In this document: positions 1 to 64,000 of the stretch, piece after piece
Position numbering within the stretch: position 1 is the first letter of the stretch
How the letters are laid out: every line of letters begins with the position of its first letter
Source of the DNA: Nitratidesulfovibrio sp. SRB-5
GTDB lineage: Bacteria > Desulfobacterota > Desulfovibrionia > Desulfovibrionales > Desulfovibrionaceae
Direction: 5' to 3'
NCBI RefSeq assembly: GCF_019931275.1
Contig: NZ_JAIOTY010000002.1
Location: 764,131-828,130 of the forward strand
DNA length: 64,000 bases
Program-made: the position numbers and the translations under genes
Notes under the pieces: generated by a model
Database searches by the model: none
What the model saw: the letters and a program-made list of their open reading frames with translations, nothing else
Told to the model about the DNA's origin: nothing

Positions 1-1745
1 TCGCCTATTCCCCCTACTTCGTCATGCCCGCCAAGCGCACCCGCCAGTCGGGCTTCCTGATGCCGCAGTACGGCATCAGCTCTCGCGACGGTTTCTACTA
101 CAACCAGCCGTACTACTGGGTGCTGAACGAAACCAGCGACGTGACCCTGAACGAGTACTTCATGTCCGAGCGCGGGTTCATGCACGGCGTGGAGTACCGC
201 TCGCGGCCCACCACGGACCAGACCGCCTGGCTGCGCCTGGACTGGCTGTACGACAACAAGGTGGTCGACAGCGACGGCGACGACCCCATCGACAGCGGCG
301 ACGGCCTGATCCGCACCAATCAGGAACGGTACTGGCTGCGCGGCATGTTCGAACAGCGCCTTGGCGACCCGCGCTGGCGGCTCAAGGGCGACCTGGACTA
401 CGTGTCCGACCAGAACTACCTGCGCGAGTTCAAGCGGGGGCTTGGCGGATTCAACGATTCGCGCGACAACCTGTTCACCCTGTTCGGTCGCGACATCAAC
501 GAGCGTGACCGCTACCGCACCAGCCAGGTCATGCTGACCCGCGACTGGGACCGCGTTTCCGTGGCCCTGGGCGGCCGGTACGATCAGGATCCGGAGCTGG
601 GCAACGGCAACCATTCCTATTCGTCCGATTCGCTGCCCCAGCGCCTGCCCGAGGCCGACGTGTACCTGCACCGGGGCGCCCTGTTCGAGGAACTGCCGCT
701 GGAAGTGCAGGCCTCGGCGCAGTCGGTGTACTTCCACCGCCGCAACGGCACCCAGGGGGCGCGGCACGACGTGCACCCGCAGGTGGTGCTGCCGGTGAAC
801 GGCAAGTACGGCTCGGTGATCTCTTCCGTGGGCCTGCGCCAGACCGTGTACGACACGGAACGCCGCGAGAGCCTGCCCGGTGACGGCGGCGATTCCTCCG
901 GCGATTCCCGCACCCTGCCGGATTACAACATCGCCGCATCGACGGAAGTGGCCCGCGTCTACCGGATCGAAAGCGCGCCGCTTACCCTGACCGCCGAGAA
1001 TGCAGGGCAAAGCCGTTGGACCGGCATCCGCCATGCGGTGCAGCCGCGCGTGGAGTACAACAACCTTCCGCTGCTGGATCAGGACGACAATCCCCGCTAC
1101 GACGGCGACGACCGCATCGGCGCACGCAACGAACTGGTCTACTCCATCACCAACGTATTCACGCGCAAGCGCGAAATGGTGCGGATGAAGACCAACGACG
1201 AGGGCGTGGCGGAACCGGATCTGGGCACCGACTACCTGGAGTTCCTGCGGTTCAAGCTGCAAAGCGGCTATGACATCCGCGAGGCCACCCGCGACGAGGA
1301 TCTTGATACCTACGGGCGCCGCCCGGTGCTCGACTACCGGGCCGAGGTGCAATACTTCCCGGTGGCGTGGTTGTCCTGGCGCAGCATTACCGCATGGTCG
1401 CCCTATACCGGCGATGTCACCCAGCACGACCACGGCCTGACCCTCATCGATGCCAACAGGGGACAACTGACCCTGGGCTACAACTGGCGCTCAAGTCTCG
1501 ACGAGTACAACAGGAAGCGCGACTACGACATCAACGCGTTGTACCTGCGCGGAGAAGCTTCCGTGTGGGGGCCGTGGAGCGTGGGCGGCGAGTATCGCGT
1601 GGACATCGAGCAAGGTCGCGACCTGGAGCGGATTTTCGACATCATCTACACGCACCAGTGTTTCAAGCTCATCGGCCGGACCACGGTGGACCGGGAGGAA
1701 GAACGCTACGAGGTGCTGGTGGTGTTGCCGGGCCTCAGCGAGTAG
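1..1745 (+). CDS. lptD: LPS-assembly outer-membrane protein LptD, C-terminal part (5' truncated by window)
   Basis: The reading frame is open from the first bases of the window and ends with TAG. LptD is the outer-membrane beta-barrel that, with LptE, inserts lipopolysaccharide into the outer leaflet. The first residues include FVMPAKRTRQSGFL followed by PQYG, which matches the conserved LptD segment at the junction of the periplasmic OstA domain and the barrel. The remaining roughly 550 residues are rich in alternating aromatic and charged residues (for example FYYNQPYYWVLNE) as expected for barrel strands. The N-terminal signal peptide and OstA domain lie outside the window. Identification is by motif and length; confidence is high for family and high for the stop. 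Confidence 0.88.
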   Translation, partial: AYSPYFVMPAKRTRQSGFLMPQYGISSRDGFYYNQPYYWVLNETSDVTLNEYFMSERGFMHGVEYRSRPTTDQTAWLRLDWLYDNKVVDSDGDDPIDSGDGLIRTNQERYWLRGMFEQRLGDPRWRLKGDLDYVSDQNYLREFKRGLGGFNDSRDNLFTLFGRDINERDRYRTSQVMLTRDWDRVSVALGGRYDQDPELGNGNHSYSSDSLPQRLPEADVYLHRGALFEELPLEVQASAQSVYFHRRNGTQGARHDVHPQVVLPVNGKYGSVISSVGLRQTVYDTERRESLPGDGGDSSGDSRTLPDYNIAASTEVARVYRIESAPLTLTAENAGQSRWTGIRHAVQPRVEYNNLPLLDQDDNPRYDGDDRIGARNELVYSITNVFTRKREMVRMKTNDEGVAEPDLGTDYLEFLRFKLQSGYDIREATRDEDLDTYGRRPVLDYRAEVQYFPVAWLSWRSITAWSPYTGDVTQHDHGLTLIDANRGQLTLGYNWRSSLDEYNRKRDYDINALYLRGEASVWGPWSVGGEYRVDIEQGRDLERIFDIIYTHQCFKLIGRTTVDREEERYEVLVVLPGLSE

Positions 1746-1781
1746 ATGGTGTCGCCACGAGCGCCTTTTTGCCATCTGCCT

Positions 1782-1930
1782 GACCGACCCGAAGGGCGCG
1801 CAGCGTGCCCGTTGGTCGAGCGCGCAGCGCGAGTCCTGCGGGCATCGAGAGCAGAGACCGATCCGAAGGGCGCGTAGCGTGCCCGTTGGTCGAGCGCGTA
1901 GCGCGAGTCCTACGGGCATCGAGAGCAGAG
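1782..1930 (+). repeat. Family C dispersed repeat, two tandem copies
   Basis: Two nearly identical units of about 74 bases (1782-1855 and 1856-1930) each run GACCGAYCCGAAGGGCGCG, then a GCCCGT...ACGGGC-type stem enclosing a GAGCGCG/CGCGAG inner palindrome, then GGGCATCGAGAGCAGAG. A third copy lies in reverse orientation at 18714-18789. The units can fold as hairpins. They lie between the convergent lptD and queF genes, and no coding frame is evident. Confidence 0.8.
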
Positions 1931-1965
1931 CTGCCAAACCTCCGCTGACTGCGCCGCGAACAAAC

Positions 1966-1995
1966 GACGCCGCCGGGTCATCCCCCGGCGGCGTC
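1966..1995. terminator. Bidirectional hairpin between lptD and queF
   Basis: A perfect 12-bp stem (GACGCCGCCGGG / CCCGGCGGCGTC) with a short loop is followed on the plus strand by TTCGTTT and preceded by AAACG, so it can serve the two convergent genes. The uridine tract is weak. Confidence 0.6.
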
Positions 1996-2029
1996 TTCGT
2001 TTCTGGAATGTCTGGCGACAGGCGCGGCG

Positions 2030-2596
2030 CTACACGGTATGCCGTCCGCTTTCGCGTTTCCACTCCGATACCATTTCGCGCACCATGGCCGCGCGCGGTT
2101 CCTCCACCTGCTTGAAGCGCTCGGCGAACACGTGCAGGTGGGTGCCGCCGCGCGGGGTGAACAGCCCCTTCACCCGGCACCACAGCGGGTCCAGCGCCTC
2201 GGTCATGTGGTCGAGCACGGTATTGGTGATGGTTTCCATGAACGACTGGTGGTTGCGGTAGGCGAACATGTACAGCTTGAAGCTTTTCGATTCCACGCAA
2301 CGCTGGTCGGGGATGTATTCGGTGACGATGGTGGCGAAGTCCGGCTGGCCGGTCACCGGGCACAGAGAGGTGAATTCCGGAAAGGCGATGCTCACGATGT
2401 AGGGCCGGTCCGGGAAGTTGTTGGGAAAGGCTTCCAGAATGTGCGGGCCGGGGCCCGCGTGCGGATATTCCGCCTTCACGCCCAGCGTGCGCAGGTGCCC
2501 GGTCTGGTCCTGGCTGCGGGTATAGGCGGCGTTGGCGGTATCTGATGCGGTGCCCGATGCGGTACCGGACGCGGGGGATTCGGACTTCTTGGTCAT
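2030..2596 (-). CDS. queF: NADPH-dependent 7-cyano-7-deazaguanine reductase QueF
   Basis: QueF reduces preQ0 to preQ1 in the biosynthesis of the tRNA nucleoside queuosine and is a cytoplasmic T-fold enzyme. The 188-residue protein carries the type I QueF core: FTSLCPVTGQPDF with the nucleophilic Cys79 and Asp86, then ESKSFK at 102-107 and NHQSF at 115-119. The first 30 residues are a low-complexity Ser/Ala/Thr-rich extension encoded by short repeats (GTASGTASDTA), so the true start could be a little downstream. The gene is divergent from the glutamate dehydrogenase gene. I saw no preQ1 riboswitch upstream. FolE2, the other T-fold enzyme of this window, is at 33.6 kb. Confidence 0.93.
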   Translation of the reverse strand: MTKKSESPASGTASGTASDTANAAYTRSQDQTGHLRTLGVKAEYPHAGPGPHILEAFPNNFPDRPYIVSIAFPEFTSLCPVTGQPDFATIVTEYIPDQRCVESKSFKLYMFAYRNHQSFMETITNTVLDHMTEALDPLWCRVKGLFTPRGGTHLHVFAERFKQVEEPRAAMVREMVSEWKRESGRHTV

Positions 2597-2719
2597 GCGG
2601 AGTTCTCCCGTGGGAATGTGATGCCTGCATTGTGGCTGCTGGCGTCGAGCTTGGCAAGGGCCGCAGGGTGGTTGCCCGTGGTGGTACTTTCGGCAACCAC
2701 TCCGGGTGCCAGAAAACGG

Positions 2720-2747
2720 TTGCCACGGCGGGCCATTGCGCTATCCT
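2720..2747 (+). promoter_or_regulatory. Possible sigma-70 promoter of the glutamate dehydrogenase gene
   Basis: TTGCCA and TATCCT are separated by 16 bases, ending 33 bases before the ATG at 2781. The match to consensus is moderate and the call rests on position and spacing only. Confidence 0.35.
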
Positions 2748-2780
2748 GTCCGGTAAACCGCCCGCCACGGAGGATGTCCC

Positions 2781-5700
2781 ATGGCCGAGTCCCATGCCAA
2801 AGGAGTGGAAGAAGCGCTCTCGCTCGTCAAGGGCGGGCTTGGCGGCATTGCCGATCAGGTGGTGCCGTGGTTTTTTGCCAACATGCCGGATTACTACCTG
2901 CGCACCCATTCGGTGACCGAGCAGGTGCACCACCTGCAAGCCATCATCTCGGGCCGGGTGGTCACGGACAACCACGCGGTGCGCTTGGCCAGCCCGGATG
3001 GTCGCAAGATCACCTATATTTCCCCTTTCGCCTCGCGCGACCTGCACGGCATCCTGGCCGGCCTGCTGGGCGAGCACATCGAAACCGCGCGCATCTACAC
3101 CACGGCAGACGGGCAACTGGGCCTGAACGAATTCCTGCTGGCCCCGCAGCCCCGCGCGGGCAGCCTGCGCACCGGTGACGGTGGCGATGGCGGCGACCTG
3201 TTCAGCGCCGCCCTGGACGCCATGCGCGCCAGCGGCGAACTGCCGGAAACGGACATGACCGCCTTTGCCGCGTTTCTGGCCGCCGCCAACGCGGAATACG
3301 TGGAAAAGTTCGACCCGGTGCGGGCGGCCCGCCACTTCCGGCTGCTGCGCGAGATAGGCGGCGGCGACGATACCGGGCTGCTCATCGAGCAGTGTTCGGC
3401 CCCGACCATACCCGCCGCGCCCGCCGCGTCCGAAGCCGCCGGGGGGGCTGGCGGCGTCGGGACCGTGCTGTCCGCGGAGCCCTGCGACATCCGGCGCGAA
3501 ACGCGCATCGTGGTGGCCATGCGCCATCCCCCGGCCACGGGCCTGCTGCTGCAAATCGCCCGGATCATGCGCCGCCTGGACATCACCGTGCACCGCTCCT
3601 ACGCGGACACCTTCGCCGACGAGTCGGGCGAAACGGCCATAATGAGCTTCTACGTGTCGCACAAGGGCGACCTGATCCTGGACGATTCCGCCCTGTGGAA
3701 GAACCTGCGCAAGAAGCTGCGCCTGGTAAAGTGGTTCGCCCCGCACGAACTGGAAATCCTGGCCGACGAGGAATCCTGGCCCATCAAGCGCATCATGCTG
3801 TTGCAGGCGGCCTGCGGCTTTGCCCACGTGTTCCTGGCCAAGGACAACCAGTGGGCCTTCAGCACCCAGAACGTGGTGCGCATCGTGCTGGCCCGCCGGG
3901 CCGAAACCGCCGCGCTGGTGGACTGGTTCGAGGCTCGCTTCGACCCCACCCTGGGCGACCGCGAGGCGACCGCGCGCAGGCTGGAGGCCGACGCGACCGA
4001 CGCCGTGAACGCGGTGGCCGACGAGCGCGAGCGCGCCGTGCTGCTGATGATCCAGCGTTTCTTCCGCCATGTGCTGCGCACCAACTACTTCCTCGATACC
4101 ATCTACGGTTTGTCCTTCCGGCTGGACCCGGAATTCCTGCCCCCGGCCTACCGCTACGAAGGGGAGGAACTGCCCTTCGGCATCTTCTTCTTCCACACGC
4201 CGGGGGGGCTGGGCTTTCACATCCGCTACCGCGACATGGCGCGCGGCGGCGTGCGCGTGGTGCCCACCCGCACCCAGGAGCAGTTCGAGTTGGAATCGAA
4301 CCGCCTGTATGACGAGGTGAAGGGGCTGGCCTACGCCCAGCAGGTCAAGAACAAGGACATCCCCGAGGGCGGGGCCAAGGCGGTCATCCTGCTGGGGCCG
4401 CTGGGCGACGTGGGGCTGGCCGTGGCCTCGGTAATCAATTCGCTGCTGGACGTGGTGCTGCCCGGACAGGACACCCCGGCCCTGCCCGGCGTGGTGGATT
4501 ACCTGGGCCGCGAGGAAATCATCTATTGCGGCCCGGACGAGAACATCCAGCCCGCGCACATCGCCTGGATGGTGGAACGCGCCCGCCAGCGCGGCTACCG
4601 CTGGCCCTCTGCGTTCATGAGTTCCAAGGCCGGGGCGGGCATCAACCACAAGCAGTACGGCGTCACCAGCATCGGGGTGATGGTCTTTGCCGAGGAAATG
4701 CTGCGGCACCTCGGCATCGATCCCTTCTCCCAGCCGTTCACGGTGAAGATCACCGGCGGCCCCAAGGGCGACGTGGCGGGCAACCTGATGCGTCTGATGT
4801 TCGAGGCTTACGGCGACAACGTGCGCATCGTTGCCGTCAGCGACGGGCACGGCGGGGCCTGGGATCCGGACGGTCTGGACCGGGCCGAACTGCTGCGTCT
4901 GGTGGACGCGCAGCGCAGCATCAGCGCCTTCGACCCGGCCCGGCTGCGCGGCGAGGGGGCGTGGGTGGCCGTGTCCGACACCCCGGAAGGGGTGCGCCGC
5001 CGCAACACCCTGCACAACACCGCCCACGCCGATATCTTCATCCCCGCCGGGGGGCGGCCCGACACCATCAATACCCGCAACTGGCACGACTTCTTTGACC
5101 GGGGCGGGGTGCCCACGGCGCGCGCCGTCATCGAGGGGGCCAACCTGTTCGTGGCGCCGGAGGCGCGCAAGCGCCTGGCCGAACGGGGGGTGCTGGTGGT
5201 GCACGGCTCGTCGGCCAACAAGACCGGGGTCATCTGCTCCTCGTACGAGGTGCTGGGCGGGCTGGTCATGACCGACGAGGAATTCATCGCCCACAAGGAC
5301 CGCTTCGTGGCAGAGGTGCTGGACATCCTGCGGGTGCGCGCCCGCGACGAGGCGCGCCTGCTGCTGGCCGAAATACGCCGCTGCGACGGCTGCAAGGCCC
5401 TGCACGAGATTTCCGTGGACGTCTCGCTGGAGATGAACGCCGTGGCCGATGCGCTGTACGCGGCGCTGGTGGCGCGCGGCGAACCGGTGGAGGCGGACCC
5501 CGCCCTGCGACAGGTGTTGCTGGGCTATCTGCCGCCGGTGCTGGTGGAGCGCTTTCCCGAGCGGATATTCGAACGCATCCCGCTGCGCCACCAGTACGCG
5601 CTGGTGGCCGCGCACACGGCTTCGCGCATCGTCTACGCGGAAGGCGCGGGCTGGCTGGCCCCGCTGGCGCGCCAGCGCGATGCCGAAAGCGTGGCCCGGG

Positions 5701-5843
5701 CCTGGCTGCGCGAGGACGGGCGCATCCGCGACCTGATCGCGGCGGTGTCGCGCAGCGGACTGCCGGAAGCCGGGGCCGTGGTGCACCTGCTGGAGCGCGG
5801 CGCGCGCAAGCGGGCCACGGAAGAAGCGCTGGGGCTGGAATGA
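2781..5843 (+). CDS. NAD-dependent glutamate dehydrogenase, large (about 1000-residue) class
   Basis: It oxidatively deaminates glutamate to 2-oxoglutarate with NAD in the cytoplasm. The C-terminal half carries the Glu/Leu/Phe/Val dehydrogenase core: RGGVRVV, EGGAKAVI near residues 527-534 with the catalytic lysine, QYGVTSIGV near 624, and SSANKTGVICSSYEV near 810. The N-terminal 400 residues, including an ACT-like stretch (RIVVAMRHPPATGLLLQIARI), match the regulatory part of large GDHs. At 1020 residues it is far shorter than the 1600-residue GDH180 class. An Ala/Gly-rich linker (PAAPAASEAAGGAGG) lies near residue 215. The start ATG at 2781 lies in the rather GC-poor leader sequence CGGAGGATGTCCC and has a GGAGG ribosome-binding site. 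Divergent from queF. Confidence 0.85.
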   Translation: MAESHAKGVEEALSLVKGGLGGIADQVVPWFFANMPDYYLRTHSVTEQVHHLQAIISGRVVTDNHAVRLASPDGRKITYISPFASRDLHGILAGLLGEHIETARIYTTADGQLGLNEFLLAPQPRAGSLRTGDGGDGGDLFSAALDAMRASGELPETDMTAFAAFLAAANAEYVEKFDPVRAARHFRLLREIGGGDDTGLLIEQCSAPTIPAAPAASEAAGGAGGVGTVLSAEPCDIRRETRIVVAMRHPPATGLLLQIARIMRRLDITVHRSYADTFADESGETAIMSFYVSHKGDLILDDSALWKNLRKKLRLVKWFAPHELEILADEESWPIKRIMLLQAACGFAHVFLAKDNQWAFSTQNVVRIVLARRAETAALVDWFEARFDPTLGDREATARRLEADATDAVNAVADERERAVLLMIQRFFRHVLRTNYFLDTIYGLSFRLDPEFLPPAYRYEGEELPFGIFFFHTPGGLGFHIRYRDMARGGVRVVPTRTQEQFELESNRLYDEVKGLAYAQQVKNKDIPEGGAKAVILLGPLGDVGLAVASVINSLLDVVLPGQDTPALPGVVDYLGREEIIYCGPDENIQPAHIAWMVERARQRGYRWPSAFMSSKAGAGINHKQYGVTSIGVMVFAEEMLRHLGIDPFSQPFTVKITGGPKGDVAGNLMRLMFEAYGDNVRIVAVSDGHGGAWDPDGLDRAELLRLVDAQRSISAFDPARLRGEGAWVAVSDTPEGVRRRNTLHNTAHADIFIPAGGRPDTINTRNWHDFFDRGGVPTARAVIEGANLFVAPEARKRLAERGVLVVHGSSANKTGVICSSYEVLGGLVMTDEEFIAHKDRFVAEVLDILRVRARDEARLLLAEIRRCDGCKALHEISVDVSLEMNAVADALYAALVARGEPVEADPALRQVLLGYLPPVLVERFPERIFERIPLRHQYALVAAHTASRIVYAEGAGWLAPLARQRDAESVARAWLREDGRIRDLIAAVSRSGLPEAGAVVHLLERGARKRATEEALGLE

Positions 5844-6015
5844 CCGCCGGGGGCGGCACCCTGCGGAAGGCGCATGCGAACCCGCACTGCCGTCGCGGGG
5901 GCAGATGCCGTACTTGCGGACTTGATTTTTCGCGGTGGCTCGCCCAATATGCCGGTCCGTTTCCGGTGGCGCGGGCAGGCGTGCACTGTCCGGAGGCGGG
6001 AAGGAGGTTGCTGCC

Positions 6016-6204
6016 GTGAACAGGGAAGGACAACACAAGGACGGTCCGTTGAAGGACCGTTACAGGCGCGGTTTCGTCGAGGTCATGTGCCCGAAGTGCC
6101 GCACCACGCGCATCATCGTGGTGCCGGAAGAACCCATGCCGCGCTGCGAGACGTGTCGCGTCGAGATGATCGTCAAGGAAGTGCTCACGGAAGGGAAGTA
6201 TTAG
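6016..6204 (+). CDS. Small zinc-ribbon protein (two CxxC motifs)
   Basis: A 62-residue protein with MCPKCRTTRIIVV and MPRCETCRVEM, two CxxC knuckles spaced like a zinc ribbon. Function unknown. The start is taken as GTG 6016 because AAGGAGG at 6001-6007 precedes it by eight bases; a longer in-frame extension back to 5935 has no such site and is compositionally poor. The N-terminus is basic (KDGPLKDRYRRGF), which would suit nucleic-acid or ribosome binding, but that is only inference. It stands alone between the glutamate dehydrogenase and the ABC importer. Confidence 0.75.
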   Translation: MNREGQHKDGPLKDRYRRGFVEVMCPKCRTTRIIVVPEEPMPRCETCRVEMIVKEVLTEGKY

Positions 6205-6293
6205 TCCGCACGGGGGGCTTTCGTCTCCGGCTTCGTCGGATTTTGCCGGTTGCTCCGGTCACGTGCGACAGCGCGCCCTGCGGTTGTCATTCG

Positions 6294-6346
6294 CGCGTTG
6301 CGGTTCCCATCCGCAAGGTTCGCGCTTCGCGCTCTCCAACGGCTGG
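6294..6346 (+). repeat. Family B dispersed repeat, copy 1
   Basis: About 50 bases beginning CGCGTTGCGGTTCCCATCCG and ending near CAACGGCTGG. Closely similar copies are at 9466-9514 (same orientation) and 18626-18675 (reverse). The 396-base gap 6205-6600 before the ABC importer contains this repeat and GC-rich sequence; I see no gene or clear promoter in the rest of the gap. Confidence 0.7.
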
Positions 6347-6600
6347 GACAACGCCCGCAGACGCGCATGACGACCGCCGCACGCTCCCTTGGCAATGGGC
6401 TCATCTTTCCTGCCGGAGAGCGAAATCCCTGCCGTGCGTGCAGGATGCCCCTGGCCTTCACGAAATTTCAAAGCGGGCTCCCGTGGGGTCCGCGCCGCGC
6501 CCCGCGCGTTTTGGGCGGATTGCCGACGCCCGCCGTGCGTCGGGGCGCGGCATCGCGTTGCCGGTTGTGGTTTTTCAACGATATCCGATTGGAGGAACGC

Positions 6601-7419
6601 ATGAAACTGTTCAAGCTGCTGGCCGCCATGCTGCTGGCCGTGCTCGTCGCCGCGCCTGCCATGGCCGCCGACATCGAGCTGGCCAAGAAATCCACCCTCA
6701 ACGAAATCATGGCGCGCGGCGAACTGCGCGTCGGCTTCGACGCGGGCTACATGCCCTTCGAAATGACCGACAAGAACGGCAACTACGTCGGCTTCGACAT
6801 CGACCTGGCCAAGGAACTGGCCAAGGCCATGGGCGTGAAGTTCGTACCCGTGAACACCGACTTCGACGGCATGATCCCGGCCCTGCTCAGCGACAAGTTC
6901 GACATCATCATCAGCGGCATGACCGTGACCCAGGAGCGCAACCTGCGCATCAACTTCGCCAACCCGTACATCGTGGTCGGCCAGTCGGTCATCGTCAGCA
7001 AGAAGCATGAAGGCAAGGTCAAGACCTGGGAAGACCTGAACAAGCCCGAATACACCGTGGTTTCGCGCCTTGGCACCACCGGCGAGGAAGCCGCCAAGCG
7101 CATGCTGCCCAAGGCCAAGTACAAGTCCTTCGAAAAGGAAGCCGACGGCGCGCTGGAAGTCATCAACGGCAAGGCCGACGCCTGGGTGTACGACATGCCT
7201 TTCAACGTGGTGTTCATGGCCGAGCAGGGCAAGGGCAAGGCCATTCACCTGGACAAGCCCTTCACCTACGAGCCGCTGGGCTTCGGCATCAAGAAGGGTG
7301 ACCCCGACTTCCTGAACTTCCTGGACAACTTCCTGAGCCAGATCAAGAACGACGGCCGTTACGACCGCATCTACAACAAGTGGATGAAGTCCACCGAGTG
7401 GCGCGCCCAGGTCCAGTAG
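6601..7419 (+). CDS. Polar amino-acid ABC transporter, periplasmic substrate-binding protein
   Basis: The 272-residue precursor has a classic signal peptide (MKLFKLLAAMLLAVLVAAPAMA, cleaved after AMA) and a type-3 extracellular solute-binding domain: ELRVGFDAGYMPFEM, YVGFDIDLAKELAKAMG, DFDGMIPALLSDKFDIIISGMT and the hinge strand VSRLGTTGEEAAK. It binds a polar or charged amino acid (the GlnH/ArtJ/FliY class); the exact ligand cannot be read. Start ATG 6601 has GGAGG eight bases upstream. It is followed, after a 250-base gap with strong hairpins, by the permease and ATPase genes of the same importer, consistent with higher expression of the binding protein than of the membrane parts. Confidence 0.92.
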   Translation: MKLFKLLAAMLLAVLVAAPAMAADIELAKKSTLNEIMARGELRVGFDAGYMPFEMTDKNGNYVGFDIDLAKELAKAMGVKFVPVNTDFDGMIPALLSDKFDIIISGMTVTQERNLRINFANPYIVVGQSVIVSKKHEGKVKTWEDLNKPEYTVVSRLGTTGEEAAKRMLPKAKYKSFEKEADGALEVINGKADAWVYDMPFNVVFMAEQGKGKAIHLDKPFTYEPLGFGIKKGDPDFLNFLDNFLSQIKNDGRYDRIYNKWMKSTEWRAQVQ

Positions 7420-7430
7420 CCTGAGTTTTC

Positions 7431-7460
7431 CGGCTGGGGCGGGCACCCGCCCGCCCCGCC
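7431..7460 (+). terminator. GC-rich stem-loop after the binding-protein gene
   Basis: GGGGCGGG at 7436-7443 pairs with CCCGCCCC at 7450-7457 just after the stop codon at 7419. There is no U-tract. It is most likely a 3'-end stabilising or attenuating hairpin between the binding protein and the permease. Confidence 0.55.
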
Positions 7461-7486
7461 TTGCTCCGTCTGGCCCGCATCCCCAC

Positions 7487-7562
7487 GGTTTCGCGCGGGC
7501 GCGGTTCCTCCGTTTCTTTCCCATCACCGGGCAAGGGCAGGGAACCGCCCCCGCGCGAAGCC
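7487..7562 (+). repeat. Long inverted repeat inside the ABC-importer operon
   Basis: The 22-base arms at 7487-7508 and 7541-7562 are complementary except for about two positions (GGTTTCGCGCGGG... / ...CCCGCGCGAAGCC). They enclose a 32-base loop with its own short complementarity (TTTCCC / GGG). The arms lie between the binding-protein and permease genes; no coding role. Confidence 0.65.
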
Positions 7563-7669
7563 ATGCGGCTTTCGCCGCGCCATGGCGCGGCCATCCCCCC
7601 GGCGCTTTCGCCGCCCGCAGGGTTTCGCACCCGCGTCGGGCGCGCGGTCGCGCCGCAAAAGGAATCACG

Positions 7670-8683
7670 ATGACGCAGTACAGAGGGCTGGACAAGCCCA
7701 AGGGCAGGGGTTTCTTCCTGTTCTGGAAAGCCATGTTCGTGGCGGCCATGCTGGCGCTGGTGGCGTTCTTCTGGGTCGCCTCCTCGTCGGTGGAATACAT
7801 CTGGCGCTGGAACCGCGTGCCCCAGTATTTCTGGGTGAACGAGGCGGCGGACGTGCGCGCCGAGGCGGAAGGCGATGTCACCATCATCGACCGACAGGGC
7901 AACGAACAGCGCGTGGTGGTGCGCGACGCCTCCGGCGAGGAACACACCCACCTGCTGCCCGGCGAAAGCAAGGTGCTGGTGTCTTCCGGCGACTTCGCCT
8001 ACAGGGGCGACGTGCTGGGGCGCTACCAGCTGAACAGGCCCGGCATCCTGCTGGAAGGCTTGTGGATCACCCTTGAGGTCAGTGTGCTGGCCATCATCGG
8101 CGGCATCGTCATCGGGGTGGTCACGGGGCTGTGCCGCATCTCCATCAACCCCATGCTGCGCTGGGGCGCCATCGCCTACATCGAGATCATCCGCGGCTCT
8201 CCGCTGCTGGTGCAGATATTCCTGTGGTACTTCGTGGTGGGCACGCTCATCAACGCCCTGCTGGAGCACGTGGGCCTTGGGGGCATATCGCCCCTGTGGT
8301 ACGGCGTCATGGCGCTGGCCCTGTTCACCGGGGCCTACGTGGCCGAAATCGTGCGCGCGGGCATCCAGTCGGTGCACCGTGGCCAGATGGAGGCCGCGCG
8401 CTCGCTGGGCATGAACTACGCCCAGGCCATGCGCAAGGTCATCCTGCCGCAGGCCTTCCGGCGCATCATGCCGCCGCTGGCCGGGCAGTTCATCAGCCTG
8501 ATCAAGGACTCGTCCCTGCTCGGGGTCATCGCCATCCGCGAACTGACCAAGGCCACGCGCGAGGTGGTGACCACCTCGCTCCAGCCGTTCGAGCTGTGGA
8601 TAGTCTGCGCGGTGCTGTACCTTGTGCTTACCTTCACCCTTTCGCTGTTCGTGCAGTACCTTGAACGCAGGGCCATCCGATGA
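7670..8683 (+). CDS. Polar amino-acid ABC transporter permease with extra periplasmic segment
   Basis: The 337-residue inner-membrane permease has the HisM/GlnP-type core in its C-terminal 220 residues: [29 protein letters not shown], and the EAA loop [29 protein letters not shown] that contacts the ATPase. Unlike the usual 220-residue GlnP, it has an N-terminal transmembrane helix (about residues 20-42) followed by about 80 residues ([38 protein letters not shown]) that should lie in the periplasm before the core. Start ATG 7670 follows a GGAATCACG leader (weak site). The stop overlaps the ATPase start by four bases (ATGA). Confidence 0.88.
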
Positions 8684-9411
8684 TCAACGCCACCAACGTC
8701 CACAAGTTCTTCTACACCCCCGACAAGTTGCACGCCCTGCGCGGCGTTTCGCTGTCCGTTGCCCCCGGCGAGGTGGTGGTCATCATCGGCCCCTCCGGCT
8801 CCGGCAAGAGCACCTTTCTGCGCTGCCTGAACCGGCTGGAATACGCCGATGAAGGCGCCATCCGCATCGAGGGCCGCGACATCCTGGACCCGGACTGCGA
8901 GATCAACGAGGTGCGGGCCGAGGTCGGCATGGTCTTCCAGTCGTTCAACCTGTTTCCGCACCTGACCGTGCTGGAGAACCTGACCCTGGCCCAGACCACC
9001 GTGCGCAAGCGCGGCAAGGTCGAGGCCGAAAAGAAGGGCATGGAACTGCTGCGCAAGGTGGGCATTGCCGAAAAGCACAACGTGTACCCGGACCAGCTTT
9101 CCGGCGGGCAGCAGCAGCGCGTGGCCATCGCGCGGGCGCTGGCCATGGACCCCAAGGCCATGCTGTTCGACGAGCCCACCAGCGCCCTGGACCCGGAAAT
9201 GGTGGGCGAGGTGCTGGACGTCATGAAGAATCTGGCCCGCGAGGGCATGACCATGGTGGTGGTGACGCACGAGATGGGCTTTGCCCGTGAAGTGGCGGAC
9301 CGCGTGGTGTTCATGGACCAGGGCAGCATTCTGGAAGTGGGGTCGCCGGACAAGTTCTTCACCGCGCCGGAGCATGACCGGACCAGGCTGTTCCTGAGCC
9401 AGATATTGTAG
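8680..9411 (+). CDS. Polar amino-acid ABC transporter ATP-binding protein (GlnQ type)
   Basis: This is the 243-residue cytoplasmic ATPase of the importer. Walker [11 protein letters not shown]-loop [10 protein letters not shown], signature LSGGQQQR, Walker [12 protein letters not shown] and the H-loop [10 protein letters not shown] are all intact. Its ATG overlaps the stop of the permease gene, showing translational coupling. Family members energise uptake of glutamine, arginine, histidine or cystine; the substrate is set by the binding protein at 6601. Confidence 0.95.
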
Positions 9412-9465
9412 CGGAGAGGTGCTGGCTTGCAGGTCCGCGCGGCCATGCCGCCAGCGAAATCCGCA

Positions 9466-9514
9466 CGCGCTGCGGTCGCCATCCGTAATGTTCGCTTCGC
9501 TCACATGACGGCTG
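9466..9514 (+). repeat. Family B dispersed repeat, copy 2
   Basis: It begins CGCGCTGCGGTCGCCATCCG and continues TAATGTTCGCTTCGCTCAC, matching copy 1 at 6294-6346 with a few substitutions and short deletions. Together with the family A element and 12-bp repeats, it fills much of the 519-base gap 9412-9930, where no gene is supported. Confidence 0.6.
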
Positions 9515-9524
9515 CCGCTTTCGG

Positions 9525-9609
9525 GGCCGGGCGGCGTTGAACCGGGATTTTTGCTGCTCACGTACAAAGGTACGCTGCGCTCAAAAATTCCGGTTCGCCT
9601 TGCCCGGCC
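9525..9609. repeat. Family A cruciform element, copy 1
   Basis: Nested inverted repeats share a common centre. The outer arms are GGCCGGGC (9525-9532) and GCCCGGCC (9602-9609). The 15-base arms 9539-9553 and 9582-9596, which end in TTTTTG and CAAAAA, are complementary except for one G-T pair. The apical hairpin is CGTAC-AAAG-GTACG (9561-9574). The side segments CTGCTCA and CTGCGCTC correspond, in reverse complement, to those of the copy at 40168-40269. Confidence 0.7.
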
Positions 9610-9830
9610 TCAAGAATCGTGATTTCTCGCCTCGTCTCCGCGCCAGCCCCCCGCGATGGAAGCCATCGCGGGGCATAAGGAAAAAGAGGGCAGGCGCGAG
9701 TTCGGCCTTCGTCTTGCTGAAAGGCGGGGCGTGGTTTTCAGGCAGACCGTGGGGGCATGAAAGGCCGTCCGCCCATGGGGGGGATACCCCCTGTTGCCCC
9801 CGTTCGGTGTAACGGGTAGAGTCGCGCCCA

Positions 9831-9907
9831 TCCGGTGACGCGCCTGATGACGCGCCTGGTGACGCGCTTGGTGACGCGTCCGGTGACGCGTCCGGTGACG
9901 CGTCTGG
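9831..9907 (+). repeat. 12-bp tandem repeat upstream of the LysE gene
   Basis: About six units of TCCGGTGACGCG (variants CCTGGTGACGCG and CTTGGTGACGCG) end 24 bases before the GTG start at 9931. Being a multiple of three the array stays open in frame, but I treat it as leader, not coding. Confidence 0.75.
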
Positions 9908-9930
9908 CCTTTGCGGTGCGAGGGTTTGCC

Positions 9931-10704
9931 GTGGATCATGAATTTCTGGCCTTTCTGGGGCTGGCCGCGCTGCTGGTGGTAACCCCCGGCCCGGATACCA
10001 TGCTGGTGGTGCGCAATTCGCTGCGCGTGGGCGCGCGGGGTGGCGTGGCCACCACGCTGGGCTGCGTGTCGGGCCTGCTGGTGCACGTGGTGTGTTCCGG
10101 CCTTGGCGTGTCCGCCGTGCTGGTGCATTCCGCCGGGGCCTTCCATGTGGTGCGACTGGTGGGGGCCGCCTATCTGGTGTGGCTGGGCGTGCGCGCCCTG
10201 CACGCCGCGTGGAAGGGCGTGTCAACTGCGCCGGTTGCACCAGTTGCGCCAGTTGCGCCAGTTGTACATGACGTTCCGGTCGCACCGGATGCGTGCGAAA
10301 CGTCCTGCGCCGCGCCGTCCGGCCCGGCCCATTGGCGCGCGTACCGCGCGGCCTCGCGCGGCATGGTGCGCCGGGCGTGGGTGGAAGGTTTTCTGAGCAA
10401 CGTGCTGAACCCCAAGGTGGCCGTGTTCTATCTGGCCGTGCTGCCCAACGTGGTGGCCGCCGGGGGCATGGCGGGGGTTGATGGCGTCACCGGCGCTGCC
10501 ATGCTGGGCGGCGCCTTTGTCCGGGCCTGCCTGTTTGGCGGCATGCAGGCCGTGGTGGCCGTGCTGTGGTTTTCGTTCCTGTCCGTTTCGGTGCATCGGG
10601 CGCGCGCCACGCTGTTGCGCCCCGGCGTGCAGCGGGCCCTGGAAGGCTGCGTGGGCGGGCTGATGGTGGGCTTTGGCTTGCGCCTTGCCCTTGATCGCGG
10701 TTGA
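9931..10704 (+). CDS. LysE/RhtB-family amino-acid exporter
   Basis: This inner-membrane efflux protein belongs to the LysE superfamily, which exports amino acids or derivatives. The hallmark LLVVTPGPDTMLVVRNSLRVGARGG near the N-terminus, followed by TTLGCVSGLLVHVV, and the later FLSNVLNPKVAVFYLAVLPN segment are diagnostic. Start GTG 9931 (VDHEFLAFLGLAALL) gives 257 residues and a proper N-terminus. An upstream ATG at 9835 would add a repeat-encoded MTRLMTRLVTRL peptide and is rejected. A run of APVAPVAPVAPV encoded by a 9-bp tandem repeat interrupts the cytoplasmic loop near residue 105, where LysE proteins vary in length. Confidence 0.85.
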   Translation: MDHEFLAFLGLAALLVVTPGPDTMLVVRNSLRVGARGGVATTLGCVSGLLVHVVCSGLGVSAVLVHSAGAFHVVRLVGAAYLVWLGVRALHAAWKGVSTAPVAPVAPVAPVVHDVPVAPDACETSCAAPSGPAHWRAYRAASRGMVRRAWVEGFLSNVLNPKVAVFYLAVLPNVVAAGGMAGVDGVTGAAMLGGAFVRACLFGGMQAVVAVLWFSFLSVSVHRARATLLRPGVQRALEGCVGGLMVGFGLRLALDRG

Positions 10705-10847
10705 CCGGTCGCCTGACCGGCCCTGACCGGGCCTGACCGGGCCCAATGGGGCCCGTCCGGTTCAATGGGGCCCGTCCTGTTCACCTGCCTCACCTGTGGA
10801 TGACCACGCACGGCCTGCGCCGTGCGGCAGCTTCAACGGAGGTTTCC

Positions 10848-11261
10848 ATGCGGCGAATTGCCCTGCCGGTTCTTGCGCCGGTCGCCCTCGTGCTGGTTCT
10901 GTCCCTTACCGGGTGCGGCGGGCGCGGCGGCCTGTCGCACGTGGCCACCGATCCGTTGATGACGGCCTGTCAGAAGCGTTGCCAGCAGGACGACGAGTAC
11001 GGCGTGCTCACGCGCAACGGCTGCATGCGCGGGTGCGAGGCCACTCAGGTGCGTTTTCCGCTGCGCGGCAGTCATTACCTGTCCGAGGAAGCCTGCGTGA
11101 AGGGCGTGGATGCCCTGAATGTGGACGAGCAACTGCGCGCCATGAACACCTACTGTGAAGACACCTGGGTGAACATCCACGCCCGCAAGGGCTGCAAGGA
11201 TGCCGCGCAGGCCTTCTACGGCGCCATGGGCGAGCATGTCTGCCGTCCCGACGCCCGCTAG
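10848..11261 (+). CDS. Cysteine-rich lipoprotein of unknown function
   Basis: The 137-residue precursor has an N-terminal signal MRRIALPVLAPVALVLVLSL followed by the lipobox LTGC, so it should be lipidated and exported. The mature part has eight further cysteines, including two CxxxC pairs (CQKRC and CMRGC) and singles near EAC, TYC, KGC and HVC, suggesting up to four disulphides in the periplasm. I do not recognise the family. Start ATG 10848 has GGAGG seven bases upstream. The gap to the LysE gene (10705-10847) contains direct repeats of CCTGACCGG and palindromic GGGCCC sequences. Confidence 0.72.
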   Translation: MRRIALPVLAPVALVLVLSLTGCGGRGGLSHVATDPLMTACQKRCQQDDEYGVLTRNGCMRGCEATQVRFPLRGSHYLSEEACVKGVDALNVDEQLRAMNTYCEDTWVNIHARKGCKDAAQAFYGAMGEHVCRPDAR

Positions 11262-11452
11262 GGGGGTGCGGTCTTTGCGCCCGGCCTGCCGCGCGGTCGG
11301 GCGAGCGTGCCCGCCGTGGATAGTGCAGGGCCAAGACGCCGCCCGGGCCCGGGCGGGGCACGCACGATTCTTGTCGCAGCGCAGGGTGGGGGGAAATCCG
11401 AATCATGTCCACGACGCACACCGCGACGCACACCGCATGCAGGGAGGCCGCC

Positions 11453-12268
11453 ATGGGCGACGACCGCGTGATGCTTGACGTAGCCACCATGCCCGTGCCC
11501 AAGGGGGGCATCATCGCGCTGGCCGCAGGCCCCGTGGGGCTGCCGGGCGCGCTGCCCGCGCTGGCCGCCGTGCAGGCCGACGTGGTGCTGGGGCTGGCCG
11601 TGGGCGCCACCCTGCATGACGCCCTGCTGGACCCCATGGGCGACCCGTTGTTCCGGGTGGTGGGGCGCACCCTGTTGCCCCGTTCCGGCTCGGCGCATGC
11701 CGGGGCCTGCGTGTTCGTGGAAGCCCTGTGTGACGAGCCCGGCGGGCGGGTGCTGCACCTGCTGGCGCGACGCCGGGGGCGCGCCCTGGCCTGGGTGACC
11801 CTTTCCGACAAGGGCGCCGCCGGGCTGCGTCAGGATGCCAGCGGCCCCACCATCGCCGATATGGTGCGCGAGTCCATGCCCCTGTGCATCGAGCGCGGCT
11901 ACCTGCTGCCCGACGACGGGCAGCGGCTGCGCGCCCTGCTGGTGGACCTGGCCCTGACCCAGGGTTACGACCTCATCCTGACCACCGGGGGCACCGGCAT
12001 CGGCCCGCGCGACGTGACGCCGGAAGCCACCCTGGCGGTCATCGAACGGCGTCTGCCCGGCTTCGAGCAGGCCATGATGGCCGCAAGCCTGGCCAAGACT
12101 CCCAACGCGGTCATTTCACGCGCGGTGGCGGGTACCCTGGGTGGGGCGGTCATCGTCAACCTGCCTGGCAGCCGCAAGGCCGTGGCCGAAAATCTTGCCG
12201 CCGTGCTGCCCGCGCTGGCCCATGCGCTGGACAAGTTGCAGGGCGATCCCGCCGAGTGCGGCGGGTAG
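11453..12268 (+). CDS. MogA/MoaB-like molybdopterin-binding protein with an extra N-terminal domain
   Basis: Residues from about 110 on form a MoCF_biosynth domain: ALAWVTLSDKGAAG, DLILTTGGTGIGPRDVTPEATLAVIERRLPGFEQAM, and VIVNLPGSRKAVAENLAAVLPAL. This domain adenylylates molybdopterin or helps insert molybdenum in the cytoplasm. The first 105 residues (starting DDRVMLDVATMPVPKGGII) are not part of normal 160-180-residue MogA and I do not recognise them; a MOSC domain was considered, but no MOSC cysteine is evident. Start ATG 11453 is preceded by GGGAGG; an in-frame ATG at 11405 would add 16 residues that look repetitive (TTHTATHTA). Active molybdenum or tungsten enzymes are expected in such anaerobes. 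Confidence 0.75.
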   Translation: MGDDRVMLDVATMPVPKGGIIALAAGPVGLPGALPALAAVQADVVLGLAVGATLHDALLDPMGDPLFRVVGRTLLPRSGSAHAGACVFVEALCDEPGGRVLHLLARRRGRALAWVTLSDKGAAGLRQDASGPTIADMVRESMPLCIERGYLLPDDGQRLRALLVDLALTQGYDLILTTGGTGIGPRDVTPEATLAVIERRLPGFEQAMMAASLAKTPNAVISRAVAGTLGGAVIVNLPGSRKAVAENLAAVLPALAHALDKLQGDPAECGG

Positions 12269-12481
12269 ATTAAACCCCCGGGATTGACGTGGGTTGCCGC
12301 ATGCCGGGGGCATGCATCATGGCGACCATACCCAACAATCAACCAGCATTCTGCGGCGCCTTGGCGGAAGGAAACGGACACCGCGCATTTCGGGGGAAAG
12401 CGCGGCGCTCGGGTCTGCCCGATTCGTCCTGTTCGTTCCGGTCGCCCAGTTTGCCCAGTTCGTTCCGTCAGAGACACACGC

Positions 12482-13873
12482 ATGCAGCAGCCTCTGGAAG
12501 TCAGGCTCATCGACCTGACCGTGGCCTTTTCCCGTGCGCTCGACCTGGTGAGCCCGGCAGTGGCCGCGCATCACGTGCACGTGGGGTTCATCGCCGCGCG
12601 GCTTGCCGAGCGCCTTGGCCTGCCCGACAGGGACAGGTGCGAACTGCTGCTGGCCTCGCTGATGCACGACGCGGGAGCCGTGCCGCTGAAGGCGGCCCTG
12701 GAAGGGCTGGTCTTCGAGCAGGACATGGATTCGCATTCCCGCGCCGGGGCCGTGATGCTGGGCACCTGTCCGCGCCTGGCCGAGGCCGCGCGCCTGGTGC
12801 GCCACCACCATGCGCCGTGGTGCCACGGCAGGAAAGAGGACGGCGTCCCCGCCATCGCGCATCTCATCCACCTGGCCGACAGGCTGGACGTGCAACTGCG
12901 CCGTGACGAAGATCCTGCCCGCCAGTTTTCCCGCGCCCTGAAGCGGCTGGAGCGGGGGCGCTCCATCCTGTTCCGGCCCGATGCGCTGGACGCCCTGCAT
13001 GACCTGACCGCCGACCCGGACTTTGCCGCCGGTCTGCGTGCGCCGGAATGCCACCTGCACACCGGCGCGGGCCACAGGCTGGAGGGTGAAGTTCTGGATG
13101 CCGACGGGATCATTTCGTTTTCCGCGCTGTTCTCGCTGGTCATCGACTCGCGCAGCCCCTTCACCGCCACCCACTCCAGCGGGGTGGCGGAAACGGCCCG
13201 GCTGCTGGCCCGCTGGGCCGGGTTCGACGGCCCGCAGGGCAAGGCCCTGTACGTGGCGGGGCTGCTGCACGACATCGGCAAGCTGGGCGTTCCGCTGGAC
13301 ATCCTGGAAAAGCCGGGGCGGCTGGACGAGCAGGAAATGGCGGGCATGCGCCGCCATGCGGAGCACAGCATGGACATTCTGGCCTCTGTCCCCGGTTTCA
13401 CCAGTGTGGCCACCTGGGGCGCGCTGCACCACGAGCGCATGGACGGCAGCGGTTACCCTTACGGGCTGACGGGCGACGACCTGCCCCTGCCCGCACGCAT
13501 CGTGGCCGTGGCCGACGTGTTCACCGCCATTGCGGAGGACCGGCCCTACCGGCGCGGCATGCCGCCCGAGGCGGCCCGGGCCGTGCTGCGCGACCAGGCC
13601 CGTGACGGCAAGCTGGACGGCGGGCTTGTGGACCTGTTGCTGTCGCGCTACGAAGAAATGGACGACGCGCGGCGTCAGGCCCAGGAGCGGGCGCGCCACG
13701 AATTCGGACTGGTGCGTGCGGCTCTGGAACACGAGCCGGACGATGCGGTGTGCCGTGAACCGGCAGCCCAGGTTCGCATGAACCCACCGGACCATGTCGA
13801 GCGGGACCGAACGGAGCTGATCGGAACTGCCCCCCAACTGCCACTAACCGAACCGGACCGGACGCCCACATGA
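12482..13873 (+). CDS. Two-HD-domain protein with C-terminal HD-GYP (cyclic-di-GMP phosphodiesterase type)
   Basis: 463 residues. The C-terminal half is an HD-GYP domain: LLHDIGKLGVP with the HD pair, then HHERMDGSGYPYGLTGDDLPLPARIVAVADVFTAI with the GYP motif. The N-terminal half holds a second, weaker HD module (HHVHVGFIAARLAERLG, SLMHDAGAVP, VRHHHAPWCH) without a GYP motif. HD-GYP proteins hydrolyse cyclic di-GMP; no receiver or membrane segment is present. Start ATG 12482 (MQQPLEVRLIDL) was chosen because the upstream open stretch is encoded by 9-bp repeats. The last 60 residues are low in complexity. The stop overlaps the next ATG by four bases. Confidence 0.82.
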   Translation: MQQPLEVRLIDLTVAFSRALDLVSPAVAAHHVHVGFIAARLAERLGLPDRDRCELLLASLMHDAGAVPLKAALEGLVFEQDMDSHSRAGAVMLGTCPRLAEAARLVRHHHAPWCHGRKEDGVPAIAHLIHLADRLDVQLRRDEDPARQFSRALKRLERGRSILFRPDALDALHDLTADPDFAAGLRAPECHLHTGAGHRLEGEVLDADGIISFSALFSLVIDSRSPFTATHSSGVAETARLLARWAGFDGPQGKALYVAGLLHDIGKLGVPLDILEKPGRLDEQEMAGMRRHAEHSMDILASVPGFTSVATWGALHHERMDGSGYPYGLTGDDLPLPARIVAVADVFTAIAEDRPYRRGMPPEAARAVLRDQARDGKLDGGLVDLLLSRYEEMDDARRQAQERARHEFGLVRAALEHEPDDAVCREPAAQVRMNPPDHVERDRTELIGTAPQLPLTEPDRTPT

Positions 13874-14730
13874 ATCCCTTTTCGCGCATCGCGGCCATCT
13901 GCCGCATGATCAAGATCGAGCACTCCGTGTTCGCGCTGCCCTTTGCCTATGCCGGGGCCTTTCTGGCCGCCGGGGGCTGGCCGGGCCTGGTGCCCCTGCT
14001 GGTGCTTACCGTGGCCATGGTGGCCGTGCGTTCGTTCGCCATGGCCTTCAACCGGCTGGTGGACCTGAAGTACGACCGGCTCAACCCGCGCACCGCGGGC
14101 CGCCCGCTGGTCACCGGCGAAATTTCCGTGGCCTGGACCTGGGCCTTCACCGTGTTCATGGCCGTGCTGTTCGTGGCCGCCTGCGCGGGGATGAACCGGC
14201 TGTGCCTGTACCTTGCCCCCGTGGCGCTGCTGGTGGCCGCCTCGTACAGCCTGCTGAAGCGCTTCACCTGGCTGTGCCATTTCTTCCTGGGCGGGGTGCT
14301 GGGGCTGGCCCCGGTGGCCGGGTGGATTGCCGTGGACCCGCAGTTCACCGTGCCCGCCGTGCTGCTGTTCTGGGGGGTGCTGTTCTGGGTGGCCGGGTTC
14401 GACATCCTGTATTCGTGCCAGGACATGGAGTTCGACAGGTCCATGGGCCTGCATGCCGTGCCCGCCCACTTCGGCCTGCCCGCCGCGCTGGTGGTTTCCG
14501 GCTTCTGTCATGCCAACGCGGCCATCTTCCTGCTGCTGGCGGGCTGGTCCGCCTCGCTGGGCTGGCCGTGGTACGCGGTGTGGGCCGTCATCGCCGGGGT
14601 ACTGACGTGGGAGCACCGCATCATCAGCCCCGACGACATGTCGCGAGTGAACATGGCCTTCTTCACCCTGAACGGCGTCATCGCCTTCATGGTGCTGGGG
14701 GGGGCGTTGCTGGGGTTGTATTTCGGGTAG
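13870..14730 (+). CDS. mqnP: UbiA-like polyprenyltransferase, probably MqnP of the futalosine menaquinone pathway
   Basis: This 286-residue multi-helix membrane protein has the UbiA aspartate motifs: AFNRLVDLKYDRLNPRTAGRPL near residues 62-80 (NxxxDxxxD) and DILYSCQDMEFD near 178-189. It transfers a polyprenyl chain to an aromatic acceptor. In anaerobic deltaproteobacteria of this kind, the single UbiA-type enzyme normally acts in menaquinone synthesis by the futalosine route; that role is inferred from the family and not from neighbours. The ATG overlaps the HD-GYP stop (ATGA), so the two are translationally coupled, although a functional link is not obvious. Confidence 0.85.
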   Translation: MNPFSRIAAICRMIKIEHSVFALPFAYAGAFLAAGGWPGLVPLLVLTVAMVAVRSFAMAFNRLVDLKYDRLNPRTAGRPLVTGEISVAWTWAFTVFMAVLFVAACAGMNRLCLYLAPVALLVAASYSLLKRFTWLCHFFLGGVLGLAPVAGWIAVDPQFTVPAVLLFWGVLFWVAGFDILYSCQDMEFDRSMGLHAVPAHFGLPAALVVSGFCHANAAIFLLLAGWSASLGWPWYAVWAVIAGVLTWEHRIISPDDMSRVNMAFFTLNGVIAFMVLGGALLGLYFG

Positions 14731-14794
14731 AGCGGGCGCCACGGGCGCCCTTCGGCCCGGGCTGTCTTCGGTTTCCATCGCCGGGAGGTCCACC

Positions 14795-15277
14795 ATGCGG
14801 CTGACCATGGCGCAGGAATACAACCGCCGCAGGGTGCAGGCCATGTATGGCTGGCAGGTGGCGGTGCCCGTGCCGCATGACGGCATCGGCATGGACGGCG
14901 AGGCGGCCGGGCGGCTGCGCGAAGCCGCCGCGCAGGTGGCCGCCGATGCGGGCGTGCCCGTGGCGCTGGTGGCCCGGCGGCTGTTCGACTACGCCTACCG
15001 GCTGGAACCCACCGGCACCCTGGTGCTGCTGGTGGGGGTGCCCGAACGGGGCGTGGAGCTGTTCGTGGAGATGGGCGCCCAGCATTGGCGGCCCGTGCGG
15101 CCCGAAGATCAGGCGCCTGACGAAGCGGCGCCCGGTGACGAAGCCGATACCGGCGGGGCAGGCGGCAGCCCTGAAAGCCCCGCGAATCGCAACGGCGTTT
15201 CCGAAGCGCCCGCAGGCACCCATGGCTTGCCCGTGGTGCATATTTCCGACCTGATGGGCGGCCCGCGCCGCCGGTAG
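14795..15277 (+). CDS. Hypothetical protein, 160 residues
   Basis: I do not recognise a family. The protein starts MRLTMAQEYNRRRVQAMYGWQVAVPVPHDG, has an alanine-rich helical stretch (EAAAQVAADAGVPVALVARRLFDYAYRL), then a beta-like segment TLVLLVGVPERGVELFVEMG, and ends with an acidic low-complexity tail. There is no signal peptide or membrane helix, so it should be cytoplasmic. Start ATG 14795 is preceded by GGGAGG. It lies between mqnP and darP on the same strand with small gaps. Confidence 0.6.
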   Translation: MRLTMAQEYNRRRVQAMYGWQVAVPVPHDGIGMDGEAAGRLREAAAQVAADAGVPVALVARRLFDYAYRLEPTGTLVLLVGVPERGVELFVEMGAQHWRPVRPEDQAPDEAAPGDEADTGGAGGSPESPANRNGVSEAPAGTHGLPVVHISDLMGGPRRR

Positions 15278-15342
15278 TCCGGCACGCTGGCACAACCCCG
15301 TCCCGCTCACCGGTCTGTTCACCAGTCCGGTGACAGCCCGGC

Positions 15343-15390
15343 GACCAGTCCGGCGACCGGCACAGCGACCGGCACACCGACCGGCACAGC
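15343..15390 (+). repeat. 12-bp tandem repeat upstream of darP
   Basis: Four units of the type GACCGGCACAGC follow two more degenerate ones, within the 191-base gap between the hypothetical gene and darP. Confidence 0.65.
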
Positions 15391-15468
15391 CGTTGGGGCG
15401 CCCTTTCGCCCGTTCCCGCCACGTTCGGGAACCGCCTCATTCACGTATGGACAACAAGGAGAACGCGC

Positions 15469-16008
15469 ATGGCGCGACGCAGGATACCCGACGCCCTGCC
15501 CCCGTCCGGGGTGGAGACAGACAACGACGTACGCGATGTGAGCCGCTCGCAGAAAAAGCGCGAAAGCAACGCCATGCAGACCCTGGGTCAGGAACTGGTC
15601 CGCCTGCCTGCTTCCAAGGTGCGGTCCATGGGGCTGCCCGACGATCTCGAAAAGGCCGTGCTGGAATGGCATGCCATGTCCACCCACGAGGCCCGGCGGC
15701 GCCAGTTGCAGTACATTGGCCGGGTCATCCGGGAAGGGGACTGGGAGGCCGTGTCCGCGCAGATGGGCGAGGTGCGTGCCGTGAAGCAGACCGAGGACGA
15801 CGAGTTCCACCGCATAGAGGAACTGCGCGAGCAACTTCTGGCCGCAGGGCCGGACCGCCTGCACCCCTACCTGGAGCAGTGGCCCGACGTGGACCCCCGC
15901 CACCTGCGCCTGCTGGTGCGTGACGCCCTGGCCGAACGCGCCGCGGGCAAGCCGCCCCGCGCCGGACGCGCCCTGTTCCGGTTGCTGCGCGACGTGGCCG
16001 AGGAATAG
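15469..16008 (+). CDS. darP: Dual-action ribosomal maturation protein DarP (YjgA family, DUF615)
   Basis: DarP binds the 50S subunit and assists late 23S rRNA maturation in the cytoplasm. The 179-residue length and the family pattern are as expected: an N-terminal SRSQKKRESNAMQTLGQELVRLP, then a helical HTHEARRRQLQYIGRVIR-like segment (residues STHEARRRQLQYIGRVIR), and a C-terminal ALFRLLRD. ATG 15469 has AAGGAG upstream (ACAAGGAGAACGCGC). It closes the plus-strand run before the strand switch at about 16 kb. Confidence 0.85.
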   Translation: MARRRIPDALPPSGVETDNDVRDVSRSQKKRESNAMQTLGQELVRLPASKVRSMGLPDDLEKAVLEWHAMSTHEARRRQLQYIGRVIREGDWEAVSAQMGEVRAVKQTEDDEFHRIEELREQLLAAGPDRLHPYLEQWPDVDPRHLRLLVRDALAERAAGKPPRAGRALFRLLRDVAEE

Positions 16009-16037
16009 CCGCTCCGTTCCTGCCGTTTTGCAAAAAA

Positions 16038-16069
16038 GACGCGCCGGGTGCTTCCGCATCCGGCGCGTC
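16038..16069 (-). terminator. Rho-independent terminator, minus strand
   Basis: The stem GACGCGCCGG...CCGGCGCGTC (about 14 bp including GTGC/GCAT) with a TTCC loop is followed on the minus strand by TTTTTTGC. It is positioned to end the 16153-17664 gene and, in the other direction, lies 30 bases after darP. Confidence 0.75.
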
Positions 16070-16152
16070 TGTCGTTGCATGGGGCGATGTCTGCTGTCCG
16101 GCAACGGGCCATGCGGCAGGCAGGGCGGCGGGTGAACCGGACAGTTGCGTTG

Positions 16153-17664
16153 CTAGATGCCAGCCTCGCGCAGTGCCTTCAGGGTATGCCGCGCCACGGT
16201 GACCACGTCGTGCAGCACCGTGCCGCCCAGCAGGCGGTCCAGCAGACCGGCGGGCTCTTCGTGGCCGTCCACGTCGATGCGCAGCGCCGTGCCGAAGCGC
16301 CCCAGCATGCGGCGATGCAACTGGGTGCCCAGTTCTGGGTCCGCGCTGGACAGGGCGCGGCACACGGCGGCTGCGGTGCGTTCCGGCGCGCTGGTGAACT
16401 GGCATGCGCGGGCCACGTGTTCGTGCAGGGGCGCGCCGGGTGTCAGTTCGCGTCCGGCCAGCAGCGCTGCCGCCGCGTCGTCGATGCGTCCGTCGCGCAG
16501 CAGGCGCGCGGCCTCCGCCAGCAGGGGGTTGGGGGTGTCCGGGGGCGAGTCGGCCAGCAGTTCGGCGAATATGTTCTGGGCGCGCCGCCATTGCCGGGCA
16601 CGGGCGTATATCTCGCCCGCGCGGCTGCGGAATTCGCGGCTCTTGTCCAGGTCGCCCTTGCCCCGCCAGGCATCGGCCAGCCCCAGGCAGGCTTCGGCGT
16701 GCAGGGCATTGTAGCGCAGGGTGCGGTTGAAGGCGGTGATGGCAGCATCCCACTGCTCGCGCAGCAGGTGGGCCGTGCCTTCCAGGAAATGAGCCTCGGC
16801 CTCGTCGGCGGATTCGGTCGCCGCGTTGGCGAACCGTTCCAGAGCCTGGTCGAATTCTTCATCCGAGAGCATTTGCGTGCCCTCGGCCACGGTGCGTGCC
16901 GTGCGCGTTGCCAGCGCGCGCCGGGCGCGCAGCAGTTGCGCGTCCAGCGCGTCCACCGTGTAGGGGCGGCCCAGAAAGCCGCTGCACCCCGCGCCGACGG
17001 CGGACAGCACCGCCTCGCGCGTGGCCGCGCTGGACACCACCAGCACCGGCAGGTCGAGCAGGCGCGGGTACGAACGCAGCAGTTGCAGCAGGTCGAGGGC
17101 GGACATGTCCGCCAGCCGTTCGTGGCAGAGCACCACGTCGACAGGGGGAATCGCGTCGCTGGCGGGCAGGGTCGCATCGCGCGGCCCGGCGTGGGCACGG
17201 CGCTGCCGGGCCAGCATGCGCGCGGCGGCGCCGCCGGATGTCAGCACCGCCACGTTGCGGATGCCCGTCTGGCGCAGGGCGCGGCGGTCCACGGCGCTCA
17301 GTTCCTCTCGCGGGGCCAGGATCAGCGCGCTGACGAACCCGTGCGCGGGCACGGCATCCATGCGGGGCGCGGCGGCCCACGACGTTTCGGCGCGCACCGC
17401 TTCCACCAGGTCGGAAAGGCTGGCCGCGCCGCGCCCGGCCATGCGCATGGTGGGCGGCACGCCCAGGGCCGCGAGGCCGGTGGCGGTGATGCCGTCAAGC
17501 GGACGGGGCTGTCGGGGCTGGCGGGTCAGACTGGGCTGACTGGGCAGATTGGGCGCCTTGGTCCGCGCTGCCGATTCCATGGACTGGAGCGCCCGGGCCG
17601 CCGTGGCGGCAAGGCTGTCGGTGGCGCGGTGCGACGGTGTGGCGTGTCTGGCTGCGGACTGCAT
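16153..17664 (-). CDS. Pseudo-receiver/TPR protein
   Basis: 503 residues. Residues about 110-245 follow the CheY fold (VSALILAPREE, PPVDVVLCHERLADMSALDLLQLL, LPVLVVSSAATREAVLSAVGAGCSGFLGRPYTVDALDAQL), but key residues are changed: the first acidic pair is absent, the acceptor Asp position after VVLC is His, and the conserved Lys before Pro is Arg. It is therefore unlikely to be phosphorylated. The C-terminal half holds tetratricopeptide-like repeats (AEAHFLEGTAHLLREQWDAAITAFNRTLRYN and HAEACLGLADAWRGKGD), which mediate protein contacts. Start ATG 17664 follows GGAAGG. The N-terminal linker is repeat-encoded (PSQPSLTRQPRQPRP). Partner unknown. Confidence 0.75.
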   Translation of the reverse strand: MQSAARHATPSHRATDSLAATAARALQSMESAARTKAPNLPSQPSLTRQPRQPRPLDGITATGLAALGVPPTMRMAGRGAASLSDLVEAVRAETSWAAAPRMDAVPAHGFVSALILAPREELSAVDRRALRQTGIRNVAVLTSGGAAARMLARQRRAHAGPRDATLPASDAIPPVDVVLCHERLADMSALDLLQLLRSYPRLLDLPVLVVSSAATREAVLSAVGAGCSGFLGRPYTVDALDAQLLRARRALATRTARTVAEGTQMLSDEEFDQALERFANAATESADEAEAHFLEGTAHLLREQWDAAITAFNRTLRYNALHAEACLGLADAWRGKGDLDKSREFRSRAGEIYARARQWRRAQNIFAELLADSPPDTPNPLLAEAARLLRDGRIDDAAAALLAGRELTPGAPLHEHVARACQFTSAPERTAAAVCRALSSADPELGTQLHRRMLGRFGTALRIDVDGHEEPAGLLDRLLGGTVLHDVVTVARHTLKALREAGI

Positions 17665-17829
17665 GTGTGGCCTTCCTTCCGGGAGATCACCCCGTGTACC
17701 GGATTCATCGGCGGCAGCGGGGGAAACTTTAGCGTGGCCGGCACATGGCGGGCCTTTCCGGCATCCGTAACGGCGAAGGCCCACCCCCTTGCAGGGACGG
17801 GCCTTCGATGCATGGCATGCGGATGGTTG

Positions 17830-18417
17830 CTATTTCACGAAGGGCAGCAGCTTGCCGACGCGGGCGGGACGAACGGACTGCGCGCCGGGCGGGGGGGCAT
17901 CGGGCGCCAGATCGTCGCCCGCGCCAAGGCTGGCGGCGCGTCCCGTCCTGTTGGCATGGTCGGTCTTGCCGACCATGCTGGTCAGGTCGGCAAGTCCGGC
18001 CAGCGCGGTGCGCCCGGCATCATGGGCCGTGGCCAGCGCCGCCCCCAGGCCGAAGCCGGGCGCGGGCATGCCGTAGCGCGGCTCGCGGTCGTGCACGGTG
18101 CCGCAGGTGGCGCACTGCCACGTGTCTTCGTGCGCGGCCAGGCGTACCAGAACGCCATCGCGGTTGTAGCAGCTCTGGCAGAACGGTCCCTGCTTGATGT
18201 TGCCGGTGATCAGCCAATAGCAGAACCCGTCAAAGACAAGATTGCGCGACAGGTAGAGGATGTCCTCGAATTCCTGCACCTGCATTTTCAGCATGGTGTT
18301 TTCATCGCACAGGGAAACGTAGCGCGACTGCATTTCCATCAGTACGTGCCGTGCTTCCTCGGTCTTGCCTTTCATGAACAGGTCGTGGATTTCCTTGAAT
18401 CTGTAATAGTCGAGCAT
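17830..18417 (-). CDS. Coiled-coil/zinc-finger protein of unknown function
   Basis: 195 residues starting MLDYYRFKEIHDLFMKGKTEEARHVLMEMQSRYVSL, an amphipathic helical region likely to form a coiled coil, followed by a four-cysteine zinc site: FCQSC then WQCATC about 20 residues later. The C-terminal 80 residues are low in complexity and end VGKLLPFVK. I do not recognise a named family. It is probably cytoplasmic, with the helix plus zinc knuckle suggesting an adaptor. Start ATG 18417 is preceded by GCAGAGGTGCGGCC on the minus strand. Confidence 0.65.
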   Translation of the reverse strand: MLDYYRFKEIHDLFMKGKTEEARHVLMEMQSRYVSLCDENTMLKMQVQEFEDILYLSRNLVFDGFCYWLITGNIKQGPFCQSCYNRDGVLVRLAAHEDTWQCATCGTVHDREPRYGMPAPGFGLGAALATAHDAGRTALAGLADLTSMVGKTDHANRTGRAASLGAGDDLAPDAPPPGAQSVRPARVGKLLPFVK

Positions 18418-18625
18418 GGCCGCACCTCTGCGGGATGGGGAACCGGCGACCGGTCAGCCGCGGTACATGGTTCCCATCGGCAGTTCGGGGCGGAACTTTA
18501 GGCCGGGGTGCGTTGCCGCATGCGGGGGGGGCGGAAGCGTGAAGTGGAACAGCCCCAGGGGCTTTCTCCAAATTAGGATTTTTGTTCGTTGGCAAGGAAA
18601 ACGAGCCTGCCATGAGGGAGTGCCC

Positions 18626-18675
18626 TAGCCGTTTGGTGAGCGAAGCGAACCTTACGGATAGGGACCGCAACGCGT
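18626..18675 (-). repeat. Family B dispersed repeat, copy 3 (nested)
   Basis: The reverse complement of the 6294-6346 unit; AGCCGTT, GCGAACCTTACGGATAGGG and ACCGCAACGCG line up almost base for base. It lies inside one side of the family A element. Confidence 0.72.
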
Positions 18676-18713
18676 ACTCTTGCTGTATTCGACTGATATG
18701 GCAGGTGAAGTTT

Positions 18714-18789
18714 GACCGCGTTGCGCTCGATGCCCGTAAAGCTCGCAAGCTCGCTTAACGGGCACGCTGTGCGCCCTTCGGGTCGGTTA
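18714..18789 (-). repeat. Family C dispersed repeat, copy 3 (nested)
   Basis: In reverse complement it reads AACCGACCCGAAGGGCGCAC, AGCGTGCCCGTT, an inner GCGAGC...GCGAGC segment and ACGGGCATCGAG, matching the tandem copies at 1782-1930. It lies inside the other side of the family A element. Confidence 0.72.
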
Positions 18790-18823
18790 GCCAACGGACA
18801 AAAAAACAATTTGGGGCCAGTCC

Positions 18824-19483
18824 CTAGCGGGCGGCGCGCACCAACCGTTCCACCAACTGGCGCTGGGTCTGCTCGGCGGCTTCGATTGCCGCCGGGGCAA
18901 GGCCCGCGCCCAGGGCCACGGCGCGGCGCTTTTCGGCGGATACGAAGTCTTCCTTGCGGTGGGCGTCGTTGTTGATGACCAGCCGGGCACCCGCGGCGCG
19001 CGCGGTGATGGCCACATGGCCGTTGGACAGCGCGTGCGAGGGGCGGGTGGTTATTTCCAGCAGCACGCCGCGCTCGGCGGCGTAGGCAGCGTCTTCCGCA
19101 GTGAGCAGGCCGGGGTGGGCCAGCACGTCCGCCCCGCCTTCGATGGCGGCAAGATTGGTGCCCGTCTCCACCACATCGGCCAGCGACTGGCCATGCACCA
19201 CCACCAGTTGCGCGCCCAGCGCCCGTGCCTCCCTGATGGCGTCGGGGATGAGCGCCGGGGGCACGTGGGTCAGTTCCACCCCGGCAAAGACCTCTATGCC
19301 CGCGTACAGCCCGTACTGGCGGGCCATGGGCAGCACCTGGCGCAGGATGAGGTCCATGTTCGATCCGTCGGCATGGTCGGTGAGGGCCACCGCGCGATAC
19401 CCGGCAAGGCGCGCGAAGCGCACGGCGGTGGCGGGCGTCATGGAGGAGTCGCTGAAGCAGGTGTGCACGTGCAGGTCGATCAT
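18824..19483 (-). CDS. PHP-domain phosphoesterase-like protein
   Basis: 219 residues. The PHP metal-site motifs are visible: DLHVHTCFSDSSMTP at the N-terminus, ALTDHADGSNM, GVELTHVPP, VLAHPGL and VINNDAHRKEDF near the C-terminus. PHP proteins hydrolyse phosphoesters (histidinol phosphate, nucleotides or polymerase-linked products) with a multi-metal centre in the cytoplasm; this stand-alone type (YcdX-like) has no assigned substrate here. Start ATG 19483 (MIDLHVHT) was chosen because the metal motif must be at the extreme N-terminus. It is followed at once on its strand by the composite family A/B/C repeat. Confidence 0.8.
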   Translation of the reverse strand: MIDLHVHTCFSDSSMTPATAVRFARLAGYRAVALTDHADGSNMDLILRQVLPMARQYGLYAGIEVFAGVELTHVPPALIPDAIREARALGAQLVVVHGQSLADVVETGTNLAAIEGGADVLAHPGLLTAEDAAYAAERGVLLEITTRPSHALSNGHVAITARAAGARLVINNDAHRKEDFVSAEKRRAVALGAGLAPAAIEAAEQTQRQLVERLVRAAR

Positions 19484-20061
19484 GGGGTGGCTCCGGAAAT
19501 GGCGATGGGTGTCGGCGGGCGGGCATCCGCCGCGTGCTGGTGGGGTGCGGGGTACGCATGCGGGCGCGGGCGCAGGTTGGGCATGCTGGCCGTACGCGGT
19601 GGCCGCCCAGCTTTGCCCGGCTCTGCCCGATTTCATTCAGTCGCGTGGAAAATGGTGGGCCACCGGTACACCACGGGCGCAGCGGACGCAACCCGGTGCC
19701 GGTGCATCAAGGCGGGTGCCGGAGTCCGAGAGCAGAATCCGGGTGCGGGGTCCGGGGGCAGAATCCGGGTGCGGAAGGCGGGGGGACGAAGGCAGCAGGC
19801 GGGTGCAGGAGAGCAGGCCGGGGAGGCCTTTGGCAGGACGCATGGCCGCGCGACAGGCATGAACTACCGACGCAACCGGCGCGGCGACCAACGGACTGGC
19901 CGACACCGGCGACCTGCTGGCGCGCGAACGCCGCGTTCCGGCGGGATGCCGGATGGTCCGGATGGCCCGCGTGGATTAGGTGCCCGGATGGTCCGCGTGG
20001 CCCCAATGACAACGGCAGCCCGGAAGGCGGCTGCCACCCGGCGGTGGGGGCGCCCGCAGCG
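19484..20061. other. 578-base gap with 26-27-bp direct repeats, no gene seen
   Basis: Units at 19714-19740 and 19741-19766 (GGGTGCSGGRGTCCG...GCAGAATCC) are followed by a partial third. Open frames here are compositional and share nothing with known families. No terminator is seen after the nuclease-domain gene at 20062. Confidence 0.5.
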
Positions 20062-20790
20062 CTACATGCGGTACTTGGTTTCCGGGTCCAGCGAGCGCAG
20101 CAGTTCCGCCAGTTGCTCTTCCAGATCGTGCTGATCGCGCGGGCGATTCGTTATCTGGTCTGCCGACGGATCAGTGGCCTGGTCGGCCTTGTGCTTCGCG
20201 GCGCGTTGATCTTCCATGGCCTCGCGGACGCGGGAAATCTGCTCCACGTTGATGGGGCTGCCCGCTTCGCCGTCGGCCCACGGGGGCTGGCCCGCCCTGC
20301 GGCGCACGTCGCGCCGGGCGGTTTCCTCTCGGGCCATGGCCGACGCGGCGTCGGTGGGGCGGCGGGCGGCGTTTTCGTCCATGTTGGGGCGCAGGCGGTC
20401 TTCAGCGGCGCGGCGCAGTACGTCCTCGCTGACGAAGATGGGCACGTCGGCCCGCAGGGCCAGGGCAATGGCGTCGGAGGGGCGACAGTCCACGCGGGTG
20501 CGAGAACCGTTCAGCAGGATGTCCAGTTCGGCGAAGTAGGTGCCGTCGCGCAGGTCCACCACGTCCACGGCCACCAGTTGCGCCCCCAGCGAACGCAGGG
20601 TGTTCAGCAGCAGGTCGTGGGTGAGCGGGCGCGGCACGTCCACGCTGTTGAGCGCTATGGAGATGGCCATGGCTTCCATGGCCCCTATCCAGATGGGCAG
20701 CAGTTCCTCCCCGGCCTCTCGGCGCAGGACGAGGATCGGCGCCTTGGTGGCGTCGTCCAGCGACAGCCCCACGACCTTCATTTCTATCAT
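20062..20790 (-). CDS. Bifunctional nuclease (BFN, DUF151) domain protein
   Basis: 242 residues. The N-terminal 150 residues match the BFN domain: MIEMKVVGLSLDDATKAPILVLRREAGEELLPIWIGAMEAMAI, then RPLTHDLLLNTL, ELDILLNGSRTRVDCRPSDAIALALRADVPIFVSEDVL. Family members have been reported with DNase/RNase activity or act in stress responses; the physiological role is unclear. The remaining 90 residues are charged and helical (UVR-like RVREAMEDQRAAKH and DLEEQLAELLRSLDPETKYRM). Start ATG 20790 is used; an open extension upstream is encoded by 9-bp repeats (GPAGPANPG) and is rejected. It lies downstream of miaB on the same strand. Confidence 0.85.
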   Translation of the reverse strand: MIEMKVVGLSLDDATKAPILVLRREAGEELLPIWIGAMEAMAISIALNSVDVPRPLTHDLLLNTLRSLGAQLVAVDVVDLRDGTYFAELDILLNGSRTRVDCRPSDAIALALRADVPIFVSEDVLRRAAEDRLRPNMDENAARRPTDAASAMAREETARRDVRRRAGQPPWADGEAGSPINVEQISRVREAMEDQRAAKHKADQATDPSADQITNRPRDQHDLEEQLAELLRSLDPETKYRM

Positions 20791-20830
20791 GGGATACCTG
20801 CCTGTGCGCCCCTGCGGGCGTTTTCGCATG

Positions 20831-20992
20831 GTGCCCGGATTTGCCGGACCTGCCGGACCTGCCGGATTTGCCGGATATGCCGGACTTGGCTGATCTGCCG
20901 TATCTGCCAGACCTGCCCGGTCAGTCCGATTTGCCCGGCCAGCCCGATCCGTCTGATCTGCCCGTTCGGCCTGACCGGCCTGACCAGTCCGG
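20831..20992. repeat. 9-bp tandem repeat between miaB and the BFN-domain gene
   Basis: About 18 degenerate units of the type TTTGCCGGA / CCTGCCGGA run in register through most of the 242-base intergenic region. Because the unit is three codons long, it stays open on both strands and can mimic a coding extension. Confidence 0.75.
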
Positions 20993-21032
20993 CCAGTGCG
21001 GCCTTGCGGGCCGATGCGGCGCCGGAAGCGGA

Positions 21033-22478
21033 TCATGCCCGCAATACTCCGCGCAGCGAATGCTTCTTGGCCTCCACGATGGTCACCGGCACGATCCGGC
21101 CCAGCCAGCCTTCCGGGCCGCCCTCCGCACGGGGGGGCATCACCACGTTGACGGCCTGGCCGTAGGGGTCGCGCCCCTGCCAGCTTTCGCCGCCGGGAGT
21201 GCCCGTGGCGCCGTCATGCACGCCCTCGTGCGATTCCGGGGTGGCCATGCCGGGCTTGCGACTCATGCCGTCCAGTAGCACCATTGTGTGCAACCCTACC
21301 ATGTTCCGCAAGCACTGTTCAGTATAATCATTCTGCCATTCCTGCAGACGGGCCAGGCGGGCGGCCTTTTCGGCGGCGTCCAGCTTGCCGGGCAGCATTT
21401 CCGCGCGGGTGCCCGGCCTGTCGGAGTAGCAGAACGAGAAGCTGGCGGCAAAGCCCACGGCCCGCATGGCGGACAGGGTGTCCTCGAAGTCCTGCTCCGT
21501 CTCGCCGGGAAAGCCCACGATGATGTCGGTGGAAAGCTGGATGTCTGGGCGGGCCGCCTTCAGCCGGTGCACGATGTCCATGTACCGGGCCATGTCGTAC
21601 TTGCGGCCCATGGCCTTCAGGATGCGGTCCGACCCGGATTGCATGGGCAGGTGCAGGCGCGGGCACAGGTTGTCCAGCGTGCCGAAGGCGTCGATGACCT
21701 CCGGCGCTATGTCCTTGGGGTGCGGCGTGACGAAGCGCAGCCGGGCCAGCCCGGGCAGGGCGGCCACGCGGTGCAGCAACTCGGCGAAGGTCACGGCCTT
21801 GCCGTCACCCGCCGCCGTCGCCATGGTCGCCTGGCGGGCGGCTTCCGCGTCCTGCCCGTAGGAATTGACGTTCTGGCCGAGCAGGGTGATTTCCTTCGCG
21901 CCGCGCTCCACCAGTTCCGCGCATTCGCGCACCACCGCGTCCGCCGCGCGCGACTTCTGGCGGCCCCGCGTGTACGGCACGATGCAGTAGGCGCAGAAGT
22001 TGTCGCAGCCCTGCATGATGTTCACGAAGGCGGAAGGCGGCACCGGCCCGGCGTCCAGTTGGGCGTCGCGCTCGGGGTATTCCTCGGAAAAGTCCAGCAG
22101 CGAGAGGCGCAGGCCCGGCTCGGCGCACAGCCGTTCGATGGCCTGCGGAGCCATGGACGAGCCGTCGCCGCCGAACACCAGTCGCACCTGCGGAAAACGG
22201 GTGAAGAACCCGGAGCCGATCTGCTGGGCCACGCAGCCGCCCACCACGGCAAAGGCGTCGGGCAACTTGCGGGTGGCCTGGCGGATGCGCCCGAGCACGC
22301 TGTAGACCTTCTGCTCCGGCTTGTCGCGCACCGAGCAGGTGTTGACGATGTTCACGCGGGCCTTGCCCAGGGGGGCTTCGGTGAAGCCGCGCGCCACAAG
22401 GGCTCTGGACAGCCAGTCGGAATCGTTGACGTTCATCTGGCAGCCAAAGGTCAGGATATGAAATGTACGGTCGCTCAT
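21033..22478 (-). CDS. miaB: tRNA-2-methylthio-N6-dimethylallyladenosine synthase MiaB
   Basis: MiaB is a radical-SAM, two-cluster enzyme that methylthiolates i6A37 of tRNAs reading UNN codons. The 481-residue protein has the UPF0004 cysteines (TFGCQMNVNDSD with Cys13, NTCSVRDKPEQK, GGCVAQQ), the radical-SAM triad GCDNFCAYCIVPYTRGR, and a C-terminal TRAM-like segment (TMVLLDGMSRK ... VNVVMPP ... RIVPVTIVEAKKHSLRG). The TRAM part has an insert (PGMATPESHEGVHDGATGTPGGE). Start ATG 22478. The BFN-domain gene follows on the same strand after a repeat-filled gap. Confidence 0.95.
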   Translation of the reverse strand: MSDRTFHILTFGCQMNVNDSDWLSRALVARGFTEAPLGKARVNIVNTCSVRDKPEQKVYSVLGRIRQATRKLPDAFAVVGGCVAQQIGSGFFTRFPQVRLVFGGDGSSMAPQAIERLCAEPGLRLSLLDFSEEYPERDAQLDAGPVPPSAFVNIMQGCDNFCAYCIVPYTRGRQKSRAADAVVRECAELVERGAKEITLLGQNVNSYGQDAEAARQATMATAAGDGKAVTFAELLHRVAALPGLARLRFVTPHPKDIAPEVIDAFGTLDNLCPRLHLPMQSGSDRILKAMGRKYDMARYMDIVHRLKAARPDIQLSTDIIVGFPGETEQDFEDTLSAMRAVGFAASFSFCYSDRPGTRAEMLPGKLDAAEKAARLARLQEWQNDYTEQCLRNMVGLHTMVLLDGMSRKPGMATPESHEGVHDGATGTPGGESWQGRDPYGQAVNVVMPPRAEGGPEGWLGRIVPVTIVEAKKHSLRGVLRA

Positions 22479-22553
22479 GGTCCGGTGGTATGCTGATGGA
22501 ATGCCGGGACGCGCCCGGCACGGGTGGTTGAAAAGAGTGGCGGCGGTGCGGGG

Positions 22554-22847
22554 CTATTCGGCGCCCTTGCCGTCGGCGGATGTCCGGGCCTGTTCGTGCC
22601 CCGGCTGCATGCCCTGCGACGGCGTTTGTTCTGTCCGGGCATGTTCTGCCCGCTTGCGTGCATCCTCGCGGCCGCTGTGTTCGCCCGCCAGGTAGAACAG
22701 GGCGATGGGGGCGATCAGGCAGGCCACGCACCACAGCAGGGGGTTGCGGCCCTGCCGCCGGGCCAGTATCGCCGCGCCAACGCCCACGCACGCCCAGATG
22801 AGCGCCATGTAGACGTAGCCGGAAGTGGTGAAGTCCAGTTCAAGCAT
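22554..22847 (-). CDS. Small two-helix membrane protein, unknown function
   Basis: 97 residues: MLELDFTTSGYVYMALIWACVGVGAAILARRQGRNPLLWCVACLIAPIALFYLAGEHSGREDARKR. There are two hydrophobic helices (about residues 10-28 and 36-54) separated by a basic RRQGRN turn, so both ends should face the same side, followed by a polar, charged tail. No family recognised. Start ATG 22847 is chosen because the hydrophobic segment begins shortly after; upstream open sequence looks non-coding. It lies 75 bases upstream of miaB on the same strand and is divergent from the HMA-like gene. Confidence 0.6.
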   Translation of the reverse strand: MLELDFTTSGYVYMALIWACVGVGAAILARRQGRNPLLWCVACLIAPIALFYLAGEHSGREDARKRAEHARTEQTPSQGMQPGHEQARTSADGKGAE

Positions 22848-22994
22848 GGGCTGCGGGGGTTGGGGTGCGGGGAAGGGCGAAAGGCCGTCCCCGTGTCTGC
22901 CGTTTGGCGACTGCCGGGGAACATTGGCGAAACATCGCCACGGCTCGGCAGTCCCTTGAGGTAAGGCATTCATGGGGGGTGCGCAAGGGGGCAA

Positions 22995-23015
22995 ATCCTA
23001 CTTGCATAGTAGGAT
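22995..23015. promoter_or_regulatory. Palindromic operator overlapping the -35 of the HMA-like gene
   Basis: ATCCTACT and AGTAGGAT form perfect 8-bp arms around TGCAT. The -35 hexamer at 23002-23007 lies at its centre, the classical position for a repressor. The regulator is unknown. Confidence 0.65.
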
Positions 23016-23029
23016 AAAAGCGGTATAGT
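23002..23029 (+). promoter_or_regulatory. Sigma-70-type promoter of the HMA-like gene
   Basis: TTGCAT and TATAGT are spaced by 16 bases; the -10 matches consensus at five of six positions. Transcription would begin about 100 bases before the ATG at 23138. Confidence 0.6.
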
Positions 23030-23137
23030 CTCGGCATTGAAGACGAAGTGTCGTCGCGCGCCGGTGACTTCCCCGGCGTTTCCCTTCACATCGTGCGCCG
23101 CGTCTGCGGCATGCCGCCCACGCGGGGAGGATTTCCC

Positions 23138-23347
23138 ATGAAAAAGTACAAGGTGAAGGGGCTGCAAAGCCCGGACTGCGCCGCCACCGTGACCACTTCC
23201 ATCCAGACCAAGGCCGGGATCGAGGAAGTGAACGTGAACCTGGCCACCGGCGAAATCACCTACGGTCCGGCGGTGTGCGTGGATACGCGCATGCTGCGCG
23301 AAGCCGTGGAAAGCGCCGGGTACACGCTGGAGGAAGAAGAGGCGTAG
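23138..23347 (+). CDS. Heavy-metal-associated (HMA) fold protein lacking the CxxC motif
   Basis: 69 residues with the ferredoxin-like HMA pattern: MKKYKVKGLQSPDCAATVTTSIQTKAGIEEVNVNLATGEITYGPAVCVDTRMLREAVESAGYTL. The metal loop, normally MxCxxC, reads SPDCAATV with a single cysteine; a second cysteine occurs only at residue 46 (AVCVD). It may bind metal through one thiol, act as a dimer, or have lost metal binding. Start ATG 23138 has GGGGAGG eight bases upstream. A strong hairpin terminator follows. The palindromic operator upstream suggests control by a dedicated regulator. Confidence 0.8.
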   Translation: MKKYKVKGLQSPDCAATVTTSIQTKAGIEEVNVNLATGEITYGPAVCVDTRMLREAVESAGYTLEEEEA

Positions 23348-23408
23348 CCGCATCCACGCGCGGTGCGCGCCGGATGGCGGGCACCACGGTGCAGGTTTTG
23401 CTTCGCAT

Positions 23409-23440
23409 GAAGGGGCGGGGGCACAGGCCCCCGCCCCTTC
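23409..23440. terminator. Bidirectional GC hairpin between convergent genes
   Basis: The stem GAAGGGGCGGGGGC...GCCCCCGCCCCTTC (14 bp, loop ACAG) stands between the ends of the HMA-like gene and the transferase gene. U-runs are poor on both strands. Confidence 0.65.
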
Positions 23441-23498
23441 GATCATTTGCGGAAACGCGGAGCGGCGTCGTGGCCGCACGCAGCCGTGGCGGCTACTG

Positions 23499-24545
23499 CT
23501 ACTGGGCCGCCTGTTCCGCCTGCTCCGGCTGTTCCGGCTGTTCTGTCGGCTCGGCAGGCTCGGGGCCATCCTTGACCAGCTGATAGTAGGGCAGGATGTC
23601 CGCCCCGAAACTGAGCTTGAACCAGCCCCGGCGGGGGCTGTTCACCCCTTCCAGGTCCACTTCGGTCACGCCCGCGCGGGCCAGCTGGCCGAAGGCATCC
23701 CACAGTACGGCGGTGCCGCAGGGGGTGTTGCGCAGGTGTGGGTCGCCCGCGCCGAACAGGTAGTAGGCGCGCTTGCTGTCCATGCCGAACAGGGCCATGG
23801 CCGCCAGTTCGCCTTCCGGGGTGCGGGTGGCGAACAGTCGCCCGAAGCCGCCCGCCAGCACGGCGGCGGCCAGGTCGCGCAGTTCGTCCAGCCGTTCCCG
23901 CTCCACCTCAATGCCCTGGCGGCCCATGGTCAGGGCGTAGAAGGCGGAAAGGTCTTCGGGGGTTGCGTCTTCGGTGGTGCGCACGCCGGTCTTCAGGGCC
24001 TTGCGCACTTCCTGGCGGCGCGAATAGGAAATTTCCGGAAACAACGGCACGTCTTCCGGCGCGGCGGCATCGGCAAAGCCCGCCAGGCTGGTGTAGGCGG
24101 TGTAGCGCACGTCGGCCACGTAACGGGGGGCGTCGTCCCTGCCGTAGTTGTGCCACAGGAAGGGCCGGATGTCGGTGACCTGGGGCGACAGGGCCAGTTC
24201 CACCCGCGCGTAGCGGCGCGACAGGGCGGCGGCCACGTCCGTGGCGATCTCGAACCGCTCGGACAACACCGTGGAGCGGTTCTGCTTGTTGGCGGGCGGG
24301 GCGAACAGGATGCCGTTGTGGATGACGAAATCATGCTGCACGGCGCACGATCCGTCCGCCGATTCGGTAACGGCCACGGCGGCGCGGCGTTCGTTGCCGT
24401 TCATGCACCAGTACAGGCGGCTGGGCTGGCGCACGGCAGCCAGGTACGCGGACAGCGAGAAGATGGTGCCGTTGGGGGATGCCTCGACAAAGGCGTCCCA
24501 CTGGGCGCCGGGGGTGGTCTCTTCGAGACGGTATTGCGTGGTCAC
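23499..24545 (-). CDS. FemAB/GNAT-like acyltransferase
   Basis: 348 residues. The two-lobed GNAT organisation of FemAB/BioF2-like (Acetyltransf_6) proteins is visible: WDAFVEASPNGTIFSLSAYLAAV, the central FPEISYSRRQEVRKALKTGVRTTEDATPEDLSAFYALTMGRQGI, and LAAMALFGMDSKRAYYLFGAGDP. The diagnostic C-terminal GVNSPRRGWFKLSFGADILPYYQLVKD follows. Such enzymes transfer amino acids from tRNA or acyl groups to wall, lipid or polysaccharide acceptors; the substrate here is unknown. Start GTG 24545 has GGAG upstream. The tail PEPAEPTEQPEQPEQAEQ is encoded by a 9-bp repeat. Confidence 0.75.
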   Translation of the reverse strand: MTTQYRLEETTPGAQWDAFVEASPNGTIFSLSAYLAAVRQPSRLYWCMNGNERRAAVAVTESADGSCAVQHDFVIHNGILFAPPANKQNRSTVLSERFEIATDVAAALSRRYARVELALSPQVTDIRPFLWHNYGRDDAPRYVADVRYTAYTSLAGFADAAAPEDVPLFPEISYSRRQEVRKALKTGVRTTEDATPEDLSAFYALTMGRQGIEVERERLDELRDLAAAVLAGGFGRLFATRTPEGELAAMALFGMDSKRAYYLFGAGDPHLRNTPCGTAVLWDAFGQLARAGVTEVDLEGVNSPRRGWFKLSFGADILPYYQLVKDGPEPAEPTEQPEQPEQAEQAAQ

Positions 24546-24783
24546 GGGGGCTCCGTTGAGTGGCGCGGGAAGGCAGCCGGGCCGCGCGCAACGCGCGGCG
24601 CACCGGTGGGCGCGGGAGCGTTGCCCGCAGCCGGGCGAAAAATGACACCGCTGCGCCCCGCCGTCAATATGCGGGACCGCTCGTGCCGGAAGGCACAAGG
24701 TGGGCGGCGAAGTGGGGCGGCGCGGGAAACTTCCGGCACCGAGTGAAATCCGGTGACCTGCGCCGGGGCGACTGGCGCAAGAG

Positions 24784-24892
24784 GGATTTTTGTCTTCTGC
24801 CGAGGAAGAACGCCTTTTTATGGAGGGAACGTACTCTTGTTGTACGTGACCGGAGTAAAAAGGCGGTCTGACGACGGCAGAGGCAAAAAGCC
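24784..24892. repeat. Family A cruciform element, copy 3
   Basis: The outer arms GGATTTTTG...CTGCCG and CGGCAG...CAAAAAGCC pair. The inner 10-bp perfect arms are CGCCTTTTTA (24811-24820) and TAAAAAGGCG (24856-24865). The apical hairpin is GTAC-TCTTGTT-GTAC (24831-24845). The element ends 15 bases downstream of the amrB stop on the minus strand. It occupies the middle of the 362-base gap 24546-24907; the rest of the gap shows nothing else. Confidence 0.75.
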
Positions 24893-24907
24893 CCTTGCGC
24901 CTACTGG

Positions 24908-25756
24908 TTACGCAACAAGAACCCCCGCATACCCCACCACCCGCTGCATATCCCCGCTGACTTCGCCAGAGGTGGCATAGGCCACCACCCGCGCGGTCTG
25001 GGCGCCCAGGTCCAGCGCGGCCAGCAGCCCCAGGGTGGCGGGCAGCACCCCGCACATGGAGATGCCCCGGTCGCGCACGGTGGCGTACAGGCCGAGGGGG
25101 TCCAGCGCCTCGATGCGCGCCAGGGCCAGGCGGTCCAGCCGGGCGGCATCGGCATGGGTGACATAGTGGCTCATGTCCGACGACACCACCATGGCCACCC
25201 GCCGTCCGGCGGCCTCGAGGCGGCGCAGAGCCCCGGCAAGTGCCTGCGCGGCCTCGCGCAGGGCCTGGGGGTGCGGCTCCGCCACGGCCACGGGCACGAT
25301 GGCAAGGTCGGGCGTGTATTCCTGCAGGAAGGGCAGGACCACCTCTATGGAGTGCTCGCGCATGTGGGCGGCGGTGTCGCGGGTGAAGCCCGCGTCCGAT
25401 TCGGCCAGGGTGTCCGCCAGTTCCTCGTCCACGGGCACCGGGCCGAGAGGGGTGTGCCAGTGGCCGCCCGGCCAGACGGACAGCGGCGCGCCAAGCCCGG
25501 TGTGGTTGGGGCCCAGCAGCACGATGGTGTCGGGCAGGTTGGCCGCGCCCAGGGTCTGTCCGGTCACCTCGCCGGAATAGACGTAGCCCGCGTGGGGCAC
25601 CATGGCCAGCAGGGTGGGGGCTGCCTCGCGCGGGGCGGCGGCAAGGTGTTCGCGCACGGTGTGGCGCAGCAGGTCGGGATCGTCCGGGTAGAACATGCCC
25701 GCCACCACGGGGTTGCGGTCGATGGCGTGTCCGGTGTCCAGATGCCTGTCGTGCAT
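24908..25756 (-). CDS. amrB: AmmeMemoRadiSam system protein B (MEMO1 family)
   Basis: 282 residues matching the MEMO1/LigB-like fold: PVVAGMFYPDDPDLL at the N-terminus, MVPHAGYVYSGEVTG, VLLGPNHTGLG, REHSIEVVLPFLQ and MVVSSDMSHYVTHADA. AmrB occurs with a radical-SAM protein (AmrS) and an AMMECR1-domain protein (AmrA) in many anaerobes. Neither partner is next to it here, so the gene is dispersed from its system or its partners are elsewhere. Start ATG 25756 has AGGAGG five bases upstream. Chemical role of the family is not firmly established. Confidence 0.85.
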   Translation of the reverse strand: MHDRHLDTGHAIDRNPVVAGMFYPDDPDLLRHTVREHLAAAPREAAPTLLAMVPHAGYVYSGEVTGQTLGAANLPDTIVLLGPNHTGLGAPLSVWPGGHWHTPLGPVPVDEELADTLAESDAGFTRDTAAHMREHSIEVVLPFLQEYTPDLAIVPVAVAEPHPQALREAAQALAGALRRLEAAGRRVAMVVSSDMSHYVTHADAARLDRLALARIEALDPLGLYATVRDRGISMCGVLPATLGLLAALDLGAQTARVVAYATSGEVSGDMQRVVGYAGVLVA

Positions 25757-25993
25757 GGTGGCCTCCTGCGGGTAACGGCGGACAGGGTGGAAAGGGCGTA
25801 AAGGGCGGAAAAGGGGAAACGCGGCCAGCCCGGTGGGAATGTCCGGGGCTGGTCGGGCACGCCGCACGGACACGGAACCACGCCCATGGGTCCGTACCAT
25901 CCCTATGCCAGATGCGCGGAAAAACGGAAACAGCGGAGATGCGGCAGCGCCCGGCGTCGGGCGCGCCTTGCGGCGGACAGGCCGTGCCCGTGC

Positions 25994-28900
25994 CTACGGC
26001 TGCGCGCCCTGGGTGAACCCGGAAAGCCCCTTGGTCACGTCGGTGGTGCGCAACTCTGACGCGGCCATCCGGCCATACAGCGACTGCGGGTCGCGCCGGG
26101 CCAGGTCTTCCAGGGTGGCCTTCCATGCGTCGACGTTGCCCATCTTGCGTTGCAGGCGCGCCACGCGATAGCGCATGGCCGCGTAGCCGGGGTCGGAATC
26201 GGGCACGTACTTGGCGTACTGGTCGGTCCAGTCCAGCGATTCGCGCAGGCGTCCCGCCGCCTCGGTGATGTCCATGAGCGAGAGCAGGCTTTCCTTGATG
26301 CGCGGGGTGTCTTCCTTTTCCGGGCTGGCCTGGGCCACGGCAAGGAAGTCGGACAGGGTCTCGCGGGTGAGCAGGTAGGCCTTTTCCAGTTCGCGCTTGC
26401 GCTCGGCGTCGCGCGACAGGAAGTAGCCCACGTAGGCCCGCTGTTCCTGGGGCAGGTCCTTGCGGTCGTACAGGCGCTGCCACAGGGGCACGGCCAGGTC
26501 TGGGTGCCCCAGGTTTTCCTGGGCCAGGGCCAGCGCGTAGTCCGCCTGCTTCTGCACCGGGTCGGACAGGCTCCACCCGGACACGCCCTGCATCACGTCG
26601 GCGATGCGCTGCCAGTTCTGGGTTTCCAGATGCACCTTGAGCGCCAGGGCCAGCACGGTTTCGCCGTGCTTGGGATCCTTCGGCCCCTTCAGGAACCCGT
26701 CCAGCATTTCCAGCGCCTTCTGGGGCTGCCCGGTATTGGCGTAGCTGAGGGCGATGGCCACGTGGGTGTCCACCGACAGGTCCTTCTCGTTTTCCTGGAT
26801 CAGCGGGTACTGTTCCCACAGTTGCAGGATGCGGCCATAGTTGCCGTCCGCCGCCGACTCGGCCACCATCTGGGTGAAGCTTTGCAGCGCGATTTCGCGC
26901 ACCTTGGGCAGCATGTCGCTGCCGGGGTGGGCCTGGGCGAATTCCACGGCGGATGCCAGCGCCTCGGGGAACTGACGGTTCCACAGGTACCACATGGTCA
27001 GCTTCAGCCGGGCCAGCGGCACCAGCGGGCTCTGCGGGTGGCCGGAAATGATGGTGGTGTACGCCTGCACCGGGCGGGTGTTGTCCGGCCTCTGGAACAC
27101 CGAGACCATCTCGGCGATGCTCGGCGTGTCGTGGATGCCTTCCTCCGCCAGGCGCATCAGCGATATGAGCCCGCCGTCCTTGTCCGGGAAGCGGCGCACC
27201 GCTTCTTCGTACAGCACCCGGGCGGCCTCCGGCTGTTTCTGCTTGGCCAGGATGTCGCCCTGCCGGGCCAGCACGGTGTCGATGTCGTCCGCTTCTGGGT
27301 TGAGGTTGTAGTACAGCCAGTAGTTGGCGCGGGCGTCGTCCAGCTTGCCCAGGTGGTCGGACACGTCGGCGGCCACGGTGAGCAGTTGCGGGTATTCCAG
27401 GTAGAAGCGGCCCCAGCGCTTGTCCACGAAGTCGAGGATGGACGCGGCCTGCTGGTAGTAGCCCATCTTGTACAGGGTGCGGGCCAGGCTGACCGAACCT
27501 TCGCGCACGTACTTGCTTTCGGGGAAGTCCTGCACGATGGACTGGAACTTGTCCGCGGCCTTCTGGTAGTCGCCGCGTTTGTAGGCCTCTTCGCCCGCGT
27601 AGTACATGGCCAGGGCGGCGTTTTCGTCGTGCGGATACTGGCGCCGCAGCAGGTTGAAGTAGCCTTCCGCCTCCTGCGAGTTGCCGATGCGCGTGTTCAG
27701 CAGCCCGAGGCGCAACAGGGCCTGCGGCACCCGGTGCGACTTCAGGTTGTAGTTCATGGCCTCGCTGGTGGCCGTGATGATCTTGTCGAAGACGGGAAGG
27801 ATGTTGTCCTTGTTCTGCGCGTAGAGCACGTCGCCGATGAGGTACAGCACCTCCTCGTACATGTCCTTGGGCGTGTCGCGTAGGCCCTTCAGGGTTTCCA
27901 GCAGTTCCAGCGCCTTGGGGTAGTCGGCGTTGACCATGAAGGTCTTGGCCTGCTCCAGCAGTTCCGCCGGGACCGGCGGCGCGGGAACGGGATTGCCCTT
28001 TTCGTCCACGTACACCACCTGGGTGGCGTTGGTGGCATTGGTGCCGTTGGTCGCGACCTTGCCCGCCGCCTCGGCCTGGGGCGAGGTGGCGTTGCCGGTG
28101 ACCGGGGGCGTGGGCTGGCCGTCGGGCTGCGGTGGCGGCGTGGGGCCTTCGGGACGGGGGGCGGCGGACTTGCGCGCCTCGCCCATATCCTTGGCCTGTT
28201 CCTTGGCCTGCTCCGGCTGACCCGGCTGACCCGTTTGGCCCGTCTGGTTTGTCTGCGTGGTCGCCTGCGCCACGGCCTGCGGCGCGGCGGGCTGCTCGTT
28301 CTGTCTGGCCGTGGCGGCGGGACCGGCTTCACCGCGCGAGGGCACCGGCGCGGGGGGCGTGGCCTGGGCGGATGCCGCCGCCTCTTCCGGCCATTCGGCA
28401 GGGCCGCCGGAATTGATGCGCGCCCGGATGGAATAGGGCACGGCAAAGAAGCTGCGGGGCTGCTCGGGCGCCTGTGCTGCGGGCTGTCCGCCAGTTTGGG
28501 CGGCGTCGGTCTGTGGCTGGGCGGGGGGTGTGGCCCCGATTTGTCCGGTAACCTGCGCGGGGGGCGCAGTGCCCGGTCCGGTGGAAAGCTTGCCGGTGAT
28601 CCCGCCTGCGGGCGCGGCCTGGGTCTGGCCGGTTCCGTTGGCGGTATCGCTGCCGTCGGTGAGGGCGCGTTCGACCACGCGCGGCTGCCGGGCGCCGTTC
28701 TGCGCCGGTGCGGGAGCGGTGGAGGGCGCCGGTGCGGGGGGGGCGGGAGGTGCGGGAATCGCGGGTTGGGCCGTCCGGGCGGGCTGTCCCGCCGGGGCGG
28801 CGGGCGGTGCCGGAGTGGGCACCGGGGGCGTTGCCCGTCCTGCCTGTTCCGGCGACTGGCCCGACTGGCTCGATTGAGCGGACGGCTGGCCCCCGTCGGA

Positions 28901-29299
28901 GGCAGTCCAGCGTTCGCCCATGGGATCGCGGAAGATGTCCACCACCACCCTGTCGGGGGCGGGACGGGTGACCACGTAGCCGAACCCCGGAGTGCGCGTG
29001 TCTATGCGCAGCCCGCCGGGCTGCGGGGCAACCTCTCCCACCAGGGCCGCGCCTGCCGGGTCGGCCCCGCCCATGCGCGCGGGAGCCGCGCCCACGGCGC
29101 GCGATGTCAGCGACAGGGTTTGCCGCCCGGTGCGGGCCACGTCCACGTCGCCGGGGCGGTCGAGGGTGATGGTCACCCGCTCGCGGTCGGGCAGGCCGCT
29201 CCACTGCCACGAGGCCGCGTGCGCGGCCGTGGCGGGCGGTCCGGCAAGGGCCGCGATGAGGAGCAGCCGGGCAAGACCGGCGGCGGTGGGTCGTTTCAC
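25994..29299 (-). CDS. Secreted AMIN-like/TPR protein, 1101 residues
   Basis: The start GTG 29299 (VKRPTAAGLARLLLIAALAGPPATAAHA) gives a signal peptide and has AGGA upstream. Residues 30-140 resemble an AMIN-type beta domain (RVTITLDRPGDVDVARTGRQTLSL, FGYVVTRPAPDRVVVDIFRDPMG) such as anchors proteins to the envelope. Residues 140-470 are a long Pro/Ala/Gln/Thr-rich linker containing repeat-encoded stretches (GQTGQPGQPEQ). From about 475 on come at least ten TPR-like repeats (for example AKTFMVNADYPKALELLETL, AMYYAGEEAYKRGDYQKAADKFQSIVQDFPESKYV), resembling periplasmic scaffolds of the BamD/YbgF kind. Its partner is unknown. It lies 207 bases downstream of the sigma-54 activator gene. Confidence 0.78.
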   Translation of the reverse strand: MKRPTAAGLARLLLIAALAGPPATAAHAASWQWSGLPDRERVTITLDRPGDVDVARTGRQTLSLTSRAVGAAPARMGGADPAGAALVGEVAPQPGGLRIDTRTPGFGYVVTRPAPDRVVVDIFRDPMGERWTASDGGQPSAQSSQSGQSPEQAGRATPPVPTPAPPAAPAGQPARTAQPAIPAPPAPPAPAPSTAPAPAQNGARQPRVVERALTDGSDTANGTGQTQAAPAGGITGKLSTGPGTAPPAQVTGQIGATPPAQPQTDAAQTGGQPAAQAPEQPRSFFAVPYSIRARINSGGPAEWPEEAAASAQATPPAPVPSRGEAGPAATARQNEQPAAPQAVAQATTQTNQTGQTGQPGQPEQAKEQAKDMGEARKSAAPRPEGPTPPPQPDGQPTPPVTGNATSPQAEAAGKVATNGTNATNATQVVYVDEKGNPVPAPPVPAELLEQAKTFMVNADYPKALELLETLKGLRDTPKDMYEEVLYLIGDVLYAQNKDNILPVFDKIITATSEAMNYNLKSHRVPQALLRLGLLNTRIGNSQEAEGYFNLLRRQYPHDENAALAMYYAGEEAYKRGDYQKAADKFQSIVQDFPESKYVREGSVSLARTLYKMGYYQQAASILDFVDKRWGRFYLEYPQLLTVAADVSDHLGKLDDARANYWLYYNLNPEADDIDTVLARQGDILAKQKQPEAARVLYEEAVRRFPDKDGGLISLMRLAEEGIHDTPSIAEMVSVFQRPDNTRPVQAYTTIISGHPQSPLVPLARLKLTMWYLWNRQFPEALASAVEFAQAHPGSDMLPKVREIALQSFTQMVAESAADGNYGRILQLWEQYPLIQENEKDLSVDTHVAIALSYANTGQPQKALEMLDGFLKGPKDPKHGETVLALALKVHLETQNWQRIADVMQGVSGWSLSDPVQKQADYALALAQENLGHPDLAVPLWQRLYDRKDLPQEQRAYVGYFLSRDAERKRELEKAYLLTRETLSDFLAVAQASPEKEDTPRIKESLLSLMDITEAAGRLRESLDWTDQYAKYVPDSDPGYAAMRYRVARLQRKMGNVDAWKATLEDLARRDPQSLYGRMAASELRTTDVTKGLSGFTQGAQP

Positions 29300-29506
29300 G
29301 CAAGAATCCTGTGCATGTACGCGTACGTGTGCGCGGGCGGAAACGCGCCCGTGGCCCGGCGTCGGCGTTGTTGCGGATGCCGTGCCCCCTGTGCGGCGGG
29401 AAAAAACCGACACGGGCACTTGTTTGTAGCAAAAAGCGTGCAGCGGCGGATGGCTGCGTGTGCCCGGCCCGCCGCGCGAGCCTTCGTCACCGGGCGCATG
29501 CCGCGA

Positions 29507-30559
29507 TCACGAGTCGGCGCGTTTCTTCTTCAGCTTCTCGATGAGCGTGGTGCGCTTGATGCCCAGGATTTCCGCCGCCTGGTTCTTCACGCCCTCGGCC
29601 ATGGTCAGGGCCTCGTCCAGCAGGCGTTCTTCCACCGTGTCCAGAAAATCCTTCAGGTTCATGCCCTTGTCGCGCAGATCGGTGATGGTGGGCCAGCTGA
29701 AGCCTGCGGGCATGCCGCCGGATGCGGCGCCCGTGGCCGCGGGCAGCGGGTCGGGCGGGGTCGGCTCCGGCAGCGAGACGATGTCGCCCACCTCGTCCAG
29801 TATCTTGCGGGGCAGGTCGGCGGGGGGCACCACGTCGTCGTCGGCGAGGATGCTGAGCCGTTCCATGAAGTTTTCCAGCTCGCGCACGTTGCCCGGCCAC
29901 GAATAGGCGGCCAGCACCTTGCGCGTGTCGGGCGCCAGCGCCAGGCAGCGGCGGCCCTTGCGTTCGCAGAAGCGGCGCATGAAATGTTCGGCCAGCACCA
30001 GGATGTCGCCGCCGCGCTCGCGCAGGGCGGGCAGGTGCAGGGGAATGACGTTGAGGCGGTAGTACAGGTCTTCGCGGAAGCGCCCGGCGGCCACCTCGCG
30101 CTCGAGGTCGCGGTTGGTGGCGGCCACGATGCGCACGTCCACCTTCTTCACGCCCGCGCCGCCCACGCGCTCGATTTCCTTTTCCTGCAGCACGCGCAGG
30201 ATCTTGACCTGCAACGTCAGGTCCATCTCGCCGATTTCGTCCAGGAAGATGGTGCCGCCGTCGGCCAGTTCGAACCTGCCGGGCCGCGAACGGATGGCGT
30301 GGGTGAAGGCGCCCTTCTCGTGGCCGAAGAGCTCCGATTCCAGAAGTTCCTTGGGAATGGCCCCGCAGTTGATGGGCACGAAGGGCATGGACCGGCGCTG
30401 GCTGTTGGAATGCAGCGCGCGCACCAGAAGTTCCTTGCCGGTGCCCGATTCGCCCGTGACCAGCACGGTGCTGTCGGTGGGGGCCACTTTGGCCAGAATG
30501 CGGAAAACGTCCCTGAGCGATGTGCTTTGGCCGATGATGCCGCTGGTGTCGAGATCCAT
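29507..30559 (-). CDS. Sigma-54-dependent activator without receiver domain
   Basis: 350 residues: AAA+ domain from residue 1 and a Fis-type helix-turn-helix at the end (ERLLDEALTMAEGVKNQAAEILGIKRTTLIEKLKKK). Walker A is GESGTGKE, Walker B GGTIFLDEIGEM, and the arginine-finger region FREDLYYRLNVIPLHLP is intact. The sigma-54 contact loop reads GAFTHA instead of GAFTGA. There is no N-terminal sensory domain, so activity must be controlled by expression or a partner protein, as for PspF. Start ATG 30559 follows GGGAGAGGGA. The target genes are not evident; the TPR gene downstream and the flagellar-rod-like gene at 33 kb are candidates only by proximity. Confidence 0.88.
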   Translation of the reverse strand: MDLDTSGIIGQSTSLRDVFRILAKVAPTDSTVLVTGESGTGKELLVRALHSNSQRRSMPFVPINCGAIPKELLESELFGHEKGAFTHAIRSRPGRFELADGGTIFLDEIGEMDLTLQVKILRVLQEKEIERVGGAGVKKVDVRIVAATNRDLEREVAAGRFREDLYYRLNVIPLHLPALRERGGDILVLAEHFMRRFCERKGRRCLALAPDTRKVLAAYSWPGNVRELENFMERLSILADDDVVPPADLPRKILDEVGDIVSLPEPTPPDPLPAATGAASGGMPAGFSWPTITDLRDKGMNLKDFLDTVEERLLDEALTMAEGVKNQAAEILGIKRTTLIEKLKKKRADS

Positions 30560-31262
30560 TCCCTCTCCCGGAAGGCTCGCTGAATGTGTCCCGATTCCCC
30601 CCGTGCCATCCCGATGCGTGCGCCGGTCCGCTTCGCCTGCATGCCGCGTCAGCCCGTCACGCCTACCCGTCACGCCGGGGTGTCGCGCCTGGCCGTTACG
30701 ATGGCCGCCTCGCGCGGCTGGACCGAACAGGCCGGTTTTCCGGACAATTATCCGTTCCCCGGACAGGTATCCGGTCAGGCACGAACGCACGTGTATGGTC
30801 CGAAAACCCCCTGCGGCCCCGGACTTCGCATTCCGGAACACGGGCGGCATGGCACGTCTGGCTTCATCAGTGTCAATTCGCTGACACGAAGTCAAGTATA
30901 GGGGCGAAAAAAGCGGCTTCCGTGTGCCGGGGCGGGGCATGTGCCGCCTGTGCGGCGTCCGCGCGGCATCTGGTCGGCCCCCGCCCTTGAAAGGGGGCTG
31001 TTGGGCGTGCGCACCCGCACGCACGGAACCCGGGGCGGAAAGGGCGACGCAAGGACCGGGACAGGGCAGGACAGGTAGGGCCGGGACAAGACCGGAGCAG
31101 GGGCGGGGGGGCGAAAGGCGTGCAGCGGGGCAGGTGGGGGCGACAGGCAGCCCGGCAGGCAGACTGGCAGGCGCATCGGGGCGGTGCACGGCACGGGGTG
31201 GTATCCGCAAGGTGCGTACCTTGCCCGAAGGGCCGTGCCGCCGTATGCTTTACGGCATCTCT

Positions 31263-31322
31263 GCATCAGGACGCGTTGCGGCGCATCAGGACGCGTTGCG
31301 GCGCATCAGGACGCATTGCAGC
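31263..31322 (+). repeat. 20-bp tandem repeat, three units
   Basis: GCATCAGGACGCGTTGCGGC is repeated three times with two substitutions in the last unit. It lies in the 954-base gap 30560-31513 between divergent genes, where I see no gene. Confidence 0.8.
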
Positions 31323-31370
31323 GCAGCCGGGCAGTGCAGCTTCTGTCCGGGCCGCCCGCGCCTGTCAATG

Positions 31371-31490
31371 TCCGGCAACGTCTGGCAAGGCCTGCCTGCG
31401 TTTGCCTGCGTCTGCCAACGCTTGGCAAGGCTTGGCAAGGTCCGGCAAGGCTTGGCAACGTCTGCAAAGGCTTGGCGAAGTCCGGCGGCC
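31371..31490 (+). repeat. 10-bp helically phased tandem repeat before the AEC transporter gene
   Basis: Twelve consecutive 10-base units (consensus CTTGGCAAGG; variants TCCGGCAACG, TCTGCCAACG) end 23 bases before the GTG at 31514. The period equals about one helical turn, so the same groove face is presented each time. Confidence 0.78.
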
Positions 31491-31513
31491 ACGAGTCCGC
31501 CTGGGAGTTTTTC

Positions 31514-32527
31514 GTGCTCGACATTCTTTCCGCCCTGGTTCCGGTGTTCGGCATCATCGTGCTGGGCATGTGCGTGGAGCGCATGGGCAGCCTGCCCAAG
31601 GGCACGCCCGCCGCCCTGAACCAGTTCGTGTTCCGGGTTTCGCTGCCCGCGCTGCTGTTCCATGCCGTGGCCCGCAAGACGCCGGAAGAACTGGCGCGCG
31701 GCGGCTTTGCCGTGGGCACGGTGGCGGGGATGCTGCTGGCCTTTGCGCTGGGGTATCTGCTGTGCTCGCGCGGGGGGCGGCGCCACGGCCCGGACGTGGC
31801 CGTGCTGGCCCAGGCCGCCAGCTTTCCCAACAGCGCCTTTCTGGGGCTGCCCATCGTGACCTCACTGGTGCCCGGCAACGACGACGCGGTGCTGGCCGGG
31901 GGCATGGTCTCCGTGCTGTGCCTTGCCGTGCTGCTGGTGACCATGGCCCGGCTGGAGGCCATCCGCAGGGGCGGCGGCCTGTCGTGGCGGGTGCTGCGCG
32001 AGGTGGCGGCTGCCCTTGGGCGCAATCCCATCCTGTTGGCCTCCGTGGGCGGGGTGGCGGTAAGCCTTTCCGGGCTGGGGCTGGCCCGCCCCGTGGCCGC
32101 CATGGCCTCCATGCTGGGGGCCACGGCATCGCCGTGCGCGCTGTTCGGCATCGGCATGGTGCTGGCCGCGCAACTGACCGCCGAGGGCGCAGGCTGCCCG
32201 CCCGGCAGCGCGGGGGACGGCAGCGGCGAATGCGACCCGCAGGCCCTTTCGCCGCTGGCCCGGCAGGTGGCGGTGAACGCGGTGAAGCTGTTCGCCCACC
32301 CGGCGCTGACCTGGCTGTGCCTGTGGGCGCTGGGAGTGCGCGGGCAGTGGCTGGGCATGGGGGTGCTGTTCGCGGCCATGCCCACGGCGGCGGTGGCCTA
32401 CGTGGTGGCGGAAAGCTACGGCGCGGGCACGCGCGACACCTCCCGGGCCATCGTGGTGAGCACCATGCTTTCCGCGCTGACGCTGTTCGGCACCGTGGTG
32501 CTGCTGCGGCATCTGCAATTGCTGTAG
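31514..32527 (+). CDS. AEC (auxin efflux carrier)-family transporter
   Basis: This 337-residue inner-membrane carrier has about ten helices. It begins VLDILSALVPVFGIIVLGMCVERMG and carries FVFRVSLPALLFHAVA and the characteristic AQAASFPNSAFLGLPI, with a second half ALFGIGMVLAAQL ... FAAMPTAAVAYVVAESYG. AEC proteins move organic acids such as malate or malonate; the substrate is unknown. GTG 31514 is used since GGGAG lies six bases upstream and the protein then starts directly with the first helix. The central loop contains a short low-complexity insert (GAGCPPGSAGDGSGE). Confidence 0.85.
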   Translation: MLDILSALVPVFGIIVLGMCVERMGSLPKGTPAALNQFVFRVSLPALLFHAVARKTPEELARGGFAVGTVAGMLLAFALGYLLCSRGGRRHGPDVAVLAQAASFPNSAFLGLPIVTSLVPGNDDAVLAGGMVSVLCLAVLLVTMARLEAIRRGGGLSWRVLREVAAALGRNPILLASVGGVAVSLSGLGLARPVAAMASMLGATASPCALFGIGMVLAAQLTAEGAGCPPGSAGDGSGECDPQALSPLARQVAVNAVKLFAHPALTWLCLWALGVRGQWLGMGVLFAAMPTAAVAYVVAESYGAGTRDTSRAIVVSTMLSALTLFGTVVLLRHLQLL

Positions 32528-32770
32528 CGGCCATCCCCCCCCCAATATTCCCGAAGACGGAGGCAAGGCGAAAAGGAAGCGCGCCGCGTACCCCTGCGGG
32601 TGCGCGGCGCGCATGTTGCCTTGGCTCTGCCCGGCGCGTGCGCCGGTGGATTGCGGGGCAATGCCCCTCGGTTGCGGTGGCCCTTCCGTTCTCTTGTCTT
32701 TCCTCTTTCCCTTCCTTTCAGGATAAGCACGGCCCGGTTGGCGGGCAAGGTCGTCGGAAGCCGGGGGCGG

Positions 32771-32901
32771 TTTCCAAAGGAGGGTTTTCGTTCGTTGGCG
32801 AGGAAAACGGGCCTGTCATGAAGGCGTATGCTCTTGCTGTATTCAACTGAGATGGCAGGCGAAACTTGATGGGGCCAACGGGCGAAAGGACAACTTAGAA
32901 A
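32771..32901. repeat. Family A cruciform element, copy 4
   Basis: GTTCGTTGGC (32789-32798) faces GCCAACGGGC (32874-32883), and CCTGTCAT (32812-32819) faces ATGGCAGG (32852-32859). The core around CTCTTGCTGTATTCAACTGA matches the interrupted copy at 18.6 kb. It ends six bases from the stop codon of the flagellar-rod-like gene. The 380-base gap 32528-32907 holds nothing else that I can identify. Confidence 0.7.
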
Positions 32902-32907
32902 CAGCCC

Positions 32908-33318
32908 CTAGACGAAGCGGTCCACGAGTATCCCCGTCATCTCGTCCCGTGCGCGCACCACGGCGGCGTTGGCCTCGAAGGCGCGCTGGTCCGTGAGCAT
33001 GCTGACCATCTCGTTGGCCACGTCGGTGTTGCTGCCTTCTATGGCGCCTGTCTCCACCGTAACGCTGCCGTCCGCATGCACCACGCGGCGCAGATCCATG
33101 CGCAGCGGGCCTTCGGTGGTGCTCTGGCGGATTTCCGCCACCTGCACGCCCCGCTCCTGCCCGTCCTGCCCGTTCTGGCTGGCAGGACCGGTTTGCAGGC
33201 GCACGTCGGACGCACGGAATTCGTCCGTGTTCATGTTCGCCACGTTGTTGGCCGTGACGGCCATGGACGTGCCGAAGGCATCCAGTGCGCTGAGCGGTGT
33301 GCCGAATCCGTCTATCAT
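32908..33318 (-). CDS. Flagellar basal-body rod (FlgC/FlgG-like) protein
   Basis: 136 residues. The N-terminal flg_bb_rod pattern is clear (GFGTPLSALDAFGTSMAVTANNVANMNTDEFRASDV), as is the C-terminal one (EGSNTDVANEMVSMLTDQRAFEANAAVVRARDEMTGILVD). These helices form the axial coiled coil of rod, hook and filament-cap proteins exported by the flagellar type III system. The short spacer between them makes it FlgC- or FlgB-sized. It stands alone outside any flagellar operon, so its role in the rod is uncertain. Start ATG 33318 has AGGAGA upstream. Confidence 0.82.
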   Translation of the reverse strand: MIDGFGTPLSALDAFGTSMAVTANNVANMNTDEFRASDVRLQTGPASQNGQDGQERGVQVAEIRQSTTEGPLRMDLRRVVHADGSVTVETGAIEGSNTDVANEMVSMLTDQRAFEANAAVVRARDEMTGILVDRFV

Positions 33319-33580
33319 GGCGTGTCTCCTGCGCGGGGGCGGTCTCCCCCGATTCCCCCTGCACGGTATGATAAGTCCGATGGCGTCGCCTGTCACGGGG
33401 GGCGGGGGGGGGCGAGAAGCGGGAATCGCGCCAGGGTGCGGCGTGGCGTTTTGCGGCCTTGCGTCGCGCGCAAAAAGGCATCCCCGGCGGTTGATTGCCG
33501 GGGATGCCTGCCGTGCGTGCTGCTTGATCGATGCGCCGCGAGAGGATGAGGCGCGAATCGCGCCCGGCGGTCAGGGGCGG

Positions 33581-34360
33581 CTAGCCCTTGCGCACTTCCC
33601 GCTCGATGCTGGCGAAGGCGTTGTGGCAGTGGATGGATTCGAAGCTTTCCACCTCCACGCGGAACCAGGCCACGTGGGGGTGGCCTTCCAGTCGCTGGGC
33701 CGCCGCGCGCACCACGTCTTCCACAAACGTCGGATGGGCGAAGGCGTCCTCGGTGACGAATTTCTCGTCCTCGCGCTTCAGCAGGGTGTACACCGGCGAC
33801 GAACCCGCCGCCTCGGCCAGATCGATGAACTCTTCCATCCAACTGAACCCGGTCATGCGGATGGACATGCGCACCACGGCGCGCTGGCTGTGCGCCCCTT
33901 CGTCGCTGATGGCCTTGGAGCACGGGCACACGGTCATCACCGGCACTTCCAGTTCCAGCAGGAACGAGGGCTTGCCGTCGCCCAGTTCACCCGTCAGGCG
34001 GCATTCGTACCACACCAGGCCGGAGCTGGCCGTGGCGGGCGCGCCCTTGCGCACGAAGTAGGGAAAGCGGAACAGCGCGTAGGCCTTGCGGGCGTGCAGC
34101 CGTTCCTTCACGTCTTCGAGCAGGCGCTTCATGGAGTTGTAGTCCAGTTCCTCGGACCAGTTCTCCAGCGCCTCGACGAAGCGGCTCATGTGGGTGCCCT
34201 TGAATTCCGCGGGCAGATCCACGCCGATGTCCACGGTGGCCACGGTATGCTGGCTGCCCTGGGCCCGGTCGCGGACCACCAGGGGCAGCTTGAGGTTCTT
34301 CACGCCCACGCGGTCGATGGGCATGGCCACCTGCGCCGGGCTGTTCTGTACGTCTTCCAT
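33581..34360 (-). CDS. folE2: GTP cyclohydrolase FolE2 (type IB)
   Basis: FolE2 converts GTP to dihydroneopterin triphosphate, the first step of folate and (through queuosine precursors) deazapurine synthesis. The 259-residue protein has the GCYH-IB signature VTMCPCSKEIS-like segment ([24 protein letters not shown]) with the metal-binding cysteine, plus [14 protein letters not shown] near the C-terminus. FolE2 enzymes work with several divalent metals and often substitute for zinc-dependent FolE when zinc is scarce. It lies 18 bases downstream of the NikR-like gene on the same strand, indicating one transcript. Confidence 0.93.
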
Positions 34361-34378
34361 GTGATGCCTGAAAAATCC

Positions 34379-34798
34379 TTAGGTGAGGTCTTGCCCGGTG
34401 GTGGTAAGCGAAAGCTTGCCGTGCTTCACGCCCTTGGTGGAAATGAGCCGCTGCGACAGGGTGCGCACGTCCGCGCCGGGGCCCTTCAGCACCAGCACCT
34501 CGAGGCAGTTGTGGTGGTCCAGATGCACGTGCAGCGAGGTGATGATGATGCCGTGGTGGTCGTGCTGGATTTCGGTCAGCCGCTGGGCCAGATCGCTCTT
34601 GTGGTGGTCGTACACGATGGTCAGGGTGCCCGCGATTTCGCGGTCGGTGTCTTCCCATTCCTGCTGGACCAGAGTGTTGCGGATCAGGTCGCGGATGGCT
34701 TCCGACCGGGTCTGGTAGCAGCGGTCGTCGCACAGGGCATCGAATTTTTCGAGCAGGTCGGAATCGAGAGAGACGCCGAAGCGGATGGTGCGGCCCAT
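34379..34798 (-). CDS. nikR: NikR-family nickel-responsive transcriptional regulator
   Basis: 139 residues: an N-terminal ribbon-helix-helix ([41 protein letters not shown]) followed by the ACT-like nickel domain. The nickel ligands are in place: His79, His90 and His92 in [11 protein letters not shown], and Cys98. NikR binds DNA when nickel is bound and represses nickel uptake. Start ATG 34798 gives the standard N-terminus. It is co-oriented with folE2 (18-base gap), which is unusual. No GTATGA-type NikR half-sites were recognised upstream. Confidence 0.9.
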
Positions 34799-34898
34799 AA
34801 CGGCTCCTGTGGTTGCGGTGGCGGTGTCCTGCGGTGAAGGGGCTGCCCGGAGGCGGGGGATGTCCGAAAAATGTCTTTCAGAGGGGACCGTCACGAGT

Positions 34899-35010
34899 AG
34901 GATTTTTGTTCTCTGCCAAGGAAGAATGGTTTTTTATGGAAGGAATATACTCTGATGGTATTTGACTGGAATAAAAAACCATTCTGACGAAGGCAGAGGG
35001 CAAAAAGACA
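34899..35010. repeat. Family A cruciform element, copy 5
   Basis: The 15-bp perfect arms are AGAATGGTTTTTTAT (34923-34937) and ATAAAAAACCATTCT (34971-34985), the apical hairpin is ATAC-TCTGATG-GTAT (34947-34961), and the outer arms are CTCTGCC and GGCAGAG with flanking TTTTTG and CAAAAAG. Relative to copy 3 the arm sequences differ but remain complementary. The element lies 16 bases downstream of the methyltransferase stop. Confidence 0.78.
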
Positions 35011-35026
35011 TTCGTGGCGGTGCCCT

Positions 35027-35809
35027 CTAGGTGTGCGGGGGACGCATCTCCCAGATGTATACAGTAACACGTTCGGCCTGCCGGTACAGCGCGTCCACCT
35101 GCATGGTGCGGGCGCAACGCGTGGCCCAGCCACGGGCTTCCAAGGTTTCGCGGAAGGTAGCGTACACGTTTCTGCCCGGTTCCGCCACCCAGGCCACCCC
35201 GTCGCGTGCCACGGAATAGTCCAGAAAGTCGCTGACGGGTGTTACGAACCGGCGCTCGTACATGATGTCGCCCGCCCAGACCATGTCCAGCGAGCGGGCG
35301 GCCACGGCGGGCATGCGCCAGTCCATCGCAGTCCACAGGGGCTGCGCCACGCCGTTGCGCGCGGCGTTCAGCCGCGCAAAGCGCAGGGCCTCTTCCTCGT
35401 AGTCCATGCCGATGACCTGGGCGCCCAGCCACTGCCCGATGATGGCCGTAAGCCCCAGCCCGCACCCCAGGTCCAGGCAACGGCGGCCTTGCAGCGCGGC
35501 GCGGTTTTCGGCCAGCCATTCCGCCAGGCCAAGGCTGGCGGGCCACAGCTCGGTCCAGTAGGGCAGCCGCTCGTCGTCCACGAAGGCGGCGCGGGCCGCG
35601 CCCGCCGTGCCGGTGGTATCCGTAACGGGGTTGGGACCATCGCAGGCGGCCAGTTCTTCCCACAGCGATTCGAGGTCGGCGTGGCGCTCCAGGGTCCAGG
35701 CGCGGCCACAGGCATGCACCTCGACCACGGGTGCGTAGGTGTCGGGGCGGCAGGGGGTGGGCGCGGATCCGGACGAAGCGCCGGACGAGGAAGATGGCGG
35801 GGTGGACAT
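35027..35809 (-). CDS. Class I SAM-dependent methyltransferase (ETFB/nicotinamide N-methyltransferase-like)
   Basis: 260 residues. The SAM-binding motif I is GRRCLDLGCGLGLTAIIG, followed by VIGMDYEEEALRFARLNAARNG (motif II) and DMVWAGDIMYERR. The PYWTELWPASLGLAEWL segment before motif I is typical of the small-protein lysine methyltransferase group (METTL20/ETFB-KMT, NNMT-like), so a protein substrate is possible. The first 25 residues are Ser/Pro-rich and disordered. A family A element follows its stop. It is divergent from bioY across a 385-base gap occupied by a large palindrome. Confidence 0.75.
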   Translation of the reverse strand: MSTPPSSSSGASSGSAPTPCRPDTYAPVVEVHACGRAWTLERHADLESLWEELAACDGPNPVTDTTGTAGAARAAFVDDERLPYWTELWPASLGLAEWLAENRAALQGRRCLDLGCGLGLTAIIGQWLGAQVIGMDYEEEALRFARLNAARNGVAQPLWTAMDWRMPAVAARSLDMVWAGDIMYERRFVTPVSDFLDYSVARDGVAWVAEPGRNVYATFRETLEARGWATRCARTMQVDALYRQAERVTVYIWEMRPPHT

Positions 35810-35850
35810 GGGTGTTTCGGATAGCAGGGTAGCCTGCCCCCGTCCAGCGG

Positions 35851-35980
35851 CGGTATGGAGCGCGGAGGGGTGTGATGCTGCGTCAGGCTGCGCCGTCCGC
35901 TTCCGTCGTGTACCAAAGAGTACACTCCGGTCGCGGCCAGCGAGCCTTCCTTGCCTGACGCCCCTCCGCGCTCCATACCG
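35851..35980. repeat. Family A-like 130-bp palindrome between divergent genes
   Basis: The 20-bp perfect arms lie at 35851-35870 and 35961-35980 (CGGTATGGAGCGCGGAGGGG and its complement). Next come CGTCAGGC (35881-35888) facing GCCTGACG (35953-35960), and the apical hairpin GTGTAC-CAAAGA-GTACAC (35908-35925). The core and nested design match the other family A copies. It sits between the methyltransferase start and bioY, so it cannot be a simple terminator. Confidence 0.75.
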
Positions 35981-36194
35981 TCAGTGCGCGGGCGTCGGGG
36001 CGGGGGAAAGCTGAAAGACAGGCATGCGATGCATACATGTTGTTGGCTGGGGCAGGGACAGGGATGCGCATGGTCGGTGTGGACGCACGATCACTGCCGC
36101 TTCGCCTCTGCGCCCCTCGTTGACCGGCGCGGGCCGTGGCCCTATGTTGCGGGCGCACACCACAACCCCGCGCGGACGCGCGGACGGGAGACAC

Positions 36195-36773
36195 ATGCAC
36201 GACGCCCCGCTGGCGGGCCTGCACCGCCTTGTCTGGACGGCCCTGATGGCCGCGCTCATTGCCGTGGGGGCCATGGTCATGCTGCCCGTGGGGCCGGTGC
36301 CGGTGACCTTGCAGACCCTGTTCGTGGCGCTGGCCGGGCTGGTGCTTGGCTCGGCGCGCGGGGCCGGGGCCATGTTGCTGTACGTGCTGGCCGGGGTGAT
36401 GGGACTGCCGGTGTTTTCCGGCGGCAAGGCCGGGTTCGCTCATCTGCTGGGCCCCACCGGGGGCTACCTGTTCGGGTTCGCCTGCATGGCCTGCATCGCC
36501 GGGCTCGGCGGGCTGAGGGGATTGCGGGGACGTGAAGCGCGGGATGCCTCCATCGGCCTGCCCCGTGTCGCGCTGGCCCTGTGCTGCTGCCTTGCCGGGC
36601 TGGCCGTGGCCTATCTGGCGGGCGCGGCCCGGCTGATGCAGGTGCTGGATATCGACGTGGCGCGTGCCGTGGCCGTGGGTGTGCTGCCCTTTCTGCCCGG
36701 CGACGTGGTGAAGGTCGTACTGGCCGTGGCTGCATGGCGGTTTCTGGCCGTGCGAAGGCTGTTGCCCCGATGA
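36195..36773 (+). CDS. bioY: Biotin transporter substrate-binding subunit BioY
   Basis: BioY is the S component of the ECF-type biotin importer. The 192-residue membrane protein shows the family pattern: MAALIAVGAMVMLPVGPVPVTLQTLFVALAGLVLG, then LLYVLAGVMGLPVFSGGKAGFAHLLGPTGGYLFGF, and the C-terminal FLPGDVVKVVLAVA. Start ATG 36195 has GGGAG upstream. Its stop overlaps the start of an ABC ATPase gene (ATGA), as in bioMNY operons, but no T-component gene (bioN) follows. BioY can act alone or borrow a T component encoded elsewhere. Confidence 0.93.
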   Translation: MHDAPLAGLHRLVWTALMAALIAVGAMVMLPVGPVPVTLQTLFVALAGLVLGSARGAGAMLLYVLAGVMGLPVFSGGKAGFAHLLGPTGGYLFGFACMACIAGLGGLRGLRGREARDASIGLPRVALALCCCLAGLAVAYLAGAARLMQVLDIDVARAVAVGVLPFLPGDVVKVVLAVAAWRFLAVRRLLPR

Positions 36774-37525
36774 TCGTCGCCAAGGGCTTGCGCTACATTC
36801 ATCCCGGCACCCCGGCGGGAACAGCCCCCGCCCTGGACGGGGCGGAGTTTTCCGTGCCGCCCGGCGCGCTGCTGTGCCTGTGCGGGGTCAACGGCAGCGG
36901 CAAGTCCACCCTGCTGCAACTGCTGGCCGGGCTGCTGCGGGCCGAAGGCGGCACGCTGGACGTGGCCGGGCACCACTGCCCCGGAGCGGAAGCGGCGCTG
37001 CGCCGCCATGCCGCGCTGGTGTTGCAGGATGCGGACATGCAGATGCTGGGGGCCACGGTGGCGGAAGATTTGCTGCTTACCGCGCCGCCCGCCCACACCC
37101 CGCAAGGCGCGGCCGCCCTGGCCGCCGCGCGCGAGGCGGCGGGCCGGTTCGGCCTTGCCGCGCACTGGGACAGCCCGGTGCACACCCTGTCCTACGGGCA
37201 GAAGCGCAAGCTGTGCCTGGCTGCCGCGCTGCTTGCCGCACCGGGTCTGCTGCTGCTGGACGAGCCGTTCAGCGGGCTGGACCACCCGGCGGCGCTGGAA
37301 TTGCGCGACATCCTGGCCCGCAACCGGGCCTCCGGGCTGACCCAGGTTGTCTCGGTGCACGAACTGGAGCCGGTGGTGGACATGGCCGACCTGATGCTGG
37401 TGCTGGACGGGGGGCGGCAGGCGCTGTTCGGCCCGCCCGCCACCGTGCTGGACCGGGTGCGCGCCCATGGCATCCGTCCGCCCTGTTCATGGGCGGCGCG
37501 GCGCGAGATCGTTTCCTACGAATAG
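36770..37525 (+). CDS. ECF-type ABC ATPase (BioM/EcfA-like)
   Basis: This 251-residue ATPase is translationally coupled to bioY. Walker A is GVNGSGKST, Walker B LLLLDEPFSGLD, and the switch histidine lies in VSVHELEPV. The signature motif reads LSYGQKRK in place of LSGGQ, a substitution typical of the EcfA/CbiO group. It presumably energises biotin uptake with BioY. A terminator follows directly and no bioN is present, so the membrane coupling subunit must come from another locus or be dispensable. Confidence 0.85.
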   Translation: MIVAKGLRYIHPGTPAGTAPALDGAEFSVPPGALLCLCGVNGSGKSTLLQLLAGLLRAEGGTLDVAGHHCPGAEAALRRHAALVLQDADMQMLGATVAEDLLLTAPPAHTPQGAAALAAAREAAGRFGLAAHWDSPVHTLSYGQKRKLCLAAALLAAPGLLLLDEPFSGLDHPAALELRDILARNRASGLTQVVSVHELEPVVDMADLMLVLDGGRQALFGPPATVLDRVRAHGIRPPCSWAARREIVSYE

Positions 37526-37589
37526 GAGAGGAAGGGCGAAGCCCCGGCGGCCGTTTCTTTCCGTGAAATCGCAAGCGACCACGAATCAC

Positions 37590-37625
37590 GCGGGGCGCGA
37601 AGGTATCCCCTTCGCGCCCCGCTTT
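37590..37625 (+). terminator. Rho-independent terminator of the bioY operon
   Basis: A perfect 14-bp stem GCGGGGCGCGAAGG / CCTTCGCGCCCCGC followed by TTT, 65 bases after the ATPase stop and before the convergent EamA gene. Confidence 0.75.
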
Positions 37626-37649
37626 CGCATCAAAAGGACGAAACAGAGG

Positions 37650-38726
37650 CTACCGGCTGCGTCCGGTGCCCAGGGCCACGCCCACCATGACCACGCCAGC
37701 GGCCAGCATCTGGGTGGCGTTCAGGGTTTCGCCCAGCCACAGCCAGCCGAACCCCACGGCGGCCACGGGCACCAGATTGATGAACGCCCCCACGCTGCTG
37801 GCGGGCAGATGGCTGGTGGCCCAGTTGAACAGGCCGAAGGCGCCCAGCGACGAACCCGCGCCCAGATAGATTACCGCCAGCACCACGTCGGCGGGCCATT
37901 GCCCGGCACCGGCCAGCACCGCGTACGCCCCCGGCGCGAAGAACAGCGCCCCGGCCAGGGTCTGCAAGGCCGTCAGGGTCCACGGGTTCCAGCGAAAGCC
38001 GCCGCGCCCCCCATGACCCCCATGACCCCCATGAGCGGACAGCCTGCGCACCAGCACCATGTTGCCCGCCGCGCAGACCATGGCCAGAAGTTCCAGGATG
38101 TTGCCCAGCAGCGGATCGGGCGCGGACTCGGTGCCTGCGCCGCCGGACAGGGTCAGCCAGGCCACCCCCGTGCACGAGAACGCCACCCCCACCCACAGCC
38201 GGGGCGAAGGCCGTTCGCCCAGGAACAGCCACGCGCCCGCGCCCACCAGCAGCGGCACCGAGGCGGAAATGACCCCCGCCTGCGAGGCAGTTGTAAGCTG
38301 CATGGCATTGGATTCACACAAAAAATACAGGCAGGGCTGCAACAGTACCGTGGGCACGAGCAGCAGCTTGTGCCACCGGGGCACGCCGCTCCAGAAGCCG
38401 CGCCGCACCGGCGTGCCGGATGGGGCCGCCGCCACGGTGCGGGAGGGGAACAGCCGGGTGGTGAAGGGGGCCAGCAGCGCCATGGCCACCATCATGCGCG
38501 CCCACATCAGCGGCATGGGGCCAAGGGCTTGCACGGCCACCTTCATGGCCGGGAAGGACAGGCCCCACAGGATCACCGCGCCCAGGGCCGCCAGTGCGGG
38601 CAGCAGCAGCGAGGCCCGGGCAGGGGCATGGCCGGAAAGGTCGGGGGCGTGGGCGGAAGGGGGCACGGTGTCGGCGGCGTCTGTGATGGCGGCGGCATCG
38701 GGCGCACAGGGTGCGGAATCGGACAT
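37650..38726 (-). CDS. EamA (DMT superfamily) transporter
   Basis: 358 residues with ten predicted helices in two EamA repeats: LGAVILWGLSFPAMKVAVQALGPMPLMWARMMVA and, in the second half, LGAGSSLGAFGLFNWATSHLPASSVGAFINLVPVAAVGFGWLWLGETL. It is an inner-membrane exporter of amino acids or other metabolites; substrate unknown. An N-terminal 35-residue Ala/Pro-rich tail precedes the first helix. The central loop contains a GHGGHGGRGG insert encoded by a 9-bp repeat. The AraC-type regulator upstream on the same strand could control it. Confidence 0.85.
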   Translation of the reverse strand: MSDSAPCAPDAAAITDAADTVPPSAHAPDLSGHAPARASLLLPALAALGAVILWGLSFPAMKVAVQALGPMPLMWARMMVAMALLAPFTTRLFPSRTVAAAPSGTPVRRGFWSGVPRWHKLLLVPTVLLQPCLYFLCESNAMQLTTASQAGVISASVPLLVGAGAWLFLGERPSPRLWVGVAFSCTGVAWLTLSGGAGTESAPDPLLGNILELLAMVCAAGNMVLVRRLSAHGGHGGHGGRGGFRWNPWTLTALQTLAGALFFAPGAYAVLAGAGQWPADVVLAVIYLGAGSSLGAFGLFNWATSHLPASSVGAFINLVPVAAVGFGWLWLGETLNATQMLAAGVVMVGVALGTGRSR

Positions 38727-38930
38727 GGAGGGCGTCTCCGTGAGTTATGGTGTGCGCCGGGTGTATCGCGTTGCAAGGCTGTGCGTCTTGCACGGAGTTT
38801 TTGCACGAAATTGCGGTTGGGGTGGGCGGTAGGGCTGGCGGGGATGGGGACCGCATGCCGTCCGGCGGCGGGAGTGGATGCAGAGGGCGGTGACGGATGA
38901 GCGGGAGCGCCCGGTGCGCGCGCGGTCCGG

Positions 38931-39028
38931 GGCATTCGGTCCGGGGCATTCGATCCGGGACATTCGGTCTGGGGCATTCGGTCTGGGGCATTCGGTCTGG
39001 GGCATTCGGTCTGGGGCATTCGATCCGG
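38931..39028. repeat. 14-bp tandem repeat between the AraC-type and EamA genes
   Basis: Seven consecutive units of GGCATTCGGTCTGG (variants GGCATTCGATCCGG) run from 38931 to 39028 and end 27 bases after the AraC stop on the minus strand. The 329-base gap 38727-39055 contains nothing else I recognise. Confidence 0.85.
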
Positions 39029-39055
39029 AGGCGGTGGAACCGGTGGCAGGGCGCC

Positions 39056-39892
39056 TCAGCGCGACAGGTACTGCCCCGGCGTGGCCCCCACGTAGCGGCG
39101 AAAGGTGTTGGCGAAGTGGCTCTGGTCCACGAAGCCGGTCTCCTGCGCGGCGTCGGCCATGGCCCAGCCCCGGCGCAGCAGCAGCTTTGCGCGGTCAACG
39201 CGCAGTTGGGTGTGGTAGGCATGCGGGGTCATGCCCGTGGCGTCGCGGAACACCCGCAGCATGTGGAACCGGCTGAGGCCGGTGGCCTCGGCAAGGTCTT
39301 CCAGCGAGACCTTGTGCGCCAGCCGTTCGGCAAGGTAGGCGCGCACCCGGCGCACGGCGGTGTTGCCGTCGCGGGTGGTCACGGCTTCGGGCCGCACCCC
39401 GCCGTGGCGGGCCAGCACCAGCGAGAAGGCGCCCACCATGGCCGACTGGCGGGCCAGCAGTTCCACGCCTTCGGCCACCAGGTCGCAGAGGCGCAGAAAG
39501 GCGCGCAGCACGTCGGCGTCGGGCACGATGAGCTTGCGGAAGTCGGGCGGGCCCGCATCGCGTCCGCCCAGTTCCACGGCCACGCGGTGCAGCCAGTGCG
39601 GGTCTGCGTAGAACATGCGGTAGGTGGCGGGCACGCCGCGTTCCGGTTCGCCGCTGTGCACCTCGCCGGGGTTGAACAGGCAGACCTGCCCGCCCACCAC
39701 CACGGAGTTGCGCCGGGAGCGGCCATGGCAGTAGTTGGCCCCTTCCTCCATCAGGCCCACGGCGTACTGGTCGTGGGAGTGCTTGGGGAAGGTGTGCGCA
39801 CTGCGGAGCACCCGGTTGGTTTCCAGACCGTCCAGGTCGTCGCTGCGCCAGTAACGCACGTTTTCGAGGGGCTGTCGCATGCCGTGGTCCAT
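39056..39892 (-). CDS. AraC-family transcriptional regulator
   Basis: 278 residues. The N-terminal cupin-like sensing domain (TFPKHSHDQYAVGLMEEGANYCHGR ... VCLFNPGEVHSGEP) is followed by the double helix-turn-helix: VSLEDLAEATGLSRFHMLRVFRDATGMTPHAYHTQLRVDRAKLLLRRG and DAAQETGFVDQSHFANTFRRYVGATPGQYL. Members of this subgroup often control an adjacent amino-acid exporter (LysE or EamA type); the co-oriented EamA gene downstream fits. No strong ribosome-binding site precedes ATG 39892; ATG 39880 is an alternative. Confidence 0.85.
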   Translation of the reverse strand: MDHGMRQPLENVRYWRSDDLDGLETNRVLRSAHTFPKHSHDQYAVGLMEEGANYCHGRSRRNSVVVGGQVCLFNPGEVHSGEPERGVPATYRMFYADPHWLHRVAVELGGRDAGPPDFRKLIVPDADVLRAFLRLCDLVAEGVELLARQSAMVGAFSLVLARHGGVRPEAVTTRDGNTAVRRVRAYLAERLAHKVSLEDLAEATGLSRFHMLRVFRDATGMTPHAYHTQLRVDRAKLLLRRGWAMADAAQETGFVDQSHFANTFRRYVGATPGQYLSR

Positions 39893-40167
39893 GGTCGTGC
39901 GGGGTGTTTGGTGGTGTGTGGGCGGCTTGGTGGGGAGGTGCGGGTGAGAAAGGGGGAACCGTGCCTGTAGGCGGAGTCTGCCGGGGTTCGCCAGTGGGGT
40001 ATTGCAGGAAATTGCGGTTGGGGTGGGGGAGCGTGGGGCCGCGGACACGCTGCATCGGGCTTCGCCGGCATTCGGCTTTATGCTTGAGTTGAAATGCTTT
40101 TTTCCGTTTATCCCGCGACGGTCTTCCGTCGCGGGGGCGTGTGCGGGCACAATGCAAAGAATTACGA

Positions 40168-40269
40168 GTTTTGCCAGCCGGACAAGGCGGCACGGCTTTT
40201 TTGAGCGGAGCGTACTTCTGTAAGTGAGCATCAAAAAAGCCGGGCCAACGCCGTCCGGCGGCAAAAGAC
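40168..40269. repeat. Family A cruciform element, copy 6
   Basis: The outer arms are GTTTTGCC-GCCGGAC (40168-40183) and GTCCGGC-GGCAAAA (40253-40266). The inner arms CGGCTTTTTTGA and TCAAAAAAGCCG are perfectly complementary, and the apex is TAC-TTCT-GTA (40213-40222). The side segments GAGCGGAGC and GTGAGCATC match, in reverse complement, those of the copy at 9525-9609. It lies in the 435-base gap 39893-40327, downstream of the alcohol dehydrogenase gene; the rest of the gap shows no gene. Confidence 0.72.
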
Positions 40270-40327
40270 GGATTCTGCCAGCAGTGTGCCCGCGCTTACG
40301 GAAGCCTGCCTCGGTCCTCCGCTCCCC

Positions 40328-41509
40328 TTACCGGTACGCCTTCTCGAAGATCGCGATCACCGCATCCTCGCGCAGGTCCACCGGGGTGACGGCGAACAGG
40401 CCCCCCATGGTTTCGCGGGCATTGCGGGCCAGGGCGGGTATCTCCTCGCGGGTCACCCCGTAGTCGGACATCTTCAGGCCATCCAGCCCCACGGCGGCGA
40501 TGAGCTTGCGCAGCGCCGTGACAAGGGCCAGCCCCTGTTCGCGCAGTTCCATGCCCTCGATGTCCTCGCCCATGGTCACGGCAAGGTCGGCGCAGCGCTT
40601 GGGCTGGAAGCGGGCCATCACCTCGAAGTAGGGCAGGGACAGCATGACCAGCCCGGCGCCGTGCGGCAGGGCCGGGTGGTGGGCCGACAGGGCGTGCTCC
40701 AGCGAGTGGTGCGAGATGCACGACGACAGCGACTCGCACAGCCCCGCCGCCGTGGACGCCCACGCCAGCATGGTGCGCACCTGCACCGAGTTGCCGTCCT
40801 TCACCGCCTGCGGCAGGAACTGGGAAATCAGGCTGACCGCCTCCAGCGCCAGCAGGTCGCTGGAGGGCTGGCGCGCCGTGGAAAGGTACGCCTCCGCCGC
40901 GTGGAAGAAGGCGTCCATGCCGGTCATGGCGGTCACCGCCGGGGGCACGCTGACCATCAGCATGGGGTCCACAATGGACAGCGCCGGGTAGGTGGAATCG
41001 TCGCCCCAGCCGATCTTTTCGTTGGTGTCCTCGCGGGTGATCACCGTCCACGGGTCGGCCTCGGTGCCGGTGCCCGCCGTGGTGGGAATGGCCACCACCG
41101 GCAGGGCCGGGCGCTCTGGCCGCTTGCGCCCGCCGGTGCCGCTCTGGATGTAGTCCCAGTACGAGCCGGGGTTGGCGGCGGCCAGGGCGATGGATTTGGC
41201 GGAATCTATGGTGCTGCCCCCGCCAAGGCCCAGCACGAAGTCGCAGCCTTCGGCGCGGGCCAGCGCCGCGCCCTCGTCCACGTGGGTCAGCACGGGGTTG
41301 GGCTGGATCTTGTCGAAGATCACCGTGGCGCAGCCGTTCTGCGCCAGCAGGGCCAGCACCTTGTCCAGATGCCCGGTGCGCCGCATGGAGCCGCCCGCGC
41401 TGATCACCACCAGCGCCTTGCGGCCCGGCAGGCGGGTGCGGCCAAGCTCGGCCAGCCTGCCCGCGCCGAAGATGATGCGGGTGGGCATGTGGAAGGTGAA
41501 GTCGAGCAT
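40328..41509 (-). CDS. Iron-containing alcohol dehydrogenase
   Basis: 393 residues of the group III (Fe) alcohol dehydrogenase family, which oxidise alcohols or reduce aldehydes with NAD(P). The nucleotide loop FVLGLGGGSTIDSAKSIAL and PTTAGTGTEAD are clear. Metal ligands are expected at Asp199 and His203 in GMDAFFHAAEAY and in the His-rich stretch 267-283 (HHSLEHALSAHHPALPHG). Sulfate reducers of this kind oxidise ethanol and other alcohols with several such enzymes; the substrate is not deducible. Start ATG 41509 has GGAGATCACC upstream. Confidence 0.92.
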   Translation of the reverse strand: MLDFTFHMPTRIIFGAGRLAELGRTRLPGRKALVVISAGGSMRRTGHLDKVLALLAQNGCATVIFDKIQPNPVLTHVDEGAALARAEGCDFVLGLGGGSTIDSAKSIALAAANPGSYWDYIQSGTGGRKRPERPALPVVAIPTTAGTGTEADPWTVITREDTNEKIGWGDDSTYPALSIVDPMLMVSVPPAVTAMTGMDAFFHAAEAYLSTARQPSSDLLALEAVSLISQFLPQAVKDGNSVQVRTMLAWASTAAGLCESLSSCISHHSLEHALSAHHPALPHGAGLVMLSLPYFEVMARFQPKRCADLAVTMGEDIEGMELREQGLALVTALRKLIAAVGLDGLKMSDYGVTREEIPALARNARETMGGLFAVTPVDLREDAVIAIFEKAYR

Positions 41510-41565
41510 GGTGATCTCCTTGGGCTGTGCGCGAGGGGCGCGGTGGTGGGGCGGCCTGATTCCGG

Positions 41566-41620
41566 CCGGACGTCAGCGGGACGTCAACCGGACGTCAGCC
41601 GGACGGCAGGCAGATGTCAG
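41566..41620. repeat. 11-bp tandem repeat
   Basis: Five units of CCGGACGTCAG with variants lie upstream of the alcohol dehydrogenase start (minus strand) in the 304-base gap 41510-41813. I see no gene in this gap. Confidence 0.75.
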
Positions 41621-41813
41621 CAAGACTCCGGGCAGGCTCTGGTGGACGCCGGGGTGCCGGGCGACCGTGGCTGGTGACCGGTCTGGCGTCCGGGTGCAGG
41701 CAAGGCAGGCCGAGAGGAAAAACGTCCGCGCGCCGGTCCGGATCGGTACCGCAAGCCTCCTTTCGGGGCGCGGTGACCGGCGCGCGGGATGGATGTGTCG
41801 TCGCGGCGTCCGG

Positions 41814-43298
41814 CTACTTTTCCAGAAACGCCGTGTAGGCAAGGCGCGTGGCGTACAGGTCGGCCACGCTGGACAGTTCGAACGGGCTGTGCATGGACAG
41901 CACCGCCGGGCCGAAGTCGATGATGTCCATGCCGTAGGCGGCAAGGTACATGGCCACGGTGCCGCCGCCCCCGCCGTCCACGCGGCCAAGTTCCGCCATC
42001 TGCCACGGAATCTTGCGCCCGTTCAGCACGCCGCGCAGCCAGCCCACGTATTCCGGGTGGGCGTCGTTGGCCTCGTACTTGCCTCGGTGCCCGGTGAACT
42101 TGCAGAAGCACGGGCCGTGGCCGATGACGGCGGCGTTGAGCTTTTCGTGCAGTTCCTGCCAGTCGGGGTCGATGGCGGCGTGCACGTCGGCGGACAGGGC
42201 GCGGGTGGCCAGCATCACGTCGCTGAAGCGGGCGGCGGGCTGCCACGCGGCGATGAGGTCTTCGATGCAGTATTCGAAGAAGCGCGACTTGGCCCCGGTG
42301 GAGCCTTCCGAGCCGATCTCCTCCTTGTCCCAGAACAGCACGCACTGCGGCTGCTGCGGGTTTTCCGCCGCCAGCAGGGCTTCCAGCGCGGCGAACACGC
42401 AGATGCGGTCGTCCTGCCCGTAGCCGCCGACAAGGGAGCCGTCCAGCCCCACGTAGCGGGCGGGACCGGCGGGCACGGCCTGCAATTCCGCGGAGTACAG
42501 GTCTTCCTCGCGGATGGCGTATTTTTCGTGCAGCAGGGCCAGCATGCGCGCCTTGATCGGATCCTTGACGGGATCCTTGGGGGCGTCCTTCCTGGCGGTG
42601 CTGTCGGAGGCGGTGGCGTTGCCGTTGGCGGCATCAGGGGTAGTGGCGGCTGTTTCGGCAGAAGCTGCGGCATCACCGGCGGCTTCTTCCGTCACCGGCT
42701 TCGGCATGGGGCGGTGCCCCAGCACGATGTTCAGCTTTTCGCCCTCGAAGGCGTCGGCGATGGTCTGCCCGGCCTGCTTCTGGGCCAGGTGGGGCAGCAG
42801 GTCGGCGATGGTGAACACCGGTTCCGCCGGGTCTTCGCCCAGGGTGATGCGCACCGATTCGCCGCTTTCCTTCACCACCACGCCGTGCAGGGCCAGCGGG
42901 CGGGCCAGCCACTGGTACTTGCGGATGCCGCCGTAATAGTGGGTCTTGGCCTGGCCGATGCCCGCCTGTTCCAGCAGCGGGCGCTGCTTCAGGTCCAGCC
43001 GGGGGGTGTCCGCGTGCGCGCCGATGAGCCGCAGGCCCTGCGAAAGCGGGGCGCGGCCCTTGCGGGCGATGAACACGGTCTTGCCCTTGAACACCCGGTA
43101 GACCTTGTCGTGGGCGAAGTTTTCGGTGTAGCCCGCCGCGCGCAACCGCGTGACCACGTAGTCCACGGTTTCGCGTTCGGTCTTGCAGCGGGACAGGAAG
43201 TCCACGTAGCGGTCGGCCAGTTCGCGCATGGCGGCCTGATGCTCGTCGCTGGCGTAGGCTTCCCAGCAACTGGTGGTCTCGAAGTCGAGTTTGTCCAT
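41814..43298 (-). CDS. M18-family aminopeptidase
   Basis: 494 residues. The metallopeptidase motifs are visible: RLIGAHADTPRLDLK near the N-terminal third, VGLDGSLVGGYGQDDRICVFAALEAL, VLFWDKEEIGSEGSTGA and DIIDFGPAVLSMHSPFELSS near the end. M18 enzymes are dinuclear-zinc aminopeptidases that form dodecamers and remove acidic or neutral N-terminal residues. A roughly 45-residue Ala/Thr-rich insertion (TEEAAGDAAASAETAATT) separates two parts of the fold and is likely a surface loop. Start ATG 43298 has AAGGAA upstream. It is divergent from the 43630 gene. Confidence 0.85.
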   Translation of the reverse strand: MDKLDFETTSCWEAYASDEHQAAMRELADRYVDFLSRCKTERETVDYVVTRLRAAGYTENFAHDKVYRVFKGKTVFIARKGRAPLSQGLRLIGAHADTPRLDLKQRPLLEQAGIGQAKTHYYGGIRKYQWLARPLALHGVVVKESGESVRITLGEDPAEPVFTIADLLPHLAQKQAGQTIADAFEGEKLNIVLGHRPMPKPVTEEAAGDAAASAETAATTPDAANGNATASDSTARKDAPKDPVKDPIKARMLALLHEKYAIREEDLYSAELQAVPAGPARYVGLDGSLVGGYGQDDRICVFAALEALLAAENPQQPQCVLFWDKEEIGSEGSTGAKSRFFEYCIEDLIAAWQPAARFSDVMLATRALSADVHAAIDPDWQELHEKLNAAVIGHGPCFCKFTGHRGKYEANDAHPEYVGWLRGVLNGRKIPWQMAELGRVDGGGGGTVAMYLAAYGMDIIDFGPAVLSMHSPFELSSVADLYATRLAYTAFLEK

Positions 43299-43561
43299 GG
43301 GAGTTCCTTGGGGGGATCCTTTCGGGGAAATACCCGTATGTGGCGCGGCGCGGGGCCGCGAAGGTGTCGCGAGTGGCACGGCGTTGGGCAACGCCGCGAA
43401 GGACTAGGTAATATCTCTTGCGGCGGGGGGCAACAGGTGGGGTGGGGGGAAGGGGGATGCCTGTCGGCAGGGGCACCGGGAGACGGGCGGCAAAACAGGC
43501 AAGGAGTGCGCGGCGCACGTGAGGCCGAGCGTACGCGAAAAGCCGGAGGGACGGGGATGTT

Positions 43562-43590
43562 TTGCGTTGCAAGGGAAAGTGCACTATCTT
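43562..43590 (+). promoter_or_regulatory. Possible sigma-70 promoter of the 43630 gene
   Basis: TTGCGT and TATCTT with 17-base spacing, 40 bases before the GTG. It lies in the 331-base gap 43299-43629, in which nothing else is recognised. Confidence 0.35.
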
Positions 43591-43629
43591 GACGCACGGC
43601 CCCCCATACCATCAGCAGTCGAGCATACC

Positions 43630-44499
43630 GTGAACGATCCCAAATACATGGCCTTGCTGCATCACCTGGCGTCGCTCAAGGAATCGGGCGCGTTGCTCGA
43701 ACTGGACGATCCCTATCCCGTACGGCCCGTCAGCAGATGGGGGCACGGAAAACCGTTGCACCAGGGGTTGGTGAGCCTGTTCGACGCCCGCAGGGCGGAC
43801 TACGTTCCGGTGCTGGAAGCCATCGCCCGGCACGAACCCGCATTCAGGGCCATACCCGCCGAGGCTCCGGCGGACCTCGTCAGCCCGTACTGGAACAACG
43901 GCTGGCTGCCGCCGCTGGACGGCATGAGCATCTATGCGCTGGTGGCGGAACGCCGCCCCGCGCGGTTCATTGAGGTGGGGTCCGGAAATTCCACCAAATT
44001 CGCGGCCAGAGCCATATGCGACCACGGGACGTCCACGCGCATCGTGTCCATCGACCCCAGCCCCCGCGCGGAAATCGACGGACTGTGCGAAACCGTCATC
44101 CGTTGCCCGCTCGAAGACATGGACCCCGCGTTCTTCGCCACCGTCACCGCTGACGACCTCGTCTTCGTGGATTGCAGCCACAGGGCCTTGCAGAATTCCG
44201 ACGTGACGGCCTTTTTTATGGACGTCCTGCCCTTGCTTCCGGCGGGGTGCGTATTCGGGGTGCACGACATCTGCCTGCCCGCCGACTACCCGCCAGGGTG
44301 GGAAAAGCGCTACTACAGCGAGCAGTACATGCTGGCCACCTTGCTGCTGTACGGGGCGCAGGGGTTCGACATCCTGCTGCCGAGCTACCATGTTTCGCTG
44401 AAGCCCGAACTGCGCCAGCCGCTGCAATCCGTGGAGTCCTTCCTGCAAGGGGTGGGCGCCGGATGCTTCGGCAGCATCTGCTGGCTGCGCAAGCGCTAG
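43630..44499 (+). CDS. Putative class I methyltransferase (Methyltransf_24-like)
   Basis: 289 residues. A Rossmann-type segment ARFIEVGSGNSTKFAARAI followed by TRIVSIDPSPRAEIDGLCETVIRCPLEDMD and DLVFVDCSHRALQNSDVTAFFMDVLPLLPAGCVFGVHDICLPADYPP fits SAM-dependent methyltransferases that act on surface sugars or O-chains. Substrate unknown. GTG 43630 (VNDPKYMALLHHL) is chosen; ATG 43648 is possible, as is a longer form starting near 43519. It is followed by a strong bidirectional terminator. The UDP-sugar enzyme on the opposite strand at 44.6 kb makes a polysaccharide role thinkable but unproven. Confidence 0.62.
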   Translation: MNDPKYMALLHHLASLKESGALLELDDPYPVRPVSRWGHGKPLHQGLVSLFDARRADYVPVLEAIARHEPAFRAIPAEAPADLVSPYWNNGWLPPLDGMSIYALVAERRPARFIEVGSGNSTKFAARAICDHGTSTRIVSIDPSPRAEIDGLCETVIRCPLEDMDPAFFATVTADDLVFVDCSHRALQNSDVTAFFMDVLPLLPAGCVFGVHDICLPADYPPGWEKRYYSEQYMLATLLLYGAQGFDILLPSYHVSLKPELRQPLQSVESFLQGVGAGCFGSICWLRKR

Positions 44500-44540
44500 C
44501 GGGTGCTGCCCGCGAGGTGACACCGCAGGACATGTCCCGA

Positions 44541-44575
44541 ACGACAAAACCGCCCGTTGAGGGCGGTTTTGTCGT
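44541..44575. terminator. Bidirectional rho-independent terminator
   Basis: A perfect 15-bp stem ACGACAAAACCGCCC / GGGCGGTTTTGTCGT with a GTTGA loop, flanked by T-rich and A-rich sequence. It separates the convergent methyltransferase and UDP-sugar genes. Confidence 0.85.
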
Positions 44576-44604
44576 TGTTTCGCAGGAAGGGCGGGCGCGT
44601 GGGG

Positions 44605-45597
44605 CTACACCTCCGCCCCTTCCGCCCGCCGCGAGCGCAGCAGTCCCTCGAAATACTCCACGGTCTTCCGCAGCCCCTCTTCCATGCTCACCTTGGGCTC
44701 CCAGCCCAGCTTCTCGCGCGCCTGCGCAATGTCGGGGCGGCGGCGGCGCGGGTCGTCCTGCGGCAGCGGGCGGAAGTCGATGGTGGAGCGCGAGTTGACG
44801 AACTCGATGATGATCTCGGCCAGGTTCAGGATGGTGCGTTCTTCGGGGTTGCCGAGGTTCACCGGCAGGTGCGCGTCGTCCGGGGCGTGCATCAGCGCGG
44901 TCAGGCCGTCCACCATGTCGTCCACGTAGCAGAACGAGCGGGTCTGGCTGCCGTCGCCGTAGATGGTGATGGGCTTGTCCTGCAAGGCTTGCAGGATGAA
45001 GTTGCTGACCACGCGGCCATCGTTGGGGTGCATGCGCGGCCCGAAGGTGTTGAAGATGCGCGCGATGCGGATGGGCACCCCGTGCTGGCGGTGGTAGTCC
45101 GTGAACAGGGTTTCGGCGCAGCGTTTGCCTTCGTCGTAGCAGGAGCGAGGGCCGATGGGGTTCACGCGGCCCCAGTAGTCTTCGGTCTGGGGGTGGGTTT
45201 CCGGGTCGCCGTAGACCTCGCTGGTGGAGGCCTGGAGGATGCGCGCCTTTACCCGCTTGGCCAGTCCCAGCATGTTGATGGAGCCGTGCACGCAGGTCTT
45301 GGTGGTCTGCACGGGGTCGAACTGGTAGTGGATGGGCGACGCCGGGCAGGCCAGGTTGTAGATTTCGTCCACTTCCACGTACAGCGGAAAGGTGATGTCG
45401 TGGCGCAGCAGCTCGAAGCGCGGATGGTCCTGCATTTCCTGCACGTGGTCGCGCGAGCCGGTGAAGAAGTTGTCCACGCACAGCACTTCCGCACCCCTGT
45501 CCAGCAGGCGGCGGCACAGGTGCGAGCCGATGAACCCCGCGCCCCCGGTGACCAGGATGCGCTTGCGGGCCAGTTCCTTGAATTCGCCTTGTTGCAT
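44605..45597 (-). CDS. UDP-glucuronate decarboxylase (UDP-xylose synthase)-like epimerase
   Basis: 330 residues of the extended SDR family. The NAD motif is [20 protein letters not shown]. The UXS-type segments [58 protein letters not shown] (catalytic Ser/Thr, Tyr-xxx-Lys) and [18 protein letters not shown] are present. It converts UDP-glucuronate to UDP-xylose, a precursor for surface polysaccharide. It is the last of a folC-selA-uxs minus-strand run; the 80-base gap to selA makes cotranscription possible but not certain. Confidence 0.9.
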
Positions 45598-45678
45598 GGG
45601 GGCTCCTGTGCCGTCGGTCTGGCGGGGCTGGGGGGCGGGACGAAAAGAGAGACGGGCGCGCCGTATACCCGCGTCGTG

Positions 45679-47199
45679 CTAGCCGCGCCGGGAGCGCGGC
45701 GCACGTTTGCCTAGCCGCGCCGCGTTCGGCGTGTCAGGCAGGCCCAGCGCCTGCGCCAGCGCGGCGGCTGCCAGGGGAAATTCCGTATCGTCCAGGGTGC
45801 GCGGGTCCAGGCGGAAGGTATCGTCCTCCAACCTGCCTACCAGTGGAGGATCGGTGTCCAGCAGCCGTTCCTTCAGCGCGGTGGCGGAACAGGCCGCCGG
45901 GGCCACGCTGACCAGCGTGGTGGGCAGGTCGCGTTCCGGAAAGGAACCGCCCCCCACCCGCGATACGCCGGGGGCAAGGCCGATGGTGGCCGCATCGCCC
46001 AGCGCGGTGCGCAGCCGCGCGGCCAGCCTGCGCGCCCGCCGGGCCAGTTCGTCCGCCGGGGCGGTCATCATGTGCAGGGTGGGCACCTTGCGGCGGGCCA
46101 GCTCCGGGTCCAGATACAGGCGCAGGGTGGCTTCCAGCGCGGCCAGGGTCATCTTGTCGATGCGCAGGGCGCGGTTGAGCGGGTTGCGCTTGATGCGCGC
46201 GATGATCTCGCGCCGCCCCACGATAAGCCCGGCCTGCGGGCCGCCCAGCACCTTGTCGCCCGAAAAGCTGACCACGTCGGCCCCGTCGGCCACCACTTCG
46301 CGCACGGTGGGTTCGCCATGCAGGCCCCACGGGGTGAAATCCAGAAAGCTGCCGCTGCCAAGATCCTCGATGACCGGCAGGTTGCGCGCCCGGCCCAGCG
46401 CCACCAGTTCCGCCAGCGGCACTTCCTTGTGGAAGCCGGTGATGCGGTAGTTGGAGGTGTGCACCTTCAGCAGGGCCACGGTGCGCTCGTTGATGGCGTT
46501 CTCGTAGTCGCGCAGATGGGTGCGGTTGGTGGCGCCCACCTCGCGCAGCACCGCGCCGCTTTTTTCCATGACTTCCGGGATGCGGAAGCTGCCGCCGATT
46601 TCCACCAGCTGCCCGCGCGAAACCACCACCTCGCCGCCCTTGCACAGGGTGTCCAGCACCAGCAGCACGGCGGCGGCGTTGTTGTTGACCACAAGGCCCG
46701 CCTCTGCCCCGGTGACCTTGCACAGCAGTTCTTCCACGTGGGAATAGCGGCTGCCGCGTTCGCCGGTGGACAGGTCGAACTCGAGGTTCGAATAGTTGGC
46801 GCAGGCCTCGGCCACGGCGGCGGTGGCTTCTTCCGCCAGCAGGGAACGACCGAGGTTGGTGTGGATGACCACGCCCGTGGCGTTGAGCACGCGGCGGAAA
46901 TGGGGACGCGCGGCGCGCAGCACGTGCGCCATCAGCGCGGGCAGCAGCGCCTGCGTGGAGAGGGCGGCGGCGTCGGTGATTGTTCCGGCCCGGATGGCCT
47001 CGCGGCACTGGTCGAGAAAGGCGTTGACCAGGTCGCGCAACAGCGGGCGCGGCAGGGCGGCCAGGTCGGCCTGTGCGGACTGCGCATATCGTGCGGTCTG
47101 CCCGGATGCGGCGGGCGTTCCCGGCCCGGCCTGTTCCGGATGTGCCAGGGCGTTTAGCAGGGCGTCCATGGAGGGCAGGGACCGGAACAGGTTCGACAC
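45679..47199 (-). CDS. selA: L-seryl-tRNA(Sec) selenium transferase SelA
   Basis: SelA converts seryl-tRNA(Sec) to selenocysteinyl-tRNA(Sec) with selenophosphate and PLP. The 506-residue protein shows the family hallmarks: FRRVLNATGVVIHTNLGRSLLAEEA, NYSNLEFDLSTGERGSRYSHVEELLCKVTGAEAGLVVNNNAAAV, and the PLP lysine in VVSFSGDKVLGGPQAGLIVG. An acidic/basic low-complexity loop (GPGTPAASG) lies near the N-terminus. Its presence implies the organism makes selenoproteins. SelB and tRNA-Sec are not in the window. Start ATG 47199; folC ends 45 bases upstream. Confidence 0.95.
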   Translation of the reverse strand: MSNLFRSLPSMDALLNALAHPEQAGPGTPAASGQTARYAQSAQADLAALPRPLLRDLVNAFLDQCREAIRAGTITDAAALSTQALLPALMAHVLRAARPHFRRVLNATGVVIHTNLGRSLLAEEATAAVAEACANYSNLEFDLSTGERGSRYSHVEELLCKVTGAEAGLVVNNNAAAVLLVLDTLCKGGEVVVSRGQLVEIGGSFRIPEVMEKSGAVLREVGATNRTHLRDYENAINERTVALLKVHTSNYRITGFHKEVPLAELVALGRARNLPVIEDLGSGSFLDFTPWGLHGEPTVREVVADGADVVSFSGDKVLGGPQAGLIVGRREIIARIKRNPLNRALRIDKMTLAALEATLRLYLDPELARRKVPTLHMMTAPADELARRARRLAARLRTALGDAATIGLAPGVSRVGGGSFPERDLPTTLVSVAPAACSATALKERLLDTDPPLVGRLEDDTFRLDPRTLDDTEFPLAAAALAQALGLPDTPNAARLGKRAPRSRRG

Positions 47200-47244
47200 G
47201 TGGGGCTCCTTGCTGGCGATGCGGCGAATACGGGGCGCGGCCTG

Positions 47245-48735
47245 TCAGTTGCCGGAGTGCGGCGGGCCGGGTGGTGTTTCCGGTGCGTCGTCCGGATGTG
47301 TGGCCGACGAGGCGGCTGGGGGGGCGCCCGGTGATGTGTCCGGTGACGTGCCCGGTGACCTGTTCGAGTGCTCTGCGGGCACTTCGCAGGTGCCGCCAGC
47401 ACCGCGCGATTCCAGACAATCGGGCCGAAGTGTAAAGAACTCGCCGAGCAAATACAAGGAGCCGCACAACAGCACCGGGCCTTGCGGGGCAAGGGCGGTG
47501 GCCTCGGCCAGCGCGGCGGCCATGTCCGGCACGGCGCGGGCGGCGGGGCCCAGCAGGGTTGCCAGGTCTTCGCCGCGCGCGGCGCGGGCGTTGTTGCGGA
47601 TGGTGGGCACCAGCACGGGCGCGTCCCCGGCAATGCGGCGCACCTCTTCGGCCACGGCTGCCAGGTCCTTGTCGGCCAGACACGAGAAGATAACCACGGC
47701 GGGGCGCGCGCACTGGTCGGCCAGAGCCGCGCGCAAGGCGACCAGTCCGTGGGCGTTGTGCGCGCCGTCAATGACAAGGCGCGCAGGCATGTCGGGCATG
47801 CCGGGCGCTTTGGGAGCCACGGGTGCATCCGTTTCGTCCGCCCCATCCGCGTCGTACGGTTCGGCGGCGGGTCGCTCCACCCATTGCAGGCGACCGGGAA
47901 TCCACGCCTCGGCCAGGCCCCGGTGTACGGCATCTTCGTGCGATTCCCAGTCGTTGGCCGTGGCCAGGGTGGTCCATGCGGCCAGGGCCACCAGCGCGTT
48001 GGTGCGCTGGTGCGGCCCGGCCAGGCCCAGTTCCGCTTTGGCGGGCAGCCGGGCCACGTCGTCGGCCTCGTGCAGGGTTGCGCCGCAGGCGTCCGCCGCC
48101 GCGCGCAGTTCGTTCATGGCGTCCGCTGGCTGGGGCGCGGTGACGGCGGGCACGCCGGGCCGCAGCGCGCCGGCCTTGTCGGCGGCAATGGCGGCGATGG
48201 TGGGGCCCAGTACGGCCTGATGGTCCAACCCGATGGGTGTCACACAGACCACGTCGGCGGCCACGGCGGTGGTGGCGTCGTGTGCGCCGCCAAGGCCGGC
48301 CTCCAGCACGGCAAGCTGCACGTCTGCCTCACGGAAGGCCAGCAGGCAGAGCACGGTGAGGAATTCGAAATAGGTCAGAGCCTCGCCGCCCGCCGCCATG
48401 ACCCGATTGGCCAGGCCCGGCCACTGGTTGGCAGCCAGCATGGACCCGTCGATGCGGATGCGTTCACGCGGGGTGACGAAGTGCGGCGAGGTGTACAGCC
48501 CGGTGCGCAGGCCGTGCGCCGTGCCGATGGCGGCGAGAAACGTGGACGTGGACCCCTTGCCGTTGGTGCCCACCACCTGGGCCACGGTGAAGGGAGGCGC
48601 GGCGAGGGACAGCGCGTCCAGCACGCGTTCCATGCGGCCAAGGCCAAGGTCCATGTGGAACATGCCCAGCCTGTCCAGGTGGGACTGCACGTCGTCGTAC
48701 GTGGCGAAGGGAGATGCGGCGGAAACGTGTGTCAT
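47245..48735 (-). CDS. folC: Bifunctional dihydrofolate/folylpolyglutamate synthase FolC
   Basis: FolC adds glutamate to dihydropteroate and extends folate tails using ATP. The 496-residue protein has the Mur-ligase features: P-loop VAQVVGTNGKGSTSTFLAAI, TSPHFVTPRERIRIDG, FEFLTVLCLLAFREADVQLAVLEAGLGGAHDATTAV with the carbamylated-lysine region, and LVIDGAHNAHGLVAL. The C-terminal 40 residues (NRSPGTSPDTSPGAPPAASSATHPDD) are repeat-encoded by a 12-bp array and probably disordered. Start ATG 48735. The folC-selA spacing of 45 bases suggests cotranscription. FolE2, the first pathway enzyme, is at 33.6 kb. Confidence 0.93.
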   Translation of the reverse strand: MTHVSAASPFATYDDVQSHLDRLGMFHMDLGLGRMERVLDALSLAAPPFTVAQVVGTNGKGSTSTFLAAIGTAHGLRTGLYTSPHFVTPRERIRIDGSMLAANQWPGLANRVMAAGGEALTYFEFLTVLCLLAFREADVQLAVLEAGLGGAHDATTAVAADVVCVTPIGLDHQAVLGPTIAAIAADKAGALRPGVPAVTAPQPADAMNELRAAADACGATLHEADDVARLPAKAELGLAGPHQRTNALVALAAWTTLATANDWESHEDAVHRGLAEAWIPGRLQWVERPAAEPYDADGADETDAPVAPKAPGMPDMPARLVIDGAHNAHGLVALRAALADQCARPAVVIFSCLADKDLAAVAEEVRRIAGDAPVLVPTIRNNARAARGEDLATLLGPAARAVPDMAAALAEATALAPQGPVLLCGSLYLLGEFFTLRPDCLESRGAGGTCEVPAEHSNRSPGTSPDTSPGAPPAASSATHPDDAPETPPGPPHSGN

Positions 48736-49321
48736 GGTGAGCGTGCCTGTAAAAGGAGCGGAAGCGTGCCCGGCAGCCGTACATGCGGAAGGGGCGCATC
48801 TCTTCCGGTAGGACGCCGGGCGGGGCGCGTCAAGCAGGGGAACGGATTGCATGTGGAAGGTGGGGAGGGTGCGGGGGGGAGGGAAACGATGCGAAGCGGG
48901 CATGGTGGCGCATCCGAACGGGAAGAGGCGGTGCGGGGCGGCGGAGCGGATGCCGACGAGACTTGCGTGATTGGAGGGGGGATGCGTTGAGCCGGAGTGG
49001 TTGGTGTGGTCGGATGGCCCGGACGCATTGTTTTGGGGCGCCACGGCTGGGCGAGCGGCTGTCCGGTGCGCTGGCGGGCGTTGATCGCCTATGGGGGGCG
49101 GGAGTGCGCGGGGAGTGCGCGGAGGTGCGGTGGGCAAGAAACGGATACTCGGGAGGCTGCCTTGCGGTCCGTATTCCGGCACAGCCACCATTTGGTTCCG
49201 GCCTGCTCCCCCCCAAAAAAACACCACCACCTCCACGCAAACACCGTGTCACCCCACCCTTGCCCCACCCTTGCCCTTGACCGGCGGCAACGGCTCGGCT
49301 AGAAAAATCCCCTCCCGTCAC
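48736..49321. other. 586-base gap upstream of folC and the tRNA, no gene seen
   Basis: The region is G-rich on the plus strand and contains long open frames of biased composition only. No ribosome-binding site with a plausible protein and no clear promoter is seen; the tRNA promoter should lie within it. Confidence 0.5.
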
Positions 49322-49398
49322 GCGCCCGTAGCTCAGTTGGACAGAGCAGGAGCCTTCTAAGCTCTTGGCCGGGGGTTCGAATCCTCCCGGGCGCGCCA
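49322..49398 (+). tRNA. tRNA-Arg(UCU), reads AGA/AGG
   Basis: A full cloverleaf can be drawn: acceptor GCGCCCG / CGGGCGC, D-arm GCTC-AGTTGGACA-GAGC, anticodon stem GGAGC / GCTCT with loop CTTCTAA giving anticodon TCT, a T-arm with loop TTCGAAT, discriminator G and an encoded CCA at 49396-49398. A hairpin terminator follows. Confidence 0.95.
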
Positions 49399-49408
49399 GT
49401 AAAAAAAC

Positions 49409-49445
49409 GGCTAGTCATGCACGTAAGCATGGCTGGCCATTTTTG
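49409..49445 (+). terminator. Rho-independent terminator of tRNA-Arg
   Basis: The 12-bp stem GGCTAGTCATGC / GCATGGCTGGCC (two G-T pairs) with loop ACGTAA is followed by ATTTTTGC. Confidence 0.85.
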
Positions 49446-50074
49446 CATTTTGGAATCTCTCCCACTCTCTACCACCTTCTGTGAGCCGTCGCCATAGTTG
49501 AGAAATTTCGCCATGTGAGTTGAGAATGCTGGTTTCTCAGGTCGGGTGGCAGGCGTCATGCTCGCCGCGCGCGGGGCGTGGGGGGCAGGCCTGCCCTCTT
49601 TTCGTTGATATGTGCAATGCGCACGGCAAGGAGACATCAGTGGCACCCGATGCATGCTGGGTACTTGGAGCGTTCGCCGAGCTTGCCCCGACTTGACCTG
49701 AGACGCCTTCTGGAACGAAGGAGGGAATGTCGTTCTGGTGGAAGTGCAAACGAACCATCAATCGGGTACCATGCTCATGGAGTTCCTCTCTGGGGGGCAA
49801 CCAGAACATTACCCGGCACAAGGCAGGGCGTCTTGATTTTATGAGGGAATCTGAAAGGATACCCAGCAAGGCTGCATGATGGTGCTTTTGGGGGATGTCT
49901 TTTCCCGGTATCAGGCGGCACGGGATGCCGGGAGAAAGTGCAGTTCAAGGTCAGCCTCCGAAAGCCGAATCTGCATGGCCGGGGCGAGGAAGCCCCGGAG
50001 CATGCTGTCTGATCGAAGTTGAATTGCTACCTGCGACTGCCAACGCTCAGGATTTTGCAACGTTGCACGAACCG
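49446..50074. other. 629-base low-complexity gap after the tRNA, no gene recognised
   Basis: This stretch is visibly less GC-rich than its neighbours. Frames on both strands are short or broken and match nothing I know. Its position directly 3' of a tRNA gene is where integrated elements often leave remnants, but I see no integrase motif and no repeated copy of the tRNA end. Confidence 0.4.
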
Positions 50075-50740
50075 ATGCCCCACCAGACCCGTACCTTTGC
50101 CTTGGGCGACATCCATGGCTGCCGTGACCGACTGGAGGCGCTGCTGCGCCGCCTGCCGCTGGACCGCGAGCGGGACACAGTGGTGTTTCTGGGCGATTAC
50201 GTGAACCGGGGGCCGGACAGCAGGGGCGTCATCGACCTGCTGTTGGGGGTGCAGCGCACCTGTCCGGGCGCAGTCTTTCTGCGCGGCAACCACGAACAGA
50301 TCCTGCTGGATTACGCGGATACGGGCGATGCGGACCTGCTGCCGCTGCTGCGCTTTCTAGGGGTGGAAGCAACCCTGCGCAGTTACGGTGTGGATACGCC
50401 GCACCGGCTGGCCGGGCTGGCCTGCCTGCCGCCGGAGCACACGGCCTTCCTGCGCGGGCTGGCCTTTGCGCACGAAACACCCACCCACGTCTTCGTGCAT
50501 GCCGATCCGGGGCTGACCGACGACCCGCGCAGCGAAACCCAGCGCCTGGACAGCCGCCGCCTGGTGCGGCGGGACATGGCCCCGCACGACCATATCGGTG
50601 GGCGCACCGTGGTCTTCGGGCACAGTTCCTTTGCCACACCGCTGGTGGCTCCGGGCCGCATCGGCATCGATACGGGCGCGGGCGGCGGGCACATGCTCAC
50701 CGCACTGGAGCTGCCCGCCCTGCGTTTCCACCACGCCTGA
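50075..50740 (+). CDS. PP2A-like serine/threonine metallophosphatase (PrpA/ApaH group)
   Basis: 221 residues with the calcineurin-like phosphoesterase motifs in order: FALGDIHGCRDRLEALL, VVFLGDYVNRGPDSRGV, VFLRGNHEQILL, and the later VFVHADPGL and VVFGHSSF histidines. Such two-metal enzymes dephosphorylate Ser/Thr or small phosphodiesters. ATG 50075 (MPHQTRTFALGDIHG) gives the normal N-terminus but has only a weak ribosome-binding site. It is convergent with the large PEP-synthase-like operon, whose end is 149 bases away; a link with that phosphotransfer system is possible but speculative. Confidence 0.85.
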   Translation: MPHQTRTFALGDIHGCRDRLEALLRRLPLDRERDTVVFLGDYVNRGPDSRGVIDLLLGVQRTCPGAVFLRGNHEQILLDYADTGDADLLPLLRFLGVEATLRSYGVDTPHRLAGLACLPPEHTAFLRGLAFAHETPTHVFVHADPGLTDDPRSETQRLDSRRLVRRDMAPHDHIGGRTVVFGHSSFATPLVAPGRIGIDTGAGGGHMLTALELPALRFHHA

Positions 50741-50889
50741 GCGGCGGCGTGTTCTTGCAGAGTGCGTGCGGGCGTCTTTTCCGCCAACGCCTGCTTGTCA
50801 GGCCCGACTCGGCTTGTGTGCTGTGGGCCGAACCGACAGCCTGCCCAGCTTCTCCCCATCTCGCGTTGTCCGGTTCCGGCTTGTCGCCG

Positions 50890-53661
50890 TCACTTCTGTC
50901 CTGAACCGGTCGTGGCGTCGTGTCCGGCATTCAACCCGGCGGCATCCCGCAACACCCGCGCGTCCTTGGTGTCGTACCTGCCGGACAGGAAGGCCCGTGC
51001 GAACAGCGCCGGAGTCTCGTCGTCGGTCATGGCCGCGTCCAGCAGGCGGGTGTAGCCCAGCAACCGTCCCAGCAGCACCAGCCGTTGCCGCATCACACCG
51101 GCGGGTTCCCCTGCCAGCGAGGCCGTGAGCAGATCGTCCACTGCCGCCGTGAAGAATCCGGCCCCGGCCAGCACCTCGCGCATGAAGGCAATGCGCCGCG
51201 CCCGGCGCGCCCCGCCCGTGCCGCCGCCCTTGAACCGGAAGCGGATGTGGTTTTCGCGCGGGTTGTCGGTACACAGCGCATCCAGCATGGCAAAGTGGTA
51301 TTCCACCCGCGCGTTGAGGTTGCAGTAATCGCGCGAGACCAGCGCATAGTTGAAATCCCCCACAGGCCTCTCGCCGCGCCCGTCCAGCAGCGCGCGCGAC
51401 AGCAGCCCGGCGGGCACGCCCCCATCGGGCGGGCCCCAGGCCAGCCCCGGCGTGGTCAACCCCTCGCACAACGCCGCGAACGGCACCGAGGCCACGTCTT
51501 CCGGAATGGCCTGCAGCGCCGTGCCCCTCGTATTGCCTCGTGCCCCTCCGCTGGCCGCTCCGTTCCGGAAACCGCCGCCCACATCGATGGCCAGCACGTG
51601 GAAGGGCACGCCCAGTTCCACGCGTCGTAACAGGGTTCCCGCCGTCTCCATCACCTCGTCCCCGGCCCGGAACATGGCCAGAACGGCCTTTTCGTGCACG
51701 TAACGCACGATGTCGTGCAGCGAACGGCATTCCCGTTCGTTGAACGTGGGGCCGTAAGCGTCGGTAAGGTTCAGCGGCACGACCAGCGAGCGCAGTTCCC
51801 GTTCGCCGGGCGTCTCCCTGTCGTGCGGGGTGCGCCTTCGCGCGGCCTCGCGCCGGGTGGCGGCCAGCACGCCGTCCCACAGGGCGTCGGGCACTTCCAG
51901 CACGGCCCCGCGCCCTGCGTCCACCAGCACGCCTGCGCCTTCGGCCAGATTCATGGCCCCTGCCACCCCCACCAGCATGGGGATGGCGCGTTCGCGGGCC
52001 ACGCACGAAAGATGGTCTGCCGGGTTCCCGGCCTCCACCATGATGGCCGCGTAGCCGTCCAGATGCGTTGCCGCGTCGGGGATGCTGTGCGGCAGTACCA
52101 GTACGGCTGGGGCGTCGTTGTGTGGTGCGGCATCGCCGCCGGTATCGCCACTTTTGCCAGCGCCGCCGGTTCCATTGTGTCCTGTTGCCGCGGTCCCGTT
52201 CGGCGGCGCGAATTCGCGGGGCCTGTGCGCCAGGTGTGCCCGCCCCAAGGCCCTGCCCGGCGAGGCGCAGGCCCCGCGCAGCAGCGGCGCGCCGTCCATG
52301 CCGTCCTGATGCGCGGCGGATGGGGGCCGGGTCCCGGCCATGCGCAGGGGGCGGGCCTGCAACAGAAGCACCGCGCCGGTGGCTTCATGCACTGCCCATT
52401 CGATGTCCTGCGGGCCGTCCTCCACGCCTTCCACCATGCGGGCCAGCCGCACCAGCGTGGCCAGTTCCGGCGGCGACAGCGTGGGGGCTTCGGCGTCTTC
52501 CGGGGGGACAGGACGCCGGACCAGCGTGCCGTCCGGTTCCAGTGTTTCGCGCAGGGTCTTGCGGGCGATGCGTGTTTCCACGTCGCCCGCCCGCACCGCC
52601 GCCGGGTCACGCGCGGGCAGGTAGACGTCCGCCGGGGCGGCCCCGTCCACGGCCAGCGTGCCCAGGCCCGGCACGGCCACCACCAGCATGCGCTCGTCGT
52701 CGGCCTGATAGCTGCCCGGCGAACGGGCAGGGTCGCGCGTGAACAGCACCCCGGCGGTGCGGGCGGGCACCATGGCCTGGCACAGCACGGCCATGTCCGC
52801 CTCGCCGCGCGGCAGGCCCATGTGCCGCCGGTAGGCCAGGGCGCGCTGGCCAAAGGCACTGGCTGCCACTTCGCGCAGGGCGTCCAGCAGTGCTTCCGGC
52901 GTGCGGACGCCCAGCACCGTGGCGTATTGCCCGGCAAAGGAATGCTCTGCCCTGTCCTCCGCCGTGCCGCTGCTGCGCGCCGCCAACAGCAACGGACCGT
53001 GCTCCGGGGGCAGGCCTGCCGCCAGATCAGCCCATGCCCGGCGCACCGCCTGTTCCACTTCGGCGGGCATGGGGGCGGCCAGGATGGCTTCGCGGATGCG
53101 CGCGGTGGTCACCGCAAGGCTGCCCGGATCGGCCTCGGCCACGTCCAGCAGGCGGCGCAGCTGTGCCTCCAGCCCCGGCGCGGCCAGCAGGCGGGCCACC
53201 GCCGTGGCGGTAACCACGAACCCGGGCGGCACCGGCAGCCCGTAGCCGCGCAGCCGTGCCAGCGTGGCGGCCTTGGTGCCTGCCAGACCGGCCTGTTCCG
53301 GCGGCAGGTCGTCCAGTGAAAGACACAGAATCTCCCCCTCCCGCGCCGGGTCAGTGTCCGCGCCCAGTTGCTCCACCCGCCCCGCGATGCCCCCGTACGC
53401 CCCGAACAGGCCGGGATGCGCCCCGTCGGACAGCAGGTCCAGGCCGTCCACCAGCTCGCCGGTCAGCGAGACCAGTTCTTCCACCAGTTCGCGGCGGGTA
53501 GTGCCTGATGTGCCGTCGAAACCGGCCAGGCATTCCAGCGCCCGCCCGTTGTTTTCCAGCAGGATGCGGAAGGCGTGATAGCGGGCTTTCAGCGTGTCCA
53601 GCGCCGCTGCCTGCCGCGCGGCCCTGCGTGCGCGCCAGCGTTCCAGAAGGTGGTGCAGCAT
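50890..53661 (-). CDS. PEP-synthase-like paralogue 1 (923 residues): ATP-grasp, phosphohistidine domain, novel C-terminal domain
   Basis: Domains in order: an N-terminal helical region (about 20-100); a PPDK_N-type ATP-binding domain (about 110-440) with AGTKAATL, LAARSSGTAEDRAEHSFAGQY at 226-246 and PQDIEWAV...LLLQARPL at 418-439; a swivelling domain with His550 in GNPADHLSCVARERAIPM, where phosphohistidine would form; and then about 280 residues that do not resemble the PEP/pyruvate barrel but match its two neighbours (CRSLHDIVRYVHEKAV at 645-660, DYCNLNARVEYHF at 778-790). ATP could thus load a phosphate on His550 for an unknown acceptor. A Gly/Thr-rich insert (residues 488-512) separates the domains. 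It is the last gene of the operon; its ATG is two bases after the preceding stop. Confidence 0.82.
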   Translation of the reverse strand: MLHHLLERWRARRAARQAAALDTLKARYHAFRILLENNGRALECLAGFDGTSGTTRRELVEELVSLTGELVDGLDLLSDGAHPGLFGAYGGIAGRVEQLGADTDPAREGEILCLSLDDLPPEQAGLAGTKAATLARLRGYGLPVPPGFVVTATAVARLLAAPGLEAQLRRLLDVAEADPGSLAVTTARIREAILAAPMPAEVEQAVRRAWADLAAGLPPEHGPLLLAARSSGTAEDRAEHSFAGQYATVLGVRTPEALLDALREVAASAFGQRALAYRRHMGLPRGEADMAVLCQAMVPARTAGVLFTRDPARSPGSYQADDERMLVVAVPGLGTLAVDGAAPADVYLPARDPAAVRAGDVETRIARKTLRETLEPDGTLVRRPVPPEDAEAPTLSPPELATLVRLARMVEGVEDGPQDIEWAVHEATGAVLLLQARPLRMAGTRPPSAAHQDGMDGAPLLRGACASPGRALGRAHLAHRPREFAPPNGTAATGHNGTGGAGKSGDTGGDAAPHNDAPAVLVLPHSIPDAATHLDGYAAIMVEAGNPADHLSCVARERAIPMLVGVAGAMNLAEGAGVLVDAGRGAVLEVPDALWDGVLAATRREAARRRTPHDRETPGERELRSLVVPLNLTDAYGPTFNERECRSLHDIVRYVHEKAVLAMFRAGDEVMETAGTLLRRVELGVPFHVLAIDVGGGFRNGAASGGARGNTRGTALQAIPEDVASVPFAALCEGLTTPGLAWGPPDGGVPAGLLSRALLDGRGERPVGDFNYALVSRDYCNLNARVEYHFAMLDALCTDNPRENHIRFRFKGGGTGGARRARRIAFMREVLAGAGFFTAAVDDLLTASLAGEPAGVMRQRLVLLGRLLGYTRLLDAAMTDDETPALFARAFLSGRYDTKDARVLRDAAGLNAGHDATTGSGQK

Positions 53662-53663
53662 GG

Positions 53664-56228
53664 TCAACCCCGTGCCTGCCGCTGCGAATGTTCGCGCAGC
53701 AGGCGGAAATCCGTGGCCGCGCGCACCAGGTCGGCGTCGTCGTTCAAGGTGGTGTCCACCTGCCGGGTAAAGGCCGTCAGCATGCCCAGCGCGCCCACGG
53801 CGTCGCGCAGGGCGGCGTGTTCCATGGCGCGCAGCCTGCCGGTGACCATGTCGCCGCGCATGCGGGTGGCGAAGCCAAGCTCTTCCAGCACGTTGCGTAC
53901 AAGATGGGCGCGGCGCACCCGCCGGGCCGGATCGGCCATGCCCCCCGCAAAGCGGAAATAGGCGTGGTTGCGGTTGGGATTGTCGCTCAGCAGCACGTCC
54001 AGCACGGTGAAATGGTAGCCGAGACGCAGGGTGAGGTTGAGGTAGTCGCGCCCGGCGATGGCCAGGTTGGCCCCGGTGGCGGCCCACTCTGCATGCGGTC
54101 CGGCCCCGTTCGCGGCATTGCCCGCCCCGCCAGCCATCCCGGACAGGATGTCGCCCGCGCGCAGCCGGGCAGGGCGGTGGGACCACGCGCCCTCTGCGCG
54201 CAACCCGTCCAGAAAGGCCAGCAGGGGCGCGCTGCGCACGGCGGACAGGTCCATCCATGCGTCGCCCCCCGACAGTGCGCCCGCCCCGTCCGCCATGCCG
54301 GGCGGCACGGCCACGCCGTCGCCCACGTCCAGCAGGCGCAGGTCCAGCGGCAGGTTCAGCCGTACCCTGTGCACGCGCGGCGCAGCCAGTTCGGGGCGGG
54401 TGTCGCGCAGGTTGATCAGCGCCTCCACGGACATTTCGTGGCAGAAGTGCAGGATGTCGTGGTAGGTGCGGCAGCCCGCCGGAGAAAAGTCGGGCGCGTC
54501 GGGGTCCACCAGGTCCAGCGGGGCCACCAGACGCAGCAGGCGGCGCAGGGTGCGGTATTCCGGCGCGGCGGGGTGCAGGTCTTCGTTCGCGTCCGTGGTG
54601 TGCAGCAGCCCTTCCACCGCGCCCTGGTAGAGCACCGTGCCGCCTGCGTCCAGGGTGACGATGTCGCCTGGCCTGGCTGCGTCGCACACGCCGGGCATGC
54701 CGAACACGGCGGGTACGCGCAGTTCGCGCGCCACGGTGGCCAGATGACCGGCGGTGGTGCCGAATTCGGTGACCAGCCCGGCCAGCCTGCCAAGCAGGGG
54801 GGCCAGGTTGGGCGAGGCGGCGCGCGCCACGCCGATGCCGCCCAGCGGGCAGTCCTCCGGTCTGGTGGCTTCCGTCAGGCGCACCACGCCGCCCGCGGCC
54901 ACGCCCATCTGTACGGTCTGTCCGCCGTGCCGCAGTATGTGCATGGCGTGGGCGTCGTCCGCGTTGCCTTCCGAATCGGCTGGTTCCTCCGGCTGGTCCT
55001 GCGGGTTTGTCGCCAGCCGCACCGTGGACGGGTGAACCCCCAGCAGCACGCAGCGTCCCTCCGGGTCCATGCCCCAGCGTAGTTCCACCGGTTGCCCGGC
55101 CAGGCGTTCCGCCGCCATGGCCAAGCCGGCCAGCCCCTGCAGGAAGGGCGGCTCCAGCAGGGCGGAGCCGCGCAGCAGGCCGCGCAGCGAATCGGAAGGA
55201 GCCAGCGGCTCGTGGCCGTCCGGCAGGGGGGCATTGGCGGCGCGTTGGGGAATTTCGCAACACAGCAGGTCGAAGGGATGCACCCGCGACAGGGCGTAGC
55301 GGTCGGTGGACACGCGGGGGGCGTGCTCCGCTGCGTCTCCAGAGGAAAACCGGGCCTCCACCAGCACGGCATGGCGCACAGGCCCCATGGGCGCGTGGCT
55401 GTGCAGCCAGCCGGAAACGGGCAGGGGAGATTCCGGCAGGATCAGGGCCACCTCGCCATGGGCGCTGCCCGCCTTGCCTGTCGTCGCGGCATCACCCGTC
55501 ACGTCCCGCAACATATCCTGCAATGCAGGGGACAGCATGTCGGGGGCCACCCCGGTACGTTCCGCTTCGCGCTCCGCCGGGCGGCCTGTCTCGTCCACCG
55601 CGCTGATCCGCAGGGTGAAGGATGCGGTGCCGCTGCCCATCCGCACGGCCCGGTCGTGCAGGTCTCGCGCAACGACTTCGGCGTTGGCGCCACCGACCGC
55701 AAGCACCGCGCAGCCGGTCGTGCCCGTCACCAGCGCATCCGCGATGCGCGCCCCGTGGTGGCGGGCCAGCCGGGCCAGGCATGCCGCCTCGAATCCTGCC
55801 GTCGGTTCCTGCTCCCAATCCACGTCGCGCACGTCCGCAACCATGCCGGACAGGCTTCCCGCAGCCGCTCCCGCGCCCGTGTCCGAACCCGGTCCCGCGC
55901 CGTCCATGCCCGCCGCCAGCACGCCGCCCAGCGCACCGCGCAGTTCCTCGTACCTGTCGTACAGTGCCACGTAACCGTTCCCGGTCAGCGCGTTGAGGTT
56001 GTAGACCACGTGATGCACCAGCCGCGACAGTTCGTGCACCGAAGCCTCCAGAAAGGCCCGGTCGAAGATGTACGCGCCGCCGAGGGCTTGGTCCATTTCC
56101 GCCATGCGTTCCATCGCCTGCGTGTTGCAGGCCAGAATGCGCCGGAAGTTCTGGAACAGCGCCCGGATGCGCCAGCGGGTATCCGCCGGGGGCTGCGCGT
56201 TCGCGCGTCTGGAAAACGGCCACCACAT
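53664..56228 (-). CDS. PEP-synthase-like paralogue 2 (854 residues), degenerate ATP domain
   Basis: The N-terminal helical domain (RIRALFQNFRRILACNTQAMERMAEMDQALGGAYIFDR) aligns well with paralogue 3. The region where ATP-grasp motifs should be has no RSS...ED or SFAGQ equivalent, so ATP use is doubtful. The swivelling domain is intact, with His495 in FGTTAGHLATVARELRVPAV, and so is the shared C-terminal domain (CRTYHDILHFCHEMSVEALINL at 586-607, RDYLNLTLRLGYHFTVLDVLL at 727-747). It may act as a phosphate carrier or regulatory partner of the other two. It starts ten bases after the response regulator gene and ends two bases before paralogue 1. Confidence 0.78.
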   Translation of the reverse strand: MWWPFSRRANAQPPADTRWRIRALFQNFRRILACNTQAMERMAEMDQALGGAYIFDRAFLEASVHELSRLVHHVVYNLNALTGNGYVALYDRYEELRGALGGVLAAGMDGAGPGSDTGAGAAAGSLSGMVADVRDVDWEQEPTAGFEAACLARLARHHGARIADALVTGTTGCAVLAVGGANAEVVARDLHDRAVRMGSGTASFTLRISAVDETGRPAEREAERTGVAPDMLSPALQDMLRDVTGDAATTGKAGSAHGEVALILPESPLPVSGWLHSHAPMGPVRHAVLVEARFSSGDAAEHAPRVSTDRYALSRVHPFDLLCCEIPQRAANAPLPDGHEPLAPSDSLRGLLRGSALLEPPFLQGLAGLAMAAERLAGQPVELRWGMDPEGRCVLLGVHPSTVRLATNPQDQPEEPADSEGNADDAHAMHILRHGGQTVQMGVAAGGVVRLTEATRPEDCPLGGIGVARAASPNLAPLLGRLAGLVTEFGTTAGHLATVARELRVPAVFGMPGVCDAARPGDIVTLDAGGTVLYQGAVEGLLHTTDANEDLHPAAPEYRTLRRLLRLVAPLDLVDPDAPDFSPAGCRTYHDILHFCHEMSVEALINLRDTRPELAAPRVHRVRLNLPLDLRLLDVGDGVAVPPGMADGAGALSGGDAWMDLSAVRSAPLLAFLDGLRAEGAWSHRPARLRAGDILSGMAGGAGNAANGAGPHAEWAATGANLAIAGRDYLNLTLRLGYHFTVLDVLLSDNPNRNHAYFRFAGGMADPARRVRRAHLVRNVLEELGFATRMRGDMVTGRLRAMEHAALRDAVGALGMLTAFTRQVDTTLNDDADLVRAATDFRLLREHSQRQARG

Positions 56229-56238
56229 GCGCGCCCCC

Positions 56239-56640
56239 CTACATGCCGTTTCCGGTGCTGCCCCCGCCGCGCAACTCCGCCTCGATGCGCCGTACGCAGT
56301 CCAGAATGTCGCCCAGCTTGAACGGCTTGGCCACGAAGTCGAACGCGCCCTTGCGGAACGATTCCTTGGCCGTGTCCAGCGTGGCGAACCCGGTAATGAC
56401 CACGATGCGCGCCTGCGGCAGTATCTGGTGGGTACGTTCCACCACCTGCAGGCCGTCGGCCCCTTCCATCTTCAGGTCCGTGACCACCACGTCGAACGCG
56501 GTTTCTTCTATGCGCCGCAGGGCAGCGGCGCTGTCGGTGTAGGTCTCCACCTCGTAGCCCGCCTTCTGGAAGGCGGGTTTCAGCCGCTTGCAGACGATGG
56601 GTTCGTCGTCAAGCACCAGGATGCGCAGTCGTGACGGCAT
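56239..56640 (-). CDS. Single-domain response regulator
   Basis: 133 residues consisting of a receiver domain only: acidic residues Asp11, Asp12 and Glu13 in LVLDDEPIVCKRL, acceptor Asp55 in VVVTDLKMEGADG, Thr in VITG, and Lys105 in FVAKPF. With no output domain it would work as a phosphate shuttle or by binding a partner. Its N-terminal half closely resembles the receiver of the sigma-54 regulator at 63295 (both DDEP.VCKRL), so the same kinase may recognise both. ATG 56640 has GGGAGG and overlaps the end of paralogue 3 by 32 bases. Confidence 0.9.
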   Translation of the reverse strand: MPSRLRILVLDDEPIVCKRLKPAFQKAGYEVETYTDSAAALRRIEETAFDVVVTDLKMEGADGLQVVERTHQILPQARIVVITGFATLDTAKESFRKGAFDFVAKPFKLGDILDCVRRIEAELRGGGSTGNGM

Positions 56641-59242
56641 GTCCGCCTCCCTTCCGTTCGATCCGGTCGTCATGGTGTGTGGCGACGACAGTGGAAATTG
56701 CCTCCATGAAGGTCCGCACGTGGTCCGCCACCTGTGCGTCGCTGTGCATGCGGGCGTCCAGCTGGCGGGCATAGCCCACCAGTCCGCCCAGCATGCGCAT
56801 GCGCAGCAGCATGCGCGGTTCCGACAGTTTCTTGATACGGCCTACCACGAGGTCGCCGTGAACCTCCACGCGAAAGTCGAAGCGTTCCAGCACCTCGGCC
56901 ACGAAGCGGGCCCGGCGCGAGCGCCGCACCAGCTCCGTAACCCCGCCAAGGAACCGGAAGTAGATGTAGTTGTCGTTGATGGTGCTGCCTATGTAGGCGT
57001 CGATGATGTTGAAATGGTAGCCCAGGCGCATGTTCACGTTCATGTATTCGCGCAGCACCACGGCCAGGTTGCGGCCCACCTCGCGCGGGCCCGCCTGCGA
57101 GGCGCTGAAGGTGCGCGTGAAGCTGGACATGAAGCTGCCAAGGTCCACCGGCACCGGGGCCGTGTCCCACATGCCCGATTCGGTCAGCCCGTCCAGAAAG
57201 GCGCGCAGCGGCACGGAGCATACCTGCCCGGTGACCAGCCCAGCCTCTTCGGGCAGGCATTCGGTGCCGCCGCCCGCGTCGATGACGGTAAGCCCCAGCG
57301 GCGGGCCGTCCAGCAGGCGGCGGGCCGGGGCGTGGTGCAGCGCCTCGTGCCGCTGGCTGAGGTCCACCAGCGTTTCCACGGCCTTTTCGTGAATGTATCG
57401 GGTGATGTCGTGGTAGGTGCGGCAGGCCCTGGGCTTGAAGTCGTCGGAATGCGGGTCCACCAGGTTCAGCGGCGAGATGCGCTTCAGCAGGCGGCGCAGC
57501 AGCCGGTATTCGTACGATTCCTCGAACACGTCGGTCTCGGTCCGCTCGAAACGGTCCAGCTCCGCGATGCGCCCCCGGTAGATCACGTTCTGGGTGGCGT
57601 CGAGGGTGATTTCCTCGCCGTCGCGCAAGAGTTCGGTGGCCACTTCCGTGTTCACCACGGCGGGCACGCGCTGTTCGCGGGCGATGGTGGCCATGTGCCC
57701 GGTGGGCGAGCCCACGTCGGTGATGATGCCCTGCGCCCGCCGCATGACCCGCGCATAGCGCGGCGAGGTGTACTTGGACACCAGGATGCCGCCGTCGGGA
57801 AAGGTGTCGAGGTCCGTGGCGTGGTCCACCAGCACCACCCGGCCCACGGCCACCCCGCGCTGGGCCACCATGCCCCTGCCGGACAGGATGACCTCTGCCC
57901 GGCTGGTGGCGTCCTGCACCGGCACGCACAGGCCCGCGTCGCCCGTGGAGCACAGCGGGCGCGATTGCAGCACGTGCAGGTCGCCGTCGGCGTCGAAGGT
58001 CCATTCCACGTCCTGGGGACGCTTGTGATACCGTTCCAGCGACATGCCCGCGCGCGCCAGCTGCTCCAGTTGGGCGTCGGTCAGGCTGGGGGCGTCGCGC
58101 TGGTCGGCGGGCACGTCTTCCCGGGTCATGCCGCCCTTGGGCGCGGGCACCATTCGCCGCGTCTTGCGGGCGATTTCGCGGGTGGTGATCCGGTAGGGCG
58201 GGGTGCGTTCCAGCAGAAAGGTGTCGGTGGCCGTCTCGCCGCTCACCACGGCGGCGCCGCCGCCCCACGCGGCGCTGATGACCATGGCCTCGCAGTTGTC
58301 GCCCGCGTGCAGGGCGCAGGTGTACAGCACCCCGCTTGCCCTGCTGTGGGCCATAAGCTGGCAGCCCACGGCCATGGCCACCTCGGTTTCGCGAAAGCCC
58401 CTGTCCAGCCGGTAGCGCCACGCCTCCACGGAATAGACGCTGGCGATGACGTTCTTGTACGCCTCAACCACCCGGTCGGGCGGCACGTTCAGTTCCGTGG
58501 CGTACTGACCGGCAAAGCTGGCGTCGCCGTCCTCGCCCCAGGCGCTGCTGCGCAGGGCCAGGCGCAGGGGCTGCTTGCGGCGCATGCCCAGCACGTCCAC
58601 CATGGCGTTGATCTGGGCCACCAGCCCCCACGGCAGTGGGGCATCGTGAATGCCGCGCTGCATGCGGTCGGAAAGTTCGCGCAGGCCGCCATCGGTGCCG
58701 TCCCAGTCCTGCATGCCGCGCTGGGCCTGCGCGAGCAGGCCGTTGCGGGTCATGAAGGCGAAGAAGGCCGCCGTGGTGATGGCAAAGCCGTCGGGCGTGC
58801 GCAGGTGCAGGCGGTTGGACAGGTCGCCCAGTTGGGCCAGCTTGCCGCCCACCTCGTCCTCGGCATCCGGGCCGATGTCGCGAAACGGCAGCACCAGCCG
58901 CCCCCCCTCGAAATGGTGGCGCCCGGCGATTTCTTCCTGCAACTGGTGCTGGATGCGCTCGAAGGCCAGGAACAGCTCCACGTTCTTGCGCTGGCCCAGC
59001 ACGCTCATGTCCGAGATGAGCTTGAAGACGTGGTCGTCCAGTTGTTCGCAGGCATCGACGATGTACTGGCGGTCGAACACGTATTCGCCGCCCAGCTTGT
59101 CGCCCATGTCGGCCATCAGTTCGAGGATGCGGTTGTTGCGTTCGAGGATGCCCTTGAACTTCTTGAAGAGCAGCGCGAACGGCAGCCCCCGCGAACCGCG
59201 CCAGCGGGCGAGAAGGTCGGCCATGTGCGAGAGGATTCCCAC
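56609..59242 (-). CDS. PEP-synthase-like paralogue 3 (877 residues), most complete member
   Basis: N-terminal helical domain (residues about 20-105, ALLFKKFKGILERNNRILELMADMGDKLGGEYVFDRQYIVDAC). PPDK_N domain with VGGKLAQLGDL (Lys134), RSSAWGEDGDASFAGQY at 231-247 and PQDVEW...LHVLQSRPL at 409-430. Swivelling domain with His516 in GSPTGHMATIAREQRVPAVV. Shared C-terminal domain with CRTYHDITRYIHEKAVETLVDL (607-628), EYMNVNMRLGYHFNIIDAYI (732-751) and YIYFRFLGG. The PEP/pyruvate-binding barrel of PpsA is absent. Known precedents for this layout are rifampin phosphotransferases, in which a different third domain binds the acceptor. Start ATG 59242; the gap to the TIGR02186-type gene is 57 bases. 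Confidence 0.85.
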   Translation of the reverse strand: MGILSHMADLLARWRGSRGLPFALLFKKFKGILERNNRILELMADMGDKLGGEYVFDRQYIVDACEQLDDHVFKLISDMSVLGQRKNVELFLAFERIQHQLQEEIAGRHHFEGGRLVLPFRDIGPDAEDEVGGKLAQLGDLSNRLHLRTPDGFAITTAAFFAFMTRNGLLAQAQRGMQDWDGTDGGLRELSDRMQRGIHDAPLPWGLVAQINAMVDVLGMRRKQPLRLALRSSAWGEDGDASFAGQYATELNVPPDRVVEAYKNVIASVYSVEAWRYRLDRGFRETEVAMAVGCQLMAHSRASGVLYTCALHAGDNCEAMVISAAWGGGAAVVSGETATDTFLLERTPPYRITTREIARKTRRMVPAPKGGMTREDVPADQRDAPSLTDAQLEQLARAGMSLERYHKRPQDVEWTFDADGDLHVLQSRPLCSTGDAGLCVPVQDATSRAEVILSGRGMVAQRGVAVGRVVLVDHATDLDTFPDGGILVSKYTSPRYARVMRRAQGIITDVGSPTGHMATIAREQRVPAVVNTEVATELLRDGEEITLDATQNVIYRGRIAELDRFERTETDVFEESYEYRLLRRLLKRISPLNLVDPHSDDFKPRACRTYHDITRYIHEKAVETLVDLSQRHEALHHAPARRLLDGPPLGLTVIDAGGGTECLPEEAGLVTGQVCSVPLRAFLDGLTESGMWDTAPVPVDLGSFMSSFTRTFSASQAGPREVGRNLAVVLREYMNVNMRLGYHFNIIDAYIGSTINDNYIYFRFLGGVTELVRRSRRARFVAEVLERFDFRVEVHGDLVVGRIKKLSEPRMLLRMRMLGGLVGYARQLDARMHSDAQVADHVRTFMEAISTVVATHHDDRIERKGGGHAVTTAHPGA

Positions 59243-59299
59243 GACTGCTCCGGGTTCGGGGGGCGGCGGGCCGCCCCCCGGTAGTGGCGGGGTGCCCTT

Positions 59300-60064
59300 T
59301 TAATGGGCGCCCTTGCTCTGAAACACCATTCCCACGGCCAACCCGGCCAGGATGGCCACCAGAGTGGCCAGCACGCCGTACAGCAGCCCCCGGTCGAAGG
59401 CCATGTGCGCGAGCCACGCGGGCGCGCCCACCAGTTCGGCCCGCACCGGTACGGAGGTGGAACCCACCACCTGTCCGTCGCGCAGGGCGAACACGTCTAG
59501 CGTGTAGGTGCCGGGCGACATGCGCGAGGGGATGGCCAGTTCGGCGGAGAAGGCCCCGTCGTCGGTGACGGTGATGCCGCCCACGCCTTCGCGGTACAGC
59601 CCGTCGTGCTGCTTCAGGCGCACCAGTTCGGCGGGCACGTCCAGTGTGTCGGCGCCTTGGGCTGCCGAGCCTTCTTCCTGCTGCACCCCGGCGCGCACGG
59701 CGTCGAGGCCAAGGCCGGTGCCGCCGATGTCCGCCAGCGGACGCGACGAGGTCACCAGATACACCGAGGGCACGTCGTGCAGGTGTACGGTGCCCATGTT
59801 CATCCATAGCAGGCCGAAGGCCTTGCCTTTCTGCCGCAGGGCCAGGTCGCCGGAAGCCCCGGTGAACCGGGCCACTATGGCGCTGCCGCGCGGCGCCTCG
59901 CCCGAGAAATGCAGGGTGGTGCCGGTGTACGAGGTGCCGATGACGATGTCGCCGGGCTTCACGGCCAGGGCCACGCCGCCGTCATCGGCGCGTGCCGTGG
60001 CGGCCAGCAGGCACAGGCACAGGAGAAGGCCGAAAATGATGTGCAGCGGATGCGTGCGACGCAT
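59300..60064 (-). CDS. TIGR02186-type periplasmic protein with C-terminal membrane anchor
   Basis: 254 residues: a signal peptide (HIIFGLLLCLCLLAATARA), a beta-rich exported domain (ALAVKPGDIVIGTSYTGTTLHFSGEAPRGSAIVARFTGASGDLALRQKGKAFGLLWMNMGTVHLHDVPSVYLV), and a C-terminal helix (LLYGVLATLVAILAGLAVGMVFQ) that anchors it to the inner membrane. Such proteins are usually encoded next to TauE/SafE permeases and are presumed to assist them. Here the stop of the TauE gene and this start are two bases apart, supporting a complex. The ligand is unknown. Confidence 0.8.
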   Translation of the reverse strand: MRRTHPLHIIFGLLLCLCLLAATARADDGGVALAVKPGDIVIGTSYTGTTLHFSGEAPRGSAIVARFTGASGDLALRQKGKAFGLLWMNMGTVHLHDVPSVYLVTSSRPLADIGGTGLGLDAVRAGVQQEEGSAAQGADTLDVPAELVRLKQHDGLYREGVGGITVTDDGAFSAELAIPSRMSPGTYTLDVFALRDGQVVGSTSVPVRAELVGAPAWLAHMAFDRGLLYGVLATLVAILAGLAVGMVFQSKGAH

Positions 60065-60066
60065 GG

Positions 60067-61005
60067 CTAGTGCCCCCCCGCGTAGGCCAGCAGCACGTCG
60101 GGGCGCGCCAGCAGGTCGAAGAGCATCTTGCCCATGACGGCGAGCACCAGCGTGGCCAGCAGGATCTTCAACTGGTCGCCCTGCAGTTTCTTGCCGATGC
60201 GCGTGCCCACCTGCGCGCCCACGGACGAGCCGATGAGCAGCAGCAGGGCCAGGATGAAGTCCACGGTGTGGTTTTCGACGGACTGCATGACCGTCACGTT
60301 GACGCAGGTGAACAGGATCTGGAACAGGCTGGTGCCCACCACCACGTGCATGGGCATGCGCAGCAGGTAGACCATCACCGGCACCATGATGAACCCGCCG
60401 CCCACGCCCATGATGGCGGCCAGCACGCCCACCAGCGCGCCCAGCCCCAGCGGCATGAGCAGCGAAAGACGCACCCCGGAACGGGGGAAGTCCGTCTGCC
60501 ACGGCATGCTGCGGATGCACCGTTCGTACATCGATTCATCGGTGGGGGCGGGCTTGGACGCGGCCCCGGCGCGGGGCGCCCGCAGCGATTGCAGGCTTTC
60601 GAAGAACATGTAGCCGCCCACCAGCCCCAGCATGAGCACGTAGGTGACGTTGATCAGGAAGTCGGCGTTGCCCATGGCGCGCAGCAGCTTGATGATGCGC
60701 ACGCCCACGCTGCCGCCAGCCACACCGCCCACAAGCAGCAACAGTCCCATTTTGAAATCGACGTTGCCCAGGCGGAAATGGGCCAGCGTGCCGGAGGTGG
60801 AGGCCCCCACGATCTGGTTGGAGTCGGATGCGGCGGCAACCGTGGGCGGAATGCCCAGCATGATCAGCAGGGGGGTCATCAGAAAGCCCCCGCCCACGCC
60901 GAAGATGCCCGAAAGCAGCCCGACGGCCCCGCCAAGGCCCAGAATGGCGGCGATGTTCACGCTGTTTCCTGCTATGGGCAGGTACATGTGCAGCGGTATG
61001 TTCAT
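60067..61005 (-). CDS. TauE/SafE-family membrane exporter
   Basis: 312 residues with two inverted TauE/SafE repeats: AVGLLSGIFGVGGGFLMTPLLIMLGIPPTVAAASDSNQIVGAS and GVLAAIMGVGGGFIMVPVMVYLLRMPMHVVVGTSLFQILFTCVNVT. These multi-helix carriers export sulfite, sulfoacetate or other C2/sulfonate anions. A short soluble loop (RAPRAGAASKPAPTDESMYERCIRSM) separates the halves. It is the second gene of the operon: 32 bases after the UspA-like gene and two bases before the TIGR02186-type gene. Substrate unknown; a sulfur oxyanion is plausible in a sulfate reducer. Confidence 0.9.
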   Translation of the reverse strand: MNIPLHMYLPIAGNSVNIAAILGLGGAVGLLSGIFGVGGGFLMTPLLIMLGIPPTVAAASDSNQIVGASTSGTLAHFRLGNVDFKMGLLLLVGGVAGGSVGVRIIKLLRAMGNADFLINVTYVLMLGLVGGYMFFESLQSLRAPRAGAASKPAPTDESMYERCIRSMPWQTDFPRSGVRLSLLMPLGLGALVGVLAAIMGVGGGFIMVPVMVYLLRMPMHVVVGTSLFQILFTCVNVTVMQSVENHTVDFILALLLLIGSSVGAQVGTRIGKKLQGDQLKILLATLVLAVMGKMLFDLLARPDVLLAYAGGH

Positions 61006-61037
61006 ACGTCAGCCTCGTTGTGGTGCATCAGCGCACG

Positions 61038-61430
61038 TTATGCACGTTTGGGATTCACGATCTCGACCCGGCACGAAATCCGGTGGCGCAGCGCCTGCAA
61101 CGCGGATACGGCATGGCCGGTGGCAGCATGATCGATGGGAGCCGCTTCATGAATGAGCAGCGTTATTCCGTGGGTGTTCACGAATGAAACTATGGCGTCT
61201 TCGTATCCTCCTTCGGCGATGAAATATTCCACGGGAACTCCTTCGGCCTTGGCCGCGCCCACCAGCAGTTCCAGACGCTGGCGCACTGCACCGCCGGAAG
61301 CCCCGGCCCGCGTGCCGTTCACGAACAGCACGTACAGCCTGGCCCGGATGCGCCGGGCCAGCGAACAGCCATGGGCCAGCGCCTCCCAGTGGACGCGGCG
61401 TTCGTCGATGCCAACAAGAATGCGTTCCAT
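61038..61430 (-). CDS. UspA-like universal stress protein
   Basis: 130 residues with a Usp fold start (MERILVGIDERRVHWEALAHGCSLARRIRARLYVLFV) and the ENAAEGVPVEY-type strand (AAKAEGVPVEYFIAEGGYEDAIVSFVNTHGITLLIHEA). The C-terminal ATP-binding loop G-2x-G-9x-G(S/T) is missing, so it belongs to the non-ATP-binding type. Start ATG 61430 has GAGG upstream and lies 13 bases from the predicted sigma-54 transcription start. It is the first gene of the operon that continues to 50890. Confidence 0.8.
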   Translation of the reverse strand: MERILVGIDERRVHWEALAHGCSLARRIRARLYVLFVNGTRAGASGGAVRQRLELLVGAAKAEGVPVEYFIAEGGYEDAIVSFVNTHGITLLIHEAAPIDHAATGHAVSALQALRHRISCRVEIVNPKRA

Positions 61431-61453
61431 GCACGACCTCGTGCGGCGCACTA

Positions 61454-61469
61454 AGCAACCGCGATGCCA
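61454..61469 (-). promoter_or_regulatory. Sigma-54 (-24/-12) promoter of the usp-tauE-pps operon
   Basis: On the minus strand TGGCATCGCGGTTGCT matches TGGCAC-N5-TTGCW with the exact GG-to-GC spacing (second G of GG to G of GC is 11 bases). Transcription would begin near 61443, about 13 bases before the UspA ATG. The divergent gene 63295 encodes a sigma-54-dependent response regulator. Confidence 0.8.
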
Positions 61470-61647
61470 TGCGGGAACGCATTTTTTTGGTGAGTTGTTC
61501 CGGTGTGTTGTCGAAGGGCAGGGCGGAGGAGGGCAGGTTGGACTATTCCATTTTGAACAGCCTGCGCGTAAACATCGTGAAAAATGTTTCAATATGGAAA
61601 TACGGCAGGGGCCAACGCTCGCGCACTGCGGGAGCTTGCCGTTGTCG

Positions 61648-61660
61648 TGTTGTCACAACA
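61648..61660. promoter_or_regulatory. Candidate activator-binding palindrome
   Basis: TGTTGT-C-ACAACA is a perfect palindrome about 190 bases upstream of the -24/-12 promoter, a usual distance for a sigma-54 enhancer. Related GTTGT-type half-sites occur at 61494-61512. Binding by the 63295 regulator is inference. Confidence 0.45.
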
Positions 61661-61675
61661 TGCCGGGAATACAGC

Positions 61676-63295
61676 ATGAACAGCCAGAATGATGCGGGCG
61701 GGGACAATCTGTCTGCCGCAGCAGGTGCGACATCAGAAACGCGCACGGCTGGCGCATCCGGTGCGGCGGGCGCCCCGCCAACGTCCCCTGCCGCATCCGA
61801 CAGGGGGGGAAAGGGCTGCGCCCTCGGCTGCCCCCGGCAGTTCTTCCGCTCCATCAAGGGGAAGATATTCATCCTGTTCGCCGTGACGTTCATCTCCATC
61901 GGCGCGCTGGCCGCGCTGAACTACTGGAGCCTGTCCACGGTGAGCCAGCGGTTGCTGCTGGGAGAACGCTACGACGACCTCCTGAACAACATCCTGGAGG
62001 TGCGCCGCTACGAAAAGAACTACCTGTTCTACCGCGACGCGGGCAGCCTGACGGAAAGCCTGGCCTACCTGGAACGCATCGACGCCCTGACCGCCGAACT
62101 GGCCGACGACATGGCCGTGGTTGCCGGGCAGGCCGAACTGGTGCGCTTTCGCGACCTGCTGGCCCGGTACGGCCATTCGGTGCGCACTCTGGTGCAGGGC
62201 GGCACGGCCAATCAGGAAGAGTTGCGCACCCTTGGCAAATCGCTCATCGACGAGGCCGACGCCCTGCGCAAACAGAAGCGCGAGCGGGCGCACAAGGCGC
62301 TGGAACGCACGCTGGTGCTGCCCCTGGCCTTTCTGGCGGTGTTCCTGCTGCTCATGGTGCTGGTCATCAAGCTCATTTCCACAGGTTTGCTGCGCCCCTT
62401 GGACATGGTGGCAGCCACCACGGGCCGGGTGGGGCGCGGCGACTTCAGCCCCATTGCCACCGGGGCGGAGCAACTGAGCGAGATCGCCAGCTTCATCCAC
62501 GCCTTCAACCGCATGGCGCACGAATTGGCCGTGAATCAGGAGCACCTGTTGCAGGCCCGCAAGATGGCGGCGCTGGGCACCTTTACCGCGGGCATTGCCC
62601 ACGAGCTGAACAACCCCATCAACAACGTGCTGCTGAGCGCCGAAGGTCTGCGCGAGGACTATGGCGATGCCATAGACGCCGACGGGCAGGAGATGATCGG
62701 TGACATCATGCAGCAGGCGGAACGGGCCTCCGACATAGTGCGCAACCTGCTGGACTTTTCGCGCACCGAGCATCCCACCTTCACGGCGCTGCACCCGGTG
62801 GACGTCATAGGGTCCACGGTCAGCCTGCTGAAGAATCAGGTGATGTTGTCGGGCATCAGTCTTGCGGTGCACGTGCCCGCCGACCTGCCCATGGTGCGCG
62901 GCGACCTGCGCAGCCTGCAGCAGGTGTTCATGAACCTCCTGCTCAACGGCATACAGGCCACGCCGCGCGGCGGCGCGGTGGCCGTGGTGGCCATGGGCGT
63001 GCCGCCGGGGCACGTGGCCTTCGAGGTGCGCGATTCCGGCCCGGGCATACCCGAGGAGATTCGCGAGCATATCTTCGAGCCGTTTTTTTCGACCAAGGAG
63101 GTGGGCAAGGGCACCGGCCTTGGTCTGGCCGTCACCTACGCGCTGGTCCACAGGCACGAGGGCCGCATAGAAGTGCATGGCGGCGAGGGCAGGGGGGCGG
63201 TGTTCACGGTGCTGCTGCCCGTGGCCCGGCCCGGAGGAGACAGGGAGAGCGGCGGCATGATTGACGATACTGCGTTTGAAGAGGGGGATGCCTGA
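61676..63295 (+). CDS. Membrane sensor histidine kinase
   Basis: 539 residues. After a disordered 55-residue tail comes a transmembrane helix ([22 protein letters not shown]), a helical periplasmic sensor (about 85-210, with [20 protein letters not shown]), a second helix (about 212-235), a HAMP-like region, and the kinase core: His309 in [16 protein letters not shown]-box [25 protein letters not shown] and GKGTGLGLA. The sensed signal is unknown. It is divergent from the usp-tauE-pps operon and overlaps the next gene start by one base (TGATG), so kinase and sigma-54 regulator are a cognate pair. Confidence 0.92.
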
Positions 63296-64000
63296 TGCTG
63301 TTGTTGCGCGTCGCCATCGTTGACGACGAACCCGTGGTTTGCAAACGCCTCAGCCACGCCCTGTTCAAGGAAGGCTACGAGGTGGAGGCGTTCATGAGCG
63401 CCCGTTCGTTTCTGGAGGCCATGATCGACCGGCCCTTCGACGTGGTGTTCTCGGACATGCGCCTGCCCGACATGGACGGGCTGGAACTGCTGCCCAAGAT
63501 CAAGGCCCTGCGGCCCGAGACCGAAGTGGTCATTGTCACCGGGTACGGCAGTATCCAGACTGCCATAGAGGCCATGCGCGAGGGGGCCTTCCATTACGTG
63601 ACCAAGCCGGTGAACTTCACCGAGATCCGGGCCATTGCCAGGCGGGCGCAGGAAAAGATCGGCATGCGCATGGAAAACGCCCGCCTGCGCGAGGCGCTGC
63701 TGGGCAGTTCCGGCCTGTCGTCCATCGTGGGCAACAGCCCGGCCATTCAGGATCTGTTCGCGCTTGTGCGCAAGGTGGCCCCGGTGGACTGCAACGTGCT
63801 GATCCAGGGCGAAAGCGGCACCGGCAAGGCGCTGGTGGCGCTGGCCCTGCACCACCTTTCCCCGCGCAAGAACCAGCCGTTCGTCACCTTCAACTGCGGC
63901 GGCTTTACCGAGGAACTCATCAGCAGCGAGTTGTTCGGGTACGAGAAGGGGGCCTTCACCGGGGCCAGCGCCAGCAAGGTGGGCCTGCTGGAGGCGGCCA
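63295..64000 (+). CDS. Sigma-54-dependent response regulator (NtrC family), 3' truncated by window
   Basis: 235 residues lie in the window. The receiver domain has AIVDDEPVVCKRL, acceptor Asp54 in VVFSDMRLPDMDG and VTGYG...VTKPV. The AAA+ domain begins after residue 140 with SSIVGNSPAIQDLF, Walker A GESGTGKA and a canonical GAFTGA loop (ELFGYEKGAFTGAS). The DNA-binding domain is beyond the window end. It follows the kinase with a one-base overlap. It is the obvious activator for the -24/-12 promoter at 61454-61469, 1.8 kb away. Confidence 0.93.
   Translation, partial: MLLLRVAIVDDEPVVCKRLSHALFKEGYEVEAFMSARSFLEAMIDRPFDVVFSDMRLPDMDGLELLPKIKALRPETEVVIVTGYGSIQTAIEAMREGAFHYVTKPVNFTEIRAIARRAQEKIGMRMENARLREALLGSSGLSSIVGNSPAIQDLFALVRKVAPVDCNVLIQGESGTGKALVALALHHLSPRKNQPFVTFNCGGFTEELISSELFGYEKGAFTGASASKVGLLEAA

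Follow-up and report, generated by a model that had tools for sequence, protein, structure and literature searches.

The operon and its divergent regulatory genes

The window analysed here is a stretch of 64,000 nucleotides from Nitratidesulfovibrio sp. SRB-5. Seven minus-strand genes spanning 61430-50890, with successive gaps of 32, 2, 57, -32 (an overlap), 10 and 2 bases, encode in order a Usp-like protein, a TauE/SafE permease, a member of PF09608, the PpsA-like protein (PpsA), a receiver, and two further Pps-like proteins, PpsB and PpsC. Diverging from them is a pair of genes for a histidine kinase and a sigma-54 regulator. The sequence-only reading had described this arrangement, and it is confirmed; the divergent pair has the Pfam matches expected of it (HisKA and HATPase_c; Response_reg and Sigma54_activat).

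The first operon gene (61038-61430, minus strand) encodes a Usp-like protein of 130 aa with a weak match to PF00582 (27 bits, cut-off 24); it is also the first gene in many homologous loci and was not detected in others. The next gene (60067-61005, minus strand) encodes a 312-aa permease of the TauE/SafE (TSUP) family (PF01925, 1.9e-48; 165.7 bits against a gathering score of 32.6), the best conserved of the six members compared, with a mean pairwise identity of 0.75 over 78 loci. It had earlier been called an exporter; membership of the family holds, while "exporter" belongs to the family name and implies no direction of transport. Behind it lies the gene for a 254-aa PF09608 (Alph_Pro_TM) protein (59300-60064, minus strand; 3.9e-46), which scores 158.1 bits against a cut-off of 24.5 for PF09608, and 82.8 against a cut-off of 255.25 for TIGR02186. 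Judged by eye, this protein has a signal-like N-terminal stretch and a membrane C-terminal stretch.

The remaining four operon genes, all on the minus strand, encode PpsA (56609-59242, 877 aa, with an alternative start at ATG 59224), the single-domain response-regulator receiver (56239-56640, 133 aa, PF00072 only), PpsB (53664-56228, 854 aa) and PpsC (50890-53661, 923 aa). The receiver gene overlaps ppsA.

The sensor kinase gene can be read on the plus strand from 61469 to 63295; HisKA and HATPase_c exceed their Pfam cut-offs and a HAMP domain scores just under its own. The resulting 608-aa protein is probably too long, because position 61469 falls inside the sigma-54 site that serves the opposite operon and because 44 of the 49 matched kinase stretches measure 474-533 aa. 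A start at ATG 61676 (539 aa) is more likely. The NtrC-type regulator gene (63295-63999, plus strand) is cut by the end of the window, and is complete in a further stretch of the same genome (L043), where the open frame has 453 codons, 448 of them from the ATG at window position 63295. The complete protein carries the GAFTGA motif.

Conservation of gene order and promoter

Searching the named genomes with PpsA alone yielded 77 non-redundant loci. The receiver gene lies directly downstream of PpsA in 75 of them, the other two being contig ends; the PF09608 gene lies upstream in 75 (one contig end, one absent) and TauE in 71, with contig ends accounting for the other six. Median distances between the matched stretches are 23, 33 and 2 bases for receiver, PF09608 and TauE, respectively. 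In a set of 139 non-redundant loci of the PpsA clade, the receiver comes next in 136 and TauE lies upstream in 132; eight of the 10 misses are contig ends and the other two belong to one extra copy in L258. Across several orders of the phylum this adjacency is near-invariant. The operon is genuine as well as conserved, and chance clustering of its genes is ruled out by the recurrence of the order across the phylum. The conserved gene order that the sequence-only reading suggested looking for is therefore present. Its expectation that Pps-like genes would not be found without kinase, receiver or exporter holds within the PpsA clade and gives way among distant family members, where the 11-15 kb fetched around each of 20 sampled loci lacked receiver, kinase and TauE genes in six cases.

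A sigma-54 type promoter, TGGCATCGCGGTTGC, lies upstream of the operon at 61455-61469 on the minus strand. The pattern TGGCAYN5TTGC matches nowhere else in the window, but 0.48 matches are expected, so that this match alone is not above chance; the assignment is made because the site is conserved over loci. With at most one mismatch it is found upstream in 62 of 78 loci, compared to 1.7% of mononucleotide shuffles, and with at most two mismatches in 75 of 78, compared to 13.6%. The genes do form one linked set, as envisaged earlier, and a sigma-54 promoter precedes the operon, next to the kinase/regulator pair. The GAFTGA activator adjoins this conserved -24/-12 promoter, as would be expected of a sigma-54 two-component regulon.

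Where might the regulator bind? A palindrome, TGAAACATTTTTCA, at 61578-61591 is identical in 8/8 aligned loci from two genera and is proposed as the upstream activator site. The block CATTTTGAA (TTCAAAATG on the other strand) at 61549-61557, conserved in the same eight-locus alignment, is a second proposed half-site. No second exact copy of the palindrome was found in the genome, and a regulon search allowing two mismatches returned 6 forward and 3 reverse matches against 9 and 8 for the reversed control, with no excess.

The layout raised the suspicion that this operon corresponds to DVU0539-DVU0545 of D. vulgaris, in which a kinase and sigma-54 regulator likewise diverge from a Usp/transporter operon. 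When placed in E. coli, the regulator of that system turns on the promoter of the Usp gene, and molybdate phenotypes have been described (PMC3333781, PMC10102598). Identity was rejected because the transporter belongs to another family, TC 2.A.98 (PMC10102598); in the accessible portions of these reports, PF09608, receiver and Pps-like genes are not named.

Three Pps-like proteins

The three Pps-like proteins had been taken together as PEP-synthase-like. This is correct for the swivelling catalytic His domain (PF00391, PEP-utilizers), which all three possess, whereas the ATP-grasp domain (PF01326, PPDK_N) is present in PpsA and PpsC and not in PpsB, and a Pfam scan found the PEP/pyruvate-binding domain PF02896 in none. 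PpsA consists of an N-terminal stretch of ~110 aa, the ATP-grasp domain, the swivelling-His domain and an unclassified C-terminal domain. The likeness to PEP synthase (TIGR01418; PDB 2ols, 9dae, 8a8e) covers the ATP-grasp and swivelling-His regions, ~107-566 of the profile; in place of the PF02896 barrel there is a C-terminal domain of ~310 aa. This domain is common to PpsA, PpsB and PpsC, has no match in Pfam or PDB, and is present in 107 of 297 genomes of the phylum; it thus marks a large family of ATP-grasp/phosphohistidine proteins with a domain that is as yet unclassified. The scores against TIGR01418 (304.8, 50.8 and 207.1 bits for PpsA, PpsB and PpsC) fall short of its cut-off of 739.75, while the PEP synthase of this genome (L041) does carry PF02896.

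Rifampin phosphotransferase also combines an ATP-grasp with a His domain, and its phosphoryl acceptor is a compound other than pyruvate; PDB entries 5fbs and 5hv1 are presumably this enzyme. In the window proteins, however, the His domain directly follows the ATP-grasp domain, and the scores against NF041857 (233.8, 22.4 and 171.1 bits, in the same order) are well below the cut-off of 999.

The catalytic residues follow a clear pattern. The Lys, Arg, Glu, Gln and His of PpsA are kept in 106-107 of 107 non-redundant rows; one PpsA row (L179) has lost both Lys and His. PpsC retains all five in 36/36 rows, and the Asp beside the His in 46/46 rows of a redundant set. In PpsB the ATP-grasp region is degenerate: among 38 non-redundant rows Lys is kept in 0, Arg in 5, Glu in 1 and Gln in 0, no row has two of the four together, and the His is kept in all 38. 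Since PpsB has lost its ATP-grasp residues and retained the swivelling His, it may be phosphorylated in trans.

An earlier proposal was that the phosphorylated His of the Pps-like proteins supplies the receiver Asp with phosphate or takes it away, with the two-component system reading cell energy or PEP status. In its favor, the phospho-acceptor Asp, Thr and Lys of the receiver are intact in 105/105 rows (some genomes counted twice); the overlap of its gene with ppsA and the resemblance of PpsB to a phosphocarrier also fit. Receivers, however, are usually phosphorylated by HisKA or HPt histidines rather than by PEP-utilizer domains. With the PEP-binding domain missing from all three proteins, the link to PEP status finds no support and is rejected as stated, and the proposal as a whole is rather unlikely. 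A kinase shared by the receiver and the NtrC-type regulator was also considered; it is unsupported, because their alpha-1 regions are no more alike within a locus (0.520) than between loci (0.512).

Possible control of an anion permease

We favor, at a probability of about one half, the view that the locus encodes a kinase-controlled, sigma-54-induced anion transport module in which the Pps-like proteins and the receiver control the permease. The membrane histidine kinase would sense an extracytoplasmic signal and phosphorylate the NtrC-type regulator, which would drive transcription from the usp promoter (61455-61469). This would yield the TSUP-family anion permease TauE with its membrane-anchored partner, the PF09608 protein, and a cytoplasmic control unit made up of PpsA, the CheY-like receiver, PpsB and PpsC. 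The Pps-like proteins would phosphorylate their own swivelling His from ATP, not PEP (PpsB via PpsA or PpsC), and the phosphoryl group would go to a target bound by the C-terminal domain, with the receiver gating this step. The permease would thereby be controlled post-translationally, and its likely substrate is a sulfur oxyanion or some similar anion. All of the phosphotransfer steps, the gating role of the receiver, and the substrate and direction of transport are inferred. If correct, the operon may be a new way of switching a transporter on and off. A more specific version, unlikely as it stands, is an ATP-driven phosphohistidine relay: PpsA and PpsC would charge themselves and pass the phosphoryl group to PpsB, a carrier unable to use ATP, and to the target of the new C-terminal domain, the CheY-like receiver would set the flow, and the two-component system would gate the TSUP permease after translation. 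Such a relay would be an ATP-run counterpart of PTS-type regulation, widespread in Desulfobacterota.

The sequence-only reading regarded the system as undescribed. This is only partly right, for a genetic study has already dealt with a cluster of similar layout, the Desulfovibrio "nitrate cluster" (DVU0251-DVU0245 / Dde_0597-Dde_0605), in which a TauE-family permease and a histidine kinase are encoded together with a single-domain receiver and an ATP-grasp/phosphohistidine protein of the Pps-like kind (PMC4001038). D. vulgaris grew in 100 mM nitrate when an insertion disrupted any one of TauE, the receiver or the Pps-like gene, and a mutant in the last gene, DVU0245, stayed nitrate-sensitive (PMC4001038). 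The sensitivity of the DVU0245 mutant suggests that the phenotype depends on losing the Pps-like protein itself; the insertion in the receiver gene could have a polar effect on the Pps gene. The argument against polarity is weaker because the last gene in D. alaskensis, Dde_0605, also gave a positive fitness, 2.08 (PMC4001038). The window operon likewise clusters TauE, kinase, single receiver and Pps-like genes. The nitrate cluster differs in having one Pps-like protein, a phosphatase and a phosphonate-type binding protein, and neither Usp and PF09608 genes nor a sigma-54 regulator appear in its published table. It is a relative of the window operon and not the same operon. Its layout, as far as described, is that of another locus in our genome, L040, the two being likened by layout and not by sequence; L040 has PF12974, the binding-protein domain, which a scan of nine window proteins did not find, and no phosphatase gene was identified among the ORFs listed behind L040.

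Perhaps the Pps-like proteins are instead metabolic enzymes that phosphorylate, and so activate or detoxify, the compound handled by TauE, as rifampin phosphotransferase does with its substrate, the receiver being a minor regulator. The intact ATP-grasp residues and swivelling His of PpsA and PpsC would suit such enzymes, and models of small-molecule phosphotransferases have the same domains. PpsB, however, retains only the His, and a receiver directly behind PpsA in 136/139 loci would in our judgement be unusual for a catabolic enzyme. In the nitrate cluster, moreover, cells are protected from nitrate by losing the Pps-like protein just as by losing TauE, a better fit to control of the permease than to later metabolism (PMC4001038). 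We consider the enzymatic explanation doubtful, though a genuine contender.

Sulfate reducers have TSUP transporters in abundance, and a comparative study found predictions of their function not feasible (PMC5840216). Through the operon, one TSUP branch gains a fixed set of partners, together with a conserved sigma-54 promoter, a proposed activator site and residues that can be tested. The operon is a strongly conserved block in sulfate-reducing bacteria that joins a predicted sulfite-exporter-family transporter to enzyme-like proteins predicted to be capable of forming phosphohistidine and to a putative sensor-regulator pair. It further provides a framework for interpreting the nitrate cluster, so far unexplained, in which, by the published mutants, loss of a Pps-like protein or receiver protects like loss of the permease; nitrate serves in souring control.

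The genome has seven such Pps-like genes at four places and 12 TauE-family genes, and a TauE-family gene lies within about 5 kb at all four (the window, L040, L042 and L039). Kinase and single-receiver genes adjoin L040 and L039, and a sigma-54 activator adjoins L042. The TauE of L040 is 26% identical to that of the window over 216 residues. Are these genes merely co-regulated neighbours, TauE-PF09608 forming one unit and receiver/Pps another, with a common promoter and no physical coupling? Certain distant Pps-like genes do stand alone, and 13 of 40 fetched loci in the phylum have a TauE-PF09608 pair with no Pps-like gene nearby. Against this stand the near-invariant adjacency in several orders, the presence of TauE at all four places and the similar mutant phenotypes in the nitrate cluster (PMC4001038), which together make mere neighbourhood very unlikely.

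Alphaproteobacteria also have a TauE gene followed directly by a PF09608/TIGR02186 gene; in the two stretches viewed of 12 matched, one with an incomplete plasmid gene table, no gene is annotated as Pps-like or receiver. In Sphingomonas the gene after the TauE-PF09608 pair is annotated "ATP-binding protein".

The operon and its upstream region

Rechecking of the gene coordinates bore out the gene arrangement proposed in the sequence-only reading. Seven minus-strand genes run from 61430 to 50890 (Usp, the TauE/SafE-family permease TauE, a PF09608 protein, PpsA, a single-domain receiver, PpsB and PpsC), beside a divergent plus-strand pair encoding a sensor histidine kinase (61469..63295) and an NtrC-type sigma-54 regulator (63295..63999). 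The window corresponds to C2:764131-828130 of the 4.12-Mb genome, and its end cuts the regulator gene; the full locus from the same genome, L043, encodes the complete regulator with GAFTGA. The kinase more likely starts at 61676 than at 61469, because the latter position falls in the opposite operon's sigma-54 site and because the matched kinase stretches measure 474-533 aa in 44 of 49 cases. The operon is followed on its 3' side by a tRNA-Arg (tct) gene (49322-49398) and, just beyond the end of ppsC, a plus-strand ORF (49895-50740) with a calcineurin-like phosphoesterase domain (PF00149).

The sigma-54 site was sought as TGGCACN5TTGC, with GG and GC obligatory, up to 1 kb upstream of TauE in 78 non-redundant loci. 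It occurs with 0-1 mismatch in 62 loci, versus 1.7% of mononucleotide shuffles of the same stretches, and with up to 2 mismatches in 75, versus 13.6% of such shuffles. TGGCAYN5TTGC matches once within the window, no more than chance would give (0.48 expected; a match in 41 of 100 shuffles), and so it is conservation that makes the case for a sigma-54 promoter. A palindrome, TGAAACATTTTTCA, lies some 110-120 bases further upstream, with the block CATTTTGAA near it; both are kept in all eight aligned loci (four from each of two genera) and may be the sites of the regulator. A simple scan of 50400-61700 found no sigma-70-type site, and a scan of the operon region gave 7 terminator-like sites against a shuffle mean of 5.9, that is, no excess.

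Conservation of the gene set

PF09608 is present in 51 of 199 family genomes, 67 of 348 class genomes and 73 of 395 phylum-sample genomes, the three sets overlapping. In the 49 loci chosen through this family (L043-L091, our own genome included), TauE, PF09608, PpsA and receiver genes have the identical order without exception; by score thresholds, all 49 have the kinase and 48 the sigma-54 regulator, while Usp is seen in 31, PpsB in 28 (including one fragment) and PpsC in 27. As PF09608 had guided this selection, named genomes were searched a second time with PpsA alone. Two peptide patterns within the PpsA C-terminal domain matched 346 stretches, of which 297 encode relatives, and the best 80 of these 297 yielded 77 non-redundant loci, named as Desulfovibrio relatives, Desulfobulbus, Desulfobacterales, Syntrophobacteraceae, Desulfohalobiaceae, Candidatus Desulfofervidaceae and others.

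The proposed linkage held across genomes in these 77 loci, drawn from the best 80 of 297: the receiver accompanies PpsA in 75 (two contig ends), the PF09608 gene in 75 (one contig end, one absence) and TauE in 71 (the other six being contig ends). When pooled with the PF09608-chosen loci to give 139 non-redundant PpsA loci, the receiver is found in 136 (two ends, one absent), PF09608 in 136 (one end, two absent) and TauE in 132 (six ends, one absent). The true absences are confined to L192, which lacks PF09608, and to an extra copy in L258, which lacks all three. This second PpsA-clade copy has no receiver, PF09608 or TauE gene of its own, and a complete set is nearby.

Of the 85 PpsA loci with wide context, 84 have the kinase, 80 the sigma-54 regulator and 65 Usp; PpsB is seen in 28 and PpsC in 29, one of the two without the other in a single locus. 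The operon thus comes in two forms: a core form (TauE, PF09608, PpsA, receiver, kinase, regulator and often Usp) and an extended one that adds PpsB and PpsC. In L179 (1-13285), the genes for PpsB and PpsC are upstream of TauE and not behind the receiver.

The Pps-like proteins and their C-terminal domain

With a profile of 66 PpsA sequences, the best PDB matches are PEP synthases, over positions 107-566, and in none of the 31 matches does the best stretch extend past position 585. The last ~310 residues matched no Pfam family in the 17 members tested (four weak matches, each in one member) and no PDB entry at E<=1. The genuine PEP synthase of this genome (L041) has the PEP/pyruvate-binding domain PF02896 and resembles PpsA in the middle only, while the similarity among the genome's seven Pps-like proteins covers most of their length or the last half.

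Residues were counted on non-redundant rows after removal of rows below 700 aa (0 PpsA, 1 PpsB, 1 PpsC). In the 107 PpsA rows, Lys134 is kept in 106, Arg231 in 107, Glu413 in 107, Gln426 in 106 (one unread) and His516 in 106; by analogy with PEP synthase and rifampin phosphotransferase, these residues are probably catalytic. All five are kept in 36 of 36 PpsC rows. The 38 PpsB rows keep the His in every case, the Arg in 5, the Glu in 1 and the Lys and Gln in none. The exceptional PpsA row is that of L179, which has lost both the ATP-grasp Lys and the swivelling His and whose locus also has PpsB and PpsC. In the C-terminal domain, His611, Asp612 and His743 are invariant in the PpsA, PpsB and PpsC groups (non-redundant rows), which suggests a working site there.

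Seven copies of this domain occur at four places in the genome: the window, L040, L042 and L039. L040 contains genes for TauE, a 232-aa protein, a phosphonate-type binding protein, a kinase, a receiver and a Pps-like protein. In L042:5147-12482 (G000:C1), a Pps-like gene lies beside that of a sigma-54 activator (with a Cache match below cut-off), and a TauE-family gene is nearby and divergent. In L039:5362-17823 (G000:C4), a histidine kinase gene separates two receiver/Pps-like pairs, and a TauE-family gene (PF01925) follows after ~2 kb on the opposite strand. TauE-family genes number 12 in the genome, and one lies within ~5 kb at each of the four places; rough arithmetic (12 genes, ~16 kb eligible per place, 4.12 Mb) puts the chance of this at one place at ~5%.

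Across the phylum, the domain was found in 107 of 297 genomes, with scoring limited to seven candidates in each. Twenty distant loci outside the PpsA clade, of 11-15 kb each, were hand-picked among the matches listed in that survey; a single-domain receiver occurs in 11, a kinase in 10 and a TauE-family gene in 7. The expectation that Pps-like genes always travel with a kinase, receiver or exporter fails here, in that 6 of these 20 hand-picked loci have none of the three within their 11-15 kb. In two small controls, 47 kb of the window contained one response regulator and no TauE, and 40 kb taken from four places elsewhere contained two receiver-like genes, with a weak kinase match next to one of them, and again no TauE.

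Proposed control of the permease, and the nitrate cluster

Phosphotransfer, contact with TauE and the substrate are all putative for the system in the window. Against control of the permease by the Pps-like proteins and receiver, a TauE-PF09608 pair stands without a Pps-like gene in 13 of the 40 phylum loci fetched, some of them on short contigs (L232, L234, L236, L239, L242, L244, L245, L247, L248, L252, L254, L256 and L259). The TauE scores of these 13 are 368-450, versus 262-582 for the remaining 27. A gene resembling a kinase, receiver or regulator lies in the fetched stretch of 12 of them, and the 13 are possibly a second type of pair. In alphaproteobacteria, the pair is present in both records viewed (2 of 12 matching), with no gene there annotated as Pps-like. 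The Pps-like/receiver control unit is thus an addition to TauE-PF09608, not a universal requirement. Comparison of the alpha-1 regions did not support a kinase common to receiver and regulator.

The best hint for control of a permease by a Pps-like protein comes from the genetics of a separate system, the nitrate cluster DVU0251-DVU0245/Dde_0597-Dde_0605 (PMC4001038), which L040 resembles in layout. In that study, D. vulgaris single mutants in DVU0251 (TauE), DVU0250, DVU0247 (receiver) and DVU0246 (Pps-like) grew equally with and without 100 mM nitrate, and the DVU0245 mutant was still nitrate-sensitive. Pooled and single-strain results conflict for DVU0250, and Dde_0605, the D. alaskensis homologue of DVU0245, has positive fitness too (2.08). 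Assuming the same gene order as in L040, it is the Pps-like protein itself that seems to be needed for the nitrate-sensitive state, because its insertion is downstream of TauE and the D. vulgaris downstream neighbour does not give the phenotype; the receiver phenotype could be a polar effect.

The authors of that study suggest a leaky thiosulfate transporter (PMC4001038). Elsewhere, nitrate resistance is also tied to loss of putative thiosulfate transporters (PMC9723548), and an Archaeoglobus TauE homologue has a putative role in sulfite import (PMC3949148). Searches of the open-access PMC literature yielded no description of the operon in the window and no paper on TIGR02186/PF09608; the nitrate cluster is a published relative. 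The D. vulgaris locus DVU0539-0545 has a layout like that of the operon but a different transporter; it is reported to have molybdate phenotypes, and its own regulator to activate the Usp-gene promoter in E. coli (PMC3333781, PMC10102598, PMC4641369).
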